A stretch of 64,000 nucleotides of DNA. Source: Indioceanicola profundi. Its GTDB lineage: Bacteria; Pseudomonadota; Alphaproteobacteria; Azospirillales; Azospirillaceae. The position numbers were made by a program, and so were the translations under genes. This document shows, one piece after another, positions 1-64,000 of the stretch; position 1 is the first letter of the stretch, and each line of letters starts with the position of its first letter. Under the pieces are notes generated by a model that was given only the letters and a program-made list of their open reading frames with translations, was not told the DNA's origin and searched no databases. The stretch is from positions 1 through 64,000 of the forward strand of contig NZ_CP030127.1 of the NCBI RefSeq assembly GCF_003568845.1, written 5' to 3'.

Positions 1-432
1 CGGGAGAGCACGCTGCTGCATGCCTTGCGCATGACCCAGCGGATCTTGAGCGTCGGCGCCGTCTTGTTCCTGGCCGTGGCCCTGGCGCGCAGCGCCGTGG
101 GACCGTGGCTCGGCCGGTTGGAGCCCTATGTCTTCTTCCTGTTCTGCAGCCACACGCTGGTGTTCAGCCTGTTCTGGGATCTCTGGCGGCCGGCCTTCGG
201 CGGCTATTACGCACCGGGCTATCCCGTGTTCTTCCTGATGGCGCCGGTCGCGGCTTTCGGTCTGGCCATTGTCGGCATGCGCATCCTGGACTGGGCCGCC
301 CCCGGGCTGCTGGCCGTGATCAATGGCGGCCGTACGCTCACCAGGCGCAAGCGCGCCGTCGCTGAACCCGCGATTGCGTCACCAGGCGCACACACTGTCG
401 AGAAACCGGCCCGGATCATCGAAGCCGGGTGA
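1..432 (+). CDS. Acyltransferase-3-like membrane protein, C-terminal part (5' end outside window)
   Basis: The frame is open to the left edge, so the gene starts upstream and only about 143 C-terminal residues are visible. They contain hydrophobic stretches at about residues 15-31, 40-56 and 72-92 of the visible part, consistent with membrane helices, and end in a basic, disordered tail. The FxFxSHT-like segment followed by a Trp-rich loop resembles the last helices of acyltransferase family 3 proteins, which O-acylate surface sugars. This is family resemblance only, because the catalytic His region would be upstream. The gene ends 60 bases before the pilus chaperone and could be co-transcribed with it. 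A generic polytopic membrane protein is the alternative. Confidence 0.45.
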   Translation, partial: RESTLLHALRMTQRILSVGAVLFLAVALARSAVGPWLGRLEPYVFFLFCSHTLVFSLFWDLWRPAFGGYYAPGYPVFFLMAPVAAFGLAIVGMRILDWAAPGLLAVINGGRTLTRRKRAVAEPAIASPGAHTVEKPARIIEAG

Positions 433-458
433 TGACCGGGCGGTGCGGAGACGGTATG

Positions 459-493
459 TTGAGGGAGCCTACCCTGTCGAGGTACTTCCTCAA
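459..493 (+). promoter_or_regulatory. Inverted repeat overlapping the chaperone start codon
   Basis: TTGAGGGAG at 459-467 pairs with CTTCCTCAA at 485-493 (one G-T wobble). The 3' arm ends on the A of the chaperone ATG at 493, and the GAGG that could act as ribosome-binding site lies in the loop. In mRNA this could hide the start codon. Function is inferred. Confidence 0.3.
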
Positions 494-1233
494 TGTCCGT
501 TCTGCGCCGAACGATTGCGCCGTTGCTGCTTCTCGCCGCTGTCCTGCTGCCTTCCTCCGCCGCTCAGGCCTTCCGTCTGGTGCCGATCGAGATGGAGTTC
601 GAGCCGAGCGGGCGCAACGCCACCCAGATTTTCCGCGTGGAGAATGAAGGGAACGAACCGGTCGCCATCGAAGTGCGCGTGGAAAAGCGCGCCATGGACC
701 GGAACGGCGAGGACATACTGACCGAGGCCTATGACGACTGGGTCGTCTTTCCCGAGCAGATCATCCTCAACCCCAAGGAAACCCAGTCCATCCGGGTGCA
801 GTATGTCGGCAATGCCGCCATCGCCACGGAGCAGCCCTATCGCCTGATCGCAGACCAGCTTCCGGTCGATATCGGCCGGGGACCGGCACAGGGCGGTCAG
901 GTCCGCCTGCTGGTGCGTTATGTGGCCGCCCTTTACGTGATGCCCGCCGGGGTCGGACCGGATGTGCAGGTGGATACGGCCGGGCCGACCGGCGGCCCCG
1001 GTGGCGCCGGAATGCTGGAACTGGTTCTGACCAACCGCGGCACGTCCCGACAGGTACTGCTCGATCCCGTGGTGACCCTGCAGGCCGGCGCGCAGAGCCT
1101 GAAGCTGACCGGCGAGGCGCTGACCGGGCTGGCCGGGGAGAATCTGCTGGCCGGCACCACCCGCCGCTTCCTGGTTCCCTGGCCCGGCGGCGTGCCGCAA
1201 GGCCCTGTTTCGGCCACCTTGCAGCTGCCGTGA
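493..1233 (+). CDS. Periplasmic pilus chaperone (PapD-like)
   Basis: This 246-residue protein has a clear signal peptide (basic start, Leu-rich core, cleavage near AAQA at residue 26). It then shows the immunoglobulin-like fold pattern of fimbrial chaperones, with alternating beta strands and the proline-containing VVFPEQIILNPKETQSIRV segment that corresponds to the conserved part of domain 1. Chaperones of this family bind pilus subunits in the periplasm by donating a strand and hand them to the usher. The gene overlaps the usher start by four bases (GTGA), so the two are translationally coupled. Together with the SCPU-domain subunits downstream it points to an archaic or Csu-like pilus rather than type 1 or Pap pili. 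Confidence 0.88.
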   Translation: MSVLRRTIAPLLLLAAVLLPSSAAQAFRLVPIEMEFEPSGRNATQIFRVENEGNEPVAIEVRVEKRAMDRNGEDILTEAYDDWVVFPEQIILNPKETQSIRVQYVGNAAIATEQPYRLIADQLPVDIGRGPAQGGQVRLLVRYVAALYVMPAGVGPDVQVDTAGPTGGPGGAGMLELVLTNRGTSRQVLLDPVVTLQAGAQSLKLTGEALTGLAGENLLAGTTRRFLVPWPGGVPQGPVSATLQLP

Positions 1234-3773
1234 CCGGGCGGGCGTACCCGCCGCCCCGACCCCGCTGGCATGCCATCCCGGTCTGGGCCGCGGCGGCGAT
1301 TGCAGTGCATGCGGCATTCGGGGCCGCTCCCGCCCTTGGCGCGGAACCGGCGGCATCGCAGCCGGCGGCGAAGGATGACCTGTTCAGCAAGGTATTCGGC
1401 CAGAAGCGGCAGAACCGGGCCCGGCGGCTGGACCTGCCGGTGCGGCTGGATGGGGAGGAGATGGGTCTGGTTCCGGCCGTCCTGACCGGTGACATCCAGA
1501 CCGCGACCCTGAACTTTGCAACTCTGGCGAAGCTGCTGGAAGAGGTGGCCGATCCGTCTGCGCTGAAGCGGCTGCGCGCCGCCGCCGGTGAGAACGGATT
1601 CGGGTCGCCGGGCGATCTGCCGCCGGATGGCATCGCCGTGCTGGTCGACGAAGCCGCCTTGCAGGTGGACGTCACCGTGCCCCCGGCCCTGCGCCGTGTC
1701 GTCAGGCTCGAAGTGCAGCGTCTGGGCGAACTGGCCCGCGGCTTCATGCTGCTGCCCCCCGCCGACCTCAGCGCCTACATTAATGCGCGCGCCGGTTTGG
1801 AATATCGGAGCGGAGATCGTCTGGACGGGCAGAAGCGGCGCGGGCCGCTGGGTATCGCCTTCGAACCGGCGGTGAACTGGAAGGGTTGGGTTCTGGAGGG
1901 AGACCTGTTCTATCGGGAGAACGGGTACGAGCGCTGGAGCCGTGGAGCCGTCCGGCTGGTGAAGGATTTTCCGGACAGCAGCGTCCGGCTGCTGGCCGGC
2001 GATCTCGCGCCGCCGGTGGACGGGCTTCAGACCAGCCGCAGCCTGGGCGGCGTGTCCCTGTTCCGCGAGTTCGCCATCCAGCCCTATCGCACCACCCAGC
2101 CCACGGGGGGACGCCAGTTCATCCTTGATACCCCCTCCACCGTGGAGGTCTATGTCAACGGACGGGCGACCCGCATCTATCGCTTGGGCGCCGGTCCTTA
2201 CGACCTTTCCAGCCTGCCCGGCACATCTGGAGCAAATGATGTGGAAATCCGCATCACCGACAGCTTCGGCCGGGAGCAGGTGGTCAGCTTTCCCTTCTTC
2301 TTCGACAGCCAGCTCCTGGCGCCCGGCATTTCCGAGTTCGCCTATACCGTGGGTTATCCCTATACGGTCGATGAGGATGTGCTGGACTACGATACCGGCC
2401 GGCCGGTCCTCTCCGCCTATCATCGTCAGGGCATCACCGACCGGCTGACCCTCGGCGCTGGACTGCAGGCCGACAGGGACCAGCAGAACCTCTCGGCCGA
2501 AATGCTCTTCACCACGCCCTACGGCACCTTTTCGGTCGAGCCGGGAGCGAGCTTCGCGGGCGCCGACGGGTACGCGCTGACCGCCCGCTACCGCAACTAC
2601 ATGCGCGGCGACGAGGTTTGGCGGAACCGGACGGTAACCGCGCAGGTGAGCTGGTGGGACAGCCTGTACATTCCGTTCGGTGTCCTGAGCGCCAGGAACG
2701 ACGCGCGGCTGGACACATCCTTCCGGCTGAGCCAGCCGGTCACCACCGATCTGGTTGCCACACTGGGCGCGCGCTGGCGCGAGAGCCGCAGCCCGACGAT
2801 ATGGGACAGCCATGCCGTCGACCTGTCCCTGCGCTACCGCCTCGGACTCGGGGACAGTCTGGATGTCACGCTGACTCATGAGCGTGACTCGCGCGGGGAC
2901 ACCAGCACCGGCATCTTCGCGGCACTGCGCTTCAGCTTCGGCGACGGGCGCCAGTCCGCAGGCGCCAGCATCGATACCGTCCGGCGGGAACGGCGGCTGG
3001 ATTGGCGCTACCAGTCGCTGACCCCCGTCGACAGCCTGGCCCTGTCCGTCGATGCGCTGAACCGTCCGGGCGACAACCGGCTTCAGGGCAGTGCCGACTA
3101 CACCCATCAGCGCTTCCTCGCCGCCGTCCGCCATGACCTGGTGGAGCAGGCGTTCGGCCAGGAGGACGGGCTTGATTCCCGCACCCAGCTTAATCTGGCG
3201 ACGGCCGTGGCCTTTGCCGACGGACATGTCGGGGTAAGTCGGCCGATCACCAACAGTTTCGCCATCGTCCTTCCCCATCCCCGGCTCGACGGGCGGACGG
3301 TGGGCGTCGATCCGATCAATGGACGCTATCTGGCGGAAACGGACTGGCTGGGCCCGCCGGTGGTGCCCAACATCTCGCCCTACCTGATCCGCCCGCTGCT
3401 GCTGGATGTGCCGGACGTGCCGCTGGGCTATGACATCGGCAACGACCGCCCGGGCGTGGCCCCCGGCTATCGGACCGGAACGCTGGTCCCGATCGGGACC
3501 GACGCCGCGGTCAGCCTGGACGGCACGCTGATCGGGCAGGACGGCATGCCGGCCGCCCTGCTGTCCGGCGTGCTGCGGCCGGTGCAGGGCACGAAGGCCG
3601 AGGAGGTTCCGTTCTTCACCAACCGCCGCGGCCGCTTCCGGGTGGAAGCGGTGCGACCGGGCCGGTGGGAGATGCTGGTGCACGGCACCGAGGCGCCGCC
3701 GATCCCGTTCGAGGTTCCGCCAGATGCGGAAGGCGTCATCAATCTCGGCGAAGTACGGCTCAGCCCGCCGTGA
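1230..3773 (+). CDS. Outer-membrane pilus usher (FimD/PapC-like)
   Basis: This 847-residue usher starts at a GTG overlapping the chaperone stop. It has an N-terminal signal-like hydrophobic stretch (about residues 18-38), a periplasmic N domain, a plug-like region with the conserved YVNGR and YDLSSLPGTSGANDVEI segments (around residues 310-345), a long beta-barrel with alternating strands, and a C-terminal carboxypeptidase-regulatory-like beta domain (about residues 755-847). Ushers form the gated pore through which chaperone-subunit complexes assemble into a fibre. Its length matches the family. The stop overlaps the 3' end of the convergent amidase gene by 14 bases. The expected subunit genes are separated from it by that amidase and a YjbE-like gene. 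Confidence 0.88.
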   Translation: MTGRAYPPPRPRWHAIPVWAAAAIAVHAAFGAAPALGAEPAASQPAAKDDLFSKVFGQKRQNRARRLDLPVRLDGEEMGLVPAVLTGDIQTATLNFATLAKLLEEVADPSALKRLRAAAGENGFGSPGDLPPDGIAVLVDEAALQVDVTVPPALRRVVRLEVQRLGELARGFMLLPPADLSAYINARAGLEYRSGDRLDGQKRRGPLGIAFEPAVNWKGWVLEGDLFYRENGYERWSRGAVRLVKDFPDSSVRLLAGDLAPPVDGLQTSRSLGGVSLFREFAIQPYRTTQPTGGRQFILDTPSTVEVYVNGRATRIYRLGAGPYDLSSLPGTSGANDVEIRITDSFGREQVVSFPFFFDSQLLAPGISEFAYTVGYPYTVDEDVLDYDTGRPVLSAYHRQGITDRLTLGAGLQADRDQQNLSAEMLFTTPYGTFSVEPGASFAGADGYALTARYRNYMRGDEVWRNRTVTAQVSWWDSLYIPFGVLSARNDARLDTSFRLSQPVTTDLVATLGARWRESRSPTIWDSHAVDLSLRYRLGLGDSLDVTLTHERDSRGDTSTGIFAALRFSFGDGRQSAGASIDTVRRERRLDWRYQSLTPVDSLALSVDALNRPGDNRLQGSADYTHQRFLAAVRHDLVEQAFGQEDGLDSRTQLNLATAVAFADGHVGVSRPITNSFAIVLPHPRLDGRTVGVDPINGRYLAETDWLGPPVVPNISPYLIRPLLLDVPDVPLGYDIGNDRPGVAPGYRTGTLVPIGTDAAVSLDGTLIGQDGMPAALLSGVLRPVQGTKAEEVPFFTNRRGRFRVEAVRPGRWEMLVHGTEAPPIPFEVPPDAEGVINLGEVRLSPP

Positions 3774-5118
3774 AGCCCGTCATGTCCGGCCGCCGCATGT
3801 GCCAGTCGGTTGCCTGCTGATAGGCATGGCCCAGCGCCAGCACCGCTTCGTCCCGACCCGGCAGACCGAGTATCTGGAGGGACATCGGAAGCCCCTGCCG
3901 GTCGACCCCGCAGGGCAGAGCCAGGGCGGGCAGATCCAGCCAGTTCGCCATCCGCGTATAGGTGCTGAACGGCAGATTGGATTCATCCACGCCGTCCAGG
4001 GCCGGGGCGGTGATCGGTACGGTCGGTGTCAGCAGGGCGCTGTAGTCCTGCAGCCAGGCATAGAACCTGCCCTGGTCGGCGGCGCGGGCCGTGCGCAGCC
4101 GGACCAACCCGTCCCGCCCGACGCCTGCTCCCAGACCGAGCCGGCTGCGCACGCCCGGGTCCATTTCGCCACCGTAACGTTCCACCCGCTCCGCCCAGCA
4201 GCCCCATGCCTCCCCCGCCAGCAGCATTCCAGCCAGCTCGATGCAGGCCTGGGGCGGGATGGCGGGCGGAAGCTCCACCAGCCGCGCACCCAACCGTTCC
4301 AGTTCTGCAACGGCTTTGAGATAGGCGTCGCCGATCTCCGTCGCGACGGATGCCAGCGCGGAGTCCGGCAACACGGCAAGGCGCTGCCCCCTGAGCGGGG
4401 TCCCGGCAAAGACCGCTGCCGTATCCAGCGGCGCCGCAGATGCAGTCGCAGGATCGGCCGGGTCCGGCCCGGCGAGGGCCTGCATCATGCGCACCACCTC
4501 CTCCACGCTCCAGGCCATGGGGCCGACCGTGTCCATGGAGGGGCTGAGTGGCAAGCAGCCGGCCCGGCTGACCCGGCCGAAGCTGGGCCTGAGACCCGTC
4601 AGGCCATTGAGCGCGCTGGGAATGCGGATGGAGCCGCCGGTATCGCTGCCCAGCGCCATGTCGGCCAGTCCGGCCGCAACCGCCACGGCAGACCCGCTGC
4701 TTGAGCCGCCCGGCACGCGGGCGACCTGCGAATCCCAGGGGTTGCGTGGCGTTCCCGTCGTGCGGTTGATGCCCCAGGTCCCGAAGGCGAGTTCGACCAT
4801 GGCTGCCTTACCGATCGGGATCATGCTGGCCTTTTTCAGCCGGACAACGGCGGCGCTGTCGGCAGACGCCTCTTCCACGATCGGGGTACGGGCTCCGCCG
4901 CCGGTGGGGAGACCGCGCATGTCCAGCAGGTCCTTCACCGCCAGCGTGCGGCCGGCAAGCGGACCCGCCTTTCCTTCACGTTCCACGGCCCAAGCGGTCT
5001 CGCGCGCGAGTTCGGGAACAACCAGCGCGAAGGCGTTCAGCACCCGGTCGAGCCGGCCAATGCGCGCCAACTGCGCTTCCACCTGTTCTGTCGGGCGCAT
5101 GGTCTCAGGCTCGTTCAT
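3760..5118 (-). CDS. Amidase (amidase signature family)
   Basis: The 452-residue product carries the whole Ser-cisSer-Lys signature of this family: the Lys in AVKDLLD (about residue 62), the GGSSSGSA loop (about residue 137) and the nucleophile segment GSDTGGSIRIPS (about residue 157). These enzymes hydrolyse carboxamides in the cytoplasm. The substrate cannot be told from sequence; related proteins include GatA-like and broad aliphatic or aryl amidases, and no gatB or gatC is nearby, so a role in tRNA amidation is unlikely. It sits on the opposite strand inside the pilus locus, its end overlaps the usher end by 14 bases, and it has no obvious functional link to its neighbours. Confidence 0.88.
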   Translation of the reverse strand: MNEPETMRPTEQVEAQLARIGRLDRVLNAFALVVPELARETAWAVEREGKAGPLAGRTLAVKDLLDMRGLPTGGGARTPIVEEASADSAAVVRLKKASMIPIGKAAMVELAFGTWGINRTTGTPRNPWDSQVARVPGGSSSGSAVAVAAGLADMALGSDTGGSIRIPSALNGLTGLRPSFGRVSRAGCLPLSPSMDTVGPMAWSVEEVVRMMQALAGPDPADPATASAAPLDTAAVFAGTPLRGQRLAVLPDSALASVATEIGDAYLKAVAELERLGARLVELPPAIPPQACIELAGMLLAGEAWGCWAERVERYGGEMDPGVRSRLGLGAGVGRDGLVRLRTARAADQGRFYAWLQDYSALLTPTVPITAPALDGVDESNLPFSTYTRMANWLDLPALALPCGVDRQGLPMSLQILGLPGRDEAVLALGHAYQQATDWHMRRPDMTGFTAG

Positions 5119-5209
5119 GCTCTGCCTCTCATCGGGATTAGTCCGTCATCGGCTATCGACCGCGCCAAGCTGCCGGCCATAGATTAGATGACCCTTTCTG
5201 TGAAACTTT

Positions 5210-5238
5210 ACACCCAGGCCAGCGGCCTGGGTGTTTTG
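5210..5238 (+). terminator. Intrinsic terminator-like hairpin
   Basis: An 11-bp perfect stem (ACACCCAGGCC, loop AGC, GGCCTGGGTGT at 5210-5234) is followed by TTTTG. It is oriented for plus-strand transcription but no plus-strand gene ends nearby (the amidase upstream is on the other strand). It may insulate the downstream promoter or end a small RNA. Confidence 0.6.
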
Positions 5239-5278
5239 TATATGCCGGGCGACACGACCAGCCTTGTGCCTGCGGCAG

Positions 5279-5307
5279 TTGACATCGGTGCGGACTGCTC
5301 CCTAAAT
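5279..5307 (+). promoter_or_regulatory. Sigma-70-type promoter for the YjbE-like gene and SCPU genes
   Basis: A perfect TTGACA at 5279-5284 is separated by 17 bp from CTAAAT at 5302-5307. It lies about 78 bases before the ATG of the YjbE-like gene at 5385, just after a terminator-like hairpin. The position and spacing make it a good candidate for a separate transcription unit covering 5385-7263. Confidence 0.5.
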
Positions 5308-5384
5308 CCGCTTCGCATACCGGCCCATCATTTTATTGTCGTGCCCTGCACGAAGGTCCGGACACCAGCACCGAAGGAAGCTTC

Positions 5385-5708
5385 ATGGTCCGCTCCGCCG
5401 TTTTCGCCCTGTCGGCCGCCCTTGCGCTGACCCCTGCCGCCGCATTTTCCCAGAACACGCCCGCCCCTGGAACGGAAACGCCGGCCGGTGAAAGCGGATC
5501 GACCACTGGCACCGGTTCAACCGGAACCGGGCAGCCTGCGGGTTCCAGCAGCGCTATCAGTTCAGCATTGGGCAGCATTGCCGTTCCGGCCGGAATCGGC
5601 GCGCTGGCGATCGCCGGAGCCGCTCTCGCCGTGGCAGCGGGTGGCGAGGACAGCGACGGCGGCCCGGCCACCGGAACGACGACCTCTACCACCACAAGCA
5701 CGCGCTGA
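5385..5708 (+). CDS. Small secreted YjbE/GfcA-like Gly/Thr-rich protein (paralogue A)
   Basis: This 107-residue protein has a signal peptide (cleavage near AFSQ, residues 20-23), a Gly/Ser/Thr-rich linker, a strongly hydrophobic Ala/Gly segment (about residues 62-85), an acidic GGEDSD patch and a Thr/Ser-only tail ending TTTSTTTSTR. This order matches E. coli YjbE and GfcA, small proteins of exopolysaccharide or group 4 capsule operons whose biochemical function is unknown. Two further proteins of the same design are encoded at 47368-47679 and 54764-55081. The start has a strong AAGGAAG ribosome-binding site. It is followed 54 bases later by the SCPU-domain gene and probably shares its promoter. 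The assignment rests on architecture because low complexity limits alignment. Confidence 0.6.
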   Translation: MVRSAVFALSAALALTPAAAFSQNTPAPGTETPAGESGSTTGTGSTGTGQPAGSSSAISSALGSIAVPAGIGALAIAGAALAVAAGGEDSDGGPATGTTTSTTTSTR

Positions 5709-5762
5709 CCCGGACCGGCCGCTATCAGGATACGGACCGGATCGCTGAGGGAGAGGAGTTCC

Positions 5763-6692
5763 GTGCCTTTGTTCAGGCGGGCGGCCAAGGCGATCCTCCT
5801 CTGCACTGCACTGGTCCTGGCAGCGCCGGCGTTTCCGCCGCTGGCCTCGGCGGTCGCGAAGGAAAGTTGCAAGGTCCAGATCCGGAACCTCAATCACATA
5901 GAGGTTCCGGACGATTACGATCCCTATGAGGGCGTTCGGATCGGCTATCACCAGTTCGAGGTCCAGCATCAGAACGGCCCCGGCTGCCGCTTCATGGTAT
6001 CGGCCGATGACGGCAGCAATGGCGGCCGCCAGATGCGGTTCGGACAGAACCTCCTGGATTACGAGCTCTATACCAGCGCGGACTTGAGCCAGCCGGTGGC
6101 AAGCGAAGGCGGACCGGTCTCGGCCACCTTCACGGGATATGTGGATGCGGAGAAGGATCAGACCCGCTTCACCCTGTTCAGCATGGTTCCTGCCGGCCAG
6201 CTTGTGCGCAAGGGCAGTTACAACGACCAGATCCGGTTCGAGATCTACGAGTTGGAGGACGGCGTTCCGACCCAGCTCCTGGACACCAGCAACACCCAGG
6301 TCCGTGCGCGGGTGCGCGAGGTGGTGCAGGCTACCGTCATCATCGGCGGAGTCCCCCGCGCCCTGGCTGGCACCGTCGGCACGGTCGAACTAGGTGAGTT
6401 GACCGATGGCGGCGAAGGGCATTTCGAACTGGAGGTGAGCGGGAACGGCGAGTTCGACCTGTATCTGAGTTCGGAGAATGGCGGGGAGCTGCGCCGTGCC
6501 GGCAGTGGCCCCGGCATCCCCTACCGCATCAATGTGGACGGACAGACGGTTGACCTTCGCTCCAGCCGTACGCTGATGCTGGACGGTGACGGGCAGAGGC
6601 GCTACTCTTTAGTGGTATCGTCCCAGCGGGTTGACCAGGCGATCGCCGGCACCTACGGGGACAATCTGTATCTGAGCGTCGAAGCCCGCTGA
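5763..6692 (+). CDS. Spore coat protein U-domain pilus subunit or tip protein
   Basis: The 309-residue product starts at a GTG with a GGGAGAGGAG ribosome-binding site and has a signal peptide (about residues 1-30). It contains two beta-rich repeats of spore coat U (SCPU) type: residues about 34-165 with a Cys pair (ESCKV and GPGCRF), then residues about 170-309. SCPU proteins are subunits of archaic chaperone-usher pili such as Csu, where a two-domain protein usually caps the tip. By length and domain doubling it may be the tip adhesin of the pilus whose chaperone and usher lie at 493-3773. It is followed by a shorter subunit gene at 6730. Assignment is by fold pattern and context. Confidence 0.62.
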   Translation: MPLFRRAAKAILLCTALVLAAPAFPPLASAVAKESCKVQIRNLNHIEVPDDYDPYEGVRIGYHQFEVQHQNGPGCRFMVSADDGSNGGRQMRFGQNLLDYELYTSADLSQPVASEGGPVSATFTGYVDAEKDQTRFTLFSMVPAGQLVRKGSYNDQIRFEIYELEDGVPTQLLDTSNTQVRARVREVVQATVIIGGVPRALAGTVGTVELGELTDGGEGHFELEVSGNGEFDLYLSSENGGELRRAGSGPGIPYRINVDGQTVDLRSSRTLMLDGDGQRRYSLVVSSQRVDQAIAGTYGDNLYLSVEAR

Positions 6693-6729
6693 AAACCGGC
6701 GTGCAGGCGCTCCGACCAGGGAGACGGGC

Positions 6730-7263
6730 ATGCGGGACGCGAAACTGCGCGGCATGTTCAGCAGCGTTCATGCCCTGCCTGCGGTGGTTGGGGCCTGTGT
6801 GGCGCCCGGTCACGGACCAGCGCTCCTGCTGGCGCTTTCCATACTGACGGCGGGCACGCCTGGCATGGCCGCGTCTCAGGTGGAAATCCGCCTGCGCGGC
6901 GTCGTCCCGGCGGTCTGCACGGTCAGCGTCAGCAATGCGTCCTCGAACCTGAACATCGTTCAGGGCGAGTCGGGGACGCAGATCGCGACGGTGACCGAAC
7001 TGTGCAATGCTGTCAGCGGCTACAAGGTCAGCGTCGAATCCGCAAATGGCGGTCGCATGATGCCGGACCTGGGGGGGGTGGGCATCGCCTACAGCCTGTC
7101 CTACGACACTGCCGCCGTCGGTTCAGGTGGCGGGCTGGTCGCGGAGCGGGCGCCAACCGGTGCGGCACGGCAATCCGTCCTGTCGGCGACCCTGCCTGCA
7201 TCGCCCCAGGCCAATGCAGGTAACTACAGCGATACGGTGACGGTCTCGATCAGTGCCAAATAG
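6730..7263 (+). CDS. Fimbrial/SCPU-like major subunit candidate
   Basis: This 177-residue protein has a long signal region (hydrophobic core about residues 30-45, cleavage near GMAAS) and a single beta-rich domain with a Cys pair (PAVCTV and TELCNAV) typical of pilin-like subunits. The C-terminus ends in an alternating strand (YSDTVTVSISAK) as in subunits that complete a neighbour's fold by donor-strand exchange. It follows the two-domain SCPU gene by 37 bases with a GGGAGACGGG ribosome-binding site. By size it could be the repeating shaft subunit. Only one such gene is visible, while Csu-type operons usually have several, so the pilus may be simple or further subunits may lie elsewhere. Confidence 0.6.
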   Translation: MRDAKLRGMFSSVHALPAVVGACVAPGHGPALLLALSILTAGTPGMAASQVEIRLRGVVPAVCTVSVSNASSNLNIVQGESGTQIATVTELCNAVSGYKVSVESANGGRMMPDLGGVGIAYSLSYDTAAVGSGGGLVAERAPTGAARQSVLSATLPASPQANAGNYSDTVTVSISAK

Positions 7264-7358
7264 CCTGAATTGACTGCCACCGCCGCTTCCTTGCCGGCCT
7301 GGAGCCCGCATGTCAAAACCCGATCTGGTTTTGGAAAAGGCAGACCGGAAGGGCGACC

Positions 7359-8345
7359 ATGGAAAATGGAACGGTCCTGGTCACGGGCGGGGCGGGTTAC
7401 ATCGGCAGCCATGCCGCCCTGGCCCTGCTGGATGGCGGCTGGAACGTGGTGGTCCTGGATAATCTCTGCACCGGCCGTCGGCATCTGGTTCCCGACCGCG
7501 CCAGCTTCGTCGAAGGCGATGTCGCAGACCAGAATCTCGTCTCCAGCCTGCTGACCGGTCGCCGCATCGATGCGGTGATGCATTTCGCCGGATCGGTGGT
7601 GGTGCCGGAGTCGGTCGCCGACCCGCTTAAATATTATGCCAACAACACGTCCGCGACCCGCAGCCTTATCGGTTGCTGCGTAGAGGCCGGCGTGGAGCGG
7701 ATGATCTTTTCCTCCACCGCCGCCGTCTATGGCACGCCCGATACGCGGATGGTGGATGAGGGCGCACCGACACGCCCCATCAGCCCCTATGGGCGGTCCA
7801 AGCTAATGAGCGAATGGATGCTGGAGGATGTGGCGCGGGCACATCCCTTCCGATTCACGGCCCTGCGCTACTTCAATGTTGCCGGCGCCGACCCGGAGGG
7901 GCGTTCGGGCCAGGCGACGCCCAACGCAACCCACCTGATCAAGGTGGCTTGCGAGGTGGCGGCCGGCAAACGGACTGGCTTTGATATCTTCGGCACCGAT
8001 TACGACACGCCCGACGGAACCTGCGTGCGCGACTACATCCATGTCGCCGATCTGGCCGCCGCCCACGTCCAGGCATTGGAACGGCTGATGGCCGGCGGCG
8101 AAAGCATCATCATGAACTGCGGTTACGGCCGGGGCTATTCGGTGCGGGAGGTCGTGGCGGCGGTGGAACGAGGCTCCGGGCGATCCATCCATGCCGCGGC
8201 CGGGGACCGGCGGCCCGGCGACCCGGTAGCGCTTGTGGCCGATAATCGTCGCATCCGCGAAGTTCTGGGCTGGACGCCGAAACATGACGACTTGGATTTC
8301 ATCGTCCGCACCGCACTTGACTGGGAGCTGAAGGAAGCGGCCTGA
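7359..8345 (+). CDS. galE: UDP-glucose 4-epimerase
   Basis: The 328-residue protein is an extended short-chain dehydrogenase. It has the NAD-binding GGAGYIGSH at residues 10-18, the catalytic Ser/Thr in SSTAAVYG (about residue 124) and the Tyr-Lys pair in YGRSK (about residue 147). The RYFNVAGADPEG and NCGYGRGYSVREV segments are typical of GalE. It interconverts UDP-glucose and UDP-galactose (or the N-acetyl forms) for polysaccharide synthesis in the cytoplasm. The start is supported by a GGAAGGGCG ribosome-binding site. It lies alone between the pilus genes and the sigma-54 regulator, and no gal operon genes flank it, which fits a role in exopolysaccharide precursor supply. Confidence 0.92.
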   Translation: MENGTVLVTGGAGYIGSHAALALLDGGWNVVVLDNLCTGRRHLVPDRASFVEGDVADQNLVSSLLTGRRIDAVMHFAGSVVVPESVADPLKYYANNTSATRSLIGCCVEAGVERMIFSSTAAVYGTPDTRMVDEGAPTRPISPYGRSKLMSEWMLEDVARAHPFRFTALRYFNVAGADPEGRSGQATPNATHLIKVACEVAAGKRTGFDIFGTDYDTPDGTCVRDYIHVADLAAAHVQALERLMAGGESIIMNCGYGRGYSVREVVAAVERGSGRSIHAAAGDRRPGDPVALVADNRRIREVLGWTPKHDDLDFIVRTALDWELKEAA

Positions 8346-8441
8346 AGACGCACGGGCACTGCATTCTGCACAGCCATCCCTTGCTATTTCCAATGGTGTT
8401 GCCGCTTGCAGCCAGGGTGCCGGCCGGACATACTCCATTGG

Positions 8442-10037
8442 ATGATATCCGAAATCTCCCACCTGCTGGTCGTCGAACCGGTCGCGTCGCTGGCGCAGGC
8501 CTATGTCTCGGCCCTGCGCCGGGACGGACATGACGTGGCCGTGGTCCCGGACGCGCCGTCCGCTGCGGCTGCGTTGCGGGAGCGTTCCGCCGATCTTGTC
8601 CTGCTGAACCTCCAGCCCGCGGATCGGTCGGGCGTGGAGGCGGTGCGCAGCCTGCGCGCTGCGGGAGCCCCGCGTGTGATCGCTCTGACCGCCCAAGGCT
8701 CTGTCCAGCTGGCTGTGGAGGTGATGCGGGCCGGCGCGCTGGACATGATCCTGCTTCCGGTCGGCACGGACCGGCTGCGCACCGCGGTCGGCGCCGCGCT
8801 GGCGGAACCGGTGGCCAGCCCCGAACCCGCAGGCCATCTGCCGCCGGCGGAGGCGGTGCAGCCGGGCCGCTATTTCGGCTTCATCGGCGCAGCCCCGCAG
8901 ATGCAGGCGGTCTACCGGCTGATCGACAATGCGGCGCCGAGCAAGGCCACCGTCTTCATTACCGGGGAAAGCGGGACCGGTAAGGAAGTCTGCGCCGAGG
9001 CGATCCATTGCCGCAGCCCGCGGGCCAAGGGGCCTTTTGTCGCGATCAACTGCGCCGCGATCCCGAAGGACCTGATGGAATCGGAGATTTTCGGCCATGT
9101 GAAGGGCGCCTTCACCGGTGCCACCTCCAATCACGCGGGCGCCGCGCTGCAGGCCAGCGGCGGTACGCTGTTCCTGGACGAGATCTGTGAAATGGATCTG
9201 GCCCTGCAGGCCAAGCTGCTGCGGTTCCTGCAGACAGGCATGGTCAAGAAGGTCGGCAGTGAGAAGCTGGAGGCGGTGGATGTACGCATCGTCTGCGCCA
9301 CCAACCGCGATCCGTTCGCCGAGGTGCAGGCCGGGCGCTTCCGCGAGGATCTGTTCTACCGGCTCCAGGTGATCTCCATAGAGCTGCCGCCCTTGCGGGA
9401 GCGCGGGGACGATGTGCTGCTGATCGCGCGGTCCCTGCTGGACACCTTCACGCGCGAGGAGGGAAAGAACTTCACCGGCTTCAGCACGGAGGCGGAGGAC
9501 ATCCTGCGCGGCTATGCATGGCCGGGCAATGTGCGCCAGCTTCTGAACGTGGTGCGCAACGTGGTCGTTCTGAATGACGGGACCCTGGTGCAGCCCTTCA
9601 TGCTGCCGCCGCCGCTGAACAAGCCGGGAATGATCGTTCCCCCCATGCTGGCAGACCCACGCTGGGCGTCCATGGCGGGGGCCCTGCCCTTCCCGTTCGC
9701 TCTCCCCGTTGCCACCCCGCCAACGGCACAGCCTGTCGCGCGGGCAGCGCCGGCCGGCAGCGCGGGCCCCTTCGCCACGCTTGGCGTGCCGCCCGCCGCA
9801 GGGGCCGCACTCCCCGGAACGCCGGTGAGCGTACCGGACCAGCCTGCCCCTTCCCGGGCGAACGGGACGGGCGATGACGCCGAGCGGCGGATCAAACCGC
9901 TTTGGCAGGTGGAAGAGGAAGCGATCGATGCCGCGATCCGCCTGTGTGGCGGCAATATCACCCGCGCCGCCTCCCTGCTGGAGATCAATCCCTGCACCAT
10001 CTACCGCCGCCGCCAGCGCAGACGCGCGCAGGCTTGA
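8442..10037 (+). CDS. LuxO-like sigma-54 activator with degenerate receiver domain
   Basis: The ATG at 8442 gives 531 residues; an upstream in-frame TTG at 8406 is less likely. Residues about 1-115 form a receiver-like domain whose phosphorylation residues are altered: the acidic pair is reduced to VVEP, the aspartate position reads LLNLQ, and the switch Lys is replaced in ILLP. A sigma-54 AAA+ domain follows, with Walker A GESGTGKE, the sigma-54 contact loop GAFTGA, GGTLFLDE and arginine-finger regions, closely resembling Vibrio LuxO. A Pro/Ala-rich linker leads to a Fis-type helix-turn-helix (about residues 490-531). It should activate RpoN promoters, but by something other than aspartate phosphorylation. 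Its position makes it a candidate regulator of the pilus or polysaccharide genes. Confidence 0.85.
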   Translation: MISEISHLLVVEPVASLAQAYVSALRRDGHDVAVVPDAPSAAAALRERSADLVLLNLQPADRSGVEAVRSLRAAGAPRVIALTAQGSVQLAVEVMRAGALDMILLPVGTDRLRTAVGAALAEPVASPEPAGHLPPAEAVQPGRYFGFIGAAPQMQAVYRLIDNAAPSKATVFITGESGTGKEVCAEAIHCRSPRAKGPFVAINCAAIPKDLMESEIFGHVKGAFTGATSNHAGAALQASGGTLFLDEICEMDLALQAKLLRFLQTGMVKKVGSEKLEAVDVRIVCATNRDPFAEVQAGRFREDLFYRLQVISIELPPLRERGDDVLLIARSLLDTFTREEGKNFTGFSTEAEDILRGYAWPGNVRQLLNVVRNVVVLNDGTLVQPFMLPPPLNKPGMIVPPMLADPRWASMAGALPFPFALPVATPPTAQPVARAAPAGSAGPFATLGVPPAAGAALPGTPVSVPDQPAPSRANGTGDDAERRIKPLWQVEEEAIDAAIRLCGGNITRAASLLEINPCTIYRRRQRRRAQA

Positions 10038-10059
10038 GAAAGAAGTGTGAGACCACGCC

Positions 10060-10368
10060 ATGATCACCGAAATCCGGCACATCATCTTTTCCAACGATGA
10101 AATGAAGCAGGTCTTCCAGACCATGCCGCCGGACGGGTTCGATCCGCAGCGGCGGATCACCCGGATACAGGTGGTCGAAGGTCCCCCGCCCATGGTGCAG
10201 GTCCACAGCGAAGGGGCTCCAATGCTGGAGGTCGAATCCTATCAGTTGGCGCGGATGATCGTGGGCTACTGCCGGAACAGGAAGATCCCGCTGCCCAAGG
10301 ATGCGCTGAAGACCCTGCACGCGCAGGGCGATGCGCTCTGTTTCTCGATCATGAGCACGCTGAGCTGA
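10060..10368 (+). CDS. Small orphan protein, paralogue of the 60297 gene product
   Basis: I do not recognise a named family for this 102-residue soluble protein. It has no signal peptide or membrane segment and reads as alpha/beta: an N-terminal helix (IFSNDEMKQVF), two strand pairs, then a helix with YQLARMIVGYCRNRKIPLPKD. The same layout occurs in the protein encoded at 60297-60668 (ELAASLINYCLERRIRLPSS), so the window contains two members of one family. It starts 22 bases after the sigma-54 regulator and ends 4 bases before the monooxygenase-like gene, so the three are probably one operon. A regulatory accessory role is possible but unproven. Confidence 0.7.
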   Translation: MITEIRHIIFSNDEMKQVFQTMPPDGFDPQRRITRIQVVEGPPPMVQVHSEGAPMLEVESYQLARMIVGYCRNRKIPLPKDALKTLHAQGDALCFSIMSTLS

Positions 10369-10372
10369 CGCC

Positions 10373-10675
10373 GTGCCGCGCATTGTCCAGCATGTCCGCT
10401 TCGCCGTGCGGGCGGAGCACCGGGATGCGGTGCTCCGCCTGCTGCTCGACGTGGCTCGTCATTCCCGACGCGAGCCGGGCTGCCTGCGCTACGACGTCAC
10501 GCAGGAGGAAGCCGATTCCAACGTCCTGGTCCTCTGGGAGGAATATACCGACGAGGCGGCGGTCGAGGCTCACCATGCGGCCCCACACCTTCAGGACTGG
10601 CGGGCTGGCCGCGCCCTCCTTCCCGCCGATGCCTTCACCCGGACGACCACCCGGCTTCTGACCATCGATCCCTGA
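10373..10675 (+). CDS. Antibiotic biosynthesis monooxygenase (ABM)-domain protein
   Basis: The 100-residue product begins at a GTG four bases after the preceding stop. It shows the dimeric ferredoxin-like ABM pattern: a first strand IVQHVRFAV, a helix with RREPGCLRYDV, the strand VLVLWEEYTDEAAVEAHHAAPH and a short C-terminal strand. The H in the EAHHAAPH helix is the usual conserved position. Members include quinone monooxygenases such as YgiN and many stress-related proteins of unknown substrate. Nothing in the neighbourhood names a substrate. Coupling to the sigma-54 regulator operon is suggested by spacing alone. Confidence 0.75.
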   Translation: MPRIVQHVRFAVRAEHRDAVLRLLLDVARHSRREPGCLRYDVTQEEADSNVLVLWEEYTDEAAVEAHHAAPHLQDWRAGRALLPADAFTRTTTRLLTIDP

Positions 10676-10676
10676 G

Positions 10677-10705
10677 CGGGGCGACGCTGCGACAGCATCG
10701 CCCCG
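10677..10705. terminator. Hairpin between convergent genes
   Basis: CGGGGCGA-c-GCTG, loop CGA, CAGC-a-TCGCCCCG forms a long GC-rich stem with one bulged pair. It lies between the stops of the plus-strand ABM gene and the minus-strand adaptor gene. There is no U-run, so it may act as a bidirectional Rho-assisted or weak terminator. Confidence 0.45.
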
Positions 10706-10712
10706 GCCAACC

Positions 10713-12047
10713 TCAATGCTCGCGGAAGGAGCGCTCCACCACCTGGGTGAAGGGCTGGAGCAGGTAGGTAAAGAGGGTCTGCTCGCCGGTCCTGATGAAG
10801 GCGTCGGCCGGCATTCCGGGCATGATCTGCAACCCTTCCAGCCGCCGCAGCTCCTCCTCCGGCACGGTGATGCGCACGGCGTAATAGGGCTGACCGGTCC
10901 GCTGGTCGGTGAGCCGGTCGGCCGAAACCGTGGTGACCTCCCCGTGGATCACCGGCGTAGTGGCCTGGCGGAAGGCGGAGAACTTGATATCCGCCGGCAT
11001 GCCGATCTTGACCTGGTCCACATCGGTGACCTGAAGGTGGGCTTCCACCACCAGCTCATCCTGGTCGGGTACGATCTGCATCAAGGGCTCGCCGGCCGGG
11101 ATGACGCCTCCCAGCGTATGAACCTTCATATCGACCACAAGCCCGCTGTTCGGCGCCACCACCGTGGTGCGGTTCAGCACGTCCTCCGCCGCCCGCATGC
11201 GTTCGCGCAGATCGTAAAGCTCGATCTGCGCCTCGCGCAGTTCGGTGGCCACCTGCTCCTGGAAGGTCTTCTTCACCTGGATCATCTGCAGGTCGGTCTC
11301 GCCCAGCACCTGCTGGGTCTGCGCGATCTCGCCCAGAAGCTTGCCGCGCTCGCCGGTCAGGCGCGATGCCTCGCGCTCCAGCGCCAGGATGCGGGTCTTG
11401 GGCGCATAGCCCTTCGACAGCAGCTCCTTCAGGCCCTTCAGCTCATCCTTGATGAGGATGAGCTGCTCTTCCTGGCTTTCCGCCTGCGACTTCAGCCCGC
11501 CGATCTGCTCCAGCGCCTGGGCGCGGCGCTGCTGCAGGATGGTGATCTGGCCTTCCTGGGCATTGCGGCGCGCCTCGAACAGAGTGCGCTGGCCGTTCAG
11601 GATGGCGGCCACGTCGGCATTCGCCGCACGGTCCAGCAGATAGGCCGGGAACTCCACCTGTTCGGAACCGTCGCGCTCCGCCAGGAGGCGGGCCTCCAGG
11701 GCGAGCGTGCTGTCCAGCTGCCCGCGCAGGATCTCCACCTGGCTGGCGGCCTTGGTGGGGTCCAGTTCGAGCAGCACCTGGCCGGCGGCGACCCGGTCGC
11801 CCTCCCGCACATGGAGAGCCTTCACAAGCCCGCCTTCCAGATGCTGGATCTGCTTGTTGCTGCCGGACACCGCGACCACGCCGGGGGCGATGGCGGCGCT
11901 GGACAGGGGCGCCAGGCCGGCCCACAGGCCGAATGCGCCCAGCGTGCCGCCGAGCAGGATGGTGCCAGCCATGATGGTGCTGCGGAAGGAGGTGTCCACC
12001 TTCGGCTCGCCGATCATGTCGGCTGCCTTGAGGTCGAGGATGCTCAT
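10713..12047 (-). CDS. Type I secretion membrane-fusion adaptor (HlyD/PrtE family)
   Basis: This 444-residue protein has one N-terminal transmembrane helix (about residues 27-48), a lipoyl-like half motif (about residues 55-95), a long coiled coil (about residues 100-285) and a C-terminal beta domain ending in the conserved GMPADAFI region (about residues 410-420). These adaptors span the periplasm between the inner-membrane ABC transporter and a TolC-like channel. Its ATG overlaps the stop of the ABC gene (TGATG), so the pair is translationally coupled. No TolC-family gene and no RTX-type substrate is visible in the window. In rhizobia the homologous PrsD-PrsE pair lies beside exopolysaccharide genes and exports glycanases, which makes a similar role plausible here. 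Confidence 0.9.
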   Translation of the reverse strand: MSILDLKAADMIGEPKVDTSFRSTIMAGTILLGGTLGAFGLWAGLAPLSSAAIAPGVVAVSGSNKQIQHLEGGLVKALHVREGDRVAAGQVLLELDPTKAASQVEILRGQLDSTLALEARLLAERDGSEQVEFPAYLLDRAANADVAAILNGQRTLFEARRNAQEGQITILQQRRAQALEQIGGLKSQAESQEEQLILIKDELKGLKELLSKGYAPKTRILALEREASRLTGERGKLLGEIAQTQQVLGETDLQMIQVKKTFQEQVATELREAQIELYDLRERMRAAEDVLNRTTVVAPNSGLVVDMKVHTLGGVIPAGEPLMQIVPDQDELVVEAHLQVTDVDQVKIGMPADIKFSAFRQATTPVIHGEVTTVSADRLTDQRTGQPYYAVRITVPEEELRRLEGLQIMPGMPADAFIRTGEQTLFTYLLQPFTQVVERSFREH

Positions 12048-13807
12048 CAGGCGGCTCCCGTCTGCTGGGTAGGCTGTTGCGCGGACTGCTGGGCGGCGAC
12101 ACGGGCCGCCTGGGCAACCGCGGCGGCCGGCACCGGACGGGCGAACCGGCTCATGATCTCCTGGCGCGGTCCATAGGCCTGGACCTGTCCTTCACCCAGG
12201 ACGAGGATGCTGTCGACCCCCATGAGGACGCTGGGGCGGTGCGCCACGATCAGCACGGTGCTGCCGATCTCGCGCAGATAGGAGAGGGCTCCGGCCAGTG
12301 CGGCCTCACCCTCGTCGTCGAGGTTGGAGTTGGGTTCGTCTAGTACGACCAGCGACGGATTGCCGTAAAGAGCCCGGGCAAGCGCCACGCGCTGGCGCTG
12401 ACCGGCGGAGAGAACGGAACCGCCTTCACCGATCTGGGTGTCGTAGCCCTGGGCCAGACGCAGGATCATCTCATGCACGCCGGCATGCCGGGCCGCCTCC
12501 ACCACCTTCTCGGCATCCACCTTGCCGAAGCGGGCGATATTCTCGGCGATGGTGCCGGAGAAGAGCTCCACATCCTGGGGCAGGTAGCCGATGCGCGGAC
12601 CGATGCGCTCACGCTCATACTGGGACATGTCGGCCCCATCCAGGCGGACCTTGCCGGCATAGACCGGCCAGACGCCGCAGATGGTGCGGACCAGGGTGGA
12701 CTTGCCGGCGGCCGACGGACCGACGATGCCGACGCTTTCCCCGGCCCTCACGCCAAAGCTGACGCCGCGCAGGGTGGGCTGGCTGCCGCCCGGCGGAAGG
12801 GCGACCAGCCCCTCTACCGAAAGGTCGCCGCGGGGGTCCGGCAGCGGCATGGGCTGGAGCCGCGGCGGCAGCTTGGCGAACAGCTCCTCAAGCCGGCCCC
12901 AGGCGCTGCGTGCGCCCAGCAGCATCTTCCAGGTGCCGATGGCCTGTTCGACCGGCGCCAGAGCACGGCCGAGCATGATGGAGGAGGCGATCATCACACC
13001 GGGAGACACCTCGCCCTGAATCGACAGCCAGGCGCCGGCGCCGAGCATCAGGCTCTGGAGCGTCATGCGGAAGAACTTGGTCACCGCCGTGATGCCGCCG
13101 GCCCGGTCGCTGGCGTCGGCCTGAAAGGCCAGCATGCGATTGTGGCGGGCAAGCCAACGCTCGCGGATGGAGGGGAGCATGCCCATGGCCTCGACCACTT
13201 CGGCGTTCCGAAGGTTGGTCTCGGCGAACTGGCCGGCAGCCATCTGCTCGCGGTTGGCGTTGCTGAGAGGCTGGCGGGTCATGGTCTCGGTGACCAGGGC
13301 CAGCGAGAACAGGACGATGGCGCCGAACAGGGCCAGCATGCCCAACAAGGGGTGGAAAATAAAGATCACCACCAGGAACAGCGGCGTCCAGGGCGCATCG
13401 AAGAAAGCAAAAAGCCCAGGCCCGGTGAGGAACTGGCGCACGGCCAGCATGTCGCCCAGCGGCTGGGTGCGGCTTGCCTGCGGTACCCGCAGCGACCGCT
13501 CATAGACCGCATCGAACAGGCGCGGCGTCACGGCCGTGTCGATCCGGTTGCTGACGCGGACCAGGACACGGGAACGCAGATATTCCAGACCGCCATAGAC
13601 AGCCAGCAGCCCGACCAGCAGCACCGTAAGCATCAGCAGGGTGCTCTCGCTGCGACTGCCCAGGACGCGGTCATAGACCTGGAGCATGTAGAGCGGACTG
13701 ACCAGCATCAGGATATTGATGAAGAAGCTGAAGCCAGCCGCCGCGATGAATCCGGGTTGGCATGCCGAAACGGCTTGCCGCAGTTCCCCCTTCGCAACGG
13801 TCTTCAT
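12047..13807 (-). CDS. Type I secretion ABC transporter (PrtD family)
   Basis: I chose the ATG at 13807 (586 residues), since the longer frame only adds a short basic leader. The N-terminal half has six membrane helices (first near residues 20-45). The ATPase domain has Walker A GPSAAGKST (about residue 363), signature LSAGQRQRVALARAL and Walker B LVVLDEP. The RIGYLPQDVELFSGTIAENIARF stretch is typical of PrtD/HasD transporters. It lacks the long C39-like N-terminal domain of HlyB. It exports a C-terminally signalled protein with the adaptor encoded next to it. A C-terminal Ala/Gln-rich tail is present. The upstream region of about 500 bases contains no gene. Confidence 0.9.
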   Translation of the reverse strand: MKTVAKGELRQAVSACQPGFIAAAGFSFFINILMLVSPLYMLQVYDRVLGSRSESTLLMLTVLLVGLLAVYGGLEYLRSRVLVRVSNRIDTAVTPRLFDAVYERSLRVPQASRTQPLGDMLAVRQFLTGPGLFAFFDAPWTPLFLVVIFIFHPLLGMLALFGAIVLFSLALVTETMTRQPLSNANREQMAAGQFAETNLRNAEVVEAMGMLPSIRERWLARHNRMLAFQADASDRAGGITAVTKFFRMTLQSLMLGAGAWLSIQGEVSPGVMIASSIMLGRALAPVEQAIGTWKMLLGARSAWGRLEELFAKLPPRLQPMPLPDPRGDLSVEGLVALPPGGSQPTLRGVSFGVRAGESVGIVGPSAAGKSTLVRTICGVWPVYAGKVRLDGADMSQYERERIGPRIGYLPQDVELFSGTIAENIARFGKVDAEKVVEAARHAGVHEMILRLAQGYDTQIGEGGSVLSAGQRQRVALARALYGNPSLVVLDEPNSNLDDEGEAALAGALSYLREIGSTVLIVAHRPSVLMGVDSILVLGEGQVQAYGPRQEIMSRFARPVPAAAVAQAARVAAQQSAQQPTQQTGAA

Positions 13808-14336
13808 GGTGACCTTTCGTCCATGGCGGTTCAATGTGCGGCAACCCGTTTTGGGCTGCCGGCTCTGTGGTCGAATGGCAACGGAATTTGGTTAATGGAG
13901 TGTTGCCAGACGGCGACACTACGCGACAGGCGGCGTGACAAAACTAAGTCATGGCTGGCAGTCACCGAAGCTTCAACAGGTCGGGCCGAGTTTAAGGTGA
14001 TGCGTCCGCAGCCCTGCCGGCCTAATTCGGTCGGGTTCCAAATTCCGGCGTCTTAGCCATATTGCGCGAAACCGGCGGCGAATATCCGAAAGATGCCACC
14101 CCGTAGAAGTAATGGCAGCCGGACTTGCTATGAGCGCTTTAACAGGCTTCCGCGCCAATTGGCCGCCATGGAGGTGTTCGGCGGCGGTTTGACTCCGTAG
14201 CCCAAACCGGAGTTCGAGAAATTCGCACCTTGGGATAGCCGAACGGCGCCTCCCAGGGAGAGGCGCCGTTGCGGTCGCATTCCGATTTGATATGGCCTTC
14301 TGCCGACTGGGCCGATGGCGGTTAGCGGTTCTGCCG
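13808..14336. other. Intergenic region with one strong hairpin, no gene seen
   Basis: About 530 bases between the divergently oriented ends of the secretion operon and the WbpM-like gene (both on the minus strand). It holds a perfect 11-bp stem, AACGGCGCCTC and GAGGCGCCGTT, at 14242-14270 with a seven-base loop and no U-run. This may end transcription of the polysaccharide operon that finishes at 14337. I see no ORF with coding character and no convincing promoter, although the promoter of the type I secretion genes should lie near 13810-13950. Confidence 0.5.
14242..14270 (-). terminator. GC-rich hairpin downstream of the WbpM-like gene
   Basis: Perfect 11-bp inverted repeat with loop CCAGGGA, 67 bases past the minus-strand stop at 14337. 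There is no T-run on either side, so factor-independent termination is doubtful. Confidence 0.4.
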
Positions 14337-16295
14337 CTAGTCGGCGCCAACCTGATCCTTCAGGCGAGCAGCCTGCGCGGGGGTGCCGTTTTCGAAGCCG
14401 GGAACGAGATTACCAAGAATGACACGGATACGGGCTGTGTCGTTGCTGGCGGCCGCGGTTTCCAACTCGTCCAGGGCGCGGGCGAGCAACTGGGGGTCCA
14501 TCACGCGCGGCGAAGCGATGAATACGCCATCCGCCTCGGTCTTGGTCGGCATCTCTTCAGGATCGAAAATCTCCTCGAAGAGCTTCTCGCCGGGGCGCAA
14601 TCCGGTGAACTGGATCTGGACGTCGACATCGGGCCGAAGACCTGCTAGACGGATCATCTGCCGGGCCAGATCGACGATCCGCATGGGCTTGCCCATGTCG
14701 AGAACAAAAATGCGCCCGCGGTCTTCTGTACGCGCCGTACCGTAAGCGGCCGCCTGAAGTACCAGCTCAACGGCTTCCGGGACGGTCATGAAATAACGCT
14801 GCATGTCCGGATGCGTAACCGTCAGCGGGCCGCCCGCCTGGAGTTGGCGCTCGAAGAGGGGAACGACGGAGCCACTGCTGCCAAGTACGTTGCCAAAGCG
14901 TACGGCGACGTACCGCGTTCCTTCGGCCGCCGCGTTCGCACCCAGCAGATCAACCGCCTGGCAGTACAGTTCGGCCACGCGCTTGGTCGCCCCCATGACA
15001 TTCGTCGGCCGGATCGCCTTGTCGGTCGAGATCATGACCATTGTCCGGACACCCACCGCACGACAGGCATCGGCGACGTTCCGGGTGCCGACCACATTGG
15101 TCAGCACCCCCTCGGACGGGTTGGCCTCCACCAGCGGCACATGCTTCAGGGCAGCGGCATGCAGGACCAGTTCCGGACGGACCCGCTTGAAGACACGGAA
15201 GACGGCATCCCGATCACGCACGTCGCAGAGGATGGTTTCCACCTCGAGGTCGGGCGCGGCATTCCGGATTTCATGATCGATGCGGTAGAGATTGAACTCA
15301 CCGTTCTCAAGCATTACCAGCTTGCGCGGCGACAGGGCCGCCAACTGCCGGGTCAGCTCGCCGCCGATGGTCCCGCCTGCTCCGGTCACCAGCACGCATC
15401 TGCCCTTGGCCAAGCTCACGATGGCCGCGCGGTCCAGGGTGGTCTGCGGGCGACCGAGAAGAGCCTCCACCGGAATGGGCTTCAGCTTCAACTGGTCGGA
15501 CGGAGTTGCGCCGATATCCAGCCGCGTGGGGTCGGGGAGCCTTGCGACGGGAAGCCCGGACCGCTCGGCCAACGCCAGAATATCCGCCAGCGGAAGCTCG
15601 TTCCCATCAGCCCAGGAAGGGGACAACGCCAGAGTCTCGGGCACGACGTTCTGACCTGCGAGCCGCGTCATGACCTCCGGCAGCTCGTGGATGGAACCGA
15701 GTACCGGCACGCCGAGAAGGCTCCTGCCTTTTTCCCTGCTCCCACGATCGAGAATACCCGCGACGGAGTAGGCCTGTTGCTGCCGGGCCTGATTGGCCCG
15801 GATGAAGTTCGCAGCGGAATGGTCCGTTCCGCAGATCAGAACGGCCGTCTGCTCGCAGGACGCCATCGTCGACGGGGGGAAGAATTTCCGGTCCTTCGCC
15901 ATCCGATAGATGAACCGCGCCCCGCCCAGAAGGACGATGTGGGCCAGCCAGAAAACGGCAGCAACAGATGCGGGCAGGCGATCCGAAAGGCCTGCCAACT
16001 GGGAACCGGCAAAAAGGCTGAGCGCCAAGAGGCTGGATGCCCGCACGACCCGGACGAGGTCGGGCGAAGACGCGAAGCGCCACATTCCCTGGTACAGGCC
16101 GAGTTTCAGGAGGAATGCGGCGCTGCCCAGCAGAACGGCCAGTCCTGCCTTCCAGTAGAAGGTTCCGGCATCCGCCACTGCCCCTGGCCCAACGACCAGC
16201 TCGACCGCCAGCATGAAGGCCAGGCCGGTCATCAGCACGTCGTGAATGTAGGCCTGGACCCGCCGTCCGAAGACACTCGCCAGATTACGATTCAT
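14337..16295 (-). CDS. WbpM/CapD-like UDP-sugar 4,6-dehydratase, membrane-anchored
   Basis: The likely ATG at 16295 gives 652 residues. Residues about 10-135 contain four membrane helices, and a CoA-binding-like Rossmann region follows (about 140-270). The C-terminal catalytic domain has the NAD motif GAGGTIGGELTRQ (about residue 300), and STDKAIRPTNVMGATKR in which Met replaces the usual catalytic Tyr, as in WbpM. Enzymes of this kind convert UDP-GlcNAc to UDP-4-keto-6-deoxy-GlcNAc, the precursor of QuiNAc and FucNAc. It is last in a minus-strand operon with ManC, a polyprenyl-phosphate sugar transferase and a glycosyltransferase. The WbpV-like reductase gene at 20708 would complete UDP-QuiNAc or UDP-FucNAc synthesis. 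Confidence 0.9.
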   Translation of the reverse strand: MNRNLASVFGRRVQAYIHDVLMTGLAFMLAVELVVGPGAVADAGTFYWKAGLAVLLGSAAFLLKLGLYQGMWRFASSPDLVRVVRASSLLALSLFAGSQLAGLSDRLPASVAAVFWLAHIVLLGGARFIYRMAKDRKFFPPSTMASCEQTAVLICGTDHSAANFIRANQARQQQAYSVAGILDRGSREKGRSLLGVPVLGSIHELPEVMTRLAGQNVVPETLALSPSWADGNELPLADILALAERSGLPVARLPDPTRLDIGATPSDQLKLKPIPVEALLGRPQTTLDRAAIVSLAKGRCVLVTGAGGTIGGELTRQLAALSPRKLVMLENGEFNLYRIDHEIRNAAPDLEVETILCDVRDRDAVFRVFKRVRPELVLHAAALKHVPLVEANPSEGVLTNVVGTRNVADACRAVGVRTMVMISTDKAIRPTNVMGATKRVAELYCQAVDLLGANAAAEGTRYVAVRFGNVLGSSGSVVPLFERQLQAGGPLTVTHPDMQRYFMTVPEAVELVLQAAAYGTARTEDRGRIFVLDMGKPMRIVDLARQMIRLAGLRPDVDVQIQFTGLRPGEKLFEEIFDPEEMPTKTEADGVFIASPRVMDPQLLARALDELETAAASNDTARIRVILGNLVPGFENGTPAQAARLKDQVGAD

Positions 16296-16665
16296 TCGTC
16301 CCCAATCTCCCCAATCCGCCCGCCGCCCGCGCCGCAGCAAGAGGCTGGCTCGATACGCCAGTTGAAGCAGGCCGGCCCAGCAGATCCAGACTCCGTGAAC
16401 CAGTTGTGTGCTGGTTAGACAGACATCCTAGCTGGAAGCATCTATTCTAGAGCAGCTTGCAGAGGGCCGTCCGCTCCCAAGGGCACCGTTCCACGCACAA
16501 ATCTTGAGAGTCGTGCAGCAATGCAACAGTGCGCCGCCGATGTATAGATGTTTCCAGTTGCCCCTTCACTTCGAGTGAGCCGGCATCACGCCAACCTCGG
16601 CGAGGTCATAAACTCAGGACTGCGGTTCCCGCCGGCCAAGCCGAACGGAGCGCGCCGCCCATTGC
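16296..16665. other. Intergenic region, no gene seen
   Basis: About 370 bases between the minus-strand manC stop and the start of the WbpM-like gene. It may hold an internal promoter, but I could not identify convincing -35 and -10 elements, repeats or a structured RNA. Confidence 0.5.
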
Positions 16666-18090
16666 TCAAGTGCGCCCGTAGGTGTCCTCGAACCGCACGA
16701 TGTCATCCTCGCCGAGGTAGGAGCCCGTCTGCACCTCGATGAGGTTCAGCATCACCTTGCCCGGGTTCTCGAGGCGGTGGACGCACCCCAAAGGCAGGTA
16801 CACTGACTCATTCTCGGTTACGAGCACTTGGCGGTCATCTATCGTGACCAGGGCCGTGCCATTCACCACGATCCAGTGCTCGGCCCGATGAAAGTGCTTC
16901 TGCAAGGAAAGCTTCTGGCCCGGCTTCACACACAGGCGCTTCACCTGGAAGCGCTCCCCCGTATGGACGGACTGGTAGAAGCCCCAGGGCCTGTCCACAC
17001 GCTTGTGTTCCGTGTGTTCCGTACGGCCCGAGGATTTCAGCCGGTCCACCACCAGTTTGACGTCCTGGGCGCGGTCCTTGTGCGACACCATGACGGCGTC
17101 TTCGGTCGCAACGACCACCACGTCCTTCAGGCCCACCACGGCCGCCAACCCATGCTCGGAGCGCACATAGCTGTCTTCGGTATCGACCAGCAGCGTGTCG
17201 CCCTGGACGACGTTTCCGTCCTGATCCTTGTCTCCGATCTCCCAGAGCGCTGACCAGGAGCCTACGTCAGTCCAGCCGATATCGCAGGCCACGACCGCTG
17301 CCAGAGCGGTCTTTTCCATGACGGCGTAGTCGATGGAGATGTTCGGAGCCTGCTGGAACGCATTCGCATCCAGGCGCAGGAAGCCAAGATCCCGTTTGGC
17401 TGCGGCTAGGGAAGCCCGCGCAATCTCCAGCACGTCGGGCGCCAATCGACCCAGCTCCTTCAGATAGAGCTGAGCGGGGAAAAGGAACATACCGCTGTTC
17501 CAAAGGTGCCGGCCACCTTTGACATAGGCTTCCGCGACATCCGCCTTCGGCTTTTCCGTGAAGCTCGCGACGGCACTGACGCCGGGCGCACCGTCCAACG
17601 GTGCGCCAGCCTCGATGTAGCCGTACCCGGTTTCCGGCGCGGTCGGGGTTATTCCGAATGTAACGAGACGGCCGCCCCTGGCTGCCGGAACGGCGCGGCG
17701 GACCGCCTCACCAAAAGCCTTCGGATTGAGGACCACATGGTCCGCCGGCAGCAGCAGGATCAGCGCGTCCGGGTTTTCCGCCAGCGCCAACTCGGCCGCG
17801 ACCGCGGCCGCCGGCGCCGTATTCCGCCCGAACGGCTCCAGCACTAGGTGCGCCGGCGCTACGCCGACGCCGTACATCTGCTCGGCGATGGCGAACCGGT
17901 GTTCCTGATTGCAGACTACCAGGGGCGCTGCAAACAATGCAGTGTCCTGAAGGCGCAATGCCGTTTCCTGGACCATGGTGCGCCGGCCATTCAGCGCCAG
18001 GAGCTGCTTCGGCAACCGCTCCCGCGACAGGGGCCAAAGACGGGAACCAACACCGCCGGAAAGGATGACGGGAGTAACCGAACCGGTCAT
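16666..18090 (-). CDS. manC: Mannose-1-phosphate guanylyltransferase / mannose-6-phosphate isomerase
   Basis: The ATG at 18090 gives 474 residues, the usual length for the bifunctional enzyme. The N-terminal nucleotidyltransferase starts with GGVGSRLWPLSRERLPKQ (about residue 11), and FTEKPKADVAEAYV and WNSGMFLF are also typical. The C-terminal cupin domain (about residues 350-474) has GQKLSLQKHFHRAEHWIVV, which carries the metal ligands of the isomerase. It makes GDP-mannose from mannose-1-phosphate and possibly mannose-6-phosphate from fructose-6-phosphate. It feeds the Gmd and Fcl enzymes encoded at 38933 and 21776. No phosphomannomutase gene is visible. It lies 160 bases after the upstream sugar-phosphate transferase gene. 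Confidence 0.92.
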   Translation of the reverse strand: MTGSVTPVILSGGVGSRLWPLSRERLPKQLLALNGRRTMVQETALRLQDTALFAAPLVVCNQEHRFAIAEQMYGVGVAPAHLVLEPFGRNTAPAAAVAAELALAENPDALILLLPADHVVLNPKAFGEAVRRAVPAARGGRLVTFGITPTAPETGYGYIEAGAPLDGAPGVSAVASFTEKPKADVAEAYVKGGRHLWNSGMFLFPAQLYLKELGRLAPDVLEIARASLAAAKRDLGFLRLDANAFQQAPNISIDYAVMEKTALAAVVACDIGWTDVGSWSALWEIGDKDQDGNVVQGDTLLVDTEDSYVRSEHGLAAVVGLKDVVVVATEDAVMVSHKDRAQDVKLVVDRLKSSGRTEHTEHKRVDRPWGFYQSVHTGERFQVKRLCVKPGQKLSLQKHFHRAEHWIVVNGTALVTIDDRQVLVTENESVYLPLGCVHRLENPGKVMLNLIEVQTGSYLGEDDIVRFEDTYGRT

Positions 18091-18249
18091 ATCGGGCCCT
18101 CCCTGTCCTCGCAACGAGTCAACAGAGATAGTCATATCCGTCCCACTCCAATGGCTTCGGTCATCACGCAGCGTCTATCATCTTGCACCGCAAACTGCCT
18201 GAAAGTTATCGGCAGCGCAAGCGGGGTAAGTAAAACTTGACAATATATC

Positions 18250-19287
18250 CTATCTATTTACGGTCCGTTTACATGCGTCCTGAAGGCTAGCACCTCTCGC
18301 AAACACAAGCAGCATTAGACTCACCAGGACAGCACCGAGCATCAGACTGGCAACCCCTCCTGATGGAGACCAGACCGCCAGACCAATAAGCAACGTATTG
18401 ACTGAAAGAATGAGGAGGACGACTTGGTCGTGTGGGCGGCGCCGTGCAGCCTGCTGGTAAAAATGCTGCCGATGCGCCTGCCATATCTTCTCACCCCTGG
18501 CAGCCCGGCGCACCAGGGTCAATGTCGCATCTGCGAGATAATAGGCAGGAACGAGCAGCGCGGCGATCCAGAAGCCGGCCGAGGCGATATCGATCAGAAG
18601 CCAACCGGCCAGGAAGCCGAGAGGCACGCTGCCGACATCGCCCATGAAGACCCGGGCTGGATGCCAGTTCCAGACGAGGAAGCCGGCGCCCGCTCCGGCC
18701 AAGGCCATGGCAAGACCTACCTGCGGAACGAACTGACCTGCAGACAGCAGCACCGCGGCCACGCCTATACCGATGGAGGAGGTTTCCACCCCGGTGATGC
18801 CGTCTATTCCGTCCATGAAGTTGTAGAGGTTCATGAACCAGACCCAACCCACCGCCGCCAGGATGCGGTCGAGCGGCATCGGTAGGTATCCCTGGAACAG
18901 CAGAGCGCCATCGGGCAGCGCCATGAGGCCGGCCCCGGCCGCCAGGAACTGGCTGGCGAAGCGCGCCAATGCTGGCATGTCGCTGAGGTCGTCGAGCCAG
19001 GATATTCCGACCAGAAGGACGATTCCGGGCGCAAGCCAGAACATGCGTCCCACGGCGTCGCCCGCTGCACTGTCGGCCAGGATCAAGCCCCAGGACAGGA
19101 CGATGCCGCCCAGCACGCCCCACCCGCCGCCGCGCGGGGTGGGTACAGTATGGCTGGAGCGGTCGTTGGGACGGTCCAGAATCTGCTTCCTACGGAGATA
19201 GTGGAGCGCCAACCCTGTCAGGATCACGGTGGCAACGGCGGAGACGCAGAACGGAAGGACTGCTTGGCTGAGCATCACAGAAGTCAT
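18250..19287 (-). CDS. Polyprenyl-phosphate sugar-1-phosphate transferase (MraY/WecA/WbpL family)
   Basis: The ATG at 19287 gives 345 residues with about ten membrane helices. Family signatures are present: DRPNDRSSHTVPTPRGGG near residue 40, the catalytic FMDGIDGITG (about residue 137) and GDVGSVPLGFLAG in the third cytoplasmic loop (about residue 195). The family moves a sugar-1-phosphate from a UDP-sugar to undecaprenyl phosphate at the inner membrane. Clustering with WbpM-like and WbpV-like genes suggests UDP-QuiNAc or UDP-FucNAc as donor, as for Pseudomonas WbpL and Rhizobium WreU. This makes it the likely initiating enzyme of the polysaccharide unit. The start lies 17 bases after the stop of the preceding glycosyltransferase gene. 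Confidence 0.9.
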   Translation of the reverse strand: MTSVMLSQAVLPFCVSAVATVILTGLALHYLRRKQILDRPNDRSSHTVPTPRGGGWGVLGGIVLSWGLILADSAAGDAVGRMFWLAPGIVLLVGISWLDDLSDMPALARFASQFLAAGAGLMALPDGALLFQGYLPMPLDRILAAVGWVWFMNLYNFMDGIDGITGVETSSIGIGVAAVLLSAGQFVPQVGLAMALAGAGAGFLVWNWHPARVFMGDVGSVPLGFLAGWLLIDIASAGFWIAALLVPAYYLADATLTLVRRAARGEKIWQAHRQHFYQQAARRRPHDQVVLLILSVNTLLIGLAVWSPSGGVASLMLGAVLVSLMLLVFARGASLQDACKRTVNR

Positions 19288-19303
19288 CAAACGGCCCGCC
19301 CTG

Positions 19304-20464
19304 CTATACAGAGCCAGCGCCAACGGACAGGCTGGAAGCGCCGCTCCGTGGGCAGGCCCCTTCGGCAATCTGCTCCAGACTCTCCATTACACGCCCGACA
19401 TCGCCCACCGCGGCATGGTGGTAATCGCCGGACGACTTTATCCGCGTGCTGCAGAGATAATGGACGTCGGATTTCTGCGATCCGATATACAGGACCGGCT
19501 TGCTGGACTCGATACAACCATATGTCTTTGAAGGCAGCACGTAGCCGACATACTCATCCCTGAGCGTGATGAGGTGGGCGTCGGGAGTCACCAGCAGGGC
19601 CGCAAGCTTTTCGATGGGGACCGGCTTGGATGAGATGACGGGAACGCCCGCCTGCTCCAGACTGTCGCGCATGAGGGCTGCGTTCTCACCGACGGCGTTC
19701 AGCCAGAGAACGACCCGGCCGCTTCCCTCCTTATGGTGTCGGACATACGCTTTGACGAAAGTATCCACATCATGTGCGGCGCCCAGATTGCCGGAATAGA
19801 GCAACAGCGCCTTCCCTTCGCTACCCGACGGACGAGGCAGCGGCTCCTGATCGGCCTCAATGGCGACCGGGATAAAGTCACGGCGGATACTGATGCGCTC
19901 CTCAGGAATGCCGACCTCCAGCAGCCGGTCCCGCTGGTCGAAGCCGAGAACTTCAAAATGGCTGACCCGATGCCGCAGGAAGACTGTGAACTTGAAGAGC
20001 AGGCGCAACGGTAGGGGAACGCGCTTCAGGTGCGCCATCACGAATTCCGGATAGAAATCCGTAAGCAGATAGACCAGCTTTTTCCCGAGCAGCGCATTCA
20101 GCGGAACCATGAACTGGATCAGGAAGGGCGGGCTGCCGGTGAAGTGCACCTCGTCCGCGTCCCGCATATACGGCAGCGCCGCGCGGATCAGCCGAATGTT
20201 GGCCTTAAGCGTCCAGAAGGCCCGTGCACGAAGGCTCTGCCGGCTCACTGCCGGATTGTGAAGCCGCACCGTCGTCAAGCGGCCGGGCCCGAACTCTTCC
20301 ACGTCCGTCCGGGCCTCACCGGAGGTGAAACCGACAAGGACAACATCCAACCCGTCCCGGGCGTCTCTCCGACAGAATATGTTGCAGTACTGTCCCACGG
20401 CTCCATAATCGGGCGGCAGGAATTCGGACAGCATCACGCGCTTGAGTGTGCGCTTGGACGTCAT
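19304..20464 (-). CDS. Glycosyltransferase, GT-B fold (family 4-like)
   Basis: The ATG at 20464 gives 386 residues. The N-terminal domain begins with MLSEFLPPDYGAVGQYC, a loop seen in GT4 enzymes of the WbuB type. The C-terminal domain has LLYSGNLGAAHDVDTFVKAY and LPSKTYGCIESSKPVLYIG, the donor-binding region with its conserved Pro-Ser-Lys and Glu. Residues around 120-150 may be membrane-associated. It is the first gene of the minus-strand operon that continues with the WbpL-like transferase, ManC and the WbpM-like dehydratase. Coupling to the WbpL-like gene suggests it adds the second sugar of the lipid-linked unit. The sugar itself cannot be predicted. Confidence 0.85.
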   Translation of the reverse strand: MTSKRTLKRVMLSEFLPPDYGAVGQYCNIFCRRDARDGLDVVLVGFTSGEARTDVEEFGPGRLTTVRLHNPAVSRQSLRARAFWTLKANIRLIRAALPYMRDADEVHFTGSPPFLIQFMVPLNALLGKKLVYLLTDFYPEFVMAHLKRVPLPLRLLFKFTVFLRHRVSHFEVLGFDQRDRLLEVGIPEERISIRRDFIPVAIEADQEPLPRPSGSEGKALLLYSGNLGAAHDVDTFVKAYVRHHKEGSGRVVLWLNAVGENAALMRDSLEQAGVPVISSKPVPIEKLAALLVTPDAHLITLRDEYVGYVLPSKTYGCIESSKPVLYIGSQKSDVHYLCSTRIKSSGDYHHAAVGDVGRVMESLEQIAEGACPRSGASSLSVGAGSV

Positions 20465-20545
20465 TTTGATCGCAACCGTCCTGAGAGGAATGATTGGCGG
20501 GCTTCTCCGGCGGTCGTAGGATGCCACGCCCAACTAACGAAAGGT

Positions 20546-20575
20546 CTAATATCACTGGCGTGACCGCAGGTGCAA
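20546..20575 (-). promoter_or_regulatory. Candidate promoter of the minus-strand operon 20464-14337
   Basis: Read on the minus strand, TTGCAC (20575-20570) is followed by an 18-bp spacer and TATTAG (20551-20546), about 80 bases before the glycosyltransferase ATG. Found by eye in a divergent intergenic region. Confidence 0.3.
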
Positions 20576-20632
20576 CATGGCTGGGCGGCAGCCGCTTATT
20601 GTCTCCAAAGCGAGGCCGGCCGTGACAGGAGA

Positions 20633-20661
20633 TTGCCAATAGGGCGGAGCGCGGCTAGTTA
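20633..20661 (+). promoter_or_regulatory. Candidate promoter of the plus-strand polysaccharide genes
   Basis: TTGCCA at 20633-20638, a 17-bp spacer and TAGTTA at 20656-20661, followed 46 bases later by the ATG at 20708. It is divergent from the minus-strand promoter candidate. Confidence 0.3.
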
Positions 20662-20707
20662 TGCGCCCCTATCGAGATATAGACGCATCCAGAGGGGTGA
20701 CGCGGCG

Positions 20708-21694
20708 ATGCCAAGCCTCAATATCGGAATCACGGGTGCGACGGGTTTCGTAGGGCGCCACCTTGTCGCCGACGCGCTCGAAAGAGGCCATCGATTGACC
20801 GCCTTTGTCCGCCGCCAGCCTGCCGGCGCGCTGGACCCGCGCGTTGCCGCGGTTGCCGTCGGCGACCTTGGGCCCGAGACGGATTGGAATGATCATCTGG
20901 CCGGTCTCGACGCCATCATCTATCTCGCCTCGCGAGTCCATGTGATGACCGAAACCGTAAGCAATCCGCTGGCCGCCTATCGCAAGGTCAACACCGAAGC
21001 GGCCGTGCACATGGTCGCCGCCGCAGCGCGCCACGGCGTCAAGCGATTCGTCTATGTGAGCACGGTCAAGGCGAATGGTGAGGAGACGCCATGGAGTCCG
21101 GCGGAGGGCGGACGGCCGTTCGGGCCGGATAGCCCCCCCTGCCCCGTCGATCCGTACGGCATATCGAAGCTGGAAGCCGAGCGGAAGCTGAGCGAATTCG
21201 CCACGGCGACCGGTCTCGAACTGGTCATCGTCCGGCCTCCACTCGTCTACGGGCCAGGGGCCGCCGGCAACTTCGCCCGGCTCGTCAAGCTCATCGGCAA
21301 GGGGGTTCCGCTGCCTCTCGGGTCGGTTCAGAACCGGCGGAGCATGATCTCGGTCCAGAACCTCGCCGACCTGCTGCTTCTGACCGTCACGCATCCCCAG
21401 GCACCCGGGCAGATTTATCTGGCCAACGATGGGCAGGATCTCTCCACTCCGCAGCTTGTCCGCATGATCGCACGCGCGCTCGGTCGCTCGCCTCGGCTCG
21501 TCCCCGTGCCGACGGCGCTCCTGCGCAGTCTCGGGAGGCTGGCCGGACGGACGGCGGAGGTGGAACGCCTCGTCGGGTCGTTGCAGGTGGACAGTTCGCT
21601 GGCTCGGAGCCGGCTGGACTGGATCCCGCCGCTGTCAGTGGCCGACGGCTTGGCGCTCGCGGTGCGGGAATATAATCCAACGGCAGCACAGTGA
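20708..21694 (+). CDS. WbpV/WreQ-like NAD-dependent sugar reductase or epimerase
   Basis: The ATG at 20708 is preceded by AGGGGTGA and gives 328 residues; the longer frame upstream has no coding character. This is an extended SDR: GITGATGFVGRHL (residues 7-19), VYVSTVKANGE, and the Tyr-Lys pair in YGISKLEAE (about residue 150). The pattern, including PPLVYGPGAAGNFARL, matches WbpV-type proteins that reduce or epimerise UDP-4-keto-6-deoxy-HexNAc. With the WbpM-like dehydratase and WbpL-like transferase of the divergent operon it would complete a QuiNAc or FucNAc initiation route. Homologous trios occur in Pseudomonas O-antigen and in Rhizobium etli LPS clusters. Product identity is inferred. 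Confidence 0.8.
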   Translation: MPSLNIGITGATGFVGRHLVADALERGHRLTAFVRRQPAGALDPRVAAVAVGDLGPETDWNDHLAGLDAIIYLASRVHVMTETVSNPLAAYRKVNTEAAVHMVAAAARHGVKRFVYVSTVKANGEETPWSPAEGGRPFGPDSPPCPVDPYGISKLEAERKLSEFATATGLELVIVRPPLVYGPGAAGNFARLVKLIGKGVPLPLGSVQNRRSMISVQNLADLLLLTVTHPQAPGQIYLANDGQDLSTPQLVRMIARALGRSPRLVPVPTALLRSLGRLAGRTAEVERLVGSLQVDSSLARSRLDWIPPLSVADGLALAVREYNPTAAQ

Positions 21695-21775
21695 TGGCGG
21701 GTGGACAGAAATCCCACTCTCGCTATAAGTTGAGCGCCGCGAGATGCGGCTTGGCTAATCCGACCGGATAATCAC

Positions 21776-22768
21776 ATGACTCAGATTTCCCCTGCCCCAG
21801 ATGCCGCCGCAACGTTGGTAGATTTTTCTTTGGCCGGCCGGCGGGTCTGGGTCGCCGGACACCGCGGCATGGTCGGCTCGGCCATTGTGCGCCGGCTTCA
21901 GCCGGAAGACTGCACAATCCTGACCGTGGACCGCAGCCGGGTCGACCTCCGGGACAAGGTGTCGGTCCAGACCTGGATGGAGGATGCCCGGCCGGACGTT
22001 GTCATCCTCGCGGCCGCAAAGGTCGGCGGAATCCTTGCGAACAACACCTATCCTGCCGAGTTCCTGCATGAGAACCTGGCCATTGCCGACAATGTCATCG
22101 ACAGCGCTTGGCGGACCGGCGTTGCCAAGCTGCTGTTCCTGGGTTCCTCCTGCATCTATCCGAAGCTGGCGCCGCAGCCGATCCAGGAATCCTCCTTGTT
22201 GACCGGCCCGCTGGAGCCGACGAACGAGTGGTACGCGATCGCCAAGATCGCCGGCATCAAACTGTGCCAGGCTTACCGGCGGCAGTACGGCTGCGACTTC
22301 ATTTCAGCCATGCCGACCAATCTTTATGGTCCCAACGACAATTTTCATCCCCAAAACAGCCATGTGCTCCCGGCGCTGCTCCGGCGCATCCACGAGGCCG
22401 GGATCGACGGGGTGGACGAGGTCGTTCTCTGGGGCACGGGGACGCCCCGGCGCGAGTTCCTACATGTGGATGATTTGGCGGATGCCTGCATCCACCTGCT
22501 CAGGCATTATTCCCAGGACGACACGATCAATGTCGGAACCGGCGAGGATGTGACCATCGCCGAGCTGGCCTCAACCATCGCGGACGCCGTCGGCTGGCAC
22601 GGACGTTTCTCCTTTGACACCAGCAAACCGGATGGCACGCCGCGCAAGCTCCTGGATGTCTCGCGCATAAACTCCACCGGCTGGACGGCGAAAATCCCGT
22701 TGAATGAGGGCATCGCCAGCACCTATCGATGGTTTCTTAACAATATCGGCGGTATGCGTGAAGCGTGA
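21776..22768 (+). CDS. fcl: GDP-L-fucose synthase (GDP-4-keto-6-deoxymannose epimerase/reductase)
   Basis: The 330-residue protein has [16 protein letters not shown] (about residues 26-41), the catalytic GSSCIYPK (about residues 123-130), the active-site Tyr and Lys in [10 protein letters not shown] and the family block [16 protein letters not shown]. It converts GDP-4-keto-6-deoxy-mannose to GDP-L-fucose using NADPH. The dehydratase Gmd that makes its substrate is encoded 17 kb away at 38933, beside a broken second fcl copy, so this intact copy is probably the working one. A TTGAGC element near 21731 may be part of a promoter, but no clear ribosome-binding site precedes the ATG. Confidence 0.93.
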
Positions 22769-22926
22769 CCGCACAGCAGGCCTCCGAGCGCCGTACCGGT
22801 GGGTCGGTGCATGATGGCTGTTACAAATTGGTCCCCGCCTTGACGCGGTATATCCGGCATGCATTGTGGGTCAGGGAAAATTCCGACAGTCCGATGTCCG
22901 GCTATGCTCACCCAGGTTCGCCTATC

Positions 22927-24600
22927 ATGCCCTCTCCTGTAGCTCTGTTTGTCTACGCCCGGCCGCTACATGCCGCTCGCACGCTGCGCGCGCTTCAAGC
23001 CAATGCGTTCGCTGACCAGACCGATCTGATCGTCTTTTCGGATGGCCCGCGTGGGCCTCAAGATGCTTCCGCGGTGGCGGCTGTCCGGGAGGTGGTTCGG
23101 ACAGCTCGGGGATTCCAGTCCGTCACCTTGGTGGAGCACGAGCGAAACCGCGGTCTGGCACACAACATCATAGAAGGAGTGACCAAGGTTGTTGAGCAGC
23201 ATGGACGGGTGATCGTGGTCGAAGATGATCTCGTCACGTCTCCGAACTTCCTGCGCTTCATGAATAATGGCCTTACCTGTTACGAGGCCGACGACCGGGT
23301 CGCCTCCATACATGGGTACTGTTATCCGGTACGGGATTTGCCTGAGACGTTCTTTCTGAGAGGAGCGGACTGCTGGGGCTGGGCAACCTGGGCTCGAGCT
23401 TGGAAGCTGTTCAATCCGGACGGCGCAGCCCTGCTCAAGGAATTGAAGGATCGCAATCTGACCCGTCGGTTCGACCTCGATGGTGCGATGGGCTACACTG
23501 CAATGCTCGAGGCTCAGATCGCGGGGCGGAATAATTCCTGGGCTGTGCGCTGGCACGCGTCGGCGTTCCTCCAGGAAAAGCTGACCCTCTATCCTGGCCG
23601 TTCGTTGGTTCATAATATCGGGAACGATCAGAGCGGCACGCATTGTGGCGTGACAGCCCAGTTCGATGTTGTCCCAGCCGAGGCGCCCGTCCAGGTCGGC
23701 GGCATCCCGGTTGAGGAGTCTGCTTTGGCGAGGCAGGCTTTCAGCGACTTTTTCAAGCAGCCGCAATCCAGAAAAGCCGGACGTCTGCGTGCCGCGATCA
23801 AGGACTGGGCACCGCCGGCATTGAGCCGTGTGGCACGCCAATTGCTCCCTGGCCGCTCGACGAGCTTTTCCGGCCCATTTCCCACATGGTCCGAAGCCGA
23901 GCGCAATTCCACCGGCTACTCCCAAACGCATATACTTGAGAAGGTTCTTGCTGCCACGAGGGCGGTCCAAACCGGAGCCGCTGCATTTGAACGGGATTCC
24001 GTCCTGTTCGATCACCCCGACTATGCATGGCCGGTCGTCTCAGCATTGATGTGGTCGGCAGCCCGGGACGGTGGGTCGCTCAGAGTTCTGGACTTTGGCG
24101 GTTCGCTCGGCAGTAGCTATTTTCAGCATCGGCGATTTCTCAAAAGGCTGCGCAATGTGAAATGGGGCGTTGTCGAGCAGCCACATTTCGTTGCCTCTGG
24201 CCAGCAGGAAATCGCGGATGAGAATCTGCAGTTCTTCGGCAGCATTGACGAGTGCGCAAAAGCGATAAACCCCAATGTGATCTTATTAGGAAGCGTGCTC
24301 CAGTACCTTCCCGCACCATACAGCGTACTGAAGGACTTGGCTGGGACCCCTGCTTGCACGCTGATCATTGCGAGAACGCCGTATGCTGCAAGCAGTAGCG
24401 ACACTGTTCTGGTCCAACATGTTCCGCCGACCATATACCCGGCATCCTATCCGTTCTGGCTCTTTTCCGAGCAACGCCTCAAGCTTGAACTCGGGGCGGA
24501 TTGGGACCTGATCGGTGAAGAAACGTCGGGCGACGGAACGTATCGACAAGGCGATCTGACATTCAGCTTCCATAGTATGGTCCTGGAGCGAAGCATATGA
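22927..24600 (+). CDS. Fusion of a GT2-like glycosyltransferase and a TIGR04325-type methyltransferase
   Basis: I favour the ATG at 22927 (557 residues), because the 54 extra codons of the longer frame look non-coding. Residues about 1-290 are a GT-A domain: VALFVYARP, then VVVEDDLVTSPNFL (the acidic metal site) and a Trp-rich ADCWGWATWARAWKLF acceptor region. Residues about 315-557 match the TIGR04325 methyltransferase pattern: WSEAERNSTGY, ERDSVLFDHPDYAWPV, VLDFGGSLGSSYFQHR and VVEQPHFV. These parts are usually separate proteins, so one polypeptide may add a sugar and then methylate it. The next gene overlaps its stop (ATGA) and encodes a second methyltransferase. Confidence 0.8.
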   Translation: MPSPVALFVYARPLHAARTLRALQANAFADQTDLIVFSDGPRGPQDASAVAAVREVVRTARGFQSVTLVEHERNRGLAHNIIEGVTKVVEQHGRVIVVEDDLVTSPNFLRFMNNGLTCYEADDRVASIHGYCYPVRDLPETFFLRGADCWGWATWARAWKLFNPDGAALLKELKDRNLTRRFDLDGAMGYTAMLEAQIAGRNNSWAVRWHASAFLQEKLTLYPGRSLVHNIGNDQSGTHCGVTAQFDVVPAEAPVQVGGIPVEESALARQAFSDFFKQPQSRKAGRLRAAIKDWAPPALSRVARQLLPGRSTSFSGPFPTWSEAERNSTGYSQTHILEKVLAATRAVQTGAAAFERDSVLFDHPDYAWPVVSALMWSAARDGGSLRVLDFGGSLGSSYFQHRRFLKRLRNVKWGVVEQPHFVASGQQEIADENLQFFGSIDECAKAINPNVILLGSVLQYLPAPYSVLKDLAGTPACTLIIARTPYAASSSDTVLVQHVPPTIYPASYPFWLFSEQRLKLELGADWDLIGEETSGDGTYRQGDLTFSFHSMVLERSI

Positions 24601-25313
24601 TTACCCGGTTCAAATCCTATTATGTCAGACAGCAGTTCCATCCAACGCTCGCAGGTATTTTCCTGAATCCATTCTGGATCGCGCGCCGGGGCTTACGACG
24701 TTCCATGGGGGAGAACGCAAAGGCCCTGGACGGCAGGCTCCTTGATGTCGGCTGCGGATCGAAGCCCTACCGTAAGCTCTTCAGCGTCTCCGAATATGTC
24801 GGGCTCGAGATCGAATCGCCCTCATCCCGACGCGCTGGAAATGCGGATTTCTACTATGATGGCAAGCAGTTTCCGTTCGACGATGCTTCGTTCGATTCGA
24901 TCCTGTGCAATCAGGTGCTCGAACACGTCTTCGATCCGCAGAACTTCCTGTCGGAAATCGGGCGTGTTCTGAGGCCGGGTGGGCGGCTGCTGCTGACCAT
25001 TCCCTTTGTCTGGGACGAACATGAGCAGCCGTTCGACTTCGCGAGATATTCAAGCTTCGGCTTGAAGTCTCTACTTGAACGTCACGGCTTTGAAGTCGAG
25101 CGGCAAGAAAAGATCGGTACCGACTTTTCAGTGATTGTCCAGCTCGTCAATGCGTACATCTTCAAAGTGCTTCCGGAAAACGCACGTGTCAGGCTGTTTG
25201 CCACACTGGCGTTGATGGCCCCGATCACGGCCCTTGGCACGCTGCTGACAAAGGCGCTGCCGAAAAATCCCGATCTCTATCTGGACCAACTGGTCCTCGC
25301 ACGGAAGGTCTGA
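24597..25313 (+). CDS. SAM-dependent methyltransferase, class I
   Basis: The 238-residue protein has motif I LLDVGCGSKPYRKLF (about residues 48-62), an acidic loop after the second strand, the SFDSILCNQVLEHV segment and RVLRPGGRLLLTIPF (about residues 123-137), all typical of Methyltransf_11 enzymes in polysaccharide clusters. A C-terminal hydrophobic helix (about residues 198-222) may touch the membrane. The start overlaps the stop of the preceding glycosyltransferase-methyltransferase gene (ATGA), so the two are co-translated. The substrate is probably a lipid-linked sugar unit or a nucleotide sugar, but it cannot be named. Confidence 0.85.
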   Translation: MITRFKSYYVRQQFHPTLAGIFLNPFWIARRGLRRSMGENAKALDGRLLDVGCGSKPYRKLFSVSEYVGLEIESPSSRRAGNADFYYDGKQFPFDDASFDSILCNQVLEHVFDPQNFLSEIGRVLRPGGRLLLTIPFVWDEHEQPFDFARYSSFGLKSLLERHGFEVERQEKIGTDFSVIVQLVNAYIFKVLPENARVRLFATLALMAPITALGTLLTKALPKNPDLYLDQLVLARKV

Positions 25314-25315
25314 AC

Positions 25316-26326
25316 ATGAGGCGGGAAGTTGCCGCTGCATTCGAGGACAGACGCGTCCTGATCACCGGCGGCCTGGGTTTCATCGGGTCCAACCTGGCCC
25401 GCAGGCTGGTGGCACTTGGCGCGCGCGTGACGCTTGCCGACAGCCTGATCCCGCTTTACGGGGGTAATCTCTTCAACATCGACGACATCCGAAGCCAAGT
25501 CTCCGTGAATGTCTGCGATGTGCGGGATCCGCACGCCATGGGCTATCTGATCCAGGGGCAGGACTTCCTGTTCAATCTCGCGGGTCAGACCAGCCACATG
25601 GACTCCATGACCGATCCGCGCACCGATCTGGACATCAATGCGGCCGCCCAGTTGTCCATCGTGGAAGCGTGCCGGCAGCACAATCCCGGCGTCAGGATCG
25701 TTTTCGCCAGTACGCGCCAGATCTACGGAAAGCCGGATTATCTGCCCGTCGACGAGCAGCACCCGATCAGGCCAGTGGATGTGAACGGGATCAACAAGCT
25801 GGCCGGCGAATGGTACCACCTGCTGTACAACAATGTGTACGGCCTGCGCGCCTGCGCACTGCGTCTGACGAACACATACGGCCCAGGCATGCGGGTCAAG
25901 GATGCCCGGCAGACCTTCCTGGGTATCTGGATCCGACTGCTGCTGGAAGGTAAGCCGATCAAGGTGTTCGGTGACGGGCTGCAACTGCGGGACTTCAACT
26001 ATGTGGATGACTGCGTCGAGGCGCTGCTGCTGGCCGCCAGCAGCGATCGAACCTTCGGCAGCGTCTATAATCTGGGCAGCCGCGAGGTGATCGGCCTGAA
26101 GAACCTGGCCGAGCGGTTGGCCGCCATGGTGCCGGGAGGCCGATACGAGCTGATTCCCTTCCCGCCTGAGCGGAAGGCCATCGATATCGGAGATTATTAC
26201 AGCGAGTTTTCCAAATTTTCCGGCCAGACCGGATGGGAGCCGCAGGTCGGTCTGAATGAGGGCCTGCGCCGCACCGTCGCCTATTATCAGGCGCACCATT
26301 CGCATTATTGGAGTGCTTCTGAATGA
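25316..26326 (+). CDS. NAD-dependent epimerase/dehydratase family protein with Asn in place of catalytic Tyr
   Basis: This 336-residue extended SDR has GGLGFIGSNLARRL (about residues 18-31), NLAGQTSHMDSM, ASTRQIYGKP and a long C-terminal substrate domain with RLTNTYGPGMRV and GDGLQLRDFNYVDD. At the usual YxxxK position the sequence reads NGINK, so the catalytic Tyr is Asn while the Lys is kept. Such proteins may form a distinct subfamily, and this one may act as an epimerase or isomerase with altered chemistry. The gene overlaps the start of the aminotransferase gene (ATGA), which suggests that both act on one nucleotide sugar, possibly a dTDP- or UDP-linked keto sugar. Confidence 0.82.
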   Translation: MRREVAAAFEDRRVLITGGLGFIGSNLARRLVALGARVTLADSLIPLYGGNLFNIDDIRSQVSVNVCDVRDPHAMGYLIQGQDFLFNLAGQTSHMDSMTDPRTDLDINAAAQLSIVEACRQHNPGVRIVFASTRQIYGKPDYLPVDEQHPIRPVDVNGINKLAGEWYHLLYNNVYGLRACALRLTNTYGPGMRVKDARQTFLGIWIRLLLEGKPIKVFGDGLQLRDFNYVDDCVEALLLAASSDRTFGSVYNLGSREVIGLKNLAERLAAMVPGGRYELIPFPPERKAIDIGDYYSEFSKFSGQTGWEPQVGLNEGLRRTVAYYQAHHSHYWSASE

Positions 26327-27417
26327 TCCAGATGAACGATTTCGGGAGCGAGCCTGCGCAGCTCCGCGAAGAGATGGTTGCGGCATCCCGAAGCGTGTTC
26401 GAGTCCGGCTGGTACGTTCTTGGCAAGCAGGTCGAGAGCTTCGAACAGGAATGGGCCGGGGTTTGCGGAGCCGACCACTGCGTGGGCGTGGCCAACGGCC
26501 TCGACGCTCTGGAAATCGGGATGCGCGCGCTGGGGATCGGCCCCGGCGACGAGGTCATCACCACCCCGATGACAGCCTTCGCCACCGTGCTGGCCGTACT
26601 CCGGGCCGGTGCGACGCCGGTGCTGGCCGACATCGACCCGGCAAATGCCATCCTGGATCCGGAGAGCGTCATCCGCTGCCTGTCGCCGCGGACCAAGGCG
26701 ATCGCGGTCGTCCATCTCTATGGTCAGGTCGGGCCGGTCGATACGCTGTTGGACGTCGCCCGGGACCGCGGCATCCATCTGATCGAGGATTGCGCCCAGT
26801 CCCATCTGGCCGCATTTGACGGGAAGCCGGCGGGCACCTTCGGCGCCTTCGCCGCCTGGAGCTTCTACCCCACCAAGAATCTCGGGGCCATGGGGGATGC
26901 CGGCGCCCTGACCACCTCATCGGCGGAGTTGGCCGAGACGGCGGCAATGGTGCGCAACTATGGCCAGAGCGTGCGCTACTACCATCCCATGCTGGGCATG
27001 AACAGCCGGCTCGACGAGTTGCAGGCTGCGCTGTTGAGGGTGCGCCTTCCCTATCTCGAGGGCTGGACCGCCCGTCGCCGGGAAATCGCCGCGGCCTACC
27101 ACGAGCGGATCGAGTCCCCGCGCGTGAGGCTCCTGGCAAGGCCGGCCAAGCCGGAGCGCCATGTCCACCATCTGTTCGTCGTCACGACGGACGAGCGTGA
27201 AGCGCTTCAGGCGCATCTGCGCGACCGGGGCGTATCATCCCTGATCCATTATCCGGTTCCCGTCCACCAGCAGGATCCCTGCCGGCATCTGCCGCGGGAC
27301 CCGAAGGGCTTGCCTAACGCCGAACGGCACGCCGCCACCTGCCTGTCCCTGCCCTGCCACCCGGGCCTTTCCGACGAGGCGGTCCACCAGGTCATTGCCG
27401 CGGTGAACTCCTTCTGA
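26323..27417 (+). CDS. Sugar aminotransferase (DegT/DnrJ/EryC1/StrS family)
   Basis: The 364-residue PLP enzyme has the family blocks GVANGLDALEIGMRALG, GDEVITTPMTAFATV, LIEDCAQSHLA and the Schiff-base lysine in WSFYPTKNLGAMGDAGA (about residue 186). C-terminal HYPVPVHQQDPCRHL is also typical of this group and resembles FdtB-like enzymes. It aminates a keto sugar nucleotide using glutamate. With RmlA and RmlB encoded elsewhere in the window, dTDP-3-keto- or 4-keto-6-deoxy-hexose is a possible substrate. No ketoisomerase of FdtA type or N-acyltransferase of FdtC type is visible. It is coupled to the preceding SDR gene by a four-base overlap. Confidence 0.9.
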   Translation: MIQMNDFGSEPAQLREEMVAASRSVFESGWYVLGKQVESFEQEWAGVCGADHCVGVANGLDALEIGMRALGIGPGDEVITTPMTAFATVLAVLRAGATPVLADIDPANAILDPESVIRCLSPRTKAIAVVHLYGQVGPVDTLLDVARDRGIHLIEDCAQSHLAAFDGKPAGTFGAFAAWSFYPTKNLGAMGDAGALTTSSAELAETAAMVRNYGQSVRYYHPMLGMNSRLDELQAALLRVRLPYLEGWTARRREIAAAYHERIESPRVRLLARPAKPERHVHHLFVVTTDEREALQAHLRDRGVSSLIHYPVPVHQQDPCRHLPRDPKGLPNAERHAATCLSLPCHPGLSDEAVHQVIAAVNSF

Positions 27418-27420
27418 GCG

Positions 27421-28368
27421 ATGGCCATGGAACATTACATCACCATTTTCGACTCCAACTTCCTGCCGCAAGGACTGGCGCTCCACAGTTCGCTGAAGAG
27501 GCATGCAGGCCCCTTCACGCTCTGGGTCGTGTGCATGGACCAGCGTGCGGCGGATGTCCTGACCGGCTTGGCTCACCCGGAGATCCGGCCGATTCCGCTG
27601 GCCGAGGTGGAAACGCCCGAACTGCTGGCTGTGAAGGCCGGGCGGAGCCGGGCGGAGTATTGCTGGACCCTGACGCCGCACGCGCCCAAATGGGTGTTCG
27701 AACGGGACCCGACGGCGCAGCGGGCCACTTACGTAGATGCGGATCTATTCCTGATGAAGAGCCCGTCGCCGGTGTTCGCCGAGCTCGAGGCCTCCGGGAA
27801 GTCGGTGCTCATCACGGAGCATGCCTACGACGCGGAATTCGACAAGTCGGAGGAGTCCGGCCGCTTCTGCGTCCAGTTCATGGTTTTCGACCGTGTTGGC
27901 GGCGAGCCGGTCCGACGCTGGTGGGAGGAGCGCTGCATGGAATGGTGCTTCGCCCGCAGCGAGGACGGGAAATTCGGTGATCAGAAGTACCTGGACGACT
28001 GGCCCGTGCGCTTCGCCGACCAGGTGCATGTGTTGGGGAAGCTCGATGCCTTCATGGCGCCGTGGAACGCCCGGCGCTTCCCCTATTCGGGGGCGATCGC
28101 CTGGCACTTCCATGATTTGCGCCTTCTGGGGCCGGACAAGGTTCGCCTTCAGCGCGGATACAGGCTGCCGGAATGTGTGCGCCGGCATGTGTACGGACCC
28201 TATGTGACGGAGCTGCGGCGTGCGACGGACCGGATCGGCTTCTCTGTCGTCCAGGCACAGGCGCCGGATTTGAGGGCCAGGATCATGAGCCCGCTGAAGG
28301 AAGTTTATCTGAACCTCCTTCAAATCTACCGCCAGCGCGCCGGCGATGTTGTCGAGCTGCGAAGATGA
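27421..28368 (+). CDS. Glycosyltransferase, GT-A fold (GT8-like)
   Basis: The 315-residue protein begins YITIFDSNFLPQGLALHSSL, a pattern seen in GT8-type and related retaining transferases that share the Rossmann-like GT-A fold. A DxD metal motif occurs in TYVDADLFLM (about residue 103). The later WHFHDLRLL block may be the acceptor or metal-binding histidine. There is no signal or membrane helix. It starts four bases after the aminotransferase stop and probably belongs to the same operon, so it may transfer the aminated sugar. This link is inferred from gene order. Confidence 0.75.
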   Translation: MAMEHYITIFDSNFLPQGLALHSSLKRHAGPFTLWVVCMDQRAADVLTGLAHPEIRPIPLAEVETPELLAVKAGRSRAEYCWTLTPHAPKWVFERDPTAQRATYVDADLFLMKSPSPVFAELEASGKSVLITEHAYDAEFDKSEESGRFCVQFMVFDRVGGEPVRRWWEERCMEWCFARSEDGKFGDQKYLDDWPVRFADQVHVLGKLDAFMAPWNARRFPYSGAIAWHFHDLRLLGPDKVRLQRGYRLPECVRRHVYGPYVTELRRATDRIGFSVVQAQAPDLRARIMSPLKEVYLNLLQIYRQRAGDVVELRR

Positions 28369-28398
28369 CGAAAAGGCTCATGCCGACGTAATAGCTCC

Positions 28399-29292
28399 AT
28401 GCCGCTCAAGCAGAAGCGCATCACTGAAAAATCAGCCCTAGCAATGTGCAAGACAATCATGACCGATGCGGCCGAAACCAGTCCTGCCAACCCGCTGATA
28501 TCAATTGTCACCGTCTCGTTCAACAATCTTGATGGTCTGAACCGCACGATCAGGAGTGTGGCCGACCAGACCTTCCGGGATTACGAACTGATTGTTGTCG
28601 ATGGCGGCTCCACCGATGGAACACGGGAGCTGCTGGATCGCCTGCGCCCGCTTGTCCATCAGGCCGTCAGCGAGCCGGACAAGGGCATATATGACGCCAT
28701 GAACAAAGGCGTGAGGATGGCGCGCGGAGAGTGGATCATCTTTATGAACGCCGGCGACCTGTTCGCGGATGATACCGTTCTGGCTGCGAGTTCGTCCGTT
28801 CTGCGGGAGGGCAACGCCGGTATTGTCTATGGAGATTCCATCCTGCGTTATGCTGACGGTGCCGAACGCTATCGCCCAGCAGCAACACAGAGCAGGCTTC
28901 CATACGGCATGATCTGTTCCCACCAAGCGATCTTCAGCAGACGAAAGCTGAACATCGCGCATCCTTTCACGGTGGCACCTGTTCTTAGCGCACCAGCCTG
29001 CGATTTCGACTTTTTGGTCACGGTCTACAAGGCCGGCGAACAGTTCTGCAAGCTAGACCAAGCCATCGCCAGAGTAGAGGCCGGTGGGATCAGCGACCTG
29101 AAACGACAGGCGGTGCTACGCCATTATGTAAGAGTCCTGAAACGCCACGATCTTCTGAATGCTCAACTCGGCCTCTTCTATGCCTACCATCAGGCGCGCA
29201 CGGTAATGGTCAAATTGGCACGCGCCTGCTTGCCCATTCGCGTGCTGTACGCGGGGCGCCAACTACGCTACGGGAAAAGCATCCAACATTGA
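28399..29292 (+). CDS. Glycosyltransferase family 2
   Basis: This is a GT2 enzyme of up to 297 residues; an internal Met at residue 16 or 21 could be the real start because the family core begins at ISIVTVSFNN (about residue 34). It has VVDGGSTDGTRELL, SEPDKGIYDAMNKGVRMARGEWI and the NAGD metal-binding motif (about residue 117), all as in WcaA/WcaE-like inverting transferases. A later QAIFSRR segment holds a likely catalytic region. It lies 30 bases after the GT8-like gene. The sugar donor cannot be predicted. Confidence 0.88.
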   Translation: MPLKQKRITEKSALAMCKTIMTDAAETSPANPLISIVTVSFNNLDGLNRTIRSVADQTFRDYELIVVDGGSTDGTRELLDRLRPLVHQAVSEPDKGIYDAMNKGVRMARGEWIIFMNAGDLFADDTVLAASSSVLREGNAGIVYGDSILRYADGAERYRPAATQSRLPYGMICSHQAIFSRRKLNIAHPFTVAPVLSAPACDFDFLVTVYKAGEQFCKLDQAIARVEAGGISDLKRQAVLRHYVRVLKRHDLLNAQLGLFYAYHQARTVMVKLARACLPIRVLYAGRQLRYGKSIQH

Positions 29293-29494
29293 GACCAGCA
29301 TCACGGCGGCGGTCAGGCCAGACAGCTGTTTCCTGTTCTGCCCTATTGAACCACCTCAACCCGGCAGTTAACAGGAACGGACGCCCCCTGGGAAAGACGT
29401 GACCGGACCAACAAGCAAATCGCAACCAATTGCCTTTCCTAGAAGGACGTGAAAACCAAGCGGCTGGCCAAAGTCCGGGAGCTACCGACTTGAC

Positions 29495-30415
29495 ATGATT
29501 TTGCCAATTAAGGATACCCATATCCGTGGTACCGACACTAGCGCCATCGGGGAACAGGAGTTTGCTTTGCAAATTGACACATACGGCCAACTAGACCTCA
29601 GCGAAGTCGCGACCTCCTTTGCGCAGAAGTGGTACATCTGGCCGGGCATTATTCTCCTGTCAGCCCTCCTGACCCCGGTTTTCATGAATATGCTGGACCG
29701 TGGATACAGGGCGGAAGCGACTATTGTCATCCGGGAACAGGAGAACAGTTCTCCCCTCAGCATAATTCCCGGATTCCAGAATTCAGGAGGAGACTCCACC
29801 TTTGTCGCAGTAGTAAACAGCAGGAGCTTGGCCGAGCGGCTTGCTCGTGACGAAAGCCTGCTGGCTCTCTTGGGATTACCAGCAGTAAAGCTACCTTTGA
29901 CGCAAAGAGTCGAGAACAACCTTTCGGAATTTGCTGGCTTGCCAAGTTCTAGCCTGCCGACCTCGGCGGAATCTGTCCATTCCACCGTCAAGTCCGGCGT
30001 CCAGCTGGACACGAAATCAGGCATAGTAAAAATCTCCTTTAGCAATGCAGACCCGGAAGTCTCGTCGACGCTCCTTTCCAAAATTCTGGAGGAGAGCGAC
30101 GAACTGATGAAAATCATCAAACTTGATGAGAAGCGCCAAAGGCTCATCCGACTTGAGCAAATGCTGGCGAACGTAGGGAGCGAACCGGACCGGCAGAGCT
30201 TGATTACCCTTCATAACCGCCTCTCATCATCCCTAGCGGCTGATCAGTCGCTTGTTCCGTTCGCTTTCACTATTATCGATTCTCCTTCTGTATGGTCGCA
30301 GCGAAATAGGCCATCCCTCCTACTCGTATTCGCAGGCCTAGTCGTAATTACGTCTGCATTTGCAGCCACCATCATCCTTGCCCCGCACCTGATCCGGAGG
30401 CGATTGCATGGCTGA
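29495..30415 (+). CDS. Wzz-like chain-length determinant (polysaccharide co-polymerase)
   Basis: The 306-residue protein has two membrane helices (about residues 50-68 and 275-298) enclosing a periplasmic domain with extended coiled-coil helices (about residues 195-245). It lacks the C-terminal cytoplasmic kinase of the Wzc type. The N-terminal helix is preceded by a short cytoplasmic part. This is the Wzz layout, in which the protein sets polymer length together with Wzy. The start codon overlaps a TTGACA sequence at 29490 and the nearest Shine-Dalgarno-like GGGAG is 13 bases away, so the exact start is uncertain. It overlaps the Wzy-like gene by eight bases. Confidence 0.75.
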   Translation: MILPIKDTHIRGTDTSAIGEQEFALQIDTYGQLDLSEVATSFAQKWYIWPGIILLSALLTPVFMNMLDRGYRAEATIVIREQENSSPLSIIPGFQNSGGDSTFVAVVNSRSLAERLARDESLLALLGLPAVKLPLTQRVENNLSEFAGLPSSSLPTSAESVHSTVKSGVQLDTKSGIVKISFSNADPEVSSTLLSKILEESDELMKIIKLDEKRQRLIRLEQMLANVGSEPDRQSLITLHNRLSSSLAADQSLVPFAFTIIDSPSVWSQRNRPSLLLVFAGLVVITSAFAATIILAPHLIRRRLHG

Positions 30416-31646
30416 TTTAATCATTAGCCAGAGACGTCGGTTCAGCATTCTCTTCTCTTTGGCTATTTTCTTCTCGCTATTCCCCTATATGCGTTTAGTT
30501 CCTTTGGCGATCGATACGCAGCCGACTGCACTGGTGTTTTCAGCTCTGGCGTTTCTCTTTCAACCACATCATAAACTACCCGCAGCCATTTACCTCCTGC
30601 TGGTACTTTTCGCATGTGCCGCATTTCTGATGTTATTTTCAGGAGTTGACTTTAGCTCCATCCGTAGCCTCCTTGGGTATTTAACGATTTTATTTACGGC
30701 CTACATTTTTTACCTATCGGCCCGGGATGATCTGGACCGGTTCCAGTCTCTGCTGAATTTCGCTATTGTCGTATGGCTCAGTGTAGGGCTGATTCAGACG
30801 CTTTTTGCCCGCGACTTTCTGACCTGGACGATTTCCGACTGGCGAACTACCGACCAACGCGGCGTGACGTCGTTGGCGCCTGAGCCGACATTTTATGGCA
30901 CCCAGGCCCTGTTCTTTATGATCATGCAGATAATTGTGCGCCCACGGCTATGGCAGATCACTGCATGTGCTGTCAGCATTGTCGCCTTCGCAGCTTCAAG
31001 CCAGATACTGCTCGTCATCGTCATTGCTCTTTGCATCGTGTTTCCGACGCTTTTGACGAGCAGATCAGGTCGCAAGGCTGCATTTGTGCTTTTGCTGGTC
31101 ATGGCAGCGGGGGCAGCCCTGGCGGTCGATCTACTTGAGGGGTCGCGCCTGGTAAGCCTTGCAACGTTGCTGCTCGAAGATCCAACGGCACTTGTCCTTG
31201 TGGACCAGTCCGGAAATGATCGATTCGCGAGCATCTTTGTCTCGTTGATGTCGGCGTACCAGAATGCACTTCTTCCGCACGGCCTGAGTGGATCGGTATT
31301 CCAGTCAAAATTCGTTGAAATGAAAATTCTGTTTCCCGAACTTCTATGGTTTGCCCCGCCCACCACCACGATCATGTCAGGCATAGGCAGAATGTTCTTC
31401 GAGATCGGTGCCGCTGCGTTTTTATTTGTTTTTTTAATGCTCTACTTATTTCGCCGATCAACGATTGAACTGCGGTGGCGTTGCTTTGTTTTTGCCGCAT
31501 TTGGCGGCGTTCTCTTCACCGCCATTCCACTGAACCATCCTCTGGTAGGCGGAATCCTCGGGTTGCTTATATGGCGTGCGAATAGGCAGCAGGCAAGCAG
31601 CGCAAGCTCCATGGTACTTACGCCTCGAATTGCGACAACAAGCTGA
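30408..31646 (+). CDS. Wzy-like polysaccharide polymerase
   Basis: The 412-residue protein is hydrophobic throughout, with about ten to twelve predicted membrane helices and one large loop (about residues 250-310). A LAPEPTFYG motif (about residue 156) resembles the SEPSFxG element common in O-antigen polymerases. Wzy proteins link lipid-borne repeat units in the periplasm. Sequence conservation in this class is low, so the call rests on topology and on its place between a Wzz-like gene (eight-base overlap) and a glycosyltransferase gene. The base composition is visibly more AT-rich than in neighbouring genes, as is common for exchanged polymerase genes. Confidence 0.72.
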   Translation: MADLIISQRRRFSILFSLAIFFSLFPYMRLVPLAIDTQPTALVFSALAFLFQPHHKLPAAIYLLLVLFACAAFLMLFSGVDFSSIRSLLGYLTILFTAYIFYLSARDDLDRFQSLLNFAIVVWLSVGLIQTLFARDFLTWTISDWRTTDQRGVTSLAPEPTFYGTQALFFMIMQIIVRPRLWQITACAVSIVAFAASSQILLVIVIALCIVFPTLLTSRSGRKAAFVLLLVMAAGAALAVDLLEGSRLVSLATLLLEDPTALVLVDQSGNDRFASIFVSLMSAYQNALLPHGLSGSVFQSKFVEMKILFPELLWFAPPTTTIMSGIGRMFFEIGAAAFLFVFLMLYLFRRSTIELRWRCFVFAAFGGVLFTAIPLNHPLVGGILGLLIWRANRQQASSASSMVLTPRIATTS

Positions 31647-31715
31647 GACGGGGATGTAAAATTCCGGTGAGTCGCTGTGAACTTAGGAACATGATTCCGG
31701 CGAGAGGAAAAGTTG

Positions 31716-32951
31716 ATGGCAATGCCTTTCATTGCTCATGTCAATACCACTGTGTATACGGGCGGGGCTGCCCGGACTGTCGCGCTGTTGGCGGATGTCC
31801 TGAACAGATCACACAGGGCGAAGTGTGATGTCATCATTGGCCGCGGTCGTTCAGACGAACTGCGTTCGGTGCAATCACTTGATCCCGGCCGCATCGCGAC
31901 CATTCTGAATGTCTTTGCCTTCCGACTTTTGGGCAGTGAAGCTCCGCTATCACGCTCGCGGTGGGAACTTTACCTTCCTGAACTGCAAAAGTACGATTTG
32001 ATCCACCTACACAATGCACACGGCTATTATCTACCGATGGGGGCTCTGGAAAGAATACTTGAGCGTCCTTGCGTGTGGACTCTCCATGACTATTGGCTAG
32101 GCACGGGCAGGGAGTGCTACCCTCCTCGGTCATCCACCAGTAAGGCTTCCTGGGTGTCCCGCATGGCTCCATTCTATGGGCGCGGCTACCCGGTGGAATT
32201 CGTTGATCGTTCGGCTTGGCGCGGCGCCCGCCTACGTGCACTGGTCGGCCGCCATCGGCCAGCCCTGATCGTTCCGACAGCCGATATGTTGCGCCGGCTG
32301 GGTGAGCTGGGGCTGGAAGGTCTGGACGTCACCGTTATCCCACACGGCATTTTCCCGGATTCGCAGCCGGAACCTGCTTGGGACCGTGATGCGGCGAGGC
32401 ACGCGCTCGGCATCCCGGCCGACGACTTCATGGTGCTGTTTGCCGCGGCCCAAGTGGACCACCCCATCAAAGGATTCCGCTGCTTGGCGGAAGCAATTCG
32501 TCCGATACGGGAGAACTCCTTTTCCCTCCACGTTGCAGGCGGGCGAGATCAGGCGTCCAGACGCTTGGTCGGCAACGGTGTCACCTTCCACGGGCAAACG
32601 GATGCAGGCCGTATGGAGATGCTGATGGCCGCCTGCGATTTATATGTATCTCCATCCTATGACGAGACCTTTGGATTGACCGTCGTAGAGGCGCTAGGAC
32701 AGGGGGCTCGTGTATTGTGCTCTGATCTACCTGTTTTGCGTGAGGTCTCACAGGGTGCGGCAAGTTATTTCCCTGTCGGGGATAGCCGCGCACTTGCAGT
32801 GCTCCTGCAGGAATCGATAGCAGAGGGATGCGAACAGCCAAGCACAAGGTTGCAACGCGCGCGGATGATCCGCCGCTACTATCGCTTTGGATCATGGGCG
32901 TCCGCCCACCTGCATCTCTATCATAGAGTTATATGCCGAGGAGAAGTTTAG
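31716..32951 (+). CDS. Glycosyltransferase family 4 (WcaC-like)
   Basis: The ATG at 31716 follows GAGAGGAAAAG and gives 411 residues. The N-terminal domain has HVNTTVYTGGAARTV and the acceptor block LIHLHNAHGYYLP, with CVWTLHDYWLGTG as in WcaC. The C-terminal domain has the donor site SPSYDETFGLTVVEALGQG (about residue 310) with the conserved ExxxxxxxE-like glutamates. It lies 66 bases after the Wzy-like gene and is the last gene of the plus-strand block before the IS element. Its sugar specificity is unknown, although WcaC homologues transfer fucose or galactose. Confidence 0.85.
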   Translation: MAMPFIAHVNTTVYTGGAARTVALLADVLNRSHRAKCDVIIGRGRSDELRSVQSLDPGRIATILNVFAFRLLGSEAPLSRSRWELYLPELQKYDLIHLHNAHGYYLPMGALERILERPCVWTLHDYWLGTGRECYPPRSSTSKASWVSRMAPFYGRGYPVEFVDRSAWRGARLRALVGRHRPALIVPTADMLRRLGELGLEGLDVTVIPHGIFPDSQPEPAWDRDAARHALGIPADDFMVLFAAAQVDHPIKGFRCLAEAIRPIRENSFSLHVAGGRDQASRRLVGNGVTFHGQTDAGRMEMLMAACDLYVSPSYDETFGLTVVEALGQGARVLCSDLPVLREVSQGAASYFPVGDSRALAVLLQESIAEGCEQPSTRLQRARMIRRYYRFGSWASAHLHLYHRVICRGEV

Positions 32952-33033
32952 GTACGCATCCGGCGGACGAAGCAGTGACCGTCGCGAGACTCCCAGACGG
33001 ACTGCGGGGCCTTTTGGCGGGTGACCTTGACCT

Positions 33034-33132
33034 TGACCCGGATTTTCCTCCAGCCAGGACGAGAGTCCGGCGGTTTCTGAGCCTGACCCGGATTTTCCTC
33101 CACCCGGATTGAGAGCCGGGCGGCTTCATCGG
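33034..33132. repeat. 50-bp tandem duplication of the IS3 element end
   Basis: TGACCCGGATTTTCCTCCA occurs at 33034 and again at 33084, each followed by a similar GAGAG-CCGG-CGG stretch. Both copies resemble the opposite terminus of the IS element near 34312. The outer copy may be left from an earlier insertion or a local duplication. Confidence 0.7.
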
Positions 33133-33962
33133 CCGGGGTGAACCCCGGCCGATGAAGCGAATTCGGCGGGTGTCTGGTACCCCAGGGATGTGTGAGGACG
33201 GGTCTCGTTGTAGTCCCGTCGCCGCGTCTCGATCTTGGCCCGGGCGTCCTCCAGGCTCAAGAACCAATGCGTGTTCAGGCACTCGTCCCGAAAGCGCCCG
33301 TTGAAGCTCTCCACGTAGGCGTTGTCCGTCGGCTTGCCGGGCCGGGAGAAGTCCAGGACGACGCTGTTCCGGTATGCCCAGTGGTCCAGCACCTTGGAGA
33401 CGAACTCCGGGCCGTTGTCGACCCGCACATTCTCCGGAGCGGCGCCCCGCTGGAACTGGAGCCGCTCCATCACGGCCACCACATCATCCCCGCGGATGCC
33501 CTGGTCGACGTGGATGGCCAAGCATTCCCGGGTGAAGGCGTCGACCACGGTCAGCGCCCGAAATCGTCGGCCGTCGAACAGGGCGTCGGACACGAAGTCC
33601 ATGGCCCAGATCTGATTGGGCCGCACGGCCGGCAGACGGTCCAGCCGGTGCGCCGCGGCGACATGCCGCCGCGGCCGTTTGGACCGCAGGTTCAGCCCCT
33701 CCTGCCGGTACAGCCGGAGAACCCGCTTGTGGTTGATCGCCCAGCCCTCCCGCCGCAGCAGGATGTGGATGCGGCGATACCCGTAGCGCTGACGCACGGC
33801 GGCGATCTCCTTGATCCGGAGCCGCAAGGGAGCCTGATCGGGACGGCGGCTGCGGTAGCGGTGACTCCGTCGGCAGAACCGCATCACAGCTCGAGATTCG
33901 GCGTTCACTCACCCGATAGCGATCCTGAAGCCATCGGACAATCTCCCGCCGCCGAGCAGGCG
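33126..33962 (-). pseudogene. IS3 transposase orfB, frameshifted
   Basis: The catalytic rve integrase core is intact from about 33908 down to 33126, with the DDE residues in WAMDFVSD, VDNGPEFVS and the downstream Glu of YVESFNGRFRDECL, then the usual HTSLGYQTPAEF end. The N-terminal part (LTPARRREIVRWLQDRYRVSERR) lies in a different frame, the one entered by -1 frameshifting from orfA. Comparing the junction near 33900 with the expected family sequence suggests two bases are missing, so the reading frame breaks. Unless a second shift or an internal start rescues it, this copy cannot make a full transposase. Confidence 0.7.
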
Positions 33963-34229
33963 TCAGACCTTTTTTGCCAGCACCTCCTGGAGCATGGCCT
34001 TGTCCAGGCTGAGATCGGCCACCAGCCGCTTGAGCTTGAGGTTCTCCTCCTCCAGCTGGCGCAGCTTCCTGAGCTCCGACGGGCCCAGGCCGCCGTACTT
34101 CTGCTTCCAGCGGAAGAACGTGGCTTGGCTGACGCCCATCTTGCGGCAGACCTCGTCCACCCCCGTTCCCAACTCCGCCTGGCGGAGCGCAAAGGCGATC
34201 TGCTCCTCGGTAAACTTCGACTTCCTCAT
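33963..34229 (-). CDS. IS3-family transposase OrfA
   Basis: The 88-residue protein is an HTH_Tnp_1 protein with RKSKFTEEQIAFALRQAE, GVDEVCRKMGVSQATFFRWKQKYGG and a leucine-rich coiled coil (about residues 50-80). It binds the IS ends and regulates transposition. It ends KKV just after an A6G run, where ribosomes of this family slip -1 into orfB. Here orfB is damaged, so OrfA may only repress or be inactive. Confidence 0.88.
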   Translation of the reverse strand: MRKSKFTEEQIAFALRQAELGTGVDEVCRKMGVSQATFFRWKQKYGGLGPSELRKLRQLEEENLKLKRLVADLSLDKAMLQEVLAKKV

Positions 34230-34408
34230 CGATCGGCACTCTCCTTTCTCAGGTCAGTGATCTTGCCGAACGACTCTCAGTCCGACTGGAGGAATTTTCC
34301 GGGAAGGGGTCAACACTGTGAAACCGGAAAGCTCACCCACGGAAATGGAGAATGGAAGGTGGCGCTCGTGACGCTCACGTTCTTTCCTACATGTTCATGC
34401 CCGCGCCC

Positions 34409-35224
34409 TCAGCGCCGGCGCAAGGCGACGATGTTCTGATACGCATATATTTCGCAGGTTGCGGGCACATACTGCTTTACTTCCAGCAGCTTCCCGCCAG
34501 GAAGCAGCCGGTAGATTTTGTATCCCTGGAGCAAATCCCAGAACTTTTTGAAAGTGGCGCCACTGAAGACATTCATTTCGTTGAACTCGAAGAGAACCGC
34601 ATCGATCCGGCCTTGTTTCAGCATTTCTCCCGCGCCCAAGAGGCATTTCAGTTCATTGCCCTCGGTATCGATCTTCAGCAAGGATATCCGTTCCACCCCA
34701 TTCTTCCGGCAGTATTCGTCCAGGGTGAGGACTGGCACGCTCAGTGCCTTCACCTCGCTGTTGCGCAGATCCGAAATGGCCTCCTTGTAGAGGGACGCGT
34801 GCGAGCTACCCTCCTGGTCACTGTAGTCGTAGAGCGACAGTTCACCCCTGCATTCACCGACGGCAGCCTGGATGCAGGTGACCGATGAGGATCTCAGCCC
34901 ATCGGACAGGCGGCTGAAATTCTTCGGGTGGGGCTCGAAGGCATGAATCCTTACGCCCGGAACCTCCTTGGTGAGGAATTGCGCATACCTGCCGACATTT
35001 GCGCCGACGTCGAACACGACGGCATCCGGCACATGCTTTACGTATGCCACGCTCCAGGCTTCCTCGCCGGACAGCTCTTCGGACTCGTAGTTCATCACGC
35101 CGAGCCCTCTCAGGGAGAGGAGATGGATGAACGTGTTCAGCTTCTGCGTCGACGGGCGCGCCATGGCGCGCGCCCAGCTCCTCTGTAGCCAGCCACTGAC
35201 GTGAACTTTGATGGACTTGCTCAT
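34409..35224 (-). CDS. FkbM family methyltransferase
   Basis: The 271-residue protein has motif I AVVFDVGANVGRYAQFL (about residues 68-84), the HAFEPHPKNFSRL loop binding SAM, and ISLLKIDTEGNELKCLLGA (about residues 178-196), which define FkbM proteins. These O-methylate sugars or other metabolites. It is at the downstream end of a minus-strand gene run with the flippase and rmlAB, and lies 97 bases from the IS boundary. It may methylate a deoxysugar of the repeat unit. With the two methyltransferases near 24 kb, three methylation functions are present in the cluster. Confidence 0.88.
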   Translation of the reverse strand: MSKSIKVHVSGWLQRSWARAMARPSTQKLNTFIHLLSLRGLGVMNYESEELSGEEAWSVAYVKHVPDAVVFDVGANVGRYAQFLTKEVPGVRIHAFEPHPKNFSRLSDGLRSSSVTCIQAAVGECRGELSLYDYSDQEGSSHASLYKEAISDLRNSEVKALSVPVLTLDEYCRKNGVERISLLKIDTEGNELKCLLGAGEMLKQGRIDAVLFEFNEMNVFSGATFKKFWDLLQGYKIYRLLPGGKLLEVKQYVPATCEIYAYQNIVALRRR

Positions 35225-35290
35225 TTGTATTCCTCGATCTGCAAGGATGTGGCGGGGCTGGCTGTGAATGGCTTTGTAGGTGCTGGTCGT

Positions 35291-36628
35291 TCAGGCCGTG
35301 CGGTCGGCCTTCAGCGATCGGTACAGGTCGGCAACCTGTCGCGCGGCTCCCAAAGGGCTGAAAGCCCTGAGCTTCATCGCGAACATGTCGCGCGTGGCAT
35401 TATGAACGAGGTCATAGAACAATGCCGCCGCCGCCTGGGACATGATGGTCGCGTAGGCAGCACCCATGATCCCGTAGGAAGGTATCAGCAAGAGGTTCAG
35501 CACGACGTTCATGAATGCGCCGGCAAGTGTTCTCTGCAAGCTGAGATCCGAACGATTATCGAGGATCAGCGCCTTCCCACTGGCGACGCCCAGGAACACG
35601 AACAACGAGCCCCAGATGTGGGTGGCCAGGACCGGGCCCGCCGCCGCATATGCCGGACCGAACAACAGCACCGTTACCCAGCCGGACAGAAACGTTACGG
35701 GGACCGCGACGGCGAACGAGATTCCCACCATCAGGCGGTACAAAGCTTGTAGCCTGTCCCGGTAGGCCTGTTCGGACACGGCCCGGGCGGCGATGATGGC
35801 GGGGAAGACCGAGTTTATGACGGCTGTCGCCAGGAAATACCATGATTCGCTGAGTCGAACCGCCGCGGAATAGACGCCCACGGCCTCTTCCCCGATCATC
35901 CGACCGAGCATGATCTGGTCCGTCTTGATGTAGACGAGCACAGCGACATTGGCCAGAATCAGGGGCCAGGCGTCGTGGAGCAGAGCCCGCGCCCGAGCCC
36001 AGCCAAACTCCCAGTCCCGGAGCCGGTTCTGCTTTCGGGAATAAACAATCAGCAGGGCCGCGCTGGTGAAGGTTGCTTCGGCGAGCGCAGCATATGCGAA
36101 GGCTGTGACGCCGGCGTCGAGGAAAATCAGGGTGAGCCGGATACCGGCGACCGCGGCCACGGCCCCTGTTTCGGCCCAGACGACGTATTTCGAGTTGACC
36201 TGGGCTTCAAACCAGTACTTCACCGCTTCGGATGCCCTGAGTACCAGGGTGATGCTGAGAATTGCGGCGATGGACTGGGCCAGGGTGTCATTCGGCTCCG
36301 TCATGAGCACGGAAATGTTGACCACCGCGGCCGCGAAGAAGCCGCCGGCCAGTTGCAGCATGAATGCCGTGCCAAGGGTCTGGTCTCTTTGATCTGGAGA
36401 CCGCACCAGATTTCGCACAACGACTTCGTACAGCCCCATGCTCGCCAGGGCGCCCGCGAGGGTAACGATGGCCTGAAGGTAGCTGAACAGGCCGAAGTCG
36501 CGTGGACCGAGATGACGGGCGATCCAAATGCCGACGACCACGCCCAGCCCCAGGCGCAGAACTTGACCGCTGAGCAACCAGCTAATGTTCGAAAGGGCCT
36601 TCACCAGTTGCGTGCGCTGCTGCAACAT
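35291..36628 (-). CDS. Wzx-like polysaccharide flippase
   Basis: The ATG at 36628 gives 445 residues with about twelve to fourteen membrane helices and the N-terminal pattern LSGQVLRLGLGVVVGIWIARHLGPRDFGLFSYL typical of the MATE/PST oligosaccharide flippases. It should move undecaprenyl-linked repeat units across the inner membrane for Wzy. It lies between rmlA (112 bases upstream) and the FkbM methyltransferase (67 bases downstream) on the minus strand. Together with the Wzy-like and Wzz-like genes 5 kb away it completes a Wzx/Wzy assembly route. Confidence 0.88.
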   Translation of the reverse strand: MLQQRTQLVKALSNISWLLSGQVLRLGLGVVVGIWIARHLGPRDFGLFSYLQAIVTLAGALASMGLYEVVVRNLVRSPDQRDQTLGTAFMLQLAGGFFAAAVVNISVLMTEPNDTLAQSIAAILSITLVLRASEAVKYWFEAQVNSKYVVWAETGAVAAVAGIRLTLIFLDAGVTAFAYAALAEATFTSAALLIVYSRKQNRLRDWEFGWARARALLHDAWPLILANVAVLVYIKTDQIMLGRMIGEEAVGVYSAAVRLSESWYFLATAVINSVFPAIIAARAVSEQAYRDRLQALYRLMVGISFAVAVPVTFLSGWVTVLLFGPAYAAAGPVLATHIWGSLFVFLGVASGKALILDNRSDLSLQRTLAGAFMNVVLNLLLIPSYGIMGAAYATIMSQAAAALFYDLVHNATRDMFAMKLRAFSPLGAARQVADLYRSLKADRTA

Positions 36629-36739
36629 CGGTACGAGGTGCGCTATGGCCCCGCGCCAGCCCCGGATCGACCCGGGTGCGCTACGGGGCGGATGTGACGG
36701 GCTCATGGAACCATCTGTCTGCGGGCGGTTTGGAGAGGG

Positions 36740-37606
36740 TCATCCCTCGGCAACAGTCCTGAGATACCGTCCATATTCAGACTTGGCATAGCGCTCCGCC
36801 AATTTGGCAAGCTGCTCCCGGTCGATGAATTTGGCCCGGTAGGCCACCTCCTCAAGGCAGGCGATCTTCAGGTTCTGGCGGCGCTCCACGGATGCGACGA
36901 AGTTGTTGGCGTCGAGCAGCGCGTCGGGCGTGCCAGTATCCAGCCACGCTATGCCGCGGCCGAGCAACTCCACCGTCAGGGACTGCTCCGCAAGATACAG
37001 CTTGTTGAGGTCGGTGATCTCCAGCTCCCCGCGCGGGGACGGCTTTAGGCTCTTTGCCTTTTGGACAGCGGTGTGGTCGTAGAAATAGAGGCCCGTGACG
37101 GCATAGCGCGATTTGGGCCGGACCGGCTTTTCCTCAAGCGACAGCACGCTGCCGTCGCGGTCGAATTCGACGACGCCGTAGCGCTCGGGATCGGCAACCT
37201 GATAGCCGAACACCTTTGCGCCGCGCTCGATTTTGGTCGCCCGCTGAAGTACGTCGATCAACCCGTCGCCGAAGAACACGTTATCGCCGAGGATCAGGCA
37301 GGAGGGCGACCCTGCCAGAAACGCCTCCGCAATCAGGAAGGCCTGGGCCAATCCGTCGGGAGAGGGCTGCTCCGCATAGGACAGGGAGACGCCCCATTGA
37401 GCGCCATCGCCCAGAAGGTCCTTGAACGCCGCGCTGTCCCGCGGTGTCGTGATGATCAGGATCTCCCGGATACCGGCAAGCATCAGCATCGATAGCGGAT
37501 AATAGATCATCGGCTTATCGTAGATCGGCAAGAGCTGCTTGCTAACGGTGTGCGTGATGGGATGCAGACGGGACCCCGAGCCTCCCGCGAGAATGATGCC
37601 CTTCAT
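36740..37606 (-). CDS. rmlA: Glucose-1-phosphate thymidylyltransferase
   Basis: The 288-residue protein has the nucleotide-binding start [29 protein letters not shown], with [13 protein letters not shown] (about residue 108), [16 protein letters not shown] and the C-terminal [15 protein letters not shown] block. It makes dTDP-glucose from dTTP and glucose-1-phosphate. The length matches the family, so this copy is intact, in contrast with the frameshifted second copy at 52566-53439. It is followed on the minus strand by the flippase gene and preceded by rmlB (88 bases). Confidence 0.94.
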
Positions 37607-37694
37607 CTGAACTTAGGCTCCTCAAGCTCGGACGTCCGCGGACGCCGTACGACAGGTAATTACGCAGTGTACTGTGTCCAGCGGCCTTCCCGAA

Positions 37695-38771
37695 TCAGGC
37701 CTTCGCCTTGGCAGCGCCGAGGCCGAGCCGCTGGCCGGCGCCGGATCGTTCCCAGAGCGGCCTCCACCAGGCCTCGTTCGCAAAGTACCAGTCGACCGTG
37801 CGCGCGAGACCTTCCTCGAAGGTCACGGTCGGTGCGATGCCCAGTTCCCTGCTCGCCTTCGCGTCATCAATGGCGTAGCGCAGATCATGGCCGGGCCGGT
37901 CGGCGACGTAGGTGATCAGTTCGGCGTGGCGGAAGCCGTCGCCGCGTGGATCACGCTCGTCCAGCAATGCGCAGATCGTCCTCACCACGTCAATGTTGCG
38001 CCGCTCGCTCCGGCCGCCGATGTTGTAGCTCTCACCCGGACGGCCGTGGGTCAGGATCCTATGCAGGGCCCGCGCATGGTCTTCGACGAACAGCCAGTCG
38101 CGGATGTTCTCCCCCTTGCCATAAACCGGCAGCGGCTTCTTGTGCAGGGCGCTCAGGATCACGAGGGGAATGAGCTTTTCTGGAAATTGCCGGGGACCGT
38201 AGTTGTTCGAGCAGTTCGAGATCAGCGTGGGTAGGCCGTAGGTGTGATGCCAGGCGCGCACCAGATGATCCGAGGCGGCCTTGCTGGCCGAGTAGGGGGA
38301 ATTGGGCCGGTAGGGTGTATCCTCGGTGAAATACCCCTCAGCGCCCAGGCTGCCGAAGACCTCGTCAGTGGAGATATGCAGGAAGCGGAAGTCCGCGCGG
38401 TCCCGATCCGCAAGACCTCGCCAGTAGGCGGTCGCCGCCTGAAGAAGGACCGAGGTACCAACCACATTGGTCCGAATGAAGGCGACAGGACCATCGATGG
38501 AGCGGTCGACGTGCGTTTCGGCGGCTAGGTGCAGAACTGCACAGGGCCGGTAGCGGTCCATCAGCGAAACGATGGATGGCGCATCACAGATATCGACTTT
38601 CTCGAAGGTGTAGCGCGGATGGTTGGACACCTCCGACAATGTCGCGAGATCGGCGGCATAGGTTAGAGCGTCGACATTGACGACACGCAGATCGGCGTCG
38701 AGCAGATGGCGCACGGTGGCTGAGCCGATGAAGCCGGCTCCTCCCGTAACAACGACCGTATTTCTGTCCAC
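37695..38771 (-). CDS. rmlB: dTDP-glucose 4,6-dehydratase
   Basis: The 358-residue SDR has [15 protein letters not shown] (about residues 10-24), [14 protein letters not shown] with the Thr-Asp-Glu triad (about residue 133) and [12 protein letters not shown] with the active-site Tyr. It also has the dTDP-binding [15 protein letters not shown]. It converts dTDP-glucose to dTDP-4-keto-6-deoxyglucose. A second rmlB at 53493-54487 is frameshifted, so this copy is probably the functional one. No rmlC is visible, so the intermediate may be used by the aminotransferase route instead of rhamnose. Confidence 0.94.
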
Positions 38772-38863
38772 CGCTCCTCCTGACCGCCCAAGGGCGGCTC
38801 CCTCTATATCGCCAATTTTCCACTCACGCGGAACAAGGGCCCTGATGAATCCGGCTGTGGGCC

Positions 38864-38923
38864 GCTATGCATCCGGGATAGGGGCACGAGTTGCATGTGT
38901 CGCCCTGGCCTTGGATGCATAGC
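38864..38923. repeat. 11-bp perfect inverted repeat
   Basis: GCTATGCATCC at 38864-38874 and GGATGCATAGC at 38913-38923, separated by 38 bases, lie between the gmd stop and the rmlB start (both minus strand). Each arm contains the palindrome ATGCAT. Possible protein-binding site or transcript hairpin; function unknown. Confidence 0.6.
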
Positions 38924-38932
38924 GTCTTAAGG

Positions 38933-40027
38933 TCACTGTTTGGGAATGGCGCCCGGCGCGTGCTCGTGCGCGTCCCGCAGGGTCGGATCGGCCATCAGCT
39001 CCATGTCGGCCCGCATCATTTCCGCCACCAGTTCGCTGAAGGAGGTGCGCGGCGTCCAGCCGAGCTTTTCCTTCGCCTTCGTCGCATCGCCCAGCAGCAG
39101 ATCGACTTCCGTCGGACGGAAGTAGCGTGGATCGATCTCCACCAGGACCTTTCCAGTCGCCGTGTCGATCCCCTTCTCCTCCACGCCGCTGCCGGTCCAT
39201 TCGATAGTGCGGCCGGTATGGCTGAATGCCAGCTCGACAAATTCGCGGACCGGGTGGGTTTCGCCCGTTGCCAGCACGAAATCGTCAGGCTTGGGCTGCT
39301 GCAAGATCATCCACATGCCTTCAACATAGTCGCGGGCATGGCCCCAGTCGCGACGGGCATCCAGATTTCCCAGGAAGAGCTTTTCCTGGACGCCAGCATG
39401 GATGGCTGCCACGGCGCGCGAAATCTTGCGGGTCACGAACGTAGAGCCACGCAGCGGGCTCTCATGGTTGAACAGGATGCCGTTGGAGGCATGCATCCCG
39501 TAAGCTTCGCGGTAATTGACCGTGATCCAGTAAGCATAGAGCTTCGCCGCCGCATAGGGGCTGCGCGGGTAGAAAGGCGTGGTCTCACGTTGCGGCGTCT
39601 CCTGGACCAAGCCATAGAGTTCCGAGGTGGACGCCTGGTAGAAGCGGGTTCGGTCCTGGAGCTTCAGGATACGAATCGCTTCGAGCAGGCGTAGAGTGCC
39701 GATGCCATCGGCATTGGCCGTGTATTCCGGCGTATCAAAGCTGACCTGGACGTGGCTCTGGGCACCGAGATTGTAGATCTCGTCCGGCTGTGTTTCCTGG
39801 ATGAGGCGGATCAGATTCGTGGAGTCCGTCAGATCGCCGTAATGCAGGTGGAAGCTGCTGGACGCCTCATGCGGATCACGGTACAGGCCGTTGATCCGCT
39901 CAGAATTGAACGATGAAGAGCGGCGCTTCACACCGTGAACGGTGTAGCCCTTGTTCAGAAGAAAGTGGGCCAGATAGGCCCCGTCTTGGCCAGTGATACC
40001 CGTGATCAGTGCCACTTTTGCGGACAT
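38933..40027 (-). CDS. gmd: GDP-mannose 4,6-dehydratase
   Basis: The 364-residue protein has [19 protein letters not shown] (about residues 9-27), the family block [25 protein letters not shown], and the Tyr-Lys pair in [10 protein letters not shown]. It makes GDP-4-keto-6-deoxy-mannose from the GDP-mannose produced with ManC (16666). The enzyme downstream in the pathway, Fcl, is intact at 21776, while a degenerate fcl lies directly upstream of gmd on the same strand at 40140-40809. That suggests the original gmd-fcl pair was here. Confidence 0.95.
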
Positions 40028-40139
40028 TACGCGCTCTCCGATTGATGAATGGCAAGCCGGCGAACCCGGAACGAACCATTCAGGCAGATGAGATGACCCG
40101 AACTTGCCTAGATTTTATGTGAATATGCTTGATTGTTCG

Positions 40140-40809
40140 TTACGCGGCCCGCAGCGATTCAGCGTGCTCGAGGCAGCATGCATAGGTGTCGGCGATGCCC
40201 TTTTGCAAGTCGATCCTAGCCTTCCAGCCCCGGGCATTGATGCGGCTGACGCAGGAGCTCGCGAGGCGTACCGCCCGGCCTGCTGATGTCGAAGTGGAAT
40301 GTGCCGTCCCAGCCCACCGTGCCGGCAATGATGCGGGCCAGTTTGGCGATGGATACGTCCTCGCGGACCCCAACATTGATCGTGTCTTCCTCGGAGTTGG
40401 TTTTCGGCAGATGGCTGCAGGCACCTGCCAAGTTGTCGACATGCAGGAACTCCCGGCGCGGCGTTCCCTTACCCCAGAGTTCGACGTCCTTTAACCTGTC
40501 TTGCTTGGCGAAATGAATCCTGCGCAGTAAGGACGGAAGAACATGGCCGGTCTCTCGATCGAAATTATCGTTCGAGCCATACAGGTTCGTCGGCATGGCT
40601 GAAATGATCTCGCAGCCATATTGCCGCCGGTAGGCTTGGCAGAGCTTGATCCCCGCGACCTTGGCGATGGAGTAGCACTCTTTAGCCAGTCGCCGGACGA
40701 TAGCGGAGCCGACCATGCCGCCTTCGCCTGCAACCCAGACCCGCCGACCCGCAAGAGAAAACGGGCTGATTACGCCGGAGATAGCAGGCACGGCTCCAGT
40801 TCGTAGCAT
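40140..40809 (-). pseudogene. fcl: Degenerate GDP-L-fucose synthase copy
   Basis: The reading frame 40809-40216 aligns with the intact Fcl at 21776, but about 110 residues are missing between [12 protein letters not shown] and YSIAKVAGIKLC. The missing part includes the catalytic Ser of SSCIYP. Downstream, TPRELL is followed by a two-base loss (CTGCGTCAGC where CTGGACGTCAGC is expected), which moves the remaining SRINARGWKARIDLQKGIADTY into another frame ending at 40140. Both lesions mean no active enzyme. It lies 112 bases upstream of gmd, consistent with a former fcl-gmd operon whose fcl function was taken over by the other copy. Confidence 0.85.
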
Positions 40810-41072
40810 TTGGAACTCCGGGCTGAACGCGGCAACTCAGAAAGTGCTGATGCTGAAACGTGAATCTCACGCCTTTCGGACGCAATCACTACCGCGGCAG
40901 GCGGCCAATAGCAACGGGCAGCAGCTTGAAAACCTATCCGAAGAGCAGCGCCACCCAACCGAACGTGTTAGCCCCACCCCGCGGCCTTTTCGGTAGCTGA
41001 TGACAAAGCAGCTATCATTTCAGCTTCAAATGCATGGCCGCACCTCTTCGACAAAGCGCTTCGGCCTGATGC
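40810..41072. other. Intergenic region, no gene seen
   Basis: About 260 bases between the 3' end of the YjbH-like gene and the fcl pseudogene. I see only short ORFs without coding character, and no convincing terminator or promoter. Confidence 0.4.
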
Positions 41073-43622
41073 TCAGTCCAGCAACCTCTCCCAGTCCTGT
41101 CGGATATATGTTTCGCCGCCCGCCCATGCAGCGCCCAGGAGGGAGCCACGCGTCGCGAGGATCTGGCCGCCATCCCGGGTCAGGGGGCGGTACAACCATG
41201 AAAGCGAGCCACGTACTGATCTGACGAGCAACTGGTCCAACGGGACAGTAATATAAAAGCCCTTGTCGAAGCGGCCTTCGCCGAATTCCTCGGGCGGGAC
41301 ATCAGTGAAAGTGGCGAAGGCACCGATGGTGATGCCGCTGTCGAACGTGCGGGAAAGCTCGAACGTAGCGCCGACGTCGCCCGCAAGGTAACGCCCCGCG
41401 CGCACACCGATATTCACGTCCAGCGGTTCGTAATAGTAGAAGCCGCTGACATGACCGGTCACGACATCGTAGTCGCGGAAGTCGAATCTCTGATCGTAAT
41501 CGCGCTGCTTGACCCAGTTCAGATCGGCGCCGATGGCCCAATTCGCGTTGATGGGGCGGTACATCAACTCGCCGCCGACACCGCCGAACATTTCCTCCAG
41601 CAGTCCGCCGTACACGCGCCCGAACAATTCAGGCGTGACGTTGAACGCGTACTCGCCCTGCAGATTGATTAGAGCTGTATCTCCTTCCCGGAGATAGGCG
41701 GCGATATCGGAGCGGACATGCGGCAGGACACTGTCCGACGGGACCCGCATCTTATCGAAGTTGTTGTAGATGTCGACGCCGACGCTTCCGGACAAGCTCA
41801 ATCCCCGACCGAACTGGACGGCGGCACCGGCACGCGCCCAAACTTGGTAGAGGAAGAAGGCTTCAGGCCGCCCAATGGACTGACGGAAACCCGGCCGAAG
41901 GGTCCAGCTGAAGGTCGGATAAACATCGTTGCGGACCGGGGCGTCGCGAAGCGTCAGGGGTGGCGGCATGATCCGCGTGTGCGACCAGATCTCTTCGACG
42001 GACCCTCTCCCGTCCAGTGTAAGCGCCCCTTCCAGGTCGCTACGCAGCAGCGACACCTCGGCCACTTCCATGCCCCGCTCGATCAGGACCAGGGAAAGCT
42101 CCTCATATTCCGGCGGAAGGAGGTTTGCGGCGACGCGGACTGCCCGACCGATTCCGCGGGCGGTTTCGCGATAGCGGTTCTGCGACATGAATATCTGGGC
42201 CTTCGGCGCCGAGAAATCGCCTGCGAACGCGAAAATGCCCTGCTGACGCAGATCCTTTGTCAGCTTTTCCCAAAGCTCGTCGCTGATCCCCGTCTGGCCG
42301 ACAGGCACTCCGATCTCCGCTTCGCCAGAGGCGGGGGATTCCGCCATCTGGTCCGGTAGAGCCGGATCCGGCCTTACTGTGATACGGAAGCGCTCATGCC
42401 CTCCAGACTGCGTCGCCACGTCAACGATGTCCAAGGTGCCGCTCGATTGTGAAAGCAGGTGGCGACCGATCGCGATGGCAGCCGCCACTTCGTCCTTCAG
42501 CGGTTCTCCAGCCAGTCCGATCCATGCACGGCTACCGTCGACCGATGCATCATGAACGAAGTAGCCATGCTGCGCAGCCACCGGTCCGGCAATGGACCGG
42601 ATCTGCACGGCATCTATCCGCGATGCCACAGCGCCGGGTACTGTACCGGACGGTTCGGCCACAAGCAGTCGACCCGGAGCCGGCAGGATAGCGGCGGGCC
42701 GCGGCTGCATCAGTGGCGCCGGCGGATCAATCTTGGGAACGCGGGAGCGCTCGTGAAAGTTTGTCGTCGCTGTGAGGCGGAACATGGCGCGATTGCCACG
42801 CTCCAAGCCAACAGCGGTGTGCAACCAGTCGAAAGGCTGGTACTCGACCGCGACATTCACCGGACTGTCGACATCGAAGCGGTTGCCCAGCGGCTCGAAC
42901 TGATAGCTGTTCGGATCGTATTCGGCCTTCAGGGTGAGACCATCGATCGGCATTTTATAGGAGATGCCGCCGAAGAAGGCAGCCTGTCGGCCAGTGAAGA
43001 AGTCGAGTTCGACCGTTCCGCCGCCGGGGGTGAATGCTTGGCGCTGATCGAACCGGCTGCCGAAAATTCTGAACGGGTTGCTTACATGGTTCCGCGTTGA
43101 CAGGTTACCCCATCCCATGCCGAAGGACAGGTCGATGTCACCGAAACGCTTGTTCGCCACGACATATTCCGACGCGAACAGCCCTGTTCCGCCAATATCA
43201 CGCGCACCGATTGCGATTTGCGGCAGGTTGAGGCTTTCCTGGACGAGGCGGATTTTCAGGTCAACGCCACGATCTTTGAAGCTCTGATTTCCGCTGAATG
43301 TTGGAAAAGGACTGTACAGCCGATTGCGGATATCGGTGTAGCGGAACGTTCCTTCCAGCCAGGGGAAGGGCTGGAAGGTCAGGTAGTAGCGGAGATAAGG
43401 CCAGACCAGGGAACTACCGGCGAAGAAGTCGCCGTCACGCCCGGTCCGGGCAGTCGGCGTCTGAATCAGTCCGACCCCGCCGAAGTCGTTGACCAGAACC
43501 GGCGCCCCAACCTCTTCGGCTGCCACGGCAGCCTGGGCGGAAAGTGCGATTACGGCGGAGGCGGTGGCCAGGAGCCCCCGCCGAGCCTTTAATCCGCCCA
43601 GCCGAAACATCTTGGGAGCCAT
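41073..43622 (-). CDS. YjbH-like outer-membrane polysaccharide-export protein
   Basis: The 849-residue protein has a signal peptide (about residues 1-34) followed by the YjbH start NDFGGVGLIQTPTARTGRDGDF and a long series of alternating beta strands with aromatic ends (WPYLRYYLTFQPFPWLEGTFRYTD), as expected of a barrel. A middle region (about residues 340-560) of mixed alpha/beta is followed by a second barrel-like part ending in PLTRDGGQILATRG. YjbH and GfcD of E. coli belong to exopolysaccharide and capsule operons. Its ATG overlaps the stop of the multi-SLBB protein (ATGA), so the two are coupled and probably work together in export. Confidence 0.85.
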   Translation of the reverse strand: MAPKMFRLGGLKARRGLLATASAVIALSAQAAVAAEEVGAPVLVNDFGGVGLIQTPTARTGRDGDFFAGSSLVWPYLRYYLTFQPFPWLEGTFRYTDIRNRLYSPFPTFSGNQSFKDRGVDLKIRLVQESLNLPQIAIGARDIGGTGLFASEYVVANKRFGDIDLSFGMGWGNLSTRNHVSNPFRIFGSRFDQRQAFTPGGGTVELDFFTGRQAAFFGGISYKMPIDGLTLKAEYDPNSYQFEPLGNRFDVDSPVNVAVEYQPFDWLHTAVGLERGNRAMFRLTATTNFHERSRVPKIDPPAPLMQPRPAAILPAPGRLLVAEPSGTVPGAVASRIDAVQIRSIAGPVAAQHGYFVHDASVDGSRAWIGLAGEPLKDEVAAAIAIGRHLLSQSSGTLDIVDVATQSGGHERFRITVRPDPALPDQMAESPASGEAEIGVPVGQTGISDELWEKLTKDLRQQGIFAFAGDFSAPKAQIFMSQNRYRETARGIGRAVRVAANLLPPEYEELSLVLIERGMEVAEVSLLRSDLEGALTLDGRGSVEEIWSHTRIMPPPLTLRDAPVRNDVYPTFSWTLRPGFRQSIGRPEAFFLYQVWARAGAAVQFGRGLSLSGSVGVDIYNNFDKMRVPSDSVLPHVRSDIAAYLREGDTALINLQGEYAFNVTPELFGRVYGGLLEEMFGGVGGELMYRPINANWAIGADLNWVKQRDYDQRFDFRDYDVVTGHVSGFYYYEPLDVNIGVRAGRYLAGDVGATFELSRTFDSGITIGAFATFTDVPPEEFGEGRFDKGFYITVPLDQLLVRSVRGSLSWLYRPLTRDGGQILATRGSLLGAAWAGGETYIRQDWERLLD

Positions 43623-46519
43623 CAGTTGTTATTGATCACTGCCAGCGAGGCGGCAGCCAGCGCGATGTCACTCACGATGCTGACGATATCCCGGGTGGTA
43701 TTAAGGAAGCTGAACGGGCTGACGTCTTGGGGAACCACGATGGTGGAGCCAGGCGGAATGAGCACCGACCGTTCAAACCATGCCCCCAACTGCAGCGGCT
43801 GCGACTCGCCGTTCGGGAAGATGATGAACGCGTTGCTCCTGTCAGCCTGATCCGATGGACCTCCCGCGAGCTTCAGGTAGTCGGTCGCCTTCTGGCCCGA
43901 ACGGAACATCACAGCGCCTGGATTCAACACAGCTCCGCTGATGGTGACATGGCTGGGCCGCTTCGGAACCGTCAGGCGGTCACCCGCTTGCAAGATGATA
44001 TCGGCTTCAGGACGGGCGGCCAGCACAACAGGATCGGCCTCGACCACCAGCCGACCAACGGCAGGCTGCGTACGAAGGCGCTGAACCAATGTCTGGAAGA
44101 ACGGCATCGCCGCCGTGATCGAGGCGGCTGTGCTGCCTGAAGTCGCGATCATCGCAGGCAACCCGACCTCGATCTCCTGGGCAACGCGTCGGAAGCCCTC
44201 CTCTTCCGTAAGGCGCACGCTCTCGCGGGTGAAGACGGCGCCATAGGCGTAGGCCTGGGTCGTCAGACCGCCGGCGCGCTGAATCAAATCCGACAGTCGC
44301 TCGCCGCGCCTGATCTCATACCGCCCCGGAAGGGCGACCTCACCTGCCAACTCGACAAAACCACGCTCACGCTCGGAGATGCGCGCGCCCACCCGAACCG
44401 ACTCTCCGGGACCGATCGTCACGGCGGCAGTCTGGTCCACTGCATATCCGCTACGGCGCTGACCCTTCACGTCCATCAGTTCGATGTTGGTCAAGTCGGC
44501 ACTGACAGATAAACCACCCGCGGCCTGAAGAAGATTGTTGAGGTCCGTCCCGGGGGTCACCGGATAAACGCCTGGAACCCGTGCTTCGCCCTGGACTGAG
44601 ACGGCGTATTCAAGAAGGAATGGCAAAAGGTCTGGATGTTGGTCGAAAATCGTCGGACAGGGTTGGACGTTGGCCAATTCCCGCTCGCTGGCAAGACCAG
44701 GCAGGGTCGTCGTTTCACGCTCGCCGGAAAGATCAGGTAGGGCTATCGCATTGCGCCGTCGGGACATGGTCTGGAAGACGACGCTTGAGGCGAAGCGCCC
44801 GCCGGACAGAGCATTGACTTCAGCCAAGGCGCGAAGACCCTCGCACGCGAAGTCGGTCCGAATCGGCATGCCATCCTCAATACTGATCAGGCCGCTTGGC
44901 TGGGCCAGAGAGGCACCGGACCGTTGCGCCCCAGGCTTACGCTGTGTTCCCTCCGACAGGCCCGTAGAGTTTCCCCTTCCAACTTGGTCGGGCGAAACAG
45001 AAGGGTTCGCCTGGATTGTCTGGATACGCGTCCTCTGCTCCGCTGCAGCCACATCGACGCTTGTTGGCGTAACGCCGTTCAGAACAGCCTGCACGTCGGC
45101 CGACGATAGGTAACGAATGTCATTGTGGCTGAAGACCACCAGCGTGTCCCGAGGATGCAGTTGGACATCGATCTCACCGCGGTAGACGCGATTGAGGTCG
45201 ACGGCGGACTTCCGGGTCTGGCGCGTCACCGGATCTTCGGAAATCAGGACCGCCAGTGGGAGATAGGGATTTGACTGCAGGAAGTCCGGGGAGCGAAGCA
45301 ACGTTGACAGGCTCGGATAGCTAGCGACCGACCGCTCGCCCTCGATTTCTACATTGCCTAGGGTCGAAAGTGCGGAAGGTTCCTGAGCTACAACGAGAAT
45401 GTCGCCTGCCTTGACGGCTGCATTCTGGTCCGGGAGAAGCAGAGGGCGGTTGCGGCCAGCCTGGTCGAGCCTGAAGGCCTTAACCTGATTGCCAACGGTG
45501 CGGATGGGACCGCCGGCAATCTTCATCGCCTCAGCCAGAGTTATCTCATCGGTGCCGGGGGGCAGTTCGAACACGCCGCCACGCACGACATCGCCGGTCA
45601 CAGCCATTGTTTGCCCGATGGTATTGACGATGATCTGATCGCCGTCCTGAAGGCGCACGTCGCCAAGCGGTCGCGCGTTGATCAGAAGATCGTAAAGATC
45701 GACCCGTATCCGCTGTCCATTGCGAATGATCGAGATATTGCGGAGCGTTCCACTCGGAAGAATGCCGCGCGCCCGGTGAAGCGCCTCCATCAGAGACGAG
45801 AAACTCGTCAACCGGATCAGGCCAGGATCTCTGACCTCGCCGCCGACAATAACGCTGATACTCCGGATCGACCCGATGGATGCAAAAACATCCGTCCCCA
45901 CATAGGCCGAGGCAACGCGAGCCCGCAAGTCAGCCTCGAAATCACCGAAGGAGCGGCCCGCAGCGGGGATCGGCGGCATATCTTCAAGCAGAACGCGGCC
46001 TTCCCGGTCAACCCGGACCGGGGTCGATCGGTTCACCTGCCCGCGCAGTGTGATGATGAGTTCATCCCCGATGCCAAGGACATAATCCGCTGGAACAGCG
46101 CCGTTCACAAGCAGATTGCGGTCCTGGAGGTCGGAACCGGTTGGAATTGCGGAACCCGTGAAGGAATAGCCGAACTGCCGGACTTCCATGCCGATCCGTG
46201 CGGTGTAGTCGCGTTCGATGGAAGACAGCTCGATCCGCGAGTTAGCAGCATCCCAGACCTCCTGCTCAGAAGCATTATCCTGCTGCTCACTGGGATGCAA
46301 ATTCCGGCGGGCATTGTCCAAGGCGTTCTGGTCTGTTCGTCCAACCTGTTGGAGCTGGCTTCTCAGCACGTCGGGGATCGCGTTGAGATCCATGTTCCCC
46401 GTTGGAAGCGTTACCGTCTGAGCCGCCGCCGGGCCAACGCTGACAGCCAGGAGAACGCATGCTATACGAACCCCGGCAGCCGTCTGAACAAGCGCGGCTG
46501 GACGACGGATAATCGGCAT
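43622..46519 (-). CDS. Large polysaccharide export protein with multiple SLBB domains (Wza/GfcE-like)
   Basis: I prefer the ATG at 46519 because a GGGGAT ribosome-binding site precedes it; this gives 965 residues, far longer than Wza (about 380). A signal peptide (about residues 1-34) has no lipobox Cys. A Poly_export domain (about residues 170-260, with YVLGIGDELIITLRGQVN) is followed by several SLBB-type repeats, for example GGEVRDPGLIRLTSFSSLMEALHRAGG-like blocks near 290, 385, 700, 780 and 890. The end is an amphipathic helix (about residues 940-965). It probably forms the periplasmic and outer-membrane conduit with YjbH and YjbF, and the extra repeats may replace YjbG/GfcC. Confidence 0.85.
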   Translation of the reverse strand: MPIIRRPAALVQTAAGVRIACVLLAVSVGPAAAQTVTLPTGNMDLNAIPDVLRSQLQQVGRTDQNALDNARRNLHPSEQQDNASEQEVWDAANSRIELSSIERDYTARIGMEVRQFGYSFTGSAIPTGSDLQDRNLLVNGAVPADYVLGIGDELIITLRGQVNRSTPVRVDREGRVLLEDMPPIPAAGRSFGDFEADLRARVASAYVGTDVFASIGSIRSISVIVGGEVRDPGLIRLTSFSSLMEALHRARGILPSGTLRNISIIRNGQRIRVDLYDLLINARPLGDVRLQDGDQIIVNTIGQTMAVTGDVVRGGVFELPPGTDEITLAEAMKIAGGPIRTVGNQVKAFRLDQAGRNRPLLLPDQNAAVKAGDILVVAQEPSALSTLGNVEIEGERSVASYPSLSTLLRSPDFLQSNPYLPLAVLISEDPVTRQTRKSAVDLNRVYRGEIDVQLHPRDTLVVFSHNDIRYLSSADVQAVLNGVTPTSVDVAAAEQRTRIQTIQANPSVSPDQVGRGNSTGLSEGTQRKPGAQRSGASLAQPSGLISIEDGMPIRTDFACEGLRALAEVNALSGGRFASSVVFQTMSRRRNAIALPDLSGERETTTLPGLASERELANVQPCPTIFDQHPDLLPFLLEYAVSVQGEARVPGVYPVTPGTDLNNLLQAAGGLSVSADLTNIELMDVKGQRRSGYAVDQTAAVTIGPGESVRVGARISERERGFVELAGEVALPGRYEIRRGERLSDLIQRAGGLTTQAYAYGAVFTRESVRLTEEEGFRRVAQEIEVGLPAMIATSGSTAASITAAMPFFQTLVQRLRTQPAVGRLVVEADPVVLAARPEADIILQAGDRLTVPKRPSHVTISGAVLNPGAVMFRSGQKATDYLKLAGGPSDQADRSNAFIIFPNGESQPLQLGAWFERSVLIPPGSTIVVPQDVSPFSFLNTTRDIVSIVSDIALAAASLAVINNN

Positions 46520-46529
46520 CAAAATCCCC

Positions 46530-47210
46530 ATGATTGAAAACTCACACCTACGCAGACCAATTGCACGTGGGCGCGCCGCCGTGCTGTGCCTGGTGACTTT
46601 GGCACTGTCCGGATGCGGACTGGTTAACACCGAATCGCCCTTCTGGGCAACGGTTGCCGCGATCCGTGGCGGCAGCGACACCAGCCCGCCTGTGGACCGA
46701 GCACATGTGGACAATCTGCCCTATGCATCCATGCTCGCGTGGTTCGACGATACGAAGCCATCGTTCATCGTACTTGGTCAGGTTCAGAACGGGCGTCTTT
46801 TCTGGTATTCGGCAGGTCAGCAGGTCATCGTAACCAGAGGGCCGTATGTGATTCAGACCGCCGGGCTTGGTCGAGACCTGACCGCTGTACAATTCACTAA
46901 GGGCAGTGTGGAAAGCCCGCTCAATCTGATTGGGCAGGAAAGACAGCGGAGCCTCGATGCTCGAGGCGAAGGGCGGTTCGCCTGGGAGTTGCGGTGCACC
47001 TACAGCAGCGCTGGCCGGGAGAACGTAGTTATTCTCGAGCGGCCAATGGAACTGTCGAAGGTGCGGGAAACCTGCCAGCAAACCGAGGGGAAGCCGATCG
47101 AGAACACCTACTGGGGAGATCCCCAGACAGGACTCATCTGGAAGTCGCAGCAGGTTCTCCTCCCCGGAATGGCGCCGCTGAATATTGAAATTCTGAAGCC
47201 CTTCGGCTGA
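46530..47210 (+). CDS. YjbF/GfcB-like lipoprotein
   Basis: The 226-residue protein has a lipoprotein signal with the lipobox LALSGC (Cys about residue 29) and then a mostly beta domain with MLAWFDDTKPSFIVLGQVQ, ending in the family-like PLNIEILKPFG. YjbF and GfcB lipoproteins accompany YjbH in exopolysaccharide and group 4 capsule operons. Its ATG at 46530 is only 10 bases from that of the divergent export gene (46519), so promoters must lie inside the neighbouring coding sequence. A later GTG start that shortens the signal is possible, because no good ribosome-binding site precedes 46530. Confidence 0.75.
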   Translation: MIENSHLRRPIARGRAAVLCLVTLALSGCGLVNTESPFWATVAAIRGGSDTSPPVDRAHVDNLPYASMLAWFDDTKPSFIVLGQVQNGRLFWYSAGQQVIVTRGPYVIQTAGLGRDLTAVQFTKGSVESPLNLIGQERQRSLDARGEGRFAWELRCTYSSAGRENVVILERPMELSKVRETCQQTEGKPIENTYWGDPQTGLIWKSQQVLLPGMAPLNIEILKPFG

Positions 47211-47320
47211 TGCGACGAAGCATGCGTTTATCCGGTCCTAAGCTATAAATCCAGCCTGTGGCCTCGGATAAATCGGGGTACGCGGGCGTGGTCGGCATTT
47301 CCATCGACCAACCACAAAAA

Positions 47321-47346
47321 AGGGCCGGCGATCCGCCGGCCCTTTC
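47321..47346. terminator. Bidirectional intrinsic terminator between yjbF-like and yjbE-like genes
   Basis: AGGGCCGGCG, loop ATC, CGCCGGCCCT makes a perfect 10-bp stem at 47321-47343, with an A-run on the left and TTTC on the right. It sits between two convergent genes, so it can end both transcripts. Confidence 0.75.
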
Positions 47347-47367
47347 GAACTCAATCGAGTATTACGG

Positions 47368-47679
47368 TCAGCGGGTGCTGGTAGCCGTGCTGGTGCTGGT
47401 GCTGGTGCTGGTGCCCGGCGTAGTGGGCGGCGTTACAGGCCCCACATCGTCGTCGCTGTCACCACCAGCGGCAATGGCGGCGGCAATACCGGCCGCAAGC
47501 GCGACGCCGCCGACAACGGCAACGGTGGAAAGGGTGCCAGCGCCGAGCCCGGCAGCAGAACCGCTTCCAGCCGGCTGGCCGGTTCCGGCGCCAGCACCGG
47601 CGCCCTGCGCGGTCTGGGCAGACGCCATGGCAGGCGCAATGGCCAGCGCGAGCGCAACAAACAGGGTCGTGGATTTCAT
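47368..47679 (-). CDS. Small secreted YjbE/GfcA-like protein (paralogue B)
   Basis: The ATG at 47679 follows GAAGGAAAATC and gives 103 residues. The layout is the same as the proteins at 5385 and 54764: signal peptide (cleavage near ASAQ), Gly-rich linker with TGQPAGSGSAAG, hydrophobic Ala/Gly segment (about residues 50-70), GGDSDDD acidic patch and a tail TSTSTSTATSTR. The tail is encoded by a hexamer repeat of (GCTGGT) on the plus strand. It lies beside the yjbF-like gene in the export module, as in the yjbEFGH and gfcABCD operons, but is convergent to it rather than co-linear. Confidence 0.65.
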   Translation of the reverse strand: MKSTTLFVALALAIAPAMASAQTAQGAGAGAGTGQPAGSGSAAGLGAGTLSTVAVVGGVALAAGIAAAIAAGGDSDDDVGPVTPPTTPGTSTSTSTSTATSTR

Positions 47680-48061
47680 TGCGATTTTCCTTCGTAACGT
47701 CCAATCAGGGTAGCGTTGCCGCAGGTGGACAACGGCGCATCTCAGCCAAGCCCTAGCGCGCCCGTCAGGGTTAGGCCCTCCATCTATACTACCACCTGCA
47801 CAAGGAGCAAAGCTCTCTTTTATTGCAGATGTTTGGGTCTTCTCACGGTGTGGCCGTGAGGTGACTCCGTCCAGCGATGTCACTGTTCCACCCCATGCCT
47901 ACTCTGTACCCGCGGCTTGCTGCTGCCGGTACAGCCGAAAGGGTTGCGGATGGGGTGATTCAGTGACATGCGGGGTGGTGATGCTCAGTGGTGGCGTTGG
48001 AATGGTGACACAGGCAAATATCGGATCCAGAAGCATTTTTCTGGGTTGGAATACCTGTGCT

Positions 48062-48092
48062 AGCTGTGTCTAAGAGACAGATCGGAGGGGCA
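48062..48092. other. Tn5 mosaic-end-like sequence followed by adapter-like bases
   Basis: AGCTGTGTCTAAGAGACAG at 48062-48080 differs from the 19-base Tn5/Nextera mosaic end at two positions. It runs into ATCGGAGGGGCA, which resembles the start of an Illumina adapter with two differences. It could be a transposon-end relic or library adapter trapped in the assembly. Confidence 0.4.
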
Positions 48093-48876
48093 GTAGGATG
48101 GGGGGCCTATTCAGGACTCCCTGCCTTGCTGCTGTGCAGGGCAATGCGCTGAAAACACGCCAGCAGGAATGTCAACGTTCCCCCTCCGGCTCGATCCGAC
48201 AGTGAGGAACAGCCCCGTGGCGTTGAGCCAAGTTTAATCGGACAAGCGGCTGGCACTCATATTCATATAGTGCCGATTCGGAATCGGTCTGGTGAGCTGG
48301 CTTGGCATCGTGAGGTCCGAATCACAACGGTCAGGTCCAATCACAATAATGTCCATCGGACGGTGCCCCCGGAGTCAGGGAGCCTTTGCCCTGAATGTGA
48401 GCAGACCGATTCGCACCAGCGGAAAGCTGTCGAGTCGAGAGGGGTGGAACAGGGACATGCGACCGTCACCCAATCGCCTTCCGCGAAGCTTGTCGAGGAC
48501 CTGTTCGGGGTTTCGGTGACATGCGGTCAGGGGAGAGCGTTCCACAGTGCGGGACAGGCCCTATGAAGCAAAATGCACCATAAACTATTGGAATCACGCG
48601 AAGTTCTTGAGTGTGTTCGGTTCGGTCCAATCCCTGCGCGGACTTAGACTCACGCGTAGAGTCCGGCCTGAATCCCTGTTAGGAGCAGTTAGAGAATTAA
48701 CGGGTTTTACCGTTATAGGTCCGAAAAGACGTTCTAAATCAGTAGCTTGAAGCGATTTGCGTTTCCAATCCAACGCGCTTTCGTCCTTGATCCAACGAGG
48801 CAGCGTGCCTGAAACCCCGAACTGAGGTGGCTGATGGAACGGATCGCTGTCCCTGATCCAACAAGGCAGGAATCTA

Positions 48877-49010
48877 CGTCGCCGTTCCAACGATTCTGGC
48901 GGAGTCCCTCGAAGAACCGCTGAATCCGGGCCCTCGGTCGAGCGACGTCACCGTTCCAACGAAATCCGGTCGCTGTTCCCCCAATGCCATGTCACCGTTC
49001 CCCCGAATCC
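48877..49010 (+). repeat. Cluster of directly repeated iteron-like motifs
   Basis: Four same-strand copies: ACGTCGCCGTTCCAACGA (48877), ACGTCACCGTTCCAACGAA (48945), GGTCGCTGTTCCCCCAATG (48969) and ATGTCACCGTTCCCCCGAA (48989). The shared core is GTC-CTGTTCC or GTCACCGTTCC. An inverted copy lies at 49152-49170. Confidence 0.6.
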
Positions 49011-49334
49011 TCGGCCTGGAATGCCGCTTGCCGCCGTAATCCGACCCCCAAATCTTCGTTGTTACGGTGACATCGGCACAATCGCTTGTGGACTCACCTG
49101 GGAAGCTCCCGCCTAATGCCCTTCAGCACAGCGTCGGCGGAATGCTCTGGTCGTTGGAACGGTGACGTTCGCGGCCCTGCTCCTTCTGGCTCTGTGCGGA
49201 CTGCTGATCCGGCCCAGCTGCGAGGCACCATCCCTGGCTGCTTCTGGGCCGTATCGACCCGGCGTTCCGACCATGCCGTCACGCATGGTCCAGGCGTCGG
49301 CGCCATGTGGTCGGGACTTCGTTGGATGGGTGAC

Positions 49335-50234
49335 ATGAGCAGAGCCGTGGAACAGGCGCATCAGTTATCGCTCCTCGACAGCCCCCTGATCGGGAGCGTG
49401 AAGAATGAGCGCTCGATCATGGTCTACAACTTCTTCGCTCTGACGAAGGAGAAGCGGGTGGACCCGATCCGCTATAGCGATGGCAAGGTCGCGATCGAGG
49501 TGAAGGGCACGGATGCCGGCATCGCCACGATCTACGATAAGGAATTCCTGATCTATGTCGCCTCGCTGATGGTCGACAAGATGAACCGGGGGGAGCCGGT
49601 CAGTCAGGTGTTCAGCTTCTCCGGCCATGATTTCTTCCGGGTCTGCCGGGTCTCGGCCGGCGGAAAGAGCTATGACCGGATATCCGGGGCGCTGGAGCGT
49701 CTGCAGGGTACGCAGATCAAGACCAACATCGAGACCGGAGGCGAGGGCACGGACGAGTGGTTCAGCTGGCTGAAGTCCGCCAAGGCCGAGTACCGGAAGA
49801 ACGCCAAAGGTGAGCGGGTCCTGAAGCGCATTACGGTGGAGCTGTGCGACTGGCTTTACCGTGCCATCCTGAAGGACAACAGGATGCTGACCTATGACCC
49901 GGCATATTTCGATCTGCCCCCCATGGAAAAGCGGCTCTATGAGATGGCCCGCGCCCATTGCGGCAACCAGCCGGGCTTCAAAATCAATCTGGAGAAGCTG
50001 CGCCTGCGCGTGGGGGCCGAAACGGATCTGCGGCAGTTCCGCTACAAGCTGGCCAAGATCGCCGAGAAGAAGAACCCGCTGCCGGAATACGGCTTCAAGC
50101 TGGTCAACGATCCTAACAGCGATGGAGCGGTGAAGGGGCAGCGCACCGTGCTGAAGAAGATCATGGTGGTCTTCTGGCGTTTGGACCGCTGGCGGGAATA
50201 CGATGTCGGTCGTTTTGAGATGCTGGAGGACTGA
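49335..50234 (+). CDS. Plasmid-type replication initiator (RPA/RepA family)
   Basis: I place the start at the ATG at 49335 (299 residues); an ATG three codons earlier (49326) is also possible, and the longer upstream frame overlaps iteron-like DNA. The sequence SLIGSVKNERSIMVYNFFALTK, then a helix-rich body with VSAGGKSYDRISGALERLQGTQIKTN and ITVELCDWLYRAILKDNRML, matches the replication initiator protein A family found on many alphaproteobacterial plasmids and chromids. These are winged-helix proteins that bind iterons at the origin. The iteron-rich region directly upstream supports this. No parA, parB or repB gene is next to it; downstream is a polysaccharide epimerase gene on the other strand. 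Confidence 0.85.
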   Translation: MSRAVEQAHQLSLLDSPLIGSVKNERSIMVYNFFALTKEKRVDPIRYSDGKVAIEVKGTDAGIATIYDKEFLIYVASLMVDKMNRGEPVSQVFSFSGHDFFRVCRVSAGGKSYDRISGALERLQGTQIKTNIETGGEGTDEWFSWLKSAKAEYRKNAKGERVLKRITVELCDWLYRAILKDNRMLTYDPAYFDLPPMEKRLYEMARAHCGNQPGFKINLEKLRLRVGAETDLRQFRYKLAKIAEKKNPLPEYGFKLVNDPNSDGAVKGQRTVLKKIMVVFWRLDRWREYDVGRFEMLED

Positions 50235-50261
50235 GGGGCGGGTCTGCGCTGTCGTAGCAGC

Positions 50262-51284
50262 TCAGACCTTGTAGTGGTCGCGGTACCAGCGCACGAACCG
50301 TTCGACGCCGAGCTCGATCGGCGTCGAGGGTGAAAAGCCGACATCGCGGGCAAGATCGCTGATATCGGCATAGGTGGCGGGAACGTCGCCTAGCTGCATC
50401 GGAAGCATCACCTTCTTCGCCTTGCGTCCGACGCAGCGCTCAATCAATTCAATCAGATGCATGAGTTCCACCGGCTGGTTATTGCCGATGTTGTAGATGC
50501 GGTAAGGCGCGCTGCTGGCGCCAGGATCGGGACGGCCGCCTGACCAGTCCGGATCGGGCTGCGCTACATGGTCCGCCACCCGCACCACACCTTCCGTGAT
50601 GTCGTCGATATAGGTGAAATCGCGCCGCATGCGGCCTTCGTTGAACACCTGGATCGGCTCACCTTCCAGAATAGCCTTGGTGAACAGGAACATCGCCATG
50701 TCCGGCCGGCCCCAGGGGCCATATACCGTGAAGAAGCGGAGCCCCGTCGTCGGTAGGCGGAAGATGTGGCTGTAGCTGTGTGCCATCAGTTCGTTCGCCT
50801 TCTTACTGGCGGCGTACAGGCTGACGGGGTGGTCGACATTGTGGTGGACGGAGAAGGGCATCTCCGTATTGGCACCGTAGACGGAGCTGGATGAAGCATA
50901 GACGAGATGCTGGACCGCGTGATGGCGGCAGCCCTCGAGAATGTTCAGGAAGCCGGTGAGGTTGGCATCCGCATAGGCATGGGGATTGATGAGGGAATAG
51001 CGAACGCCGGCCTGTGCAGCCAGATGGATCACCTTCCCTGGGCGGACCCTCCCGAACAGGGCGGCCATGCTCTCACGGTCGGCCAGGTCCACGCGCTGGA
51101 ACTCGAAGCCGTCCTGCCCCTCCAGCAGGGCGAGCCGGGCCTGCTTCAGCGCCACGCTGTAATAGTCATTGATATTGTCGATGCCGACGACCTGGCAGCC
51201 CCGATCAAGAAGCCGTTGGGCGACATGGTAACCGATAAAGCCTGCAACGCCGGTGACGAGTACGGGACTGGATTGGAGAGGCAT
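50262..51284 (-). CDS. UDP-glucuronate 4-epimerase-like SDR
   Basis: The ATG at 51284 gives 340 residues. Motifs are [15 protein letters not shown] (about residues 11-25), [15 protein letters not shown] and the Tyr-Lys pair in YAASKKANE, with [20 protein letters not shown] as in the CapI/LspL group that interconverts UDP-glucuronate and UDP-galacturonate. No UDP-glucose dehydrogenase gene is visible in the window, so the precursor would have to come from elsewhere. It is the last gene of a minus-strand run with gmhB, gmhA, rmlA2 and rmlB2, separated from gmhB by about 155 bases. Confidence 0.85.
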
Positions 51285-51438
51285 CGCACATTTCCGATTT
51301 CCGCGGCAGGGAACGGCCGTGTAGAGGATCGGAGCCACTATTAGCGGCTAGCCCCCGGTGCGTCGATGGTGTTTCTGGCAGTGCAGCGTGCCGGACGGCT
51401 AGTCCGGACGCTGCCAGCAACTCCCGAAAGTGGTGGCA

Positions 51439-51963
51439 TCAAACGCCGGTCCCAAGCAGCATTCGAACGGTCGTGTCGAGGTTTCCGCCCCTGAAGAGAT
51501 GTCCGGGAATGCCGGCGGCCTCCGCCGCCGCGAGGTCGGACGGCTTATCGCCAATCAGGAAACTTCGTCCAAGGTCCACCGGCCAGCGCCGCATCAGGTC
51601 GAGCAGCATTCCAGGCTTCGGCTTGCGGCAGGAGCAGTCCAAACGATAGCGGGACAGAGCAGCTTCTGGGTGGTGCGGGCAGTAGCGCCAGTCATCCACC
51701 CGTGCCTCCTGGCTGGCGAGTTCAGTCTCCATCCAGCGGTGCAGGGAAACGACGTCCGTTTCCGGAAAGTAACCCCGCCCGACGCCGGACTGGTTGGTGA
51801 CGACGAAGACGAAAACGCCGGCCCCGTTCAGGCGCCGAACCGCTTCCGCGGCACCGGGAATCCAGGCGACCTGGTCCGGCCGGTGCGGATAGCCCGTGTC
51901 CTGTATCAGCACGCCGTCCCGGTCCAGGAAAGCCGCGGGCTTTAGGACCGTACCGCCGCTCAT
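51439..51963 (-). CDS. gmhB: D-glycero-manno-heptose 1,7-bisphosphate phosphatase
   Basis: The 174-residue HAD phosphatase has the nucleophile motif [15 protein letters not shown] (about residues 12-26), [11 protein letters not shown] (about residue 55), the zinc ligands in CPHHPEA and [10 protein letters not shown], and [18 protein letters not shown] (about residue 135). It removes the 7-phosphate in heptose nucleotide synthesis. The GmhA gene overlaps it by four bases (51960-51963). The kinase/nucleotidyltransferase (HldE or HddA/HddC) and the epimerase are not visible here, so the final nucleotide heptose is unknown. Confidence 0.92.
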
Positions 51964-52535
51964 GCGAGGTCCGCTTCGACCAGTTCGCAGAGCATGTGCC
52001 CGACGGCGATGTGCATTTCCTGAATGCGCGGCGTGTGGGCGGAGGGAACGCGCAGGCAGACATCGCAGAGGTCCGCCATCCGCCCGCCGGAAGAGCCGGT
52101 CAATCCGATCGTAACAATGCCGATCTCACGCGCCGCCTGCACCGCCTGCAGAATATTGGGGCTGTTCCCGCTGGTGGAGATGGTGACCAGCACGTCGCCC
52201 GGACGGCCCAACCCCTGGACCTGCCGGGAGAATACCTCGTCGAACCCAAAGTCATTGGCTATGGCGGTCAGGGCCGAGCTATCGGTAGTCAGCGCTATCG
52301 CTGGGAGGGCCCTGCGGTTCACGAGATAGCGGCCCAGAAGCTCGGCCGCCAGATGCTGCGCGTCGGCAGCCGAACCGCCGTTGCCGCAAAACATGATCTT
52401 GTCGCCAGCGCGGATGGCGGCTGACATGCGGGCGGCCAGATCGGCAACAAGGCCCGCCTGTTCGGCAAGCGCTGTGAAATTCTCTGCCGATTGGAGCAGG
52501 CTCCGCCGGATGAGGTCTGTGGGTGTGTTCGGCAT
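51960..52535 (-). CDS. gmhA: Sedoheptulose-7-phosphate isomerase
   Basis: The 191-residue SIS-domain protein has [27 protein letters not shown] (about residues 43-69), [20 protein letters not shown] and [16 protein letters not shown], followed by the conserved [17 protein letters not shown] end with His and Glu catalytic residues. It makes D-glycero-D-manno-heptose-7-phosphate. It is translationally coupled to gmhB, and the rmlA2 pseudogene ends 30 bases upstream. The pair supplies heptose for LPS core or for a surface polymer. Confidence 0.94.
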
Positions 52536-52565
52536 TTCGATCCCTGCTGGAGAGCCGGTCGCGCG

Positions 52566-53439
52566 TCAGACCAGCCCGTCTGCGAGGCGCAGAAGATAAT
52601 CTCCATACTCGCTCTTCGCCAGTGGCGCGGCCAGCCGCCGCAGATCCTTGACGGTGATCAGGCCCCGCTGGAATGCGATCCGTTCCGGACAGGCGATCTT
52701 ATACCCCTGCCGCTGCTCCACCGCGCGCACGAACTGGCCGGCATCGATCAGGCTTTCCGGCGTTCCCGTATCCAGCCAAGCATAGCCTGTAGCCAATGCT
52801 TCCACCCTGAGCGTGCCGGCGCGGTGATTGGTGTTGATGACGTCGACGATCTCCGTCTCGCCCCGGGCGGACGGTTTCAGCCCTGCCGCGATCTCCGGCG
52901 CCTGCCGGTCGAAGAAATAGAGGCCGGTTACAGCGAAGTTGGAACGGGGCTTGGCCGGCTTTTCCATGATGGAGCGCACCCGACCGTCGCCAGCGAACTC
53001 TACCACGCCGTACCGTTGCGGGTCCTTGACGCGATAGCCGAAGACGAGGCCACCCTCTTCCAGCTGGGCGCAACGTTCAAGCATCGCGCCCAACCCATGG
53101 CCGAAGAACATGTTGTCGCCCAGGATAAGGGCGACGTTGCTGTCGCCAATGAAATCCCGGCCGATTGTAAGCGCCTGGGGCACGCCCTCGGGCCTGGCCT
53201 GTTCGGCATAGGAGAAGGACAGACCCCATTGAGCGCCGTCACCCAGCAGCGCCTTGAAGAGATGTGCGTCCTGCGGCGTGGTGATGATCAGCATCTCGGT
53301 GATGCCGGCCAGCATTAGCGTCGTCAGCGAATAGTAGATCAGGGGCTTGTCATAGACCGGCAGCAACTGCTTCGAGACGACTTTAGTCACGGGGTTGAGG
53401 CGCGTGCCCGTTCCCCCCCGCAAGAATGATGCCTTTCAT
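52566..53439 (-). pseudogene. rmlA: Second glucose-1-phosphate thymidylyltransferase copy, frameshifted near the start
   Basis: The body encodes a full RmlA ([52 protein letters not shown]). The natural ATG at 53439, starting MKGIILAGG, is in a different frame from the rest. The cause is a run of seven G at 53413-53419, where six would keep the frame. So either the gene is off, or the run varies in length and switches expression, or the extra base is a sequencing error. A TTG at 53423 is an in-frame but unlikely start, since it would remove the nucleotide-binding motif. The intact copy is at 36740. Confidence 0.8.
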
Positions 53440-53492
53440 CGCCTCGCCTCCCCCAATCTTTCGCCGGCATAGCGTTCCTCCCGGATGGGACG

Positions 53493-54487
53493 CTACCAGC
53501 TCTCATTCTTCAGGTACCATTGCACGGTCGCCTCCAGCTCTGTGGCGAAGGTCTCCTGCGGCGCCCAGCCAAGCTCGGCGCGGATTTTCGTCGTGTCGAT
53601 CGCATAGCGGAGGTCGTGGCCGGGCCGGTCGGCGACATGGCGGATCAGACGGCAACGCGGCCCGGCAGGATCGGGTACGGACTGGTCCAGCAGATTGCAG
53701 ATCCGCTTTACCACCTCGATATTCGGCAGTTCCGAACCGCCGCCGATGCAGTAGCTTTTACCGGGCCGGCCCTGTTCCAGGATCAGGCGCAGGGCGCGGG
53801 CATGGTCTTCCACATGCAGCCAGTCGCGCACAATCTGCCCCCGGCCGTAGACCGGAAGCGACTTGCCTTCCAACCCGTTCAGGATCATCAGCGGGATCAG
53901 CTTTCGGGAAACTGGTATGGCCCGTAATTGTTCGAGCAGTTCCCGACAATGACCGGCAGGCCATAGGTGTGGAACCAGGCCCGGGCCAAGTGATCCGATC
54001 CGGCCTTGCTGGCGGAATAAGGGCTGTTCGGCGCGTAGGCTGTCGCCTCATTGAAGCGGCCCTTGCTGATACTTCCAAAGACTTCATCCGTTGAGACATG
54101 GACGAAGCGGAAGCCGGCCCTGCGCCCATCGGGCAGCGCGCGCCAGTAGGCGGTCACGGCATCCAGCAGCGTGCAGGTGCCGACCACATTGGTCATGACG
54201 AAGGCCGATGGCGCGTCGATAGAGCGATCCACATGGCTTTCCGCTGCAAGGTGCAGGACCGCGTCGGGCTGGAAGCTGGTCAGAACGGACGCCACGCCTG
54301 CGGCATCGCAGATATCCAGTCGTTCGAAACGGTAACGAGGGCTGGAGACCACTGATGCCAGCGCATCCAGGCTGGCGGCATAGGTCAGTTTGTCGAGATT
54401 GCACACCTCATCGCCCGCAACGACGAACTGCCGGACGACGCAGGAGCCGATGAACCCGGCGCCGCCTGTTACCAGAACCCTTGCCAA
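53493..54487 (-). pseudogene. rmlB: Second dTDP-glucose 4,6-dehydratase copy, frameshifted in the middle
   Basis: The two halves are in different frames. 54487-53897 encodes the NAD domain and active site ([34 protein letters not shown]) and stops right after [11 protein letters not shown]. 53888-53493 encodes the rest ([40 protein letters not shown]). At the junction, near 53905, the sequence has GAAAGCTG where GAAAAGCTG would be expected, a loss of one A. The intact copy is at 37695. The next gene, rmlA2, is also frameshifted, so this rml pair is doubly damaged or carries sequencing errors. Confidence 0.8.
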
Positions 54488-54763
54488 CCCTGCTCTCCCG
54501 CGGTGCGCGAGCCATCATCCTTCCCTTTCAGGAAAAGACGGCTGCCTCCAAAGATATTGGTCATCGCATGGCTTGTCTCGCTTTTCAGTACGGCAGCGCC
54601 TCCCCTTTGCGCCAGCTGACAGGCCTGCCATCTCCGAATGAGGTGGTCCCTACCCCCATTCCCGTCTCGGAAAGCGGCGCAGCTGGGCATTACCTTCTGT
54701 TTCCGTCGGAGAGCAGGTCCGCTGGCAATCGCGGTTGCTCGCAACAGAAAAGAAGAGATAGCC

Positions 54764-55081
54764 ATGCGCAAATCCATTGCTGCCTACGGCACCGCCCTTG
54801 CCCTGGTGCTCGCCCAGATGCCAGCTCACGCTCAGCAGACCCAGGTCGCCCAGGATCAGGCCGGTGGCGGCACCGGAGCCGGCACGGGGACTGCAGCCGG
54901 CGCGACCGGCGCTTCGGGCGCCGCCTCCGGAGCCTTGTCGCTGCTGCCCGTCGCCGGCGCCCTCGCCCTTGCGGCTGGCGCTGTCGCGATTGCCGCTTCC
55001 GGCAATGACGACGATGACGAGACCGCCGCTCCGGGGCCGGGTACCGGCACCACGACCTCTACGGCGACTGTTACGCAGTAA
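54764..55081 (+). CDS. Small secreted YjbE/GfcA-like protein (paralogue C)
   Basis: The ATG at 54764 follows AAGAAGAGATAG and gives 105 residues; the longer upstream frame is not needed. It repeats the same design: signal peptide (cleavage near AHAQ), Gly/Ala linker, hydrophobic segment (about residues 58-78), an acidic GNDDDDE patch and a Thr-rich end TTTSTATVTQ. It is divergent from the rmlB2 pseudogene and is followed by a terminator at 55109. Because it has its own terminator and no partner gene on its strand, it is probably a monocistronic unit. The final residues differ from the R-ending paralogues. Confidence 0.62.
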   Translation: MRKSIAAYGTALALVLAQMPAHAQQTQVAQDQAGGGTGAGTGTAAGATGASGAASGALSLLPVAGALALAAGAVAIAASGNDDDDETAAPGPGTGTTTSTATVTQ

Positions 55082-55108
55082 TATCGCGTCAGGTCCAGGT
55101 TTCGACAG

Positions 55109-55137
55109 GCCCGCAGCCTTCAGGCTGCGGGCTTTCT
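55109..55137 (+). terminator. Intrinsic terminator after the third YjbE-like gene
   Basis: GCCCGCAGCC, loop TTCA, GGCTGCGGGC forms a perfect 10-bp stem at 55109-55132, followed by TTTCTGTT. It lies 28 bases past the stop codon of the YjbE-like gene. Confidence 0.75.
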
Positions 55138-55174
55138 GTTGTCCAGCCGTCGACGGATCACGTCTACGCCAGGA

Positions 55175-56065
55175 TCAAGAGGGGTACGAAGCTGCGGCGG
55201 CGAGAATGCTGTCCAGCGCTGTGTACGGGTCCGGCGCGGCCAAGCCCATCATGTCGCGGAGGCGGCTGCAGTCCAGGCTGGTGAAGGCGGATGCAGGCTC
55301 CCCGCCCAGCACCTCACCCATTCGGCCCGTCACCGGCTGAACAAGCCTATCATCTGCTCCGATCCGCCGGGCGAGGTGGAAGGCTGCACGGGCATAGTTG
55401 ATGTCCTCGCTCGCCGTGAGCTGGAAAATTCCGGTGCCGGAACGGTCCAGTATCCGTGCTGCCGCCTCGGCCACCAACCCGACTGGAACGGCTGCCAGGG
55501 GGAAATCGGAGAAAGGCTGGATCGCGCTGCCGGCACGCAAGCTGCGCACCCAGCCGGCGAAGGGGCCAGCCTCCGGCCCCACGACTTTGGAGAGGCGCAG
55601 CACTGAAGCACCGGGTAGAGCCAGTACGCCTGCTTCCGCCGCGGCCTTCTGGCGGCCATATTCGCTGGCCGGGCACGGCCGGTCGGACCAGCGCCGATGG
55701 GGGATGGACCCGTCATAGACCTTGTCGGTCGAGAGCAGCAGGATGCGTGTCCCCGCACGGGCCAATCGGCCAGCGAGTTCCAACGTGCCGGCAACGTTCG
55801 TCTGCGCTGTTCCCACCGGATCGGCTCGGCAGTCTGCTAGCCGGGCGCGTGCGGCGCATAGAACCGCGGCGGCATAGCCGGCTTCGGCGATCCCGAACCC
55901 CTCCCCGCTTGCGAGGTCGAGCAGAGGGCGGTCCGGCCCCGCCATGTCGGCGCGGCGCGTGGAAGCCGCGACCCGCAGGCCCCGGCTGCGCAGATGGGGA
56001 ACCAGCGTGCGGGCAACATAGCCGTCGCCGCCAACCACCAGCACGGCATTTTCCGCCGCGGTCAT
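55175..56065 (-). CDS. RmlD-like sugar-nucleotide reductase
   Basis: The 296-residue SDR has VVGGDGYVARTLVPHLR (about residues 10-26), LLLSTDKVYDGS and the Tyr-Lys pair in YGRQKAAAE, as in the RmlD-type substrate-binding family. RmlD reduces dTDP-4-keto-rhamnose, but no rmlC is present and the NAD motif is weaker, so another keto-sugar substrate is possible. Its start overlaps the stop of the heme-demethylase-like gene by four bases (ATGA), an unexpected partner. The terminator at 55109 lies on the other side of its stop. Confidence 0.7.
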   Translation of the reverse strand: MTAAENAVLVVGGDGYVARTLVPHLRSRGLRVAASTRRADMAGPDRPLLDLASGEGFGIAEAGYAAAVLCAARARLADCRADPVGTAQTNVAGTLELAGRLARAGTRILLLSTDKVYDGSIPHRRWSDRPCPASEYGRQKAAAEAGVLALPGASVLRLSKVVGPEAGPFAGWVRSLRAGSAIQPFSDFPLAAVPVGLVAEAAARILDRSGTGIFQLTASEDINYARAAFHLARRIGADDRLVQPVTGRMGEVLGGEPASAFTSLDCSRLRDMMGLAAPDPYTALDSILAAAASYPS

Positions 56066-57015
56066 GGCCGACCCTGCCCCCCGGCGGCGATGCGGTCCAG
56101 CACGGCCAGCGCCGGACCGGCTGTACGGATAAGGCCCTTGTAGCGGGCGGTGTCCTCGGGAGCCGTCCGGATCACGCCGGCGAGATCGGCGGCGTGATCC
56201 GGCGAGAGCTGGCGGATGGCGCGCTGATATGTCCGGATACCGAAGATTACGGCGCCGCTGCCCGGAAGATGGCGGAGCGTCTGGCGTTCAACCCTCAGAA
56301 AGAGCCGTTCCCCAGCATTTTCTGCCGTGATGGTGCGGTCGGGGCTGGTGTGTGCAGTTTCCACCGGCTGGAACAGGGCGGGGTCGTCGTTCAGCGCCCA
56401 GTTGGTGCGCCAGACCGCTTTTCCATCGGCGAGTGCGTCGAAGAACCGGTCCACCGGCACCGCCAGCGTACGGTCATAGTCGGGGACCGGCCGGTGTATG
56501 CCCGGCATCGGCTTGCCGAGCTTGTCCGCCAGGCGCCAGCGGTTGGGAAAGCACAGGACCGCCCCTGTGAGCCGCCAGCCGCCGTGCGTACGCGTCATGA
56601 TGCAGAGATCATCCGCGACCAGCGCGCCCATGACCGCGAGCGGATCGGACCCGTCCAGCGGCAGCCGTTCACCGGTAATCCGGCTTTCGATCCATCCATC
56701 CGCCGCGGTGAACAGGTCCGGGAACCGGCCGGTCAGGTGATCGGCCAGAAGCTCGAGGAGTTCCCGCGCTGCCGGCGTGGCCTCAGGCATCAGGGCCAGT
56801 ACTTCCCCCCGGCGGGTGCGCAACAGCTCCCTGCGCCCAGCCAGCAGCCGGGGCCATTCCGCGTCGGGCTGTATCCAGGCGGCGGGAGCCAGAGCCCGCA
56901 GGCCCATGCTCATCCGGAAGGCCGGTCCGTCGAAGGGCCAGGGCATGTCAGCCGGCGGCAGCGCTGGCAGTGCCGGCCCCGTTCCTTGGTCGCCTGTTCC
57001 GCCGTCTGACATCAT
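56062..57015 (-). CDS. Heme-dependent oxidative N-demethylase family protein (DUF3445)
   Basis: I chose the ATG at 57015 (317 residues), which has a GGGAGCG ribosome-binding site; an adjacent ATG at 57012 is equivalent. The sequence has the DUF3445 blocks FRMSMGLRAL, GAVLCFPNRWRLADKLGKPMPGIHRPVPDYD and RTNWALNDDPALFQP, then VERQTLRHLPGSGAVIFGIRTYQR. Characterised members are heme enzymes that remove methyl groups from amines. It has no signal peptide. It is coupled to the RmlD-like gene downstream and lies 66 bases after the EAL gene on the same strand. The substrate is not predictable. Confidence 0.75.
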   Translation of the reverse strand: MMSDGGTGDQGTGPALPALPPADMPWPFDGPAFRMSMGLRALAPAAWIQPDAEWPRLLAGRRELLRTRRGEVLALMPEATPAARELLELLADHLTGRFPDLFTAADGWIESRITGERLPLDGSDPLAVMGALVADDLCIMTRTHGGWRLTGAVLCFPNRWRLADKLGKPMPGIHRPVPDYDRTLAVPVDRFFDALADGKAVWRTNWALNDDPALFQPVETAHTSPDRTITAENAGERLFLRVERQTLRHLPGSGAVIFGIRTYQRAIRQLSPDHAADLAGVIRTAPEDTARYKGLIRTAGPALAVLDRIAAGGQGRP

Positions 57016-57080
57016 AGCGCTCCCGTTTCCATCGGGCGCACTATCCCGGTCCGGATGGCCGGATTCAAGTCCGCCGCAGA

Positions 57081-58160
57081 TCAGACGGGAAGCGGGTGCG
57101 GCGCCGGTCGGCCGAACAGATAGCCCTGTAGGTAATCCACGCCCGTGGCGGTCAGCCAATCGCGCTCCTGCTCCGTCTCGACGCCCTCGGCAATGACGCG
57201 GATGTCCAGCTCCGTTCCGATTTCGATCAGGCGGCGCACGATGGCCGACTTGAACCGGTCATCGGCGACGCCCTGGATCAGGTGCATGTCGATCTTCAGG
57301 AAGTCCGGCCGCAGCCGGGCGAGGAGATCCAAGGAGGAATAACCGGCCCCGACATCATCCAGCGCCACGCGGAAGCCCACCCCGCGATAGTGGGACAGAA
57401 TCCCGGCCAGATGTCCAGGGTCGTCGATGCGGTCGGTTTCCGTTACCTCGAACACGATTTCGCTTCGTGGGATTCCGGCGCGGTCCACCGCGTCGATGGT
57501 GGTGCGCAGACAGGCCGTCGGATCGTAGATGGAGGTCGGCGTGAAATTGATGAAGATGGAGCCGCCGGCCCTGACCTGACCAGCTCGATGAACGGCCGTT
57601 TCCCGCGCCAAGCGGTCCAGCGGAAACAACAGATCGCCGTCACGCGCCGCGTCCAGAAGCCGGCCGGCCGGAATCAGCGCGCCATCCTCATCCACGCCGC
57701 GCAGCAGGCATTCATGTCCGATCGTCCGGTGCGGAGCGGCGGCGGAGACGATGGGCTGGAACAGGCTGGTCAGCCGCTGCTCCGCGATCACGTTGGCCAG
57801 CCACCCGTTCCGGGCCCGCGCCGTGGCGGCAGTAAGGGACATGACACGGCCGAAATCGGCGACGCTCGGCGGAATGTCGGCCGTATCGGAAACGAGGATC
57901 TTGGTATCTTCCCTCTCCTGCCGCGTCAGCGATTCACCGGCTTCCACCAGGAAGCGGTTGGAATCCGCACCCGGAACCGTCATGTAGCTGCCGCAGGCGC
58001 TGCGCGCCCAGGAAAGGCCAAGCCGTTTCAGCGCGGACTGGAGTTTAGCCGCAACGTGGCCGACGGGCGGCCAGACATACACGACCCCGCCATCGACGCG
58101 CATTTTGCCTACAGGGGGCGCACAGCGGGTACAGACCTGACTGGATTCTGGCGTGCTCAC
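57081..58160 (-). CDS. EAL-domain cyclic-di-GMP phosphodiesterase with unusual N-terminus
   Basis: Residues about 125-350 form a complete EAL domain: GHECLLRG in the position of ExLLR, the substrate Asn in FINFTPTS, EVTE, the loop DDVGAGYSSL, KIDMHL and EGVETEQE with LQGYLFGRP. The metal ligands look intact, so hydrolysis of cyclic-di-GMP is likely. Residues about 1-115 are not a domain I recognise; they start with a CTRC pair that could bind metal and have a WARSACGSY segment. There is no membrane helix. In a window rich in pilus and polysaccharide genes, this enzyme may regulate both by lowering cyclic-di-GMP. Confidence 0.85.
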   Translation of the reverse strand: MSTPESSQVCTRCAPPVGKMRVDGGVVYVWPPVGHVAAKLQSALKRLGLSWARSACGSYMTVPGADSNRFLVEAGESLTRQEREDTKILVSDTADIPPSVADFGRVMSLTAATARARNGWLANVIAEQRLTSLFQPIVSAAAPHRTIGHECLLRGVDEDGALIPAGRLLDAARDGDLLFPLDRLARETAVHRAGQVRAGGSIFINFTPTSIYDPTACLRTTIDAVDRAGIPRSEIVFEVTETDRIDDPGHLAGILSHYRGVGFRVALDDVGAGYSSLDLLARLRPDFLKIDMHLIQGVADDRFKSAIVRRLIEIGTELDIRVIAEGVETEQERDWLTATGVDYLQGYLFGRPAPHPLPV

Positions 58161-58393
58161 AGGCTGCTCCCCCGTCGTCGATGCCGGCCACGGTTCCAGG
58201 GAACGATAGCCTGTATTTTAGATATATTGCGCCAAGAAAGGGTTTCCCATTCCCGCAACAGGTCAGGTCCGTACCACTTAGGGCATAGCGGCTCGGATGA
58301 GACCCGGCTTGCCTGCCCAGGGCGCGTCGTGTAGGCGTCAGCCCCGACGGACCCGCATCCCGGCGGGTCGCGCCGAGCCTTGCGTGGACTGCC

Positions 58394-59386
58394 ATGCCCG
58401 ACACCGATAAGATTCTTTCTGCCGCCCGCGAGCTGCTGCGCATCGAAGCCAAGGCCGTGCTGATGCAGGAACAGGCCCTGGATGAGGATTTCGTCGGGGT
58501 CGTGCGCATGATCGCGGCGGAACAGGGCAATACCCTGGTGGCGGGGGTCGGCAAGTCCGGCCTTATCGCCCGGCTGCTGGCCAGCAAACTGTCCTCCGTC
58601 GGCGCCCGGGCCTTCTATTACAGCGCGCTGGACGCGCTGCACGGGGAGCTGGGCGGGTTACGTCGCGGCGATCTGCTCATTCTCCTGTCCAACAGCGGCC
58701 AGACGCAGGAGCTGCTGGATGTGGCAAAGGCGGCTGTGCAGCGGGGCGTCAAGGTAGCGGCCATGGTGAGCCGCGTCCCCTCCTCTCTCTCCCGCATCGC
58801 CGATTTCACGCTCCAGGCCCGTATCGAACGGGAGGCGACGGAAACCAAGCTCCCCACCGCCAGCACCACCGCCATGCTGGCCCTGGCGGATGCGCTGGTG
58901 GTGGGCGTCGCAGCACAGCGCGGTTTCACGGCGGAGGATTTCGGCCGCAACCATCCCGGCGGGACGCTGGGCATCGTGCTGGGATCGCGGGTGGGCGACC
59001 TGATGGTGCCGGCGCCGGAGGGCGTCGCGCTGGTCGCTCCGGACCAGCCGGTGTTCGAGACGCTGCTGGCCATGACGCGCCATCCCAATGGCGCCGCCAT
59101 TGTCACGGACGGCGATCGGCGGCTTCTTGGCATCGTGACCGATGGCGACCTGCGCCGCGGTCTGGCCGCCAATGGCAAGGGCTTCCTGGATACCGAAACA
59201 CGGTCCTGCATGACGATTTCGCCCCGTTCCTGCAGACCGGAGGCGAGCGCCATCCAGGCGTTGGAGATCATGGAGACGGCCTCCCAGGTCTATGTGCTGC
59301 CGGTGGTCGATGCGGACCATAGGGTGGTCGGGCTGGTCCGTATGCATGACATTGCCGGAATGGAAGTCGAAAAGTCCCTGGGCTGA
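58394..59386 (+). CDS. kdsD: Arabinose-5-phosphate isomerase (KpsF/GutQ family)
   Basis: The 330-residue protein has an N-terminal SIS domain with VAGVGKSGLIARLLASKLSSVGARAFYYSALDALHGELG and LLSNSGQTQELL, then ATETKLPTASTTAMLALADAL, NHPGGTLG (about residue 196) and two CBS domains (about residues 205-330). It isomerises ribulose-5-phosphate to arabinose-5-phosphate, the first step of Kdo synthesis for LPS or capsule. The length and motifs are standard. It begins a plus-strand run with the hydratase, the small orphan gene and a two-helix membrane protein. No kdsA, kdsB or kdsC is visible. Confidence 0.93.
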   Translation: MPDTDKILSAARELLRIEAKAVLMQEQALDEDFVGVVRMIAAEQGNTLVAGVGKSGLIARLLASKLSSVGARAFYYSALDALHGELGGLRRGDLLILLSNSGQTQELLDVAKAAVQRGVKVAAMVSRVPSSLSRIADFTLQARIEREATETKLPTASTTAMLALADALVVGVAAQRGFTAEDFGRNHPGGTLGIVLGSRVGDLMVPAPEGVALVAPDQPVFETLLAMTRHPNGAAIVTDGDRRLLGIVTDGDLRRGLAANGKGFLDTETRSCMTISPRSCRPEASAIQALEIMETASQVYVLPVVDADHRVVGLVRMHDIAGMEVEKSLG

Positions 59387-59412
59387 CCGGCCCATACAGA
59401 CAGGAGGCGGCA

Positions 59413-60186
59413 ATGGCGGCGTCCCTTTTCCCACAAGCCGAAGCATTGGCGCGTTTTCGCAAGGAAGGCCGCGCATTGCCTGACTTTCCCGGACCGGCGC
59501 CGGCGGATATCGGGGAGGCGTACCGTCTTCAGCGCGCGGTGCAGGCCGCCATGGCCGAGCCTGTCTGTGGCTGGAAGATCGGCGCAACCAGCCGCACGGT
59601 CCAGGAGGCGATCGGAACGCGGGAGCCTTTTTACGGTCCACTCTACGCGCCGCGCTGCCACGGCTCCGGTGCGGCCGTCCCCGTGCCGGAAGGGGCGTTG
59701 GGTATCGAATGCGAATTCGCCTTTCGTCTTGCCAAGGACCTGCCTCCGCGTCCGGAGCCCTACGGAACGGATGAGGTGGTGGAGGCGGTGGGCAGCGTCC
59801 ATCCGGCCATCGAACTGGTCGGCCTGTGCCTGCCGTCCGCGGCATTCAGGGATGTCCGCTGGTGCATCGCCGACCATGGCCTCGACGTCGCCCTCATCGC
59901 CGGGGCCGGCGTGACGGACTGGCGCCAACTCGATCTGGCGGGACTGACCGTTCACGCCGTGGTCAACGGTGCTGAAAGGGCGGCAGGCAGCGGGGCGGCC
60001 GTGCTGGGCAGCCCGCTTGTGGCCCTGACCTGGCTGGCGAATGCCCTCTCCTTCCACGATCGCGGTCTTCTGGCCGGCGACTGGATCAGCACCGGAACCT
60101 GCACGGGAATCCAGGTTGTGAAGCCAGGGGATGTGGCGGACGGCATGTTCGAGGGGATCGGCAGCGTCCGCGTTTCTTTCTCCTGA
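59413..60186 (+). CDS. 2-keto-4-pentenoate hydratase / fumarylacetoacetase-family protein
   Basis: The 257-residue protein has the family pattern CGWKIGATS (about residue 52), PFYGPLY, the metal-binding Glu pair in GIECEFAFRLA, VGSVHPAIELVG with another acidic ligand, and the C-terminal WISTGTCTGI. These enzymes hydrate or decarboxylate 2-keto acids in aromatic degradation. No other catabolic genes are nearby, so its physiological substrate is open. It starts 26 bases after the kdsD stop and could be co-transcribed with it. Confidence 0.8.
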   Translation: MAASLFPQAEALARFRKEGRALPDFPGPAPADIGEAYRLQRAVQAAMAEPVCGWKIGATSRTVQEAIGTREPFYGPLYAPRCHGSGAAVPVPEGALGIECEFAFRLAKDLPPRPEPYGTDEVVEAVGSVHPAIELVGLCLPSAAFRDVRWCIADHGLDVALIAGAGVTDWRQLDLAGLTVHAVVNGAERAAGSGAAVLGSPLVALTWLANALSFHDRGLLAGDWISTGTCTGIQVVKPGDVADGMFEGIGSVRVSFS

Positions 60187-60296
60187 GCGGTGGTGCGCCT
60201 GCCGCCGCCATATTGCATGGTGGGTGGCACTTGCCTCATTATTTCGGCGAGATCGCAGGCTGCCGCTTCCGACGGCCCGCCGTGGAGAAGATTGAG

Positions 60297-60668
60297 ATGC
60301 GCGAGATGCGAAGCCTGGGCTTCACCGAGCGGGAGGTCATCACGGCGGTGGTCGATCTGACCCGGAAGCTGCGCCAGCCCCTGCCCAGCGGGCAGATCAT
60401 CGGCATCGAGTTGAAGCCGAATCCGGTGCGGGCGGAACTGACGGTCGAGGATGATTTCGGCGCCCGCAAGGTCGTCCACCGCAGTTCGGCGGAACTGGCG
60501 GCCTCGCTCATCAACTACTGCCTGGAACGGCGCATCCGGCTGCCGAGCAGCGGCCGGAAGTTCGTGGAGCTGATCGCTGGCTCGCTGAACCTGGTCATCT
60601 ACATGGAGGACGCCGCCGGACAGTCGAAGAGCCGGAGAACGGTGCGTCCGGCATCCGCCCGCGCCTGA
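60297..60668 (+). CDS. Small orphan protein, paralogue of the 10060 gene product
   Basis: I place the start at the ATG at 60297, preceded by GGAGAAG (123 residues). No named family is recognised. The protein resembles the 102-residue product at 10060-10368: MREMRSLGFTEREVITAV against MITEIRHIIFSNDEMKQVF, and ELAASLINYCLERRIRLPSSGRKFVELI against YQLARMIVGYCRNRKIPLPKDALKTLH. It has no signal peptide or membrane helix. It follows the hydratase by 110 bases and precedes a tiny membrane protein by 46. Both paralogues are adjacent to regulatory or envelope genes, but no function can be given. Confidence 0.7.
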   Translation: MREMRSLGFTEREVITAVVDLTRKLRQPLPSGQIIGIELKPNPVRAELTVEDDFGARKVVHRSSAELAASLINYCLERRIRLPSSGRKFVELIAGSLNLVIYMEDAAGQSKSRRTVRPASARA

Positions 60669-60714
60669 TGCCGGCCTGGATGGCTCGGTACCGGGCGGAA
60701 CCGTTGGAACCTGC

Positions 60715-60885
60715 ATGAATTGGTATCTGATCGGCGCGTTTTTGACGGCAGGTCTTGTCCTGATGGCACGGAGCGCCTGGATTCAGGGGGAGCTGGACAA
60801 GTTTCTGAAGGCGCTTGCCCTGGTGCTCCTGCTTCTGGCTTCGCTGTCGGGATTCGTCGCCGGTTGGATCTGGCTGAACAGCTGA
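60715..60885 (+). CDS. 56-residue two-helix membrane protein
   Basis: A small ORF too short for most gene calls: ATG at 60715, stop at 60883-60885. It encodes NWYLIGAFLTAGLVLMARSA (first hydrophobic helix, about residues 3-19), a short polar part with ELDKF, and LALVLLLLASLSGFVAGWIW (second helix, about residues 33-53). Codon use is GC-rich and in keeping with its neighbours. It ends 19 bases before the convergent ABC exporter stop. No family recognised; it could be an accessory membrane peptide. Confidence 0.5.
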   Translation: MNWYLIGAFLTAGLVLMARSAWIQGELDKFLKALALVLLLLASLSGFVAGWIWLNS

Positions 60886-60904
60886 GCACCCATGAACTAG
60901 ATAA

Positions 60905-62653
60905 TCAGGACGCCAGCCGCAACGGGGCGGTGAGGTCCCGGTCCATGGTTACCTGCCCGTCGGCAACGCGGATCACCATATCCGCCCGGCGCAGGGTGGC
61001 GAGACGGTGGGCGATGACGAAGGCGGTGCGCCCCTGCATCAACCGCTCCAGGCTTTCCAGGATTTCCTCCTCCGTCGCGGCGTCGATCGCGCTCGTCGGC
61101 TCGTCCAGGATCAGAATCGGAGCGTCCACCAGGAAGGCGCGGGCGATGGCGATCCGCTGGCGCTCCCCACCGGATAAGCGCGCCCCGCGCTCTCCCACCC
61201 GCGTGGCATAACCCTCGGGCAGTCTGCTGATGAAATCGTGGGCGGCGGCGCGCTTGGCAGCCTCGACGATCCGCTCCATGGAGGCGCCGGGGTCGCCATA
61301 GGCGATGTTCTCCGCAATAGTGGTGGAGAAAAGGCCAGCATCCTGCGGCACCACTGCAAACTGCCGACGCAAGTCCGCCAAGCGGATGTCGCGGAGGTTG
61401 CGCCCGTCCAGGAGGATGCGGCCTTCCGTCGGGTCGAGCTGGCGCATGATCAGGTTGACCAGGGTGGATTTGCCAGCACCGGTGCGGCCCACGATGCCAA
61501 CGCAGGTGCCTGCCGGAATATCCAGGCTGACGCCCTGCAACGCGGGCAGACGGCTGTCATAGGCGAAGCCCATTCCGTCCAGCGTAATATGGCCGTGTGC
61601 CCGTGCCAGGGGCCGGGCAGACGGCAGGTCCTGGACGGCAGGGGGCGCATCCATCAGCGAAAAAGCCCGTTCGGCGCTGACCAGTGCCCGCTGCTGTCCG
61701 GTCACATGCGTCCCGATGGTCTGGAGCGGCGCAAAAAGCTGGGCGAGATAGCCCAGAACCAGCAGCAGTTCCCCCAGCGTCAGGCTGCCGGATTGCACCG
61801 AGCGCGCGCCGAAATACAGGATTGCCACGGAGCCCAGCGCCGATGACAGGCCGAGCAGAACGGTGAGGAGGCCTTCAACCCGGATCACCCGCCGACGGGT
61901 CGCGTGGGCCAGGCGGGCGGCCGCGAGGAACCGTCCCGACTCCCGCGCCTCTTGTCCGAAAATGCTGACCAGCCGGGCGGCGGACAGGGCTTCCTGCACC
62001 ACGCCGAAGGCGGCGGCTTCCTGCTCCTTGGCTGTGGCCCAGCGGCTGCGCAACTCCGTCTGGCTGAGGTGGATTAGAGCGATCACCGGCACCGCCGTGG
62101 CAAGGGCGACCAGCGACAGCACGGCGTCAAGCCGGGCAGTCACTGCAAGCACGCCGCAGAGCGAGATGCCCGCCACGACCAGCGGGATGATGCCGTAGAG
62201 CGCCGTCCATTGCAGGGCCGGCGCGTCATGCTGAATCCGGCAGGCGGGGTCCTGGCTTCCCCTATCATGGGCAAGCACGGGCATGGACAGTCCACGCTCC
62301 AGCAGTCGACCGCGGAAATCCAGCACCATGCGCTCCGCCACCTGATCGCGCAGCATCCAGTCGGCATAATGGTGCGCCGCGGCCAGCAGCGCCAAGACCG
62401 TGCCGAGAATCAGGGACAGGGTGAGCAACATGCCGGCATCCGGCGTACCGGGAAGGAAAGCGGCGAGCCAGTCCGGCAACGCTTGCCCGCCCAGCGCATG
62501 ATCCACAACCAGCTTGACCGGCAACGGCAGCAGAAGGGCGAGCGGCAGGCCGGCAAGGCCGGAGAGCAGAACCAGGAGGAGGTGGGAGCGATAGTCGCGC
62601 GCCTCACGGAAGGCGCGGGCGTAGAGCTTGGCGGCCGAACGGGCGGTGGTCAT
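60905..62653 (-). CDS. MsbA-like ABC exporter (fused membrane and ATPase domains)
   Basis: The ATG at 62653 gives 582 residues. Six membrane helices occupy about residues 25-310. The ATPase domain has Walker A GRTGAGKST (about residue 382), signature LSGGERQRIAIARAFL and Walker B PILILDEPTSAID with the H-loop in IAHRLATL. It is a type IV (MsbA/LmrA-like) exporter, likely moving a lipid, glycolipid or peptide across the inner membrane. Nothing nearby identifies the cargo. The plus-strand genes converge on it. Confidence 0.88.
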   Translation of the reverse strand: MTTARSAAKLYARAFREARDYRSHLLLVLLSGLAGLPLALLLPLPVKLVVDHALGGQALPDWLAAFLPGTPDAGMLLTLSLILGTVLALLAAAHHYADWMLRDQVAERMVLDFRGRLLERGLSMPVLAHDRGSQDPACRIQHDAPALQWTALYGIIPLVVAGISLCGVLAVTARLDAVLSLVALATAVPVIALIHLSQTELRSRWATAKEQEAAAFGVVQEALSAARLVSIFGQEARESGRFLAAARLAHATRRRVIRVEGLLTVLLGLSSALGSVAILYFGARSVQSGSLTLGELLLVLGYLAQLFAPLQTIGTHVTGQQRALVSAERAFSLMDAPPAVQDLPSARPLARAHGHITLDGMGFAYDSRLPALQGVSLDIPAGTCVGIVGRTGAGKSTLVNLIMRQLDPTEGRILLDGRNLRDIRLADLRRQFAVVPQDAGLFSTTIAENIAYGDPGASMERIVEAAKRAAAHDFISRLPEGYATRVGERGARLSGGERQRIAIARAFLVDAPILILDEPTSAIDAATEEEILESLERLMQGRTAFVIAHRLATLRRADMVIRVADGQVTMDRDLTAPLRLAS

Positions 62654-62726
62654 GGTTAAGGCACTGGTCCGGAGCTGGCGCCATGCCGGCTCTCTTGCAG
62701 GCAGAGCCTGATTGAATAAGGTTAAC

Positions 62727-62745
62727 GCCCCCTTTCGGGGGGGGC
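62727..62745 (-). terminator. GC-rich hairpin after the SH3/SPOR gene
   Basis: GCCCCC, loop TTTC, GGGGGG(GG)C on the plus strand; on the minus strand it follows the stop at 62763 by 18 bases and precedes CGTTAACCTTATT, a weak T-rich tail. It may separate the SH3/SPOR gene from the ABC exporter gene. Confidence 0.5.
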
Positions 62746-62762
62746 TGCCTACTCCATTCGGA

Positions 62763-63542
62763 TCAGCGCACATCCACCGCTATCGGCCAGCAATCCTGGC
62801 CGCGGCGGGCCAACAGGGTGCAGACCTCCTCGACCCGCATGCGATTGAACGGCCCGGCAGCAAGCTCGATGGCCATGTCCCGCGTGGTTGCTCGCCGGAA
62901 GAGATAGGGGGCCAAGTCGGCCAACTCGGGCAAGTACTGTTGGATTTCGGCCCAGCGTGCCTGGGCTTCCGCCGGGGTAGCGAAGCGGCCCAGCCGCGCG
63001 GCGAAGAAGCCGGGCACACCTGGGGACAGGCCATCCAACGGACCATAGGTGCCAAGGATTGGTACCAGCTGGTCCGCCGGCACCTCGCGGGCTCGGGAAC
63101 CGTCCAGGCTGGCCTTCCCGTTCACCACCCGGACCACATCCACGACCTCTCCTGCAGCGTCGAGCTGACCGTTGAGGCCGAGTTTGGCCGCACCGGTCCG
63201 TCCCTGTGCGATCACGGCCGCGCGGTACAGGATCGGGCGTTCCCGGTCGATCGGAGCCAGGGAAGCGGCGCTTACATAGCCCAGCTCCCGCCCGTTGACC
63301 GCGATCCAGGCCATGCCGGTTCCGCGGGGATAGCCCAGCACCGTCACGGTGCGCCCTGCCTCCAGCTCCATCACCTTCGCGGCTCCTGCCGACGGGGTGG
63401 ACATGATCTGCAGCGGTCCGGCCGCGATGGCCTCCCCAGGATCGACGGCATACTGGGCCGTGCCGGGCCGCGGCATCAGGGCTGTGAGAAGGCCGGCCGT
63501 GAGGATGGCCAGCGCGGTCCTGTGCCGGGTAGTTCCCGTCAT
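62763..63542 (-). CDS. Periplasmic SH3/SPOR-domain protein
   Basis: The ATG at 63542 gives 259 residues with a signal peptide (about residues 1-30, cleavage near GTAQ). Residues about 35-90 resemble a bacterial SH3 domain (IMSTPSAGAAKVMELEAGRTVTVLGYPRGTGMAWIAVNGRELGYV). The C-terminal part (FFAARLGRFATPAEAQARW, then ELAAGPFNRMRVEEVCTLLARRGQDCWP) looks like a SPOR domain, which binds denuded peptidoglycan. It may act at the cell wall. Domain assignment is by pattern only. Confidence 0.6.
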   Translation of the reverse strand: MTGTTRHRTALAILTAGLLTALMPRPGTAQYAVDPGEAIAAGPLQIMSTPSAGAAKVMELEAGRTVTVLGYPRGTGMAWIAVNGRELGYVSAASLAPIDRERPILYRAAVIAQGRTGAAKLGLNGQLDAAGEVVDVVRVVNGKASLDGSRAREVPADQLVPILGTYGPLDGLSPGVPGFFAARLGRFATPAEAQARWAEIQQYLPELADLAPYLFRRATTRDMAIELAAGPFNRMRVEEVCTLLARRGQDCWPIAVDVR

Positions 63543-63762
63543 AGCCGGGCGCGCTCCTTCTTCCGAACCGCTTATGTCAGGTGGGGTGGTTGGGGAGGGC
63601 GAGTTCGCCTGCGGAACGGACGGGCCGGGAGTACTGGGGAATCGGACCATGCTGGGCGGATTTGTCTGAGGCAGCAGCGGACGGCGTGATGACGCCATCT
63701 CGGAACGCTACCTCCTTTGGGCAGGCATGACCAGCCGCGATGCAGCCTGGGCCGTGGTGAAA

Positions 63763-64000
63763 TCAGCTTGCGATGCGCTCCAGGAACTCCTGGTCGTGCA
63801 CGACCATGTAGCCGTTGCGGTAGGAGATTGCACCGCTGGACTGGAAGCTGCGGATGGTCTTGTTCACGATTTCCCGGCTGACGCCAAGCATGTTCGCCAC
63901 ATCCTCCTGGGACAGGAATGTGGCGATCCGCACGCCGTCTTCCGTCTTCCGCCCGTAGGATTGCGCCAGCATCAGGATGCGCTTGGCAAGCCGGCGGGTG
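63763..64000 (-). CDS. Crp/Fnr-family regulator, C-terminal part (5' end outside window)
   Basis: The frame is open to the right edge, so only about 78 C-terminal residues are visible: RRLAKRILMLAQSYGRK, then the winged helix-turn-helix FLSQEDVANMLGVSREIVNKTIRSFQSSGAISYRNGYMVV. This is the DNA-binding domain of the Crp/Fnr family. The ligand-binding domain lies outside the window, so the effector (cyclic AMP, cyclic-di-GMP, oxygen or nitric oxide) cannot be judged. Confidence 0.85.
   Translation of the reverse strand, partial: TRRLAKRILMLAQSYGRKTEDGVRIATFLSQEDVANMLGVSREIVNKTIRSFQSSGAISYRNGYMVVHDQEFLERIAS

Follow-up and report, generated by a model that had tools for sequence, protein, structure and literature searches.

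A probable iteron-type replication origin with an RPA-family initiator gene on the 1.184-Mb chromid of Indioceanicola profundi, and a conserved counterpart in the single chromosome of Rhodospirillum centenum

The stretch of DNA analysed here (the window) comprises bases 1–64,000 of contig C2 of Indioceanicola profundi, a contig of 1,184,037 bp in a genome that also includes contigs C1 (3.44 Mb), C3 (454 kb) and C4 (296 kb). A preliminary description had placed an RPA-family replication initiator gene in it, preceded by about 1.4 kb of non-coding DNA and surrounded by envelope genes, and each of these elements was recovered. In a Pfam hmmscan, the initiator matched PF10134 with an E-value of 2.6e-58 and 197.7 bits (cut-off 27) over positions 1–226 of 228, which assigns it to the RPA family; its match to PF01051 (Rep3_N) was weaker (E = 2.3e-6). 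The program-made open reading frame begins at a TTG codon at 49086, but the ATG at 49335 was adopted as the start, as the alignments with three orthologues begin there. Upstream of it, in a stretch of about 1.45 kb, no open reading frame of at least 100 codons was found within 47884–49085. The genes on the left encode homologues of YjbH and YjbF and an SLBB/Poly_export/GfcC protein, and those on the right sugar-nucleotide-type enzymes. The export protein (43622–46714, 1030 aa) combines a Poly_export domain, several SLBB domains and a C-terminal GfcC domain, and resembles a fused export/GfcC protein beside yjbH and yjbF homologues. The features of the locus are as follows.

41073–46714, minus strand: YjbH (PF06082) and the 1030-aa export protein, neighbours of the origin region
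46530–47210, plus strand: YjbF/GfcB-family capsule lipoprotein (PF11102, E = 2.7e-33), a neighbour outside the origin region
47878–49335, unstranded: iteron region holding 16 CGTCACCGTTCCAACGA-like profile sites, some on each strand, recognised by 11-mer counts against shuffles, by the profile and by 22-bp phasing
48689–48748, unstranded: AT-rich 60 bp (63% AT) bordering the first core iteron on its left, a candidate DNA-unwinding element
48760–49006, plus strand: direct iterons of the core, for the most part phased at 22 bp, at 48760, 48782, 48804 and 48848; at 48877; and at 48946, 48968 and 48990
49056–49167, minus strand: two inverted iterons, 49056–49072 and 49151–49167
49319–49335, minus strand: iteron (profile site) over the initiator start codon, a candidate autoregulatory operator
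49335–50231, plus strand, with the stop codon through 50234: RPA-family replication initiator, 299 aa from the ATG, recognised by its PF10134 match, orthologues and predicted fold
50262–52535, minus strand: NAD-dependent epimerase, HAD hydrolase and SIS-domain protein (sugar-nucleotide-type enzymes), right neighbours

An AlphaFold2 model of the initiator (mean pLDDT 78) was closest in fold to domains 2–3 of RctB, the initiator for chromosome 2 of Vibrio cholerae (Z 18.1, rmsd 4.0, 248 residues), the next matches being the mini-F protein RepE and the R6K protein pi (Z of about 11–12). The structural alignments with RepE and pi showed 12–15% identity, and the initiator sequence returned no match among PDB chains at E-values up to 1. 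The protein is thus predicted to adopt the two-winged-helix Rep fold of RctB, RepE and pi, which the model matched over most of its length.

The repeats upstream of the gene were examined with patterns of three lengths. Counting both strands, the 11-mer GTCACCGTTCC was present in 47860–49400 in three exact copies, in seven with at most one mismatch and in 11 with at most two, in keeping with the at least nine copies in both orientations of the preliminary description. In dinucleotide shuffles of the same stretch (n = 200) the corresponding means were 0.06 for at most one mismatch (maximum 1) and 0.67 for at most two (maximum 3). The enrichment is local, since the remainder of the window held no exact copy, two copies when one mismatch was allowed and 36 when two were allowed. 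A 17-bp profile identified 15 sites in the 1500 bp before the initiator ATG (mean 0.23 and maximum 2 in 30 shuffles); as this profile was trained partly on the window's own iteron stretch, together with four other loci described below (those of G002, G032 and G009 and the 165-kb locus of C4), the 11-mer count is the cleaner test. The 16-mer GTCRCCGTTCCAACGA, allowing two mismatches, occurred at 16 places in the whole 5.37-Mb genome, against seven for a reversed control pattern: seven in the array described here, two at 166 kb on C4, where a related RPA origin lies, five elsewhere on C2 and two on C1. In the 590 kb of C2 that were sampled, 37 profile sites scored above 14 bits; 14 of these lay within 1.6 kb at the array, and no other 1.5-kb stretch held three or more. 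A second iteron cluster near the end of C2 (1174–1182 kb) was considered and rejected, only three scattered sites being present there, and an RNA-regulated origin was discarded likewise, no Rfam match reaching the gathering score in 46500–50400.

The iteron copies of the window have diverged from one another. Four same-strand spacings are of exactly 22 bp, and in the self-similarity of the core the strongest lag was 22 (z 3.1), with lag 44 at z 3.0; 22 bp corresponds to about two turns of DNA. The inverted iteron at 49056–49072 lies inside a segment (about 49050–49093) that is conserved in four genera and ends in CTTGTGGAC, a putatively DnaA-box-like sequence. At the iteron over the start codon, GGGTGACATG was retained in all four orthologous loci aligned, and the AT-rich block sits in a region of 58% GC. 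Repeats beside a rep gene, in numbers above chance and in helical phase, are what is expected of an iteron origin, and the AT-rich block agrees with this by its composition. That the repeats are instead only operator sites, regulating RPA or the capsule genes, would account for the site overlapping the RPA start codon, but we consider it highly improbable: fifteen more sites extend across 1.4 kb, several of them helically phased and with the AT-rich block adjoining, as in iteron origins, and the same core precedes a further RPA gene of I. profundi, at 165 kb on C4. The RctB/RepE/pi-like fold, the phased iterons and the AT-rich block together therefore point to iteron-type initiation.

Comparison with relatives placed both gene and repeats in a wider context. 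An RPA match was found in 26 of 59 genomes, namely I. profundi itself, 24 of the 34 genomes of the same family and one of the 24 others. Orthologues with 92–93% identity to the initiator are present in R. centenum SW (G002), in Oleisolibacter albus NAU-10 (G032) and in a metagenome bin (G009), and the window and these three loci have 10–16 profile sites upstream of RPA (shuffle means 0.23–0.53). Exact 22-bp same-strand spacings numbered six in R. centenum, six in O. albus, three in the metagenome bin and four at the 165-kb locus of C4. Lag 22 ranked top in R. centenum, as in the window, third in O. albus (where 44 was top) and a close second in the bin. The AT maximum was placed similarly in R. 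centenum (52%), O. albus (68%), the bin (57%) and the C4 locus (62%), and less so at a further RPA locus, G032_C7. The RPA protein encoded at 165 kb on C4 is 70% identical to the C2 initiator and its gene is accompanied by 14 profile sites. Because 22 of the 24 other RPA loci scanned have 0–4 profile sites (G032_C7 has nine, and one other seven), the iteron motif is tied mainly to the initiator group of the window. The RPA tree was used only loosely, 10 of its 23 inner branches being drawn open. The RPA (PF10134) replicons of the family of Azospirillum share this initiator family, several of them on contigs of 0.4–2.2 Mb, and relatives occur in many sphingomonads. Nitrospirillum-like RPA loci differ from C2 in motif and in having parAB adjacent, whereas the parAB of C2 lies 44 kb off. 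At two such loci, L255 (9672–10766) and L254, the RPA–parA intergenic region has repeats of its own (TCCCTTGAG and neighbours), unlike those of the window.

The nature of C2 itself bears on how the locus is to be read. The only DnaA match in the genome is on C1, so that the region does not lie in the main chromosome. The 49-kb initiator is the one RPA gene of C2, and searches for four initiator families revealed no second RPA and no RepC, Rep3 or DnaA match on this contig; the genome scan with Rep3_N missed the C2 initiator itself, although hmmscan had matched Rep3_N there. A RepABC replicon was ruled out, no RepC (PF03428) match being found in the whole genome. Partition genes had not been seen in the preliminary description; the search elsewhere on the replicon that it advised did locate a plasmid-type pair, outside the window.

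C2 94443–96243: plasmid-type ParA (AAA_31, 5.9e-55) and ParB (ParB_N 1.1e-21, ParB HTH), 44 kb from the initiator

Of the seven 16S loci detected in the genome, C2 also holds four. The locus at 520 kb is directed rightward and the three others, at 954, 1019 and 1069 kb, leftward, so that each is oriented away from about 49 kb. Four of the C2 stretches contain runs of N, located in rRNA loci or next to them. Four tRNAs were detected in 36 C2 stretches, none of them in the window, and the GC content was 65.3% for C2 (718 kb) and 67.6% for C1 (400 kb), each a partial sample. With a length of 1.184 Mb and four of the seven 16S loci, C2 is better called a chromid, and its replication and partition genes (RPA and ParAB) are of plasmid type. 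The choice between a surface-polysaccharide plasmid and a chromid left by the preliminary description thus falls to the chromid, the contig being no small plasmid. The other option it gave, an initiator derived from an integrated plasmid, fits C2 poorly, although something similar fits R. centenum, as discussed below. For Azospirillum, the literature describes chromids that bear rRNA operons and replicate by plasmid-type systems (PMC3899980, PMC3245306), and non-chromosomal replicons with repABC/parAB plasmid-type systems in published strains (PMC3899980).

Two smaller contigs deserve mention. On C3 (454 kb), parAB genes are present at about 128–130 kb, with no RPA, RepC, Rep3 or DnaA match on the contig. 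C4 has two RPA genes, at 118 and 165 kb, whose upstream repeats differ, as well as a pair of ParA-type loci, and it looks as if two plasmids had fused. As the 165-kb origin of C4 shares its iteron core with the C2 origin, cross-control between them is possible.

The cumulative GC skew of C2, computed on sampled stretches, climbs between about 40 and about 654 kb and declines thereafter, and none of 300 sign-flip controls was as strongly bipolar. There are two minima, at 36–45 kb and at about 1098 kb, the latter arising because a block at about 1.10–1.13 Mb has positive skew. This block lies inside the negative arm and is perhaps a recent inversion or an island. The skew fit scored 6216 for an origin at 1104 kb, 5832 at 36 kb, 5656 at 49 kb and 4642 at 95 kb; a block bootstrap (500 resamples) gave a 95% interval for the origin of −136 to +44 kb with a median of −80 kb, which just misses 49 kb. 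The fitted terminus is at 656 kb and the midpoint opposite to it at about 64 kb, a symmetry that lends slight further support to an origin at 49 kb. The skew is therefore compatible with an origin in the initiator's part of the replicon, without pinning the site: the switch of skew that the preliminary description had proposed to look for does exist, but it is divided between two minima and the interval ends just short of the initiator.

If the RPA locus were a relic or an integrated accessory plasmid, C2 would start elsewhere, perhaps at about 1.10 Mb, where the skew fit is slightly better, or beside parAB at 94 kb, which is not adjacent to RPA. We regard this as improbable. The contig offers no match to another initiator of the families searched, and the conservation of the gene (93% identity and a dN/dS of about 0.08 in the comparison given below) is unlike that of a relic. 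An origin at 95 kb fits the skew worse than one at 49 kb, and none of ten open reading frames around parAB carried an initiator domain in a Pfam scan, four of the ten having no Pfam match at all.

We conclude that the 1.184-Mb chromid C2 very probably starts replication in the segment from 47.88 to 50.23 kb, which would hold its origin together with the gene of its initiator. While the gene family, the repeat array with its phasing, the conservation and the replicon context were observed directly, and the fold was obtained as a prediction, a mechanism may be proposed by analogy. The RPA protein, with its two winged-helix domains, would bind the 22-bp-phased iterons, whereupon the AT-rich block at 48.69–48.75 kb would melt and RPA would help to load the host helicase. 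Replication would then proceed bidirectionally towards a terminus near 0.65 Mb. Initiation could be limited by autorepression, through RPA bound to the start-codon iteron, and by pairing of iteron-bound molecules, and partition of C2 would fall to the plasmid-type ParAB encoded 44 kb away.

A further comparison is provided by R. centenum SW, which we took genome G002 to be. Its genome paper describes a genetically amenable, plasmid-free organism with one chromosome of 4,355,548 bp, dnaA at 3,127,698, 12 rRNA genes and a GC skew without strong inflection (PMC2890560). Our searches detected no 16S locus in R. centenum, for which masked sequence may be the reason, N accounting for 17,500 bases of the stretches sampled from this genome. 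In our data set the genome forms one contig, 4,355,543 bp long, with a DnaA domain at 3,128,206, and two of its loci are of interest here.

3,949,930–3,950,826: RPA gene, orthologue of the C2 initiator
3,881,748–3,883,984: plasmid-type ParA and ParB (SopB-type HTH), 66 kb from RPA, in a genome reported as plasmid-free

The R. centenum RPA is 93.3% identical to the C2 initiator over its full length (dN 0.047, dS 0.61, dN/dS about 0.08). For comparison, 83 reciprocal-best pairs drawn from the stretches sampled had a median identity of 72.8% and a best of 92.9%; these remained from 117 pairs after the removal of 34 whose dN/dS above 0.5 marked them as probably antisense ORFs. RPA is not among the 83, as the gene straddles the end of a sampled stretch at 3.95 Mb, and its values were computed separately. 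In the best 25 of the 83 pairs dS ranged from 0.42 to 1.03, and since the 0.61 of RPA falls within this range the gene shows no sign of recent transfer. On these comparisons its conservation is close to that of the most conserved genes in the sample, and it has apparently been inherited and kept under strong selection. An initial supposition that RPA exceeds DnaA in conservation was rejected: DnaA of R. centenum and I. profundi is 83.7% identical over its full length owing to one divergent stretch, with 94–100% in its C-terminal blocks and 97% by tblastn. A further group of four iteron sites lies 2.1–2.4 kb upstream of the R. centenum RPA.

The surroundings of this gene are syntenic with C2, positions 56–70 kb of C2 (of which the window covers the first part) corresponding to 3.931–3.949 Mb. 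More C2-like genes occur at 4.15, at 4.25 and at 0.15–0.25 Mb, the last group with genes of the C2 terminus region. C1-like blocks lie between the C2-like ones and the region has therefore been rearranged; as the C1 sample covered 12% of that contig, an absence of C1 matches in this comparison means little. R. centenum has no close relative of the C2 ParA (best 36–39%). Its own ParA and ParB are 78–79% and 58–62% identical, respectively, to a pair found in two Nitrospirillum-like genomes (G019 and G023), where that parAB lies about 1.1 kb from RPA, divergently, on contigs of 2.2 and 2.0 Mb that we call secondary because a chromosomal-type ParA is on another contig. RPA of the R. centenum type is only 55–57% identical to the Nitrospirillum-like RPA, compared with the 78–79% of ParA, so that the histories of RPA and parAB may differ. 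The cumulative skew minimum of R. centenum, in sampled stretches, falls in the RPA bin, but it counts for little because two 10-kb bins (3.90 and 3.98 Mb) dominate and the curve is nearly as low near 0.27 Mb.

These data suggest that, in the line of R. centenum, a chromid carrying RPA and parAB merged with the main chromosome, its origin being kept under strong selection. In the simplest reading, the line of the window would have kept C2 separate, with a different parAB; the opposite direction, a fission in the window's line, may also be entertained. We put forward tentatively, as a possibility that falls short of even chances, that the R. centenum chromosome descends in part from a fused chromid whose RPA origin is still active beside DnaA and oriC, two types of origin having then coexisted over genus-level time. 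Integration of a separate plasmid, rather than fusion of an ancestral chromid, could also have brought the RPA module into R. centenum, as the interleaving of C2-like and C1-like blocks and the discordant identities of RPA and ParA to their Nitrospirillum-like counterparts would allow; we think this somewhat unlikely, given the synteny of the RPA flanks with C2 and a dS inside the range of the best 25 orthologue pairs. No proposal of a fused chromid in R. centenum stood among the matches listed for titles and abstract openings in the open-licence literature, a weak negative result.

Several known systems resemble the one proposed here. Vibrio chromosome 2 with RctB has in common with C2 the initiator fold (as predicted, Z 18.1), iterons and the status of a secondary chromosome; it belongs to another class of bacteria, and the C2 initiator lacks a sequence match to PDB chains. 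The plasmids mini-F and R6K have iterons of about 22 bp and an AT-rich block, and their RepE and pi proteins the two-winged-helix fold predicted for RPA; the C2 replicon is much larger, and the identity in structural alignments is low, as given above. An iteron origin on a chromid is of an already known kind, to which C2 most likely adds an example. As for R. centenum, fusions of a chromosome with a chromid into a single chromosome, such as we propose, are described for V. cholerae NSCV1 and NSCV2, where both origins may be active (PMC6284228), and for Cupriavidus necator KK10 (PMC8729776); they concern strains within one species, whereas R. centenum belongs to a different genus from the organism of the window.

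The proposed C2 origin is a clear-cut example of the way in which replication of a large secondary chromosome may begin, with a plasmid-type initiator of RctB-like predicted fold. Were R. centenum to fire both of its origins, it would represent a long-lived natural two-origin bacterial chromosome; were its RPA origin silent, the strong conservation of initiator and iterons would need another reason. Either way, the RPA module may explain why an origin is missing from the GC skew of R. centenum.
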